Below are positions 1-22,226 of a stretch of DNA of 22,226 bases, piece after piece. The stretch is from positions 1 to 22,226 of the IMG/VR virus record IMGVR_UViG_3300042568_000396, one strand, 5' to 3'. The stretch comes from a virus. Every line of letters starts with the position of its first letter. Positions within the stretch are counted from its first letter, which is position 1. A model generated the notes under the pieces. The model was not told the origin of the DNA. It saw nothing but the letters and a program-made list of their open reading frames with translations, and did not search any database. Both the position numbers and the translations under genes were made by a program.

Positions 1-898
1 CTACATACCTGAGCCCGTCGATGTTGTAATACGTTTGGAGCTCGGCAATTTTGAAATAGACATACGTCGGCGTGTTGACCAGATAGCTGTCAGACGTAAA
101 AATGGAAATGCTCCCTGGCGTTGTTTGAATCACGCCGTTGGAAACGATCATTCCGATGTAAACGATCCAGTAATCTGCGTCCGTTGAGATTACTAGCCGG
201 AAGTTATCCGACAACGTCATGCCATCAGGCAAAGCGTTTGCCACCAGCCCGCTACGAATTGAGATGCGAGCAAACTCGCTAGTGCTGTCGTCCTCAACTA
301 GGAAAGGGCACGCTGGCGGCGTCCTTGGATAAACCGCAGGGCATGCGTTTGCGATTTCGGAAATGTAGAGCGTGCCGTCGGAAATCTTTTTGAATACGCT
401 TGCCAACAGGAACCGCTGATAGATGGACGTGCCATTCTTTGGCTCATGCTCCGCGCTGACTGTGATGGCAGTCGGGGACGGGTCGATGTTGTTGTACTGA
501 TCCACCAGCATGTTGAGGTAAATGCCCTCCCATCCCTCTTGCTGTTGGAGCTCAATAATAAAAGGAGCCGCGTTAGGATCGCTGCTCATTCCGTAGGGGT
601 AACGGCCCTGCGGATAAGTCTCCGTGATAGTGCCAAGGACAGGGTCTTGATCTACTTGTACTTTAAGCGTAACTGCACCACCGGATGCGGTCACAGATGC
701 GTCAGAAACCTTAAAAGGACAAGCCCTTGAGCCAGACGACAGCAACCCTGGGTTAATCAAAATTGAAGTGCCTCCTGCCCCTTGGTTAACGGTATATCCC
801 ACCCCTGGCCGAACTGCGACCTGCTTGATGGCTGAGTTGATCCGTTGGATCTGCTCGGCCATGATTGTCATGCCGCGCTGGACGTCTGGTAAATTCAT
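1..898 (-). CDS. Tail-associated structural protein, C-terminus cut by window edge
   Basis: An open frame runs from an ATG at 898 to the window edge without a stop, about 299 codons. The protein starts MNLPDVQRGMTIMAEQIQ and is rich in beta-type residues (V, T, S, I, Y, G), with short stretches such as GGTSILINPG. I recognise no family. Its place two genes after the tape measure makes a tail-tip, baseplate or receptor-binding role plausible, but that is inference. The ATG follows the TAG of the upstream gene by one base (TAG-T-ATG), which suggests translational coupling. The real C-terminus lies outside the window. Confidence 0.75.
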   Translation of the reverse strand, partial: MNLPDVQRGMTIMAEQIQRINSAIKQVAVRPGVGYTVNQGAGGTSILINPGLLSSGSRACPFKVSDASVTASGGAVTLKVQVDQDPVLGTITETYPQGRYPYGMSSDPNAAPFIIELQQQEGWEGIYLNMLVDQYNNIDPSPTAITVSAEHEPKNGTSIYQRFLLASVFKKISDGTLYISEIANACPAVYPRTPPACPFLVEDDSTSEFARISIRSGLVANALPDGMTLSDNFRLVISTDADYWIVYIGMIVSNGVIQTTPGSISIFTSDSYLVNTPTYVYFKIAELQTYYNIDGLRYV

Positions 899-899
899 A

Positions 900-1550
900 C
901 TATGGCCCGTAAATGTATGAGTCCCAACCGCCGGGACGTGATGTCAACCAGTCCATCGTAACACGGTAATTTGATCCCTCTTGCACTGCGGTTGCGCCGG
1001 TCATCAGGAAATTGACGCTTGTGGAGAATGTAAAAGGATTGCCTGTCACGTTATTTGTTGCCCTTCCAACTCCGCCTAAATTAGGCGGCACGGCATAAAC
1101 CTTTTGATGTTTGAGCACAATACGCGGCGTCAAATAATCCGTCTCGCCACGATTAAAGCGCTCGTAAAGCCTCGGGATAAAAGCGCTTGTCAATGTCCTT
1201 GGGTCAGGAGCACCGTCTCTGCCTTGCCTCCACGCCGTCCATTTTGCCATCTCATCGGCAGAGATGTTTGGAGGCTGAAACAAGATGAAAGTTTCCAAAG
1301 GCTCAGAGACGGTGGACACGTCTAAACTCCAAATGTCTGGAAATGTAGTTCCACCGCCGCCACCGCCCCCCGGATCGGGCACTTGCTCGGTGTAGGTTTC
1401 GGTGAGCGTAAAAACTCCATCAGCCTGCGTCAGCGTCCAGCTAGACGCCGCCGTGTCTGGTGTGATCGTTGTAAAGCTCTCGTAGACGTTAGTGAGGAAT
1501 TTATTTCCACGGGCGTCCCTGCCCGTCTCGGTGCGTACTAAAGTGCTCAT
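900..1550 (-). CDS. Tail protein of unknown family with poly-glycine linker, 216 aa
   Basis: A 216-residue protein directly after the tape measure gene. Its ATG overlaps the tape measure stop by 4 nt (ATGA), and the next gene starts 1 nt after its TAG, so it sits in the tail operon. Residues 1-60 are polar and beta-rich, followed by an acidic stretch and a DPGGGGGGGTT tract near residues 60-70. The remaining ~145 residues include FILFQPPNISADEMAKWTAW and end in a Gly/Tyr-rich tail. The glycine run looks like a flexible linker between two domains. Position suggests a distal tail or tail-tip component. No named family is recognised, and function is unknown. Confidence 0.75.
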   Translation of the reverse strand: MSTLVRTETGRDARGNKFLTNVYESFTTITPDTAASSWTLTQADGVFTLTETYTEQVPDPGGGGGGGTTFPDIWSLDVSTVSEPLETFILFQPPNISADEMAKWTAWRQGRDGAPDPRTLTSAFIPRLYERFNRGETDYLTPRIVLKHQKVYAVPPNLGGVGRATNNVTGNPFTFSTSVNFLMTGATAVQEGSNYRVTMDWLTSRPGGWDSYIYGP

Positions 1551-3193
1551 GAGTAGATTGATGCGGTCTGAGTGCTCTGTGCGGGAGTCAGCTTATTTAG
1601 CTTCTCAACCATTTTGGCAGTATTGTCTGCGGTGCGCTGTTGCTGTGTTAGCTGCTGCCTAGCAACGTCCAGCGCGCCAGTCTGCGGGCCTCCTACATCG
1701 CCACCAATCTTGGCCATACTGGAAACTATTGAGCCAAGGGGCTTTTCATCCATTTTGGGGATGAATCCGCCGCCAGTAGCAGCAGGTGCAGGAGTTGCGT
1801 AATTTTTTATCGCAGACGAGCCAGCCTCTGTTTTTGCTTTATCTAAAATATCTTTCTGCGTTTGAATTTTGTCCTCCAAGTCGGAGGTGTCAAAAAGCAG
1901 TTCAACGGGTTGGTTTTTTAGCGCCTCAAGATTTGCTATGAGCGAAGTCGTGTCAATCAGTGGCTCAATCGGCTTTTCCTGTGCCGATTTAAGGTCCGCT
2001 TTTAATTTTGCAGTGTCAATTAACGGCGGCCTTGCGCGAACTTCAGCTTCTGCTTTTTTCCCCGCATCTTCTGGATTTTGCCCTTTGAACAGAGCTTTTG
2101 TTTTTGCTGCCCCGGAGGCAAAAATTGCTGAAAGTTCAGTTGCTAAAAAGTTGATGGAATTGGCAAACGCCAGTTTCATTGAGGCGTAAATCTCTGGAAT
2201 TGTGTTTGTAAAAATCTCGCCAAAATAATTTACAGCGTCCGCAAAAGCTAACTCCATTGCGGCATCCATTTGGTCTCCCAAAGGCGCAATGGCTTCGTCT
2301 AGCACGTTGATTGCGTTTAGAAACGCCAGTTGCAGCGTGTTTCCAACAATGTTTCCAACGGTGTCGAAATTCTGGAAATAGACAATCCACGTTGCAATTG
2401 CGTCCCCAAGATCCTGCCCAATCCCAGACAGATCCAGCCCGTTAAGCGTATCTACCACACTTATCAGTGGAGGCAAAATCTGTGATGCCATGCCGACAAA
2501 GAACCCCTGCATCTTGGTGCCTGCCATCCCAAGCACGTCGGTTGCGCGGTCAAAGATCCCAGCATTCTCAACCATTAGTTGCGCCTGGTTGCCGATGCTT
2601 GATTGCACGTCCTCGAGTCCCCCGGCAGAAAACACCGAAAGCAGTTTTGCGCCGCTTTTTCCGAAAATCTCCATTGCCATCGCAGATCGTTGCGCTGGGT
2701 TCTCAATTTTGCCAATTGCTTCTCCTACGGCAGCAAGCTGTTGATCTGCGGAAAGCCCCTGAATGTCACCAATGGCAATCCCCATTGCCTTGAATTTTGC
2801 GATAGCCTGATCGTTTCCTGTCGCAGCCTCAGCAATGCTTTTTTGCAGCTTGGCAATGGTTGGCTGCACGTCTCCTGCACTCATCCCTGCCTGCTCAAAA
2901 GCAGATTGCAGCACCATTAATTTGTCAATGGCAACTCCAGTTTGACCGGACAAGTCAACCAAAGACCCGCCCGCTTCCATTGCTGCGTAAAAACTGCGAG
3001 TTGCAGCGGCAAGCGTTGCCATGATGCTGACACCCCCAAGGAGCTTCCCAAATCCTCCGGCAAGCCCTCCAAACATAGTTGGCGCAGTAGCGGACTGGAT
3101 GGTTAATCCAAGGCCGCGCATTGCGGTCTGTGCTCGGTTTACCCCGGAAACAAACTGGCTGGTGTCAGCCGCAATCTGGATTGTGTTTGCCAT
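1547..3193 (-). CDS. Tail tape measure protein, 548 aa
   Basis: Sets tail length and is expected to fill the tail tube. The N-terminal ~200 residues match the usual tape-measure pattern: DTSQFVSGVNRAQTAM at residue 10, a glycine/alanine-rich hydrophobic stretch at 40-75, then LSGQTGVAIDKLMVLQSAFE and the IENPAQRSAMAMEIFGKSG block at 163-181, typical of the TP901/PhageMin_Tail family. Residues 289-366 and 391-453 carry two separate tandem repeat families. At the usual ~0.15 nm per residue, 548 aa would predict a tail of roughly 80 nm (inference). It lies downstream of the frameshifted chaperone, although one extra gene separates them. The ATG at 3193 follows the upstream TAA by 2 nt. Confidence 0.9.
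   Translation of the reverse strand: MANTIQIAADTSQFVSGVNRAQTAMRGLGLTIQSATAPTMFGGLAGGFGKLLGGVSIMATLAAATRSFYAAMEAGGSLVDLSGQTGVAIDKLMVLQSAFEQAGMSAGDVQPTIAKLQKSIAEAATGNDQAIAKFKAMGIAIGDIQGLSADQQLAAVGEAIGKIENPAQRSAMAMEIFGKSGAKLLSVFSAGGLEDVQSSIGNQAQLMVENAGIFDRATDVLGMAGTKMQGFFVGMASQILPPLISVVDTLNGLDLSGIGQDLGDAIATWIVYFQNFDTVGNIVGNTLQLAFLNAINVLDEAIAPLGDQMDAAMELAFADAVNYFGEIFTNTIPEIYASMKLAFANSINFLATELSAIFASGAAKTKALFKGQNPEDAGKKAEAEVRARPPLIDTAKLKADLKSAQEKPIEPLIDTTSLIANLEALKNQPVELLFDTSDLEDKIQTQKDILDKAKTEAGSSAIKNYATPAPAATGGGFIPKMDEKPLGSIVSSMAKIGGDVGGPQTGALDVARQQLTQQQRTADNTAKMVEKLNKLTPAQSTQTASIYS
1835..2023 (-). repeat. Three 21-residue repeats in the tape measure
   Basis: A second repeat family starts at residues 391, 412 and 433 with LIDT, LIDT and LFDT, followed by a helical stretch. 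The first two units close with P[IV]E. The period is exactly 21 residues (63 bp). It is unrelated in sequence to the 26-residue family just upstream. Regular helical units of this kind could act as length modules. Confidence 0.8.
2096..2329 (-). repeat. Three 26-residue repeats in the tape measure
   Basis: Residues 289, 315 and 341 of the tape measure each begin a unit opening LAF, followed by a [IV]N[VYF][LF] core: LAFLNAINVL, LAFADAVNYF and LAFANSINFL. The period is exactly 26 residues (78 bp) in both steps. The first and second units end in a Met two residues before, or one residue before, the next LAF. This is protein-level similarity; the DNA copies have diverged. Confidence 0.8.
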
Positions 3194-3195
3194 AA

Positions 3196-3945
3196 TTACC
3201 TTCCAAAAACGTCTTCGCGCCGAATGACTCGGGCTGCAATTGCTGAAGTTAGCTGGCTGCGGATGCTTTGTGCCTGCCTGTCATAGGCAGAGTCCAAAGC
3301 AGCTTGAATCGTGCGAGCGTCGGTATGCTTGTTCGGATTAACTGCCTTAAATTCAACGATGTTGCCTCGAATCAAAAACAAGATGCTGCCGACGTTACGA
3401 CTTTTCCATCGCGTGATCCATTCTGGCACTGTCAACCCTAGTGCCAAAGCTGCGCGAGCCCATCCAGCGGCTGTTGCGCCAATGGTTTTTTCTAAAAGCA
3501 AAACAACTGCTTTTCGCTTTTCCACGGTTGAAAAGTGCCGAGGCCCATTTTCTGGATACCGTTTGTCTGGTTTTTGGTTGCGCTTAATAAACTGCACCAG
3601 TGCCCCAGGTTGCACCGCCAAATCAGAAGCCAAATCTTGCAGTGCTGCTTTGCGCGTTTCGTTTCGGACGGTTTGCAAGGATCTTTGAACCGATGCCTGA
3701 TTCCGCATTTCAAGTGCCTTGCCAACTGTCGCTTTTATGGCCCTGCGAGAGGCAGAAAATCCTTTTGCAAATGATCGCCCTTGCATTGGAGGAGTAAATC
3801 TAAAGGCATTCTTCAAAAGCCCTTTTGCTTCGCGCCTAACTACTTGCTCAACAGTTAGCCGAGAAACAGCAATTTGCCGAGACATGTAGCGAGCAAATCG
3901 TTCCGCAAAATAACCAGCATTCGTGGTAACTCGGATTTCACTCAT
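3196..3945 (-). CDS. Basic tail/connector protein of unknown family, 249 aa
   Basis: A strongly basic protein (many Arg and Lys) starting MSEIRVTTNAGYFAERF. Residues 35-60 read like the HK97 gp10-type motif, in which a helix with basic residues is followed by NAFRFTPPMQGRSF, but the match is by eye and weak. A second helix-rich half follows. Its ATG at 3945 lies inside the end of the gpGT frame (stop at 3938) and its stop is 2 nt before the tape measure ATG. A gene between the tail chaperone and the tape measure is unusual, since these are normally adjacent. It could be a minor tail protein or a displaced gp10-like connector. Function is uncertain. Confidence 0.7.
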   Translation of the reverse strand: MSEIRVTTNAGYFAERFARYMSRQIAVSRLTVEQVVRREAKGLLKNAFRFTPPMQGRSFAKGFSASRRAIKATVGKALEMRNQASVQRSLQTVRNETRKAALQDLASDLAVQPGALVQFIKRNQKPDKRYPENGPRHFSTVEKRKAVVLLLEKTIGATAAGWARAALALGLTVPEWITRWKSRNVGSILFLIRGNIVEFKAVNPNKHTDARTIQAALDSAYDRQAQSIRSQLTSAIAARVIRREDVFGR

Positions 3946-4506
3946 CGTCCTCCTCCTCTGTAATTTGAGCCACAGGAAAAAGAGTTTTTAATTCCACGTC
4001 CTTGCTCTTGCGAACAGTCCACGCTCCGTTGCCCCACAAAATCGCGTGGTACATGCGCACCAAAAGCGCAAGCGGTGTCCTGCGTTGTATGTGGTCGTGC
4101 GTCCATCCGGTTTCGCGCGCCAGAACTAGGAGGAACGATTCTTCCCAGCCTGGCGCGGTGAGTTTTTTGGTGCGGCCTCGTTAGTCTCTCCGGGTTGCGG
4201 CAACACGTCCACACGGCCCGATTCTACGGCGTCGGCTTGCGACCTGCACCACTCAGCTACAGGCTTTGCCAACGCCAGCGGAAAGCACCGTGTAAACGCT
4301 TTAATGGCAGGCAGTGCCGTGCCGTCGCAGATGGCTTGCTCTACTTCCTCGGGCTCGCGACTTTGTAACCAAGCGCAAGCAATTACCTGCTGCTGGTCAG
4401 TCATCTTTCCAATGCCAAGTTCCGAAATTGCAAGCTGCGTTGTCATCGTCCAAGGACGAAGCTCAAGCGGTCCAACCTGTGTGGTTTTTAGGAAAAACGG
4501 GTTCAT
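3938..4506 (-). CDS. Tail assembly chaperone fusion gpGT made by -1 frameshift, 189 aa
   Basis: In lambda-like siphoviruses a long chaperone is made when a fraction of ribosomes slip -1 near the end of gene G; its T part binds the tail tube protein and brings it to the tape measure. Here the G frame (ATG at 4506) carries a perfect A AAA AAC heptamer at 4168-4162. A -1 slip gives 115 G residues followed by 74 more, ending with TGA at 3940-3938. The added part begins LTAPGWEESFLLVLARETGW and contains RMYHAILWGNGAW, then ends in an acidic EEEDDE tail. It has no start codon of its own, which explains why it is easily missed. It ends inside the next gene's start. Confidence 0.85.
4126..4506 (-). 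CDS. Tail assembly chaperone gpG, 126 aa
   Basis: Zero-frame product of the chaperone gene, ending at TAG 4128-4126 about 11 codons past the slippery heptamer. It is mainly helical, with TMTTQLAISELGIGKMTDQQ, and includes an EPEEVEQAICDGT segment. Its last residues (after PKN) are frame-specific. Its position after the tube-like genes and upstream of the tape measure fits gpG of lambda and its many analogues. The start at 4506 overlaps the upstream gene's stop by 4 nt (ATGA). The G-form is normally produced in large excess over GT; the ratio cannot be read from sequence. Confidence 0.85.
   Translation of the reverse strand: MNPFFLKTTQVGPLELRPWTMTTQLAISELGIGKMTDQQQVIACAWLQSREPEEVEQAICDGTALPAIKAFTRCFPLALAKPVAEWCRSQADAVESGRVDVLPQPGETNEAAPKNSPRQAGKNRSS
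4162..4168 (-). promoter_or_regulatory. Programmed -1 frameshift slippery heptamer A AAA AAC
   Basis: Read on the minus strand, the zero-frame codons are CCA AAA AAC TCA, giving the X XXY YYZ heptamer A AAA AAC in exact register. Both tRNAs can re-pair on AAA after a slip of one base. A small GC-rich inverted repeat (CCAG-G-CTGG) lies 10-20 nt downstream. A GGAGAG with Shine-Dalgarno character lies 17 nt upstream, a little further than in the best-known cases. Both are possible stimulators only. Confidence 0.85.
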
Positions 4507-4928
4507 ACAAAGCGTGCTTCAAATTCCTGTTTAAGCCATTCCGGAGAATCAGGATACACGACCCCAAATGAGTTTCCGCTTTTGCGTGAAATGCCTACAG
4601 AAGCAGATTTTGCAAACCGCTTCAAATCCCGTGCGTTATCACGGTAGCCGCGCATCCACGAGATGTCGCTGTCTGCGTTTGCTTTGCACCAGTCGAGATC
4701 CTCAAACCGTTTGCGGAACTCGTCAAAGTCAATTTCTTCACCGTCGACTTTTGCGAGCACGTCGCAATTTACGATCCAGCGGACGTGAGTTTTTCCAGCC
4801 TCGTCCACAAAATGTTGAAAACCGCCACGCTGCACCAAAGCACCGCCGCTAGTAAGCCAAGCGGCGATGATGTCAGTGTTAAAACTCTTTCCCGGTGATT
4901 CAGAATCCTCTAATAATCGGAGGCGCAT
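4503..4928 (-). CDS. Conserved-looking unknown protein between tube and chaperone genes, 141 aa
   Basis: Starts MRLRLLEDSESPGKSF and has a mixed polar composition with aromatic residues (HVRWIVNC near residue 48, DISWMRGYRDNARDLKRF near 88-105). The C-terminus FGVVYPDSPEWLKQEFEARFV looks like a beta-strand/helix end. I recognise no family. It lies 10 nt downstream of the second tube-like gene and overlaps gpG by 4 nt, so it is part of the tail operon. A role in tail-tube completion or assembly is inferred from position only. Confidence 0.7.
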   Translation of the reverse strand: MRLRLLEDSESPGKSFNTDIIAAWLTSGGALVQRGGFQHFVDEAGKTHVRWIVNCDVLAKVDGEEIDFDEFRKRFEDLDWCKANADSDISWMRGYRDNARDLKRFAKSASVGISRKSGNSFGVVYPDSPEWLKQEFEARFV

Positions 4929-4938
4929 ATGTTGTTAA

Positions 4939-5253
4939 TTAGGTTGCGTTTGCGTATACAGTGGCAGTGGCAGACCAGCCGCGATAATCGTCGTTCTTTG
5001 ACTCAAGTGTAGAGTTCGTCCAGAACCCTTTGCCGCTTATTCCTGTGACGGTTCCAAATGCGTCACCAGCATCAAAAGGCGACTCATCACCTTTTCCTTT
5101 TGCGCTAATTGAATAGCTTCTGTCGTAGCTTTTTGCTTCAGAAAATGCTCCAACAGAATCAATTAGCTGTTTGAACTCAGCCTTCATTTCAATGTCAAGG
5201 GACTCAATGATTGTGCCCGTTGCAGACAAAAGTGTTATTCCAAATACGGCCAT
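4939..5253 (-). CDS. Small tail-tube-like protein, second of two paralogues, 104 aa
   Basis: Starts MAVFGITLLSATG at an ATG 4 nt after the stop of the preceding paralogue. A longer reading from 5529 is open, but its first ~92 residues are the out-of-frame shadow of that gene. The middle part, DRSYSISAKGKGDESPF, and the end, ESKNDDYRGWSATATVY, line up with KTKGEASLLAV and QTNDDFSTAEATYT of the neighbour, so the two look like an ancient tandem duplication. Size, beta-rich composition and position before the chaperone fit a tail tube or tube-like protein. No strong Shine-Dalgarno is visible, so coupling with the upstream gene is likely. Function is inferred. Confidence 0.7.
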   Translation of the reverse strand: MAVFGITLLSATGTIIESLDIEMKAEFKQLIDSVGAFSEAKSYDRSYSISAKGKGDESPFDAGDAFGTVTGISGKGFWTNSTLESKNDDYRGWSATATVYANAT

Positions 5254-5257
5254 AAAA

Positions 5258-5557
5258 TTAAGTAAAAAGGGTGTAGGTTGCTTCGGCGGTGGAAAAGTCA
5301 TCGTTGGTTTGCGAGACCTTTGATGCCGTGAGCGTTGCTCCGCTGAAATTGCCTTCTGGCACGGCAAGTAAAGAAGCTTCGCCTTTTGTTTTGACGTTGG
5401 TCGTCGTTGTCTGGCGCGGTTTTTTTTGAACCAAAACTGTCTGCCCTTCTGCGTCTCTAATTGTGGCAAGTTCCACCGCAGCTTCTTGCGAAGATTCTTG
5501 CAAATATCCGCTTGGGGCGGTGACTCCAAATGTTACTGCTCCAAATGCTACAGGCAT
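5258..5557 (-). CDS. Small tail-tube-like protein, first of two paralogues, 99 aa
   Basis: Starts MPVAFGAVTFGVTAPSG, with an N-terminus of the same style as the next gene's MAVFGITLLSATG. It is beta-rich, with a basic QKKPRQTTTTNVKTKGEA stretch in the middle and a C-terminal QTNDDFSTAEATYTLF that aligns with the downstream paralogue. It begins 6 nt after the tail-terminator candidate. One of these two genes probably encodes the major tail tube subunit; with both only ~100 residues, they are shorter than many tube proteins. Which of the two is the main tube cannot be decided here. Confidence 0.7.
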   Translation of the reverse strand: MPVAFGAVTFGVTAPSGYLQESSQEAAVELATIRDAEGQTVLVQKKPRQTTTTNVKTKGEASLLAVPEGNFSGATLTASKVSQTNDDFSTAEATYTLFT

Positions 5558-5563
5558 AATTTT

Positions 5564-5944
5564 TTAGGGTGTAGGGCCAAAGCCCACTGTGTAAGGCATC
5601 GAGGTGCGCCAGTGACGTTCCTCGCGTAGGTTGTCGGTTGATTGTGCTACCACGCCGTAAAGCTGCACGGCGTCGGAATCTAAAGTAAGGGAGCGCATTG
5701 CTGCGTCTACTGCGGACGCAAATGCGGCCTGGTCGGCCTTGGAAAAGTCGTCGGCTTGCGACATGACGTTAAGCGTCAGAGTGCCGCGCTGAAGCGGACT
5801 GCCCACCACAACGTCGGTTTGCAGCTCCATTAAAACGGATTGCGACGGGATAGGCTGATCGTCCTGCGGTTCACCCACATAAACGCCCGGCAGCGCCAAA
5901 GAAAGAGCGGCCTGCACGGCTTCGGAAAAGATACCGTCGGTCAT
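5564..5944 (-). CDS. Tail terminator/neck-type protein candidate, 126 aa
   Basis: The start at 5944 (MTDGIFSEAVQAAL) is chosen because it makes a 4-nt ATGA overlap with the upstream gene; a longer open form from 5974 adds only ten residues. It opens with a helix, then GVYVGEPQDDQPIPSQSVLMEL, a beta-rich core with GTLTLNVMSQADD, and a helix with AAFASAVDAAMRSL. That alpha/beta pattern and a length of ~130 aa fit gpU-type tail terminators, which cap the tail tube at the neck. The position between a head-closure candidate and the tube genes agrees. Assignment rests on pattern and order. Confidence 0.65.
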   Translation of the reverse strand: MTDGIFSEAVQAALSLALPGVYVGEPQDDQPIPSQSVLMELQTDVVVGSPLQRGTLTLNVMSQADDFSKADQAAFASAVDAAMRSLTLDSDAVQLYGVVAQSTDNLREERHWRTSMPYTVGFGPTP

Positions 5945-6243
5945 CGCGTTACGTCCTCCAAATAGAGCTTCCACGAAATGGGATCCTCGTCCCAGCTCGT
6001 GATGCGCCGCTCAGTTCCGTTCACCGTCAGCTTTGCGCCCTTTACGGGCTCAGGAAAGCCAGCTTTAAGTAGCCGCACAAAGCCCGCAAAGTGCTGCTCA
6101 AAACCGCCCATTGCCAGCAAGTCAGAGGTCTTCTCACTTGCCACCGAAAACACTGTGACGCCGTCGTATGTGACGGAATCGGCCTGCATGTAGTCCAGTG
6201 CTTGGCTCATTGCAGATTCAGTGATGGCGGTCCAGTCGGACAT
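5941..6243 (-). CDS. Head-tail joining/head closure candidate, 100 aa
   Basis: After an N-terminal helix (TAITESAMSQALDYMQADS) it has a small beta domain. Its end, PEPVKGAKLTVNGTERRITSWDEDPISWKLYLED, follows the common head-closure layout in which a Pro/Gly turn, a short strand and a Dxx loop lead to a final strand, as in lambda gpFII-like and SPP1 gp16-like families. The start at 6243 overlaps the upstream TAA by one base (TAATG) and its stop overlaps the next start by 4 nt. The family call is by pattern and gene order only. Confidence 0.65.
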   Translation of the reverse strand: MSDWTAITESAMSQALDYMQADSVTYDGVTVFSVASEKTSDLLAMGGFEQHFAGFVRLLKAGFPEPVKGAKLTVNGTERRITSWDEDPISWKLYLEDVTR

Positions 6244-6470
6244 TACAGCAGGCTCTCTTTGTTGCGTTTAGTCGCGGGTCGCGGTGCAGGCTGTACGTTT
6301 GCCACCACTAGCGGGCGGCCTTTTTTACGGTCGGGACGATTGAGGATGTGCAACGAAAGCTCTCCCTTGTCGGGAGTTAGCGTTTTGAACTCGCGCACCG
6401 CCGCGTCGTAATCGGTAAAGCTGGCAAGAATTTCCTGCCCCTGAAGGATAACTGTAATCGGTTTGGACAT
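6243..6470 (-). CDS. Small protein after the capsid gene, 75 aa
   Basis: The start MSKPITVILQGQE at 6470 is preferred. An upstream in-frame ATG at 6485 lies within the U-tract of the terminator and would add only five residues. The protein has a short beta-type N-terminus and a helix (YDAAVREFKTL). Its C-terminal half is very basic, with PDRKKGRP and PRPATKRNKES. I recognise no family. Position between the capsid gene and the connectors would allow a head-completion or DNA-contact role, but nothing in the sequence proves it. Confidence 0.6.
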   Translation of the reverse strand: MSKPITVILQGQEILASFTDYDAAVREFKTLTPDKGELSLHILNRPDRKKGRPLVVANVQPAPRPATKRNKESLL

Positions 6471-6483
6471 AATCGGTTTACAC

Positions 6484-6515
6484 AAAAGGGCGGGCAGCGG
6501 TTAAGCCACCCGCCC
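6484..6515 (-). terminator. Intrinsic terminator after the major capsid gene
   Basis: On the minus strand GGGCGGG (6515-6509) can pair perfectly with CCCGCCC (6494-6488) across a 14-nt loop that contains a further short GGC/GCC pairing. It is followed by TTTT at 6487-6484. It lies 13 nt past the capsid stop codon. The U-tract is short, so partial read-through into the tail genes is likely. Confidence 0.75.
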
Positions 6516-6528
6516 CAGAGTTTAGAAA

Positions 6529-7407
6529 CTACTCAGCAACGATGCGGATCCCCATTTCAGTGCGGCCAGCCTGCACCCCGTAGAGCACCCCGAAAGAGTA
6601 GACCAGATTTGCAGTCAGGTTGTCGTAGAAACGGCGGAACTGCACGGGCAAGTTCAAGCCGGGGACGATAACGTCGGCAACTTCGGTGCCCATCTGCTGT
6701 GCGCCGGAAGCGTCAACACGGCGGGCTGCCATCAGGAGCGCGGACTTGTGGAACACGAACCCGCCAAGGCCCTGGCCGTTTGCATCAGCAAGGTCGGACT
6801 CGTAAACGTCAAACCCAGCAACGCGGGGAATAAACCCTTCGGTCTTTTCGCGGATGAAGCCGGGGAACTCAGCACTGTTCAAGCTCTTCACGAGGCTGGC
6901 GAAGTAGGTCGGGTTCAGCACAACTGCGCGTCCCATTTGCGGAGCACCAGCGGCGTTCAGCGTGGCGCGCAAGTCAGCAAGGTCGTCGCGGTTGAAGTTG
7001 CCTGCGTTGATGCCAACGCTGTTGAAATTGCTGGAGGTCACCAGATTCCACAGATCGGAAAACATCTTTGCGCCGGTGGCCTGCAAAGCGGGCTCAACGA
7101 AAAGCTGGTTCAGGTCGATGGCAGACTTGGAACGCTCCAAATCGTTGAACCCGTAAGGGAACCCAAAGAAATTGGAAAGCGTGATGGTCTTCGCAACGGT
7201 TTCAACACCCTGGGGGCTGTAGCCGCTGGAAAGGTCCACGGCAGTCGGCTTGACGGGGTAGCGAGTTGTGACGGAAGCACCTGCGGCAGAGATGTCTGAA
7301 GAGAAATCAACGGCAATCGAATTTAGCGGCGCAAACAAATTTTGAAGCGCGGGCAAACTTTCCTGTGCGATGGCAGCGAGGTTGACCCCCGCGATAGTAT
7401 TAGACAT
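6529..7407 (-). CDS. Major capsid protein, 292 aa
   Basis: Builds the icosahedral head. It starts MSNTIAGVNLAAIAQESLPALQ, has a beta-strand segment ending TLSNFFGFPYGFNDLE, then helices with AIDLNQLFVEPALQATG, and a C-terminal beta-rich part ending in VYSFGVLYGVQAGRTEMGI. The mixed alpha/beta order and length fit an HK97-fold major capsid protein of small size. Position supports it: it follows portal, S49 protease and scaffold candidate, and precedes the connector genes. Intrinsic terminators bracket it together with the scaffold candidate. There is no clear Shine-Dalgarno before the ATG. I cannot assign a specific capsid subfamily. Confidence 0.85.
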   Translation of the reverse strand: MSNTIAGVNLAAIAQESLPALQNLFAPLNSIAVDFSSDISAAGASVTTRYPVKPTAVDLSSGYSPQGVETVAKTITLSNFFGFPYGFNDLERSKSAIDLNQLFVEPALQATGAKMFSDLWNLVTSSNFNSVGINAGNFNRDDLADLRATLNAAGAPQMGRAVVLNPTYFASLVKSLNSAEFPGFIREKTEGFIPRVAGFDVYESDLADANGQGLGGFVFHKSALLMAARRVDASGAQQMGTEVADVIVPGLNLPVQFRRFYDNLTANLVYSFGVLYGVQAGRTEMGIRIVAE

Positions 7408-7431
7408 GGTCTTGTGTGTGTTGGGGTTAGA

Positions 7432-7836
7432 CTAGCTGAGTTTCAGCGCGGCTTTGTGCTGCGCGTAAAAAGCGTTGCGGGCGTCGAGCGGGAGGTTGTT
7501 GTACTCGGCCCACAGTTCAGAAACTGACTTAGTGGCAGAGACTTGCTCGGACTGGATGGTAACGGGAGCCACGCCCAGGTTTGCCACGATGGCGTTTGCT
7601 TTTGCGGAAGCGTCGGCCTCGGCGGCTTTCACTGCGTCAAGCGCCTTTGCCAGCTCGAGCTTTTCAAGCTGCGCAACGTCGAGCGCTGCGGACAGTTCTG
7701 CGGTCTTTGCTTTCAGCGCGTCAAATGTTGCCACCAGTGCGGTATGCTCGGCGCTCAGTGCGTTAAGCGCGGCCACGTCTGCCTGCGCGGCAGAGAGCGC
7801 GGCCAGCGCGTCGGTCAGGGTGTTGGGAAGATCCAT
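7432..7836 (-). CDS. Coiled-coil scaffold candidate, 134 aa
   Basis: Residues 1-90 are almost entirely Ala, Leu, Glu, Lys and Asp with heptad-like spacing (AALSAAQADVAALNALSAEH and further), giving a long coiled coil. The last ~40 residues contain SVSELWAEYNNLPLDARNAF, a compact helical tail of the kind that binds capsid protein. Placement between the protease and the capsid gene is the usual site of a scaffold. In lambda the scaffold Nu3 is nested in the protease gene; here it is a separate downstream gene, and the protease is correspondingly short. It starts 24 nt past the terminator U-tract, so it may open its own transcription unit. Confidence 0.7.
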   Translation of the reverse strand: MDLPNTLTDALAALSAAQADVAALNALSAEHTALVATFDALKAKTAELSAALDVAQLEKLELAKALDAVKAAEADASAKANAIVANLGVAPVTIQSEQVSATKSVSELWAEYNNLPLDARNAFYAQHKAALKLS

Positions 7837-7859
7837 ACACCTATCTGCAAATGTATAAC

Positions 7860-7896
7860 AAAAAGCCCGCCCCGAGAAACCAAACTCGGGGCGGGC
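7860..7896 (-). terminator. Strong intrinsic terminator after the protease gene
   Basis: A perfect 12-bp stem, GCCCGCCCCGAG with CTCGGGGCGGGC (7896-7885 and 7876-7865 on the minus strand), has an 8-nt loop and is followed by TTTTT at 7864-7860. It lies 25 nt past the protease stop codon. This is the cleanest intrinsic terminator in the window. Confidence 0.9.
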
Positions 7897-7920
7897 AAGG
7901 AGACAAATAAACCTAAATCA

Positions 7921-8736
7921 CTACATGCCAACCATACTAAGGAGCGCTTGATATGCAAGCTCTTCCGTGCCGATGTCATCAATCAAGTTGCCCATCTTTG
8001 CACGCGGGGCGAGGTAAGCGGCACCGGTCATGTACTCGTCAGCCACGCGGCGGTTGCGAAGGACATTGTTTTTGAACTGGTCGAAAGAATCGTCAACGAG
8101 CTGCTGCAAACTAGCACGCTGTGCGGGACTGAGAGACGGTCCCATGCCTGCACCTTTGAGTGGGCCACTGGTGATCGGCTCCCAACTTAATCCCTGCGCC
8201 TCGTACGCTGCAGACTGGTCCAACCATGGAATGATTGTGCCGATGGAACCCCAAGTTGATCCCACGGATCCTATGAGTCGGTCGCAACTCACGGCGATGT
8301 TGTACGCCGCACTGCACGCCGTGTCGTTACTGTAGGCGACAATGGGCACCTTGAGCGCTTGGATGAGATCCACGACTTCTGAGCAGCCGGTGCAGTTCCC
8401 GCCGGGAGAGTTGATCTCCAGCATAATCCCGCGCACGTTGGCCTCCACTGCCTCTTCAATGTCCTCCGAAATCCACTCGTAATCCCACGCGCCGCAGCAG
8501 GCTTCGAGCGCGGAAATACCCTTGGCAAGCGTCCCATCGATGCAAATGTGAGCAATCCCTTGCCCATCAATTTCCATTTCCTCGCGCTTATTCATCATGC
8601 CGGACAGCTTTTCATAGTCGTCGCCGTTGGCGCGGACCAGTCGGCCCTCCACCAGCTGGCGGACCGCTGCGTAGCCACCCGGAGTGATGAGCCAAGGACG
8701 GTAAAAGACTTGCTCGATGACGCGTTGAAACTTCAT
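7921..8736 (-). CDS. S49-family head maturation protease (lambda gpC-like), 271 aa
   Basis: A serine protease that trims head proteins during capsid maturation. The SppA/ClpP-like core is clear: LEINSPGG at 107-113 forms the oxyanion region, ACSAAYNIA at 140-148 carries the nucleophile Ser142, and GPLKGAG at 191-197 carries the base Lys194. The Ser-Lys spacing of 52 residues matches, from memory, Ser166/Lys218 of lambda gpC. The C-terminal part QLVDDSFDQFKNNVLRNRRV is typical of the family. Its ATG overlaps the portal stop by 4 nt. It ends soon after the protease domain, without the Nu3-like extension of lambda gpC. Confidence 0.9.
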   Translation of the reverse strand: MKFQRVIEQVFYRPWLITPGGYAAVRQLVEGRLVRANGDDYEKLSGMMNKREEMEIDGQGIAHICIDGTLAKGISALEACCGAWDYEWISEDIEEAVEANVRGIMLEINSPGGNCTGCSEVVDLIQALKVPIVAYSNDTACSAAYNIAVSCDRLIGSVGSTWGSIGTIIPWLDQSAAYEAQGLSWEPITSGPLKGAGMGPSLSPAQRASLQQLVDDSFDQFKNNVLRNRRVADEYMTGAAYLAPRAKMGNLIDDIGTEELAYQALLSMVGM

Positions 8737-10232
8737 TCTGTGGGGGTGGTTGTCGGCGGGTTGCCGTTGGGGGTGAGCAAGCCAAACACGTCGCGGCTTA
8801 AACCTGAGCGTTGCACTCGTTTGTTGATCTCCAGTTCTTCGCGCTCCACCTCGTCGAGGTGCTCTTCAAGCGTCTTGGATCCCGAGGCGAGAATATCGGT
8901 CATGCTGCGCATTCCGGCGCGATAGGCTTCGATTGCGTCGCGGGAAGCGTAGCCACTGTCAGCGGTAAGCCTGGCGGGCTCGGTGAATCGAAACTGATAG
9001 GCGCCGCCGCGGTCTTTGTCGGCACCGCGGTATTCCGGCAGCATTCCCATTTCTACAAACTTGGCAATGGCGTAGGCACACCGGCGCTTGCAAAATGCTG
9101 CCAGGTAAGCATGCCGCTCAGAGGTGATGCGATTGACTTGCTCAAGTACGATGCGAGCGGATGCGCCACCCAGTTTGCTCATATCCCAGCCAAACTCTGG
9201 CGGCCATTGAGCGGCTAGTAGTGCGTTGCGGATAAGCCTTTCCTGTAGCCGGTCCTGCGCTTCCGTCGGAATCTTGGCGTCAATCTGGTTGATGGACTCG
9301 CCCGCCCCTGCTGTCAGGTATTCGATGCGGCCGCCAGCCATCGGCGTGATCCGTAGCCCTGGGCCACACTGCGGGACTGTGTTTTCAGACAGGGCCTGAT
9401 AAGCGTCGGATGCGTCGGCCATGCCTTGCTGATTGGTAACGAGCAATCCAATCTTGGCAGCCATGCGGGATGCGGACTGGATGTCATCACCAAGGTCTTT
9501 GAGGGAAAGTAAATCACGGATGGCAGGGGCAAACGCAGAGATCCCGCGTACCTGGTCCACCTCGCGCGGGTCCATTGTCAGCATGCACGCCTGGGCGGGG
9601 ATGTCGCGGTCCTCGGAACCGTCAGACGCTTCGCCAAGCACGCGGTAAGCTACTGCGCGGTTGGTCTTGGACAGGATAACGCCGTTGTAAATCCGCAGTC
9701 CACGATACCGGCCAGACTGCAAAACACCTTCGTCATTGCGGCTTCCAATTTGGTGCCAGGGCACCTGTTGCAACTGAGGATAGCCGGTTGATGCGGTCGT
9801 CAGGATCGTCAGCAGATCGCCTTCACGGTCAATGGCTGTAGACTCGAGCCGCAAGCCCTCCCACCAGCTTTTGCCGTCCAAATACGCAATTTGAAACCAG
9901 TCCAACAGCATGGCCTCCGCTTGTTTGCCCCACTCTTTGTCGGCGCCCACAAAGATCGGCCGCATTGCCATCCCAACGGACAGCATGGACTTTTGGTCAA
10001 TCGCTGCATTGACCATGCCGTTATTCCAATACAATTTCCGCGCGGCAGAGTTAAGCGTTCTCCATTCGGAGACGTTTAGCTCTTTAGAAATGCTTTGTGT
10101 GTGCGTCCTCCAATACGGTTCCCCCCAGACCCCGCCCTCAATAAGCCGTTGTCTGCGATAAGAATCGTATGCTGTCTGCACCTTTGGGCCTTTGAATCCC
10201 ATCAAGGTTTTGAGTTTATCGAAAAGGCTCAT
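8733..10232 (-). CDS. Portal protein, lambda family, 499 aa
   Basis: Forms the dodecameric channel at one capsid vertex, through which DNA enters and leaves. Hallmarks of the lambda-type portal family (Phage_portal_2) are visible: an N-terminal segment with SEWRTLNSAARKLYWNNG near 55-72, then EGDLLTIL, QVPWHQIGSR, and DPREVDQVRGISAFAPAI near 220-237. Length is usual for the family. It overlaps the gpW-like gene upstream and the protease downstream by 4 nt each (ATGA). The Pro/Thr-rich last residues (GNPPTTTPTE) are probably flexible. Confidence 0.92.
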   Translation of the reverse strand: MSLFDKLKTLMGFKGPKVQTAYDSYRRQRLIEGGVWGEPYWRTHTQSISKELNVSEWRTLNSAARKLYWNNGMVNAAIDQKSMLSVGMAMRPIFVGADKEWGKQAEAMLLDWFQIAYLDGKSWWEGLRLESTAIDREGDLLTILTTASTGYPQLQQVPWHQIGSRNDEGVLQSGRYRGLRIYNGVILSKTNRAVAYRVLGEASDGSEDRDIPAQACMLTMDPREVDQVRGISAFAPAIRDLLSLKDLGDDIQSASRMAAKIGLLVTNQQGMADASDAYQALSENTVPQCGPGLRITPMAGGRIEYLTAGAGESINQIDAKIPTEAQDRLQERLIRNALLAAQWPPEFGWDMSKLGGASARIVLEQVNRITSERHAYLAAFCKRRCAYAIAKFVEMGMLPEYRGADKDRGGAYQFRFTEPARLTADSGYASRDAIEAYRAGMRSMTDILASGSKTLEEHLDEVEREELEINKRVQRSGLSRDVFGLLTPNGNPPTTTPTE

Positions 10233-10495
10233 ATGAAAAACGCCTGAGTGCGGCGAATAGGGCCATTAATTCCTGCGGCCTTATAGTTAAGCGCCTGCTG
10301 CGCCAGCATTACCACGTCCAGCGGAGACAGTGTGCCGCCCACGTTAAACTGGAAAGCAGCCCCGTCGATAGAACTGGAAACGAGCGAACTCTTTCCGGCC
10401 AGCACTAGGTCAAATTTGCTTGCCACAATGGCACGCAACTCGGCCACGTCCCGCGTCAGGAACACTTGTAGCAGGAGTCTTGTATCGGGAGCCAT
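10229..10495 (-). CDS. gpW-like head completion protein, 88 aa
   Basis: A small protein between large terminase and portal, exactly the place of lambda W in the order A-W-B. The core LVLAGKSSLVSSSIDGAAFQF resembles the gpW helix-hairpin, in which a Gly-Lys turn leads to two short strands around a DG. It is followed by a helix (PLDVVMLAQQALNYKAA) and a basic end (GPIRRTQAFFI). gpW stabilises packaged DNA and offers a site for the next connector. The protein is about 20 residues longer than lambda gpW, mostly at the N-terminus. It starts 24 nt after the bidirectional terminator. Confidence 0.7.
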   Translation of the reverse strand: MAPDTRLLLQVFLTRDVAELRAIVASKFDLVLAGKSSLVSSSIDGAAFQFNVGGTLSPLDVVMLAQQALNYKAAGINGPIRRTQAFFI

Positions 10496-10519
10496 CTACA
10501 AGAGAGCGCTTTTATAAGC

Positions 10520-10561
10520 AAAAAACCCGGACATCCACACATATGGAGCCGGGCGTTTTTT
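10520..10561. terminator. Bidirectional intrinsic terminator between large terminase and gpW-like gene
   Basis: CCCGG at 10526-10530 pairs with CCGGG at 10549-10553, and inside it TCCA (10534-10537) pairs with TGGA (10544-10547). A run of six A lies on the left (10520-10525) and six T on the right (10556-10561), so the hairpin has a U-tract in both directions. In the minus direction it would lower transcription from the terminase into the head genes. Confidence 0.8.
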
Positions 10562-10607
10562 CGTTGTCCTTGCCAGCAGCCCCTTTCGAGGTTGTTGAGC
10601 GGCCAAT

Positions 10608-12395
10608 CTACTCTGTTGGCGTTGGCTCGTCAACATCTGGTGCACTACTTGCCATATCCGGCAGGATGCCAAGGATCTGCGCGGTAAGGACGTTCATGGC
10701 CTCTGCGTCCCACATGTGATTCGGCCTGCCGGTTGCGGTCCACCGCAGGCGGGTTTTCTTGGTGCGCTTGTCCACGGTTGCCCGTTTGCGTTCGCTGTTG
10801 AGGTGCCGAACGTATTCCGGGGGCGCGTCCTGCGGAAACTCCCACACTGGCGATCCTGTGTTTCGCAGATTTGCGAGGATGTCTTTGATCGGATCCGACG
10901 ACCAATAGAAAAAAGTGACGAACACCCGCTTGCCATTTTGGTCCTTGTAGGTTGGCGCAACTACGCGGTCGGGCGCTGAGTAATACCGGCGAATCGGTTT
11001 GCCATCAGTCCCCCGAACCGTGAAGTGATCCTCAGCGCGTCCAATAAGTGCCGTCCACCCATAGCGCGCACAAGTGTCGTAGATCCGGCCATGGAAACTA
11101 TTACCAGCGTCCAGCAGCGTTCGCTTGTCGGGCACCTTGAGCCTGACTTGGATTTCGCGGAGCTGATCCACCGTCAGAATCTTTCCCGCCCAGAGTAGGC
11201 GAGAATGCCCGTCCTTTAGCCAAACGCGCACGATCCCCCAGTAGTGATCTTGCTGGCAGTCCACCGTGAAAACGCGGGCGGCTTCATTCTCCATCGGGCG
11301 CCCGTCCTGCCACTCGTTCACGAAATACTCCGACGCCTCCAGCTCCAGCGCTGGCAGTTCCTCTTCCTGCTTCCAAGGTTCCGCGAGCCGCTGCATGCGG
11401 AAATCTTTGGTGGGCTGGATCACTCCCAGATGTCGAGCATCCGACGCCTGGCACCATTGAATCACCAAATCGGCCCACCGGATCCAATACACGGACTGCG
11501 CCGATACGCGCCGGGATCGGTAGCCTTCGACGTGGTCGTTGCCCTCGGTCCTCCACTCGCTGCGCTGGGTTAGCGCCCGCCGCGCTGCCGTCGTGTCTGG
11601 TGTGACGTGCCCGCAATGGGGGCACTCATGCCGCACGGTTTTTACCAGCGCGCCCCAGTTCCACTCGCCGTTCTCGTTTTTGCACTCCTCATATTTGATG
11701 TCAGTCCACGCCGGTTTAACCCACTCGCTGCACCCCGGGCACTGATGGCACCACTGAAACTCCTCGCCAGACCTCCACTCCTCGGTCAGTTGGTGCGGCT
11801 CTTCAAAGCTCTGCGAAGTCAATAGCGCGTAGCCGTTCCAGCGGTCGTGAAGCCGTTTTTTGAACTGAGTTATCAGGTCCGAGTACTGCCAGCACTCATC
11901 CAAAAAAAGCACCTGCACTGATTTTTCCTGTGCGTTTGAGCTGTTTGCGCCGCCAAGCATTAGCGGCATGTGGGCAAAATAGATGCCGTCCTTTTTGGTG
12001 TGGTGCCTAACCGTCGGCATTAACCCCCGGAGCGGTTCGCACGCGTTGAGCACCGGCAGCAGCCTGGTTGCCATCCATTCCGCACTGGTCGCATCGGTCT
12101 GCGTAATCGACAACATCGGCCCAGGCTGTTGTGCCACGGCCCAGCACACCAGCGCCTCTAGTGCGGTGCTCTTACCGGCGCCGGTGCAGGCTTGGACGAA
12201 TGTCTGCCGACAGGAGGGGTCGGCAAAGTCGGCAAACACCGCGTTCCACCAGGGGGCGGTTTGCCGGTCAAAATGCGTGGAGCGCGACGAGTGGGGAAAG
12301 CGGACGTTGCCCTCCAGCCAGTCCAGCGGGTCGCCGGTGTAGGCGAGTCGGACAGAGCGCGCCGCTGCGCTAAGAATGTGTGACGTGTCGCTCAA
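10608..12395 (-). CDS. Terminase large subunit, GpA family, 595 aa from a TTG start
   Basis: The packaging motor: an N-terminal ATPase translocates DNA and a C-terminal nuclease cuts it. From the preferred start the Walker A is at 69-76 (ACTGAGKS) and Walker B at 160-167 (VQVLFLDE). A Cys-rich segment follows (CHQCPGC, then ECPHCGHV), characteristic of the GpA/PF05876 family. Nuclease acidic residues are plausible in FTVDCQQD, LLDAGNS and HMWDAEAMN. The open frame reaches back to 12506, but that would overlap the small terminase by 137 nt. TTG at 12395 has AGGA six nt upstream and leaves a 26-nt overlap. Confidence 0.92.
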   Translation of the reverse strand: MSDTSHILSAAARSVRLAYTGDPLDWLEGNVRFPHSSRSTHFDRQTAPWWNAVFADFADPSCRQTFVQACTGAGKSTALEALVCWAVAQQPGPMLSITQTDATSAEWMATRLLPVLNACEPLRGLMPTVRHHTKKDGIYFAHMPLMLGGANSSNAQEKSVQVLFLDECWQYSDLITQFKKRLHDRWNGYALLTSQSFEEPHQLTEEWRSGEEFQWCHQCPGCSEWVKPAWTDIKYEECKNENGEWNWGALVKTVRHECPHCGHVTPDTTAARRALTQRSEWRTEGNDHVEGYRSRRVSAQSVYWIRWADLVIQWCQASDARHLGVIQPTKDFRMQRLAEPWKQEEELPALELEASEYFVNEWQDGRPMENEAARVFTVDCQQDHYWGIVRVWLKDGHSRLLWAGKILTVDQLREIQVRLKVPDKRTLLDAGNSFHGRIYDTCARYGWTALIGRAEDHFTVRGTDGKPIRRYYSAPDRVVAPTYKDQNGKRVFVTFFYWSSDPIKDILANLRNTGSPVWEFPQDAPPEYVRHLNSERKRATVDKRTKKTRLRWTATGRPNHMWDAEAMNVLTAQILGILPDMASSAPDVDEPTPTE

Positions 12396-12936
12396 ATGCG
12401 GTCCTAGCGTTTTGCTTGAGCAGCTCAATGCGGTTGCGCAGGCGGATAAGGATGTCTGCCTCGCCCAGTCCAGCAAGCTGACCAGGGAGGTCATTAACCA
12501 TTGCATCCAGCTCTGCGCACCAAGTGCTAACTACCCGCACTGTCTCATCCACCACGCGCTCCACTGGGATCAAGCGCCCCTCGTCCTCGGCAATCTTGAT
12601 GTCGAGCCGCCGCACCTCGCGTTCGAGCTTCTGCTTTTTAACGCCGTTGATGTCGCTCGGTGTTGCCTGCTGTGCTTTGGAGTCGCGCCACTTTTGGATG
12701 CCTTCAATCGTTGTCCATGGCAGTCCCAGTTTTGCCATTGCACGCTTCCAACGCAAGACGCCTGGACGACTCAGCCCAAAGTGCGCGGCGACCTGCTCAA
12801 GCGTGAGGTCTGGCAGCGTGCCCGCCTCGTAGGCGGCTACCATTGCTTGTTCGGACTTGGTGATGCGCTTGCCCGCCTTGAGGGCAGCGAGAATGTTTTT
12901 GACTTGGGCCTTAGTAACTTGTTCGGTAAGACTCAT
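12370..12936 (-). CDS. Terminase small subunit with HTH DNA-binding domain, 188 aa
   Basis: Recognises the packaging start site and hands DNA to the large subunit. Residues ~12-35 are a basic helix, and a helix-turn-helix is clear at about 46-65, LTLEQVAAHFGLSRPGVLRW, followed by KRAMAKLGLPWTT. The middle (QKLEREVRRLDIKIAEDEGRLIPVE) is a coiled coil suited to oligomer formation, and the end contacts the large subunit in analogues. A Nu1-like protein paired with a GpA-type large subunit is the expected lambda combination. The start codon at 12936 overlaps, in opposite orientation, the ATG of the plus-strand gene. Confidence 0.85.
   Translation of the reverse strand: MSLTEQVTKAQVKNILAALKAGKRITKSEQAMVAAYEAGTLPDLTLEQVAAHFGLSRPGVLRWKRAMAKLGLPWTTIEGIQKWRDSKAQQATPSDINGVKKQKLEREVRRLDIKIAEDEGRLIPVERVVDETVRVVSTWCAELDAMVNDLPGQLAGLGEADILIRLRNRIELLKQNARTAFERHVTHS
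12402..12405 (-). promoter_or_regulatory. Shine-Dalgarno AGGA deciding the TTG start of the large terminase
   Basis: AGGA on the minus strand lies six bases before TTG at 12395, a good spacing. No ATG or GTG with a comparable site exists near the small terminase stop. The site lies inside the small terminase coding sequence, so the two subunits are probably translationally coupled. Confidence 0.6.
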
Positions 12937-13165
12937 GGAACTTAAGATTGTGACGCTGCGTCGGATGATTGCTGCAAATGATTGGTCAGCAGCAATTAAG
13001 TTTGCTGCAAAGTTTCCTCGGCTTGGTCAGGCTCGAGACGCAATTTTGTCGGCAAAGGATGCCTTGCAAAACCCTGCGTTTTATCGGCAGTTGCGCCGTG
13101 ATCCTGATGCGGTAATTGCTGCGGGAGTTGCTGCTCTGGTCCAGCAATACCAAGAGCGCGCTTAA
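12935..13165 (+). CDS. Small antisense-strand protein of unknown function, 76 aa
   Basis: The only convincing plus-strand gene in the window. It starts at ATG 12935 (MELKIVTLRRMIAANDWSAA) and ends at TAA 13165. It is basic, helical and well structured in composition: WSAAIKFAAKFPRLGQARD followed by AFYRQLRRDPDAVIAAGVA. I have the impression of similar small phage proteins (LRRLIAANDW..AAKFPRLG) but cannot check. The ATG overlaps the ATG of the small terminase gene head to head, and the last 170 nt are antisense to the 3' end of the glycosyltransferase-like gene. Upstream open codons reaching to 12857 are antisense to the terminase and are left out. Confidence 0.65.
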   Translation: MELKIVTLRRMIAANDWSAAIKFAAKFPRLGQARDAILSAKDALQNPAFYRQLRRDPDAVIAAGVAALVQQYQERA

Positions 13166-14069
13166 TTTGGTTGAGCGCGTTACGCTTGTCGTCGAGCGCG
13201 CGCGCCACTAACGGAGACTGCCAATCCAGCGCTGCCGCAATCTCTTGCGGATAGCTTAATTTTACTGCCATCGCGTCTACATCTGCGGCGCATCGGATTA
13301 TATATTGCGCGGGGATTTGGATCCCATATTTGTCCCAAGTGTTAATGCTTTCACGTTGGAACAGAATTGGCACTCCGCACCACAAGGCTTCATAATACCG
13401 ATTTGCCGGGCAGTTGTAGTGCGCGTGCGTATAAGCGTCCTCCAAATACAGGCTTGCAGCAAATTGCCTAAGTGTTTCTTGCCCTGCAATCCAACTCATG
13501 CCTCGCGCGTACCTTGGCTCAATCCCGATACTTGCAAAGATCTTCATATTTTTGGGCGACGTGCTGAGCCAGCAATTGCGCCCAATATATTGCCCAAAAT
13601 AACGGGCCCGATCCTTGCGCCAGCGCCCGTAGTAGATTGCTCCATACTTGCGAGTCTTAAGTGGATTAACGCATGGCCTTGCAAGTAGAGCGTTTAGATT
13701 TACAAACACTTGTTGCTCTGCTTGTTTGTTTTGCAGCGGATGCTCAAAATTGCGGAACACTCCGTATTTGCGGCCAGCGTAAAACAGAGGAGCAAAGGTG
13801 CTTTGCTCGTATTCCCCAACGAGCCACCACAGTTGGGCCTGAGGATTGCGCTTGAGAAAAGCCACTGACTCTGTGCGCTCGCACGAGGTGGACCCAAAGC
13901 CGCAAATAATTGCGTCAAAGTGATCTGGTGCTCCTCTAAGCCCCACAGCGTCAACATACAGCGGGGCGTTTAATTCTTTGGCAAGCACCATCATGTTCCG
14001 ATAAGCCACCGTTAGGCTTCCCTCGGGGTCACGAGTGCCTTGCCTCGCATCCAGCAACGCAACTTTCAT
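12996..14069 (-). CDS. Glycosyltransferase-like protein, 357 aa
   Basis: Starts MKVALLDARQGTRDPEGS at 14069, chosen for its 4-nt overlap with the ParB-like gene; ten more residues upstream are open. The pattern is GT-B-like: an N-terminal Rossmann-type half with FDAIICGFGS, then a C-terminal half with CPANRYYEALWCGVPILFQ near 236-254, the usual sugar-nucleotide-binding E-A-L-x-CGxP motif, and INTWDKYG. Target and sugar are unknown; phage DNA bases or a host surface component are both possible. The last ~55 residues (Gln/Pro-rich, LPQQLPHQDHGATADK) are of odd composition because the plus-strand gene occupies the same DNA; they may be unimportant. Confidence 0.65.
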   Translation of the reverse strand: MKVALLDARQGTRDPEGSLTVAYRNMMVLAKELNAPLYVDAVGLRGAPDHFDAIICGFGSTSCERTESVAFLKRNPQAQLWWLVGEYEQSTFAPLFYAGRKYGVFRNFEHPLQNKQAEQQVFVNLNALLARPCVNPLKTRKYGAIYYGRWRKDRARYFGQYIGRNCWLSTSPKNMKIFASIGIEPRYARGMSWIAGQETLRQFAASLYLEDAYTHAHYNCPANRYYEALWCGVPILFQRESINTWDKYGIQIPAQYIIRCAADVDAMAVKLSYPQEIAAALDWQSPLVARALDDKRNALNQIKRALGIAGPEQQLPQQLPHQDHGATADKTQGFARHPLPTKLRLEPDQAEETLQQT

Positions 14070-14614
14070 AGCTTTGCCAGCTTGCGCAAATCGGCCCACT
14101 TAATTTTGCGCCCTCCCAAAATTGACTCTGCTTCTGTGCGCTCATCCCAATCCTTGCACACAATTTGCAAGCAACATTCTTCCTTAATTTCATTTACTTC
14201 ATCTAGCGCAACTGGGCCTTGATCTGCGCTGGCTGGATCAAATCCGGTAAGGTCCAAGTCAAAATCAGCCTCCCTTAAATCTGCCAACTCAAGCCCGAGC
14301 ATCTCGTCATCCCAGCCTCCACCAAGTTCGGCCAGCCGGTTGTCCGCGAGGATATACGCCCTGCGCTGCGTCTCTGTCAGGTGGTCTAGCCGCAAACACG
14401 GGACCGCCTCAAGCCCTAGTTTGCGAGCTGCAAGCACGCGGCCATGCCCAGCGATAATGCCGTTCTCGGCGTCCACCAGGACGGGCGAGTTAAACCCAAA
14501 CTCGCGGATGCTGGCAGCAAGCTGTGCAACCTGCTCGTCAGAGTGTTTGCGAGCGTTGCGAGCGTAGGGGATGAGCGCCTCGATTGGTACGGACTCTAGC
14601 TTTTTAACTGCCAT
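14066..14614 (-). CDS. ParB-like nuclease/Srx-fold domain protein, 182 aa
   Basis: The ParB N-terminal fold is clear: ALIPYARNARKHSDEQVAQL near the N-terminus, FGFNSPVLVDAENGIIAGHG with the conserved GHGR motif, AARKLGLEAVPCLRLDHL, then QRRAYILADNRLAELGGGWD. In phages such domains often sit beside DNA methyltransferases or terminase genes; no methyltransferase lies next to this one, but a glycosyltransferase-like gene follows. The C-terminal ~60 residues are acidic and unassigned. The start MAVKKLESVP at 14614 is chosen from domain boundaries; a GTG at 14683 would add 23 residues of unlikely composition. A terminator precedes it, so it may open its own transcript. Confidence 0.8.
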   Translation of the reverse strand: MAVKKLESVPIEALIPYARNARKHSDEQVAQLAASIREFGFNSPVLVDAENGIIAGHGRVLAARKLGLEAVPCLRLDHLTETQRRAYILADNRLAELGGGWDDEMLGLELADLREADFDLDLTGFDPASADQGPVALDEVNEIKEECCLQIVCKDWDERTEAESILGGRKIKWADLRKLAKL

Positions 14615-14621
14615 GCTATGC

Positions 14622-14649
14622 AATATATGCCGGTTCAGCTTGTTAACAA
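14622..14649 (-). promoter_or_regulatory. Possible sigma70-like promoter before the ParB-like gene
   Basis: On the minus strand TTGTTA (14649-14644) and TATATT (14627-14622) are separated by 16 bp. Transcription would then begin within one or two bases of the ATG at 14614, giving a leaderless message or implying a start further downstream. No Shine-Dalgarno precedes the ATG, which fits either reading. It lies after an intrinsic terminator, where a new promoter is expected. Confidence 0.35.
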
Positions 14650-14650
14650 G
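14639..14650. promoter_or_regulatory. Perfect 12-bp palindrome CTTGTTAACAAG, possible operator
   Basis: A fully self-complementary 12-mer overlaps the putative -35 element of the ParB-like gene. Its position is that of a repressor site. The only HTH protein nearby is encoded just upstream (14889-15227); a link is speculative. Confidence 0.4.
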
Positions 14651-14706
14651 GCACTTTTTGCCGATTGCACAAAAAAGGAGCACGCGTCATCAACATCACC
14701 CCGACG

Positions 14707-14741
14707 AAAAAGCCCCCCAGGAGACTCCTTATAGGGGGGGG
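14707..14741 (-). terminator. Intrinsic terminator between the HTH gene and the ParB-like gene
   Basis: A run of G (14734-14741 on plus) pairs with CCCCCC (14713-14718), with an inner TCCT/AGGA stem (14726-14729 with 14719-14722). Read on the minus strand it ends in GGGGGGC followed by TTTTT at 14711-14707. It would stop early-region transcripts before the ParB-terminase block. Confidence 0.75.
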
Positions 14742-14755
14742 AGTAGGGTTGCGCC

Positions 14756-14902
14756 ATGAACCTCCATTCCTTCATCGCCCAACCTTTATACCTAGACAAA
14801 AAGCTACCCCGGTTGGTGCGCTTGCGTCAGAGGCGTCCGGGGTTCTATCAAGCAATCTATAACACAATCTATCGCACAGTCTATAGCACTACCCTTCAAT
14901 AG
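14756..14902 (+). CDS. Possible small plus-strand ORF over the 12-bp repeats, 48 aa
   Basis: ATG at 14756 opens MNLHSFIAQPLYLDKKLPRL and runs to TAG at 14902 through basic (RLVRLRQRRPGF) and then repeated residues (AIYNTIYRTVYSTT). The last part is simply the translation of the 12-bp repeat. It fills an otherwise empty 150-bp interval and converges on the HTH gene, overlapping its stop by 14 nt. There is a weak AGGG upstream. It may be a real small protein or chance; the repeats could equally be a DNA signal. Confidence 0.3.
   Translation: MNLHSFIAQPLYLDKKLPRLVRLRQRRPGFYQAIYNTIYRTVYSTTLQ
14841..14888. repeat. Four 12-bp tandem units with TCTAT core
   Basis: TCTAT recurs at 14844, 14856, 14868 and 14880, exactly every 12 bp. 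The last three units are CAATCTATAACA, CAATCTATCGCA and CAGTCTATAGCA; the first is more diverged. The array ends directly at the stop codon of the HTH gene (14889). A period near one helical turn would place the cores on one face of the DNA, as in protein-binding arrays. Confidence 0.7.
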
Positions 14903-15227
14903 CCTTCCTGGCCGCCTTGGCGCTCATTGTCAGCGCTGGCTGGCTGCACCCTATCGCATCGGCAGCTTGTTGCAGGCTGGTGTACCCCGCGAGGTGCTCT
15001 AGGTCAAAAGCAAACAGTAGCCCCACCGCCCTGATCTGAATGCTCGCCCCCTTGTTGCCACCAAAGATATACGCCAGTAGCCGCACCACTACGATCCCCC
15101 CAGCTGTCTGCATCTGCCTTCTCTGTGTGATCCTGTGCCATCGCCATACGTCGTCAATCTGGTCCTCGTCGAGCCCTATGTCGGCAAGGTCATCACAGGC
15201 TGCTGAGTAGTCGGCGTCGTCAATCAT
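14889..15227 (-). CDS. HTH DNA-binding protein, probable regulator, 112 aa
   Basis: The N-terminus is very acidic (MIDDADYSAACDDLADIGLDEDQIDD). The middle part holds GGIVVVRLLAYIFGGNKG and a helix, and the C-terminus a helix-turn-helix, GYTSLQQAADAIGCSQPALT followed by MSAKAARKAIEG. Phage regulators of this size often control the change from early to late genes, and its place as last gene of the early block, next to tandem repeats and a terminator, would suit that; this is inference. The ATG overlaps the upstream gene's stop by 4 nt (ATGA). Confidence 0.75.
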   Translation of the reverse strand: MIDDADYSAACDDLADIGLDEDQIDDVWRWHRITQRRQMQTAGGIVVVRLLAYIFGGNKGASIQIRAVGLLFAFDLEHLAGYTSLQQAADAIGCSQPALTMSAKAARKAIEG

Positions 15228-15424
15228 TGTGCGTTGCCGTCTCTCCGGCTGTCACACCACTGCGTCGACCGAGCACCCCCGGTCCGTGCGCAACAGGTGA
15301 ACCCGTTGGCAGGTGTCGCGTTTGCCAGTCTCTCCTGGCTGTCACGCCTAATACGTATAAGGGCGTTCCCAGTCCTGCTATCATTTTGTGTGCGGCAGGA
15401 CTCGCACACTCTGGCCGAGTGCAC
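15224..15424 (-). CDS. Cys-rich small protein with DSR..GNA repeats, 66 aa
   Basis: Starts at GTG 15424, directly after the TGA of the coiled-coil gene, and ends in a 4-nt overlap with the HTH gene. Cys7-x2-Cys10, Cys44, Cys45 and Cys57 could bind zinc. Three related peptides occur: NDSRTGNAL, RDSQERLANA and CDSRRDGNAQ, all in the same frame. The same DNA forms hairpins, so coding and structural roles are both possible. An alternative frame (15220-15456, from TTG) overlaps the same stretch; I prefer this one for its exact coupling at both ends. Function is unknown. Confidence 0.5.
   Translation of the reverse strand: MHSARVCESCRTQNDSRTGNALIRIRRDSQERLANATPANGFTCCARTGGARSTQWCDSRRDGNAQ
15231..15402. 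repeat. Repeated hairpin element, two good copies and one degenerate
   Basis: On the plus strand GCCG-TCTCTC-CGGC-TGTCAC (15236-15255) and GCCAG-TCTCTC-CTGGC-TGTCAC (15324-15345) share loop and 3' flank; the second has one extra A-T base pair in the stem, a paired insertion. Both are preceded by GCGTT(T). A third, degenerate copy follows GCGTT at 15363 (CCCAGTCCTGCTATCA), and its AGTCCTGC (15371-15378) pairs perfectly with GCAGGACT (15395-15402). Transcribed in the minus direction the first two give GAGAGA loops. Confidence 0.65.
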
Positions 15425-15607
15425 TCAGTGATGCACACCAGGCTGCACTTCGTCAAGGTCCTCCTGCGTCCAGCCTTCCCGGCGCATCTGTTCTTCCAGT
15501 GCTTTTGCCTTGGCCTCTGCTTTCAGCAGTCGATTTTTTGCCTCCTGCAATTGCATCTTCAAAGCCTCAATCACGAACTGGTTTTCTAGGCGTTCAATTG
15601 GTGTCAT
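15425..15607 (-). CDS. Small coiled-coil protein, 60 aa
   Basis: MTPIERLENQFVIEALKMQL leads into one long charged helix (EAKNRLLKAEAKAKALEEQM) and ends REGWTQEDLDEVQPGVHH. Heptad-like spacing suggests dimer or trimer formation. There is no signal peptide or membrane segment. It begins 15 nt after the upstream gene, with an 18-bp palindrome in between, and its TGA directly precedes the next GTG. No family is recognised. Confidence 0.65.
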   Translation of the reverse strand: MTPIERLENQFVIEALKMQLQEAKNRLLKAEAKAKALEEQMRREGWTQEDLDEVQPGVHH

Positions 15608-15612
15608 ATCAT

Positions 15613-15630
15613 TTTCGTGACGTTACGAAA
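15613..15630. promoter_or_regulatory. Near-perfect 18-bp palindrome, operator candidate
   Basis: TTTCGTGACGTTACGAAA reads as an inverted repeat in eight of its nine base pairs; only one G/T pair fails. It lies between the stop of one small gene (15623) and the start of the next (15607), overlapping the TAA. Length and symmetry are typical of a dimeric repressor site. No U-tract follows, so it is not a terminator. Confidence 0.55.
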
Positions 15631-15892
15631 TAGATCCATCTGCCGAGGATTCCTCGGTAGTTGCCAGTGCCTCCAATGCTATTTTTTTTGCATCGTCAAT
15701 TTTGTCCTGATCGCAAACTTTTTTAAGCGCAAGCTCCAAGTCTTTAATTTTGTAATCCCATTTCGTCATTACATGTACGGCTTCGCGCAACATTGCCCAA
15801 GTCTTTTGACATTCAAGCGTAGGAATGTCTAAATATATTTTTGCGCGTGTTAGCATGTCGCGCATCAATTCGTATTCCCAACGCATGCTCAT
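15623..15892 (-). CDS. Small helical protein of unknown function, 89 aa
   Basis: The start MSMRWEYELMRDMLTRAK at 15892 is chosen for the ATGA overlap with the upstream gene; five more codons to 15907 are open. It is helical throughout, with Trp and Met (TWAMLREAVHVMTKWDYK), then a charged helix (DLELALKKVCDQDKIDDAKK) and a Ser/Glu-rich end. No family is recognised. It is one of a chain of small coupled early genes. Confidence 0.65.
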   Translation of the reverse strand: MSMRWEYELMRDMLTRAKIYLDIPTLECQKTWAMLREAVHVMTKWDYKIKDLELALKKVCDQDKIDDAKKIALEALATTEESSADGSIS

Positions 15893-16170
15893 TTTGAGTC
15901 CTCCCATTTCCTAAAGGTCCTCAGAAAAGCCTCTGCGCGCTGGCGGGCTGTTGCCAGTGTTGCCTCGTATGTTGCATCAAACAGCAGTGCAATATACTCG
16001 TCGGTTTGTGCTTTGGTCAGCACTTTTTCGGCATCATGCATCGCGTTTAGGTCGGTGGCAAAGTGCGGGCAGTCCACGACCCAGCCGTCTGGGGTTTTGT
16101 AAATCTCGCCGCTCTTGCCCACAATGTCACACGCTTTGGCGATCGCTTGGTTCATCTGTTGATCGGTCAT
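15889..16170 (-). CDS. Probable phage ABA-sandwich-type protein, 93 aa
   Basis: The start MTDQQMNQAIAKACD at 16170 is chosen by ATGA overlap with the gene before. The segment NQAIAKAC, then TPDGWVVDCPHFATDLNAMH followed by DAEKVLT, fits the small phage protein family called ABA sandwich (PF18066 as I recall), where an N-terminal helix is followed by a strand and DLNAMHEAE. Its helical C-terminus has ATYEATLATARQRAEAFLRT. The molecular role of this family is not established. The call is by motif only. Confidence 0.6.
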   Translation of the reverse strand: MTDQQMNQAIAKACDIVGKSGEIYKTPDGWVVDCPHFATDLNAMHDAEKVLTKAQTDEYIALLFDATYEATLATARQRAEAFLRTFRKWEDSK

Positions 16171-16328
16171 AGCGTCGCCTCCAGTTCGTTGAGTCCGCAC
16201 CCCAGCTCTTCCGCCACGCTCATGCGGGCCTCGATCTCGCTCTCAGCGTGGACAGTCCAGAATCGATACGGCGTCCAGTCGTGGGATACTTTGTAGGTCA
16301 GTTTTTTTATACGTTCCGCTGTGGTCAT
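16167..16328 (-). CDS. Short protein of unknown function, 53 aa
   Basis: A gene easily missed for its length. ATG at 16328 gives MTTAERIKKLTYKVSHDWTP, then YRFWTVHAESEIEARMSVAE, and it ends ELEATL at a TGA that overlaps the next ATG by 4 nt. The pattern of a strand with WTVHAES followed by a helix with EAR..VAEELG is protein-like, and the exact coupling supports it. No Shine-Dalgarno is visible. Function is unknown. Confidence 0.7.
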   Translation of the reverse strand: MTTAERIKKLTYKVSHDWTPYRFWTVHAESEIEARMSVAEELGCGLNELEATL

Positions 16329-16350
16329 ATTGGTTTGTATGGTTAGGGCA

Positions 16351-16692
16351 TCAGACGGGGCTGTTAGTGGCCTCTGTTGGCCGTCTGGCTGCGTTAAGCT
16401 CGCGCCGGTCTCGGATAAAGCCCACAGTTGAACCGTAGGTCAGCCCTAGCGTGTCCACGTCAACCTGGTTCAGCAGTTCGCACGCCCGCTCAAAATGCGC
16501 CTCCAGATCCAGCCTGCGCTCGTGTAGCGCCGGGTGCACCACGTCGCAGGCTAAACAAGGGCGGCTTGCCAGTGCTGCGTTCTCGGCGCGCAATGCCTGG
16601 TTGAGCTCGATCTGCATTGCGAGTCGCTCCCCCAAGTCTTGGGCGGCTGCGTACACGTCAGCCTTGGTAATGTTGGCTAGGTCAAGGGTCAT
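16351..16692 (-). CDS. Helical protein of unknown function, 113 aa
   Basis: MTLDLANITKADVYAAAQDL is followed by a helix with AMQIELNQALRAENAALASR, a CLACDVVH motif at 46-53, and then another helix (ERRLDLEAHFERACELLNQV). The Cys pair could bind metal but stands alone. The C-terminus GFIRDRRELNAARRPT is basic. No family is recognised. It follows the initiator-like gene by 32 nt and precedes the short 53-aa gene by 22 nt. Confidence 0.65.
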   Translation of the reverse strand: MTLDLANITKADVYAAAQDLGERLAMQIELNQALRAENAALASRPCLACDVVHPALHERRLDLEAHFERACELLNQVDVDTLGLTYGSTVGFIRDRRELNAARRPTEATNSPV

Positions 16693-16724
16693 GGGTCTGT
16701 AGTCGGTTGGGTGTTGGCAAAACT

Positions 16725-17327
16725 TTAGAGAAATCCCAAAGCGGCTTTCATCCTGGCCAGTCGTGCCAGGTCTTCCGGCTTGGTAATTTCGGCTTCGTCG
16801 TTCTTTGAGCCGCTGCCGCCCCTCAAGGGCGGGCGAGCGGGCTCGGATTCTTCTTTCTCTACTACTCCCGCTGCCGCTTGCGGCGGCGCGGAGTAGTTAT
16901 TCTCTGTTCTCTTCTTGCACACCTGTGAGGGTTTCACGTCGTGACCCTGTGAGGGTTTCACCTGCTCACCCTGTGAGGGGTTGCCATAACCCTGTGAGGG
17001 GTGGCTAATCGAGAGCAAACAAAAAGCATTTCGGGTTGCTCTCAGTGCTCCGTTTGCCCCCGAAAAGATGCGGATTAACCCGGCTTTTGCAAGGTCAGGA
17101 AGGCACCTAGAGACGGTGTTTTTAGACGATCCGATGTGGCTGGCTAACTGCTCATATGATGCCGCAAAGCGGCGTTTCTGGTCGATGCCAGCGGCACTTT
17201 GAAAATGTGTCAGAGCGTGATAAACGGCGTAGTGATTCGGGCCAAAACGGCCTGCAATTTTTGCCGCCTCGCGTGCTTGCCAAGCCCACGGGCCTTCTTG
17301 TTTTGGGTTTTCAGATCTCGGTTTCAT
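16725..17327 (-). CDS. Winged-helix replication initiator-like protein, 200 aa
   Basis: Probably binds the origin and loads the helicase encoded just upstream. The start MKPRSENPKQEGPW at 17327 is chosen by ATGA overlap with the helicase gene; a further 58 codons upstream are its shadow. Residues ~30-100 form a winged helix: NHYAVYHALTHFQ, then ASYEQLASHIGSSKNTVSRC, then LPDLAKAGLIRI. Residues 109-136 repeat PSQG or PSQV four times, the translation of four DNA repeats, and are followed by an Ala/Glu-rich linker and a short helix (DLARLARMKAALGFL). The layout, a DNA-binding domain, in-gene iterons and a C-terminal partner segment, resembles lambda O. Confidence 0.7.
   Translation of the reverse strand: MKPRSENPKQEGPWAWQAREAAKIAGRFGPNHYAVYHALTHFQSAAGIDQKRRFAASYEQLASHIGSSKNTVSRCLPDLAKAGLIRIFSGANGALRATRNAFCLLSISHPSQGYGNPSQGEQVKPSQGHDVKPSQVCKKRTENNYSAPPQAAAGVVEKEESEPARPPLRGGSGSKNDEAEITKPEDLARLARMKAALGFL
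16922..17000 (-). repeat. Four palindromic iterons inside the initiator gene, candidate origin
   Basis: CCTGTGAGGG (plus strand) occurs at 16922, 16946, 16970 and 16991, with steps of 24, 24 and 21 bp. Three copies have an additional 5' C, giving CCCTGTGAGGG, with CCCT and AGGG arms around GTG. The first two are followed by TTTCAC, the last two by G. Steps are multiples of three, so the coding frame is kept. Directly to the left lies a more AT-rich stretch (about 16893-16915). Confidence 0.75.
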
Positions 17328-18670
17328 TTGCGTTTTTTGGGTTCCTTGTCTTCTAAAATCGGCTTTGCGCATGGCTTCCAAATCATGCCATCCCGCTCTT
17401 GGTTCGGGCTGTGCCGAATGTGTATTCGCGCCGATAGCTTGTTTGTTTCCAAGTCCATCATGCCCGCTCGGAGCCTGCGCTTGGTCATCGTCAGTGAGCA
17501 CGTCGGCGGGTCACCTTCAGGCGTCTCCACGCGCTGCAATGTGACGACCTCTCGCGCCCAGTTGGTCAGCGCGCTACTGCCAAAGCCAGCGTAGGCCAGG
17601 TCTGAGTCGGTGCGGGCTGTGCCTTCCCGAGGCTTTGGAAGGTGATGAATGAGCGCCATTATCACGCCCGTCTTGCTACTGATCCGATTGAGCGCGTTAC
17701 AGAACTGCGTCACCACCGCCTGGTCGGAAATATCGTCCCCTAGGTAGCACATTAGCGGGTCGATCCAAACGATGTCAGGAGAGTGCCGGATCACTAGGGC
17801 CTCTAGCACGCGGAGAAACTCCGGCCCCGCATGCGTGTTGTCGCGGTAGAAGACCAGCCTCTCGTTTAGTTCGGCACGAACGCGCTCGTCGCAATTGCCC
17901 TTGCCGTACTTGCAGACGACCGATTGCAAGATTTCAGACTGATCGCCCAGATCATTCTCGGCTTGCAAAATCAGACTTTTTAGCGGTCGCACCGGCAGAA
18001 TCCCAAAGGTGAGCAGTTCACCAAAAGTGGATAATTCCGCAGTGTCCCGAGGGATTGCCCAGCCAATTGCAAGCTGCATGGTCAGACTGCTCTTTCCGAT
18101 GCCAGATTGAGCATTAATAAGCACAGATCCGCCTTTGCAGAGCCAACGGTCGCCTAAGACCGTATTGGGGTCGTGCTTGGTATCGTATTCCAGCAACTCG
18201 TCAAAGCTGGTCTGACGGACCTCGCCTAGTCCCTGCTCGGCAGCCGCTACGGTCACTGCATCGCCTAGGCTTGCGACAACGTCCCCTGTAGGATCTCCAG
18301 TAGAGAGTGCCTGGGTCGCTTGTGTGAGCCTTGCCAACAGTTCCCGGCGCCGTGATGCGTCCTGCACTAGCCCGCACCAGTCGGGCAGCGGATGTAGGCT
18401 CGGCATTGTTGCCGACAGCTCAGAGATTGCCCCAAACGGAATACCTTGGGTCGCCAGCCGGTGAAAAACGGATATGGGATCCAAACTAGCCCCCTCGTCT
18501 GCTGCTCCTCGTATCCCGGCAAAGATTGAAGCCAGCTGTGGATCGTAAAAATCACCAGCTCGGAGCCCGCAACTCGTGACAATCTGCAGAGCTGTCTGTG
18601 GCGCAAAAAGCAGACAGCCCAGCACCGCCCGCTCGGCCTGGTCGGCCTGCGGGATCATTATGGCGCTCAT
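17324..18670 (-). CDS. Replicative helicase, DnaB N-terminal domain plus RepA-like ATPase, 448 aa
   Basis: Unwinds DNA at the fork. Residues 6-115 are a DnaB-type N-terminal helical domain (AERAVLGCLLFAP, then DFYDPQLASIFAGIR). The RecA-like domain follows: Walker A AQSGIGKSS at 187-195, Walker B IVWIDPLM at 300-307, and IHHLPKP at 341-347 as the sensor-like strand. The ATPase core is closer to the RepA/AAA_25 type than to classical DnaB. The basic end KEPKKRK may touch DNA. It starts 2 nt after the upstream gene's stop and overlaps the initiator-like gene by 4 nt, so the two probably work as a pair. Confidence 0.85.
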   Translation of the reverse strand: MSAIMIPQADQAERAVLGCLLFAPQTALQIVTSCGLRAGDFYDPQLASIFAGIRGAADEGASLDPISVFHRLATQGIPFGAISELSATMPSLHPLPDWCGLVQDASRRRELLARLTQATQALSTGDPTGDVVASLGDAVTVAAAEQGLGEVRQTSFDELLEYDTKHDPNTVLGDRWLCKGGSVLINAQSGIGKSSLTMQLAIGWAIPRDTAELSTFGELLTFGILPVRPLKSLILQAENDLGDQSEILQSVVCKYGKGNCDERVRAELNERLVFYRDNTHAGPEFLRVLEALVIRHSPDIVWIDPLMCYLGDDISDQAVVTQFCNALNRISSKTGVIMALIHHLPKPREGTARTDSDLAYAGFGSSALTNWAREVVTLQRVETPEGDPPTCSLTMTKRRLRAGMMDLETNKLSARIHIRHSPNQERDGMIWKPCAKPILEDKEPKKRK

Positions 18671-18672
18671 GG

Positions 18673-18888
18673 CTATAGCGCCGCCTCAAAGTCTCGCTGC
18701 ATTCGGGCAAACGGGGACAACGTCTCGGCCTCCAGAGTGCCTTGAAACATTTGAATGGCTTTGGCAATCGTCCACGATTCCATGCTGTCTGCGTCAATTC
18801 CAGCTTGCCCACAGCCCACCAGCGCCCTGTGCGCCCGCTCTAGCTCTCCTGCAATTCTCTCTGCTTCTTGGTTTTCGGTTTTGGTCAT
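18673..18888 (-). CDS. Small helical early protein, 71 aa
   Basis: The start at 18888 (MTKTENQEAERIAGELERAH) is chosen because GAGGAG lies 4 nt upstream; a longer open form to 18942 adds 18 residues. It is one long charged helix, then GIDADSMESWTIAKAIQMFQ and LSPFARMQRDFEAAL. It lies between the SSB-like gene and the helicase gene, with only 2 nt to the latter. A helicase-loader or accessory role is conceivable by position, but no family is recognised. Confidence 0.65.
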   Translation of the reverse strand: MTKTENQEAERIAGELERAHRALVGCGQAGIDADSMESWTIAKAIQMFQGTLEAETLSPFARMQRDFEAAL

Positions 18889-18892
18889 TTGG

Positions 18893-18898
18893 CTCCTC
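18893..18898 (-). promoter_or_regulatory. Shine-Dalgarno GAGGAG deciding the start at 18888
   Basis: GAGGAG with a 4-nt spacer before ATG is one of the few strong ribosome binding sites in the window; most genes here rely on stop/start overlap. Confidence 0.6.
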
Positions 18899-18943
18899 AA
18901 AAGTGTTGCGCGTTGATCGGATGCGCGCCCCCCGGTTAGCAAA

Positions 18944-19345
18944 CTAGAACGGGATTTCGTCGGACTCTAGCTCTGTGCCACTGGACGGCGGGAGCCACCT
19001 TTTAATCTCCAGATAAGCCTTGCCAGTCTTCTCGCTGATGCGGTCACCGGGCCCAAGTTCGACCTTGGCAATTTTGCCAATGCAGTCTTCGGTTTCAATC
19101 ACCAGCGTCTTGCCTTCGACGACCTTTTTCCCAATGGCTGTTGCAAACTCGGCCACGTTGCGGCTGTTCTTGGCGGTGAAGACGACCCACGATTTGAAAG
19201 TAAGCGGTCCAACTTTAACCTCCAACTGCAGCATCTCGTTCCCGGCTTTTGAGACTGCGTCAATAGCGTGCTCGATGCGGGCGAGATGGATACCTGGTGC
19301 AATGGTCTGTGTGGATTCGGTGGATTCGATTTTTAGTGATGGCAT
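18944..19345 (-). CDS. SSB-like single-strand DNA-binding protein, 133 aa
   Basis: The last residues ELESDEIPF reproduce the acidic tip of bacterial SSB (DDDIPF type), through which SSB recruits replication and repair proteins. The body, PGIHLARIEHAIDAVSKAGN, then EMLQLEVKVGPLTFKSWVVF and further strands, has the alternating pattern of a single OB-fold, as in the DUF669-type phage proteins. It sits between the annealing protein and the helicase. It is shorter than host SSB and lacks a Gly/Gln-rich linker. The assignment rests on the tip and the context. Confidence 0.75.
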   Translation of the reverse strand: MPSLKIESTESTQTIAPGIHLARIEHAIDAVSKAGNEMLQLEVKVGPLTFKSWVVFTAKNSRNVAEFATAIGKKVVEGKTLVIETEDCIGKIAKVELGPGDRISEKTGKAYLEIKRWLPPSSGTELESDEIPF

Positions 19346-19356
19346 GGTGTTTTAGG

Positions 19357-20082
19357 TTAAATCTGAAAACTGGCTGCAAAGCGCTCAGGAAAGGCGCACG
19401 CTTGGGCGGCAATGTCTGCTGGGATGTCGAGATACGTCTGGCCTTCTTTGATCCAGCCTCGCTTCAATGCTCCTGCCGTGACTTTTTCACGTTGCGCGTC
19501 GGTCTTGTCTGACAGGAGCCGCTGCATCGGGTTAATGCGCTGGATCGGTTCCGGCAACGGTTGCGATGTCGCTTCAATCTGGATCGGTTCCGGCTCGGTC
19601 TGTACTGTCACCGGCCCAAACTCTGCCACTTCCTCCGGCGCGTAGAGCCCCGAGAGCACGCCAGGGTAAATTGCCCGCACTGCTTCAGAGATGCACCGAG
19701 CCTTGAGCATCTGTCTCGGAAACTTGCGCCACGTTGGATTTCCAGTCAGCCCGGCGCGCTCTGCGTCTTTAATTGTCCAGCTAACCTTCAAGCTTGCGCC
19801 CTGCGGATGCGTAAAGGTTCCAGAAACGGATTCGTGCGTGTAGTCGTGCCACTCAACGCGGCCGCCAGCCTGCTGAAATCGTGCAAGCATGGCCTCGGAC
19901 TTGAGAGACGGCTTGCCTCCAATGATGTGGTAGTCCCTCGCGGCTTCCGCTGGGTGCCGTCCCTCGGCTTGGCAAAGGAGCCCCAGTGCCAAGGCTTGCT
20001 CGGCAGTTTGGATCCCGAACAACTTGGATTTGGCAATGGCCTCCGCCATCAGTTTTGTTTGATCGAATGGTATTAGTTGCAT
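19357..20082 (-). CDS. RecT-like single-strand annealing protein, 241 aa
   Basis: Anneals complementary single strands exposed by the exonuclease. The family pattern is visible: LMAEAIAKSKLFGIQTAEQA, then AARDYHIIGGKPSLKSEAML, and later WTIKDAERAGLTGNPTWRKF followed by PRQMLKARCISEAVRAIYPG, matching the K-x-x-x-A-R-x-x-S-x-A-x-R block of RecT/Bet-type proteins. A Pro/Glu/Gln linker (about 156-187) carries a 16-bp direct repeat, and a C-terminal helical end follows. It overlaps the RuvC-like gene by 10 nt. Together with the exonuclease it makes a Red-like recombination pair. Confidence 0.75.
   Translation of the reverse strand: MQLIPFDQTKLMAEAIAKSKLFGIQTAEQALALGLLCQAEGRHPAEAARDYHIIGGKPSLKSEAMLARFQQAGGRVEWHDYTHESVSGTFTHPQGASLKVSWTIKDAERAGLTGNPTWRKFPRQMLKARCISEAVRAIYPGVLSGLYAPEEVAEFGPVTVQTEPEPIQIEATSQPLPEPIQRINPMQRLLSDKTDAQREKVTAGALKRGWIKEGQTYLDIPADIAAQACAFPERFAASFQI
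19540..19594. repeat. 16-bp exact direct repeat in the annealing-protein gene
   Basis: CTGGATCGGTTCCGGC occurs at 19540-19555 and 19579-19594, a step of 39 bp (13 codons). It encodes the PEPIQ peptide twice in the linker region. A recent small duplication of 39 bp followed by change in the remainder would explain it. Confidence 0.7.
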
Positions 20083-20555
20083 TTGGTTTTCATTTTGAGC
20101 CCAGCCTCAAGGATGAGGAGAGCGTCTGCGGTTTTCAGTGTGACTGAAAGTTGTGGATATAGCGCTTGTGCGCGTCCTTTAAGATGAGCCTTCCAACGCG
20201 GCCCGTGCGTCTTTTTGTCGCCCAGCCCGAGCGCCTGCTGCCACTTCTTTGGCGGTAGATACTCAATACGAGCACCGTAGGCGGCAAGGATGCCCTCGAT
20301 TCTTCCGTAGTTGCGGAACATTGTTGCCATGCTGCTGCCGGACATCTTGCCCGCAAACTTGGGCAGTTCCTCCAAAAACACAATTGAGGTCGGAAGAAAC
20401 GGTCCATCGGAATTGCTAACAAGAATTTGAAACTGCGTGTCAATGTCATGCAGTGTGCTGGGCATCGGCAGCGCATGAACACTGCCGTCGGTGTCGATGT
20501 ACGCGATGCCGCCGCCCACGCCTGGGTCGATGGCGATGTAGTTTTGAGTGCTCAT
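20073..20555 (-). CDS. RuvC-like Holliday junction resolvase, 160 aa
   Basis: A metal-dependent RNase H-fold nuclease that resolves branched DNA before packaging. The N-terminal strand YIAIDPGVGGGIAYID carries Asp10. The second acidic position is in FLEELPKF (Glu62 or Glu63), and the C-terminal pair lies in KTADALLILEAG (Asp144 and neighbours). YLPPKKWQQALGL, with K113-K115 following, is typical of phage RuvC-like proteins. Length is usual. It overlaps the exonuclease gene by 4 nt and the annealing gene by 10 nt. Confidence 0.85.
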   Translation of the reverse strand: MSTQNYIAIDPGVGGGIAYIDTDGSVHALPMPSTLHDIDTQFQILVSNSDGPFLPTSIVFLEELPKFAGKMSGSSMATMFRNYGRIEGILAAYGARIEYLPPKKWQQALGLGDKKTHGPRWKAHLKGRAQALYPQLSVTLKTADALLILEAGLKMKTKCN

Positions 20556-21541
20556 TTTGCCTGTACCAAAGGAGCCTGCCCAATTTTTCGCTGCACCAGC
20601 TCATCCGGCAGCACTGCACCCGCAGCACTCCAGAGAGCCTCTGCCTTTTTGGCGCTCATCGAGCCCTGCGCGCGGATCGCGTCGCCTGCACCGATCACGC
20701 CGTTAGCCACAGCCTGGGCGACGTGCTCAGCTTCGATGTACTCGGAAGCCCGAGGCTTTTGCAGCCTCCAGCCTGGTACCTTTACTCCAGCATCAAGGAG
20801 CCCGCGTGCCTTTTCCTTTGCCGCGTCTCGGAAGTCGTCCAGCGTCTGACAAGCTGCCAAAAACTGCCCGAGTCGATCAGGATCGTTTAGGAGTGCCAAA
20901 AAGCCCTCGTCTTGCACGGTGGGAGCGAGCCCGGCAACGGTCACCAGCGCGCTGTCCTTGCTGGCAACACGAGCCGGACACGTCAGCGATTTTGCGCACC
21001 AGCCGCAGTAGTCGTTTTCCTTTGGCGGCGTGCCCACGTTTGCGAGTATGTCGCGCACCAAGTCGGATGCGGACTTGTACGTCCAGTGATGCGTCACCAG
21101 TTTGCGCTGGTCACAAAAAAGCAGATGCGTCGTCCAAGTCTGCTCGAATCGCATCTGCATTAGCCCCAGCGCGTAGGCTGCCATCTGGCCCTGGTAGTCG
21201 TAGATCTGCCCAGACTTCAGGTCCATGCTCCAGTTGGCTCGAGTTGCCACGCCGTCCACGGTGCCAGTGTGCTCCAGCCCCGCCGTCTGCACCCGGCAGT
21301 CTGCATCGGCTGTCAGGAGCCCGTCTGCACCTCCACCCAGATTGATGCACTGAGCCAGCGCCCAGTTGATGGCGGCGGCGTCCTCGTCGTTGAGGTCACG
21401 CGGCAACTCGCCGGTCGTCCAAGCGTCGCGAAATACGCGGTCTAGCATGGCGCCGCGTTCGGCCGCCGAGCTAGTGCCTGGGGAGCCCTCGTACTGGCCG
21501 CACAGTGCCAGCTTGGGAAGTGATGAGTGTCTGATTTTCAT
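20552..21541 (-). CDS. PD-(D/E)XK exonuclease with probable Fe-S cluster (DUF2800-like), 329 aa
   Basis: A RecB/Cas4-type nuclease that should resect DNA ends for the annealing protein. The catalytic motif is TVDG (Asp96), then SMDLKSG (Asp107, Lys109), then QMAAY (Gln119, Tyr123), the motif after the active site in RecB-family nucleases. Cys14 near the N-terminus and Cys179, Cys182 and Cys188 (YCGWCAKSLTC) have the 1+3 spacing of the Cas4/AddB [4Fe-4S] cluster. The C-terminal ~130 residues are helical and match the general layout of DUF2800 proteins. It overlaps both neighbours by 4 nt. Confidence 0.8.
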   Translation of the reverse strand: MKIRHSSLPKLALCGQYEGSPGTSSAAERGAMLDRVFRDAWTTGELPRDLNDEDAAAINWALAQCINLGGGADGLLTADADCRVQTAGLEHTGTVDGVATRANWSMDLKSGQIYDYQGQMAAYALGLMQMRFEQTWTTHLLFCDQRKLVTHHWTYKSASDLVRDILANVGTPPKENDYCGWCAKSLTCPARVASKDSALVTVAGLAPTVQDEGFLALLNDPDRLGQFLAACQTLDDFRDAAKEKARGLLDAGVKVPGWRLQKPRASEYIEAEHVAQAVANGVIGAGDAIRAQGSMSAKKAEALWSAAGAVLPDELVQRKIGQAPLVQAK

Positions 21542-22116
21542 TTGATTTGTCTCTGTTTGTTAAGGTTGGCTCGATACTCTTTGGAGCACTCCGGGCTACA
21601 TGTTTTGGCAACTCCGCTCCCAGACCGCCGCACTGGCTTGATCTGGTGGCAAACGATGCACTCGGCCAGCTTGGGCAGGCTTTTGGTGTAGGTGTGCTGC
21701 GCCCTAAAAGACGCAACCTGGATCAGTCGGCTGCACTCGGTCGAACAGCACACTTTTTTGAGATCGGCGGGGCGGAACGCTTTTCCGCAGTTTTTGCACA
21801 ACTTAATCGGGATTCGGCACGTCGGGCACTTGGTCAGCGTCCTCTTATGCCGCTCAAACGTCACTCCACACTCGTCGCACTGCGTAGTCTGCCACTCTGC
21901 CAACGGTCCCCGCTTGAGGATCGGAGTCGGCACTAGGCCTCTGGGATCAGGTCGCTTGATGAGCCCCTTGCGGATCGCATCGGCTACAAGTCCCGGCAGC
22001 TCGGCCAGCTCTGGCTTGAGCACGTCCTCGGCCAAGCTGCCGAGTCGGCTTATGTAGCTCTTCTGGTGCCGATGCGGTGCCGAGTAATACGGCGCGCCGT
22101 TCATTAGTCCGCTCAT
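21538..22116 (-). CDS. Protein with three zinc knuckles, 192 aa
   Basis: The N-terminal ~75 residues are helical without a recognised family. Three Cys-rich units follow: Cys80/83/97/100, Cys107/110/123 or 124/128, and Cys153/156/173/177, each of zinc-ribbon or zinc-finger type. The last two end in the similar CCSTECSR and TCSPECSKEYR, so these units are related. The basic end NLNKQRQIK supports nucleic acid binding. It leads the visible recombination operon and could be a regulator or nuclease accessory. An HNH active site is absent. It overlaps the partial gene upstream and the exonuclease gene by 4 nt each. Confidence 0.7.
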   Translation of the reverse strand: MSGLMNGAPYYSAPHRHQKSYISRLGSLAEDVLKPELAELPGLVADAIRKGLIKRPDPRGLVPTPILKRGPLAEWQTTQCDECGVTFERHKRTLTKCPTCRIPIKLCKNCGKAFRPADLKKVCCSTECSRLIQVASFRAQHTYTKSLPKLAECIVCHQIKPVRRSGSGVAKTCSPECSKEYRANLNKQRQIK

Positions 22117-22226
22117 TTTGAGTAGCGGTCGAGTGCCCAGAGATTAATGACGGTCAACCCCACCAGCGTCAGGCTCTCCACAAGGTCGCGGGATCCGCCG
22201 AGTGCGAGGATGTCTACCAGCAGGAG
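22113..22226 (-). CDS. C-terminal end of a hydrophobic protein, cut by window edge
   Basis: An open frame enters from the window edge and ends at TGA 22115-22113, overlapping the next ATG by 4 nt. The visible 37 residues contain LLLVDILALGG and ESLTLVGLTVINLWALDRYS, the second of which is a possible membrane segment. Start and family lie outside the window, so no function is offered. Confidence 0.5.
   Translation of the reverse strand, partial: LLLVDILALGGSRDLVESLTLVGLTVINLWALDRYSK

Follow-up and report, generated by a model that had tools for sequence, protein, structure and literature searches.

In phage lambda, the initiator gene O carries four dyad iterons in its middle part; they are bound by O dimers and adjoin helicase recruitment functions (PMC5043065, PMC7466680), and a 40-bp AT-rich tract is found beside them (PMC5043065). 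In SPP1, the origin repeats of oriL are located in the initiator gene 38, and the phage encodes its own DnaB-family helicase (PMC6316719). The rep gene of the staphylococcal plasmid pSK41 (RepA_N) contains four Rep boxes and encodes a winged-helix N-terminal domain and a C-terminal domain that contacts the replisome; the origin-encoded linker can be dispensed with, and pPR9 is a natural chimera in which ~500 bp, covering the N-terminal domain plus the origin, were swapped (PMC5703833). In the PLE satellites, RepA retains its C-terminal domain, whereas its DNA-binding domain covaries and is swapped together with the origin, and such swaps have been connected with evasion of the nuclease Odn (PMC8263062). 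Thus, the mechanism proposed here was known in kind from lambda, SPP1, pSK41 and PLE. Moreover, lambdoid O proteins have type-specific origins, so matched specificity was not new in principle. The open-access literature on initiator/iteron coevolution provided the PLE and pSK41 precedents, and no phage series of such kind was found there.

The window analysed here was an entire virus record of 22,226 bases. Similar to lambda ori/O, it had four dyad iterons inside an initiator gene with a helicase function adjoining. In contrast to lambda, where the iterons are 18-19 bp long with the 40-bp AT-rich region adjacent and the neighbouring gene encodes the loader P, the dyads were ~15 bp long and had an N5 spacer, the adjoining gene encoded a DnaB-like helicase, covarying inverted repeats were present beyond the iterons, and the gap was short and moderately AT-rich. 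In-gene origin repeats and a phage DnaB-family helicase were shared with SPP1, whereas in SPP1 the loader is a separate protein (gp39) and there is also a second origin, and a scan of the examined loci for own-class dyads found no second iteron cluster. The winged helix and the four in-gene sites in the linker resembled pSK41. However, RepA_N was not among the Pfam matches of the initiator, its helix was of the CRP type, the carrier was a phage, and there were many swaps rather than the one of pPR9. As in PLE, the binding domain and the origin were swapped together with retention of the C-terminal domain, but the PLE origin occupies a separate noncoding region and has two module types, while here it was in-gene with at least seven types. 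Therefore, what is new is the natural specificity series (a many-state exchange) together with the covarying inverted repeats, and the principle of the origin itself is known. We consider it very probable that the locus is a theta origin of the lambda/pSK41 type within its own initiator gene and that it carries an unusually mobile specificity cassette. This reading was based on the fixed spacing of the repeats, the excess of dyads over the null, the match between helix and half-site, the uniqueness of the repeats, the covarying stem, the disordered linker, and the exchange among relatives.

The initiator gene was on the minus strand directly after the helicase gene (17324..18670, minus strand), in which a domain search identified DnaB-N plus AAA_25. 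The most likely start of the winged-helix gene was the ATG at 17327, giving a protein of 200 aa (16728..17327, minus strand; stop codon 16725-16727) instead of the 258-aa ORF. This ATG overlapped the helicase stop at 17324 (ATGA), and the resulting start (MKPRSE...) was kept in relatives. It had originally been predicted that the repeats were inside a winged-helix gene adjoining the helicase, and this arrangement was borne out. The gene was assigned as an initiator because it matched the PHROG annotation 'replication initiation protein' (phrog_270, 1e-7; the O-like phrog_678, 7e-6, spanning residues 109-208 of the long ORF). Among deposited phages, the initiator had no relatives at E<=1e-3 and the helicase had two weak matches only; a host search of genome_contigs returned no relatives of either protein. 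Elsewhere in the window, a 367-aa ORF (12996-14099) had no PHROG match and was possibly glycosyltransferase-like by eye.

AlphaFold2 predicted, for a monomer, a confident winged helix (residues 21-90 mostly at a pLDDT of about 83-94), a disordered linker (residues 109-181) that includes the peptides encoded by the iterons, and, beyond it, a C-terminal helix. The DNA-binding domain was placed at residues 19-104 (17016..17273, minus strand), and both Pfam and PDB sequence searches identified it as a CRP-type HTH. Foldseek matches were winged-helix proteins, including some plasmid initiators and TubR, but all were weak (none with E below 0.001). In the profile alignment, the stretch of the recognition helix aligned with the CRP helix-turn-helix; its start (residues 68-76, SKNTVSRCL, 17100..17126, minus strand) carried the class A specificity and covaried with the iteron word. 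The variable positions of this helix are base-contacting in CRP. The C-terminal helix (residues 184-199, 16731..16778, minus strand) may contact the helicase or primase, and the type of this tail tracked the helicase tree.

Four exact copies of CCTGTGAGGG were located at 16922-16931, 16946-16955, 16970-16979 and 16991-17000, exactly as originally predicted, with steps of 24, 24 and 21. No other exact copy was present in the window; the one single-mismatch copy (at 5042) can be compared with the 1.4 matches expected by chance in 22 kb when up to 1 mismatch is allowed. The extended form CCCTGTGAGGG was found in three of the four copies, while the copy at 16922 read ACCTGTGAGGG. Thus, the predicted CCCT-GTG-AGGG dyad was present, but the site was probably slightly longer than proposed: from sequence, it would be a dyad with two 5-bp half-sites separated by a 5-bp spacer, (N)ACCC-N5-GGGT(N) in class A. 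In coding order on the minus strand, slots 1 (16989..17001) and 2 (16968..16980) read CCCC-TCACA-GGGT, slot 3 (16944..16956) was the perfect dyad ACCC-TCACA-GGGT, and slot 4 (16920..16932) read ACCC-TCACA-GGTG with one half degenerate, so that three of the four dyads were imperfect. The repeats were in frame and encoded PSQG three times and PSQV once, in agreement with the predicted PSQG reading. The iterons were separated from inverted repeat 1 by a purine-rich gap (16898..16919, minus strand; coding strand about 60% AT, only moderately AT-rich, and short) that may serve as an unwinding element, and relatives had a T tract upstream of the iterons. A GC skew plot of the 22-kb linear record was uninformative.

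Relatives were collected from IMG/VR with the helicase (54 loci) and the initiator (11 loci) as queries, two more contigs came from a profile search, and 49 distinct initiator genes were analysed (44 main-family and five divergent), all from this one collection, with incomplete contigs and descent shared within classes. The iterons were directly followed by one or two inverted repeats, in which changes were compensatory, and a long stem was found soon after the iterons in all 44 main-family and five divergent genes (by folding; from sequence for L064 and L065). Inverted repeat 1 (ACTACTCC...GGAGTAGT, 16861..16897) was 98% paired over 20 distinct sequences, with 58 double and no one-sided changes; its covariation was 0.74 compared with 0.21 for shuffled and <=0.15 for slid alignments. 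In inverted repeat 2 (GAGCC...GGCTC with a TTGAG loop, 16807..16844), covariation was weaker: two pairs changed only on both sides, and the outer part was looser. The arm sequence did not track the iteron class, and in L019, L026, L056 and L058 the stem was read in another frame (QLLRAAPSGSG-type peptides). The covarying inverted repeats pointed to a further origin element; they may belong to the same origin as a loading, priming or cruciform signal. As a transcription terminator, inverted repeat 1 was rejected since it was not followed by a T run on the coding strand and had no G-U pairs.

The inverted repeats also bear on an improbable alternative, an autoregulatory operator, in which the protein would bind the in-gene dyads and repress its own operon at the level of transcription or translation, without any role in replication initiation. 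The CRP-type winged helix and the position of the sites within the gene's own transcription unit would suit such a function, and inverted repeats might exert an effect at the mRNA level. However, none of the 34 sequences had a G-T cell in stem 1, and the lack of G-U pairs favoured a DNA over an RNA structure; block exchange may have contributed as well. Moreover, the sites were ~330-400 nt into the coding sequence, and no promoter-like match was found in a scan of 16300-18700, where terminator-like sites occurred at about chance level. The protein matched replication initiator families and adjoined a helicase, and four phased sites in an initiator gene are the pattern of known in-gene origins.

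Iteron arrays are also typical of partition centromeres. It was conceivable, though very improbable, that the winged helix binds the iterons for segregation or incompatibility, as in a parS or a TubR/ParR-like system, given that TubR was among the weak fold matches and the window contained a ParB-like gene. However, no TubZ or ParM partner was found among the window genes searched, the partner gene was a replicative helicase, and the ParB-like gene was 2 kb away and also matched methyltransferase-associated ParB domains.

Returning to the origin reading, we found dyads just after the winged helix in every relative (about 50 in IMG/VR). In most members of classes A-G, the slots were at +14, +35, +59 and +83 nt (spacing of 21, 24 and 24 bp); an iteron copy was lost or added in L005, L023, L034, L043 and L096, and the divergent L063 and L064 had less regular dyads. 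At this constant spacing the DNA word differed by class, and with it the encoded peptide was replaced wholesale (PSQG, APQA, TPHG, SPQD and others). The number of N5-spaced 4-bp dyads was 138, compared with a mean of 33 and a maximum of 49 under the synonymous-shuffle null; gap-3 dyads were likewise raised, and gaps 11 and 13 were high as raw counts. Within genes, spacer bases varied more than half-site bases. The dyad of L061 was encoded in three frames (SVTMT, GHHD, WSPRP), and L065 and L062 had one copy each in a second frame; dyads in different reading frames mean that the DNA was conserved and not the peptide. A PSQG peptide kept over a synonymously broken dyad had been named as counterevidence, but 33 of 34 PSQG copies in class A used the same codons (192 encodings possible), the exception having a different P codon. 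Synonymous constraint rose over codons ~97-180: for codons 101-180, excess codon identity reached 0.4-0.75 in most blocks (not 151-160), against 0.05-0.26 before codon 100, some blocks having few codons. Own-class dyads numbered 160 inside the genes and 8 outside, in about 570 kb of loci. The expectation that homologues would keep the repeat while linker codons vary was thus borne out for the dyad architecture, most strongly by the persistence of dyads under changing peptides and frames and by the agreement of the dyad sequence with the recognition helix. The suggestion that the linker only hosts the DNA signal was consistent with the model, since a linker predicted to be disordered would be free to vary with the DNA. 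Selection on a tandem linker peptide, with the DNA repeats as a by-product of duplication, hardly deserves belief despite the in-frame repeats and the identical codons of identical peptides, and it was largely contradicted already by the wholesale swaps at constant spacing, the dyads in other frames, the dyad symmetry above the synonymous null, and the predicted disorder.

Two side observations were made on the iteron region. The codons between iterons were invariant over classes A-F (GTG in 42/42 at two places, GGC in 41/41), giving a common CGTGA-like word in relatives and in the window (16957-16967, 16933-16943 and 16981-16988). Iterons of L012, L034, L043, L045 and L096 looked inverted, with the spacer TGTGA, TGTGT or TGTGG for TCACA or ACACA.

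The main family contained seven half-site/helix classes, and in the aligned sequences the iteron word followed the predicted recognition helix of the same protein. The helix KN..[AS]R was paired with nACCC (class A), RG..[KN][TAS] with GTNCA (B), QR..CR with ACGCC (C), RG..RI with GGTCA (D), RA..AR with GTMTC (E), ER..AR with ATGMC (F), and TK..QR with RGGAC (G). As read directly from the DNA, Arg at the sixth helix position corresponded to C as the innermost half-site base (21/21 genes), and T, A, I or S corresponded to A (18/18 genes). All 12 phylogenetically independent contrasts were concordant (p=5e-4), where the innermost base was assigned from the class, in agreement with direct reading in 39/39 genes. 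The third slot of L099 (class C) had a half-site resembling that of class F (GCC-TCACA-GTCA), which may be a scar of recombination.

On the helicase tree, class required 20 changes (minimum 6, shuffled 21.8) and was therefore nearly random. By contrast, the C-terminal tail of the initiator gene required 13 changes (minimum 12, shuffled 30.1); for the hairpin arm the count was 21 (minimum 13, shuffled 30.4). When the tree was built from the winged helix with the recognition helix removed, class required 8 changes; all these trees were quick searches. Since class was near-random but the tail followed the tree, the winged helix and the repeats are exchanged as one cassette. Neither this exchange nor the covarying inverted repeats had featured in the original prediction. 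For instance, L068 (class A) and L027 (class B) were mostly 80-98% identical outside but 55-77% from about +40 to +400, and the helicase proteins of the window and L017 were 95% identical although their classes differed. The comparison showed switching among at least seven putative specificities by cassette exchange. Because the binder and its site are within about 400 bp, recombination moves both together, and RecT-like and exonuclease genes in the same phage are a plausible means of exchange.

The four repeats are very probably the binding sites of the phage's own initiator, for which the match of helix to half-site offers indirect support, and we propose that replication would start there. 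The winged-helix domain, probably as a dimer, would bind the four dyads in the DNA encoding its own flexible linker; the complex would then put the DNA beside it under strain and melt it, and would load the DnaB-like helicase of the adjoining gene, perhaps by way of the initiator's C-terminal helix. More tentatively, and with somewhat less than even confidence, we suggest that diversifying (negative frequency-dependent) selection keeps the specificity cassette polymorphic. An initiator and iterons matching those of a co-infecting phage or satellite, or an origin-targeting defence, would incur a penalty; rare specificities would win, and exchange of the winged helix and iterons would therefore far outpace that of the remainder of the gene. 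This suggestion was drawn from the exchange rate, which could also reflect a recombination hotspot.

Judging from sequence, the helix that reads the DNA and the repeats that match it appear to behave like an exchangeable lock and key. Natural series in which a DNA-binding protein switches together with its target are rare. With at least seven matched helix/half-site pairs on a common scaffold and the target within the gene, a recognition code of winged-helix initiators becomes directly testable, and the seven classes provide candidate orthogonal initiator/origin pairs. They also raise a testable question, namely why origin specificity has been reshuffled almost to randomness when the remainder of the gene tracks descent; the arms race between PLE and Odn offers a precedent (PMC8263062).

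Finally, in relatives, extra genes were often inserted precisely at the junction where the helicase gene ends and the initiator gene starts (L012, L022, L023, L025, L029, L034, L038-L044, L049-L051 and L058). The inserted genes were DNA methyltransferase-like, acetyltransferase-like by eye, or members of an unknown MNYTKIG family.
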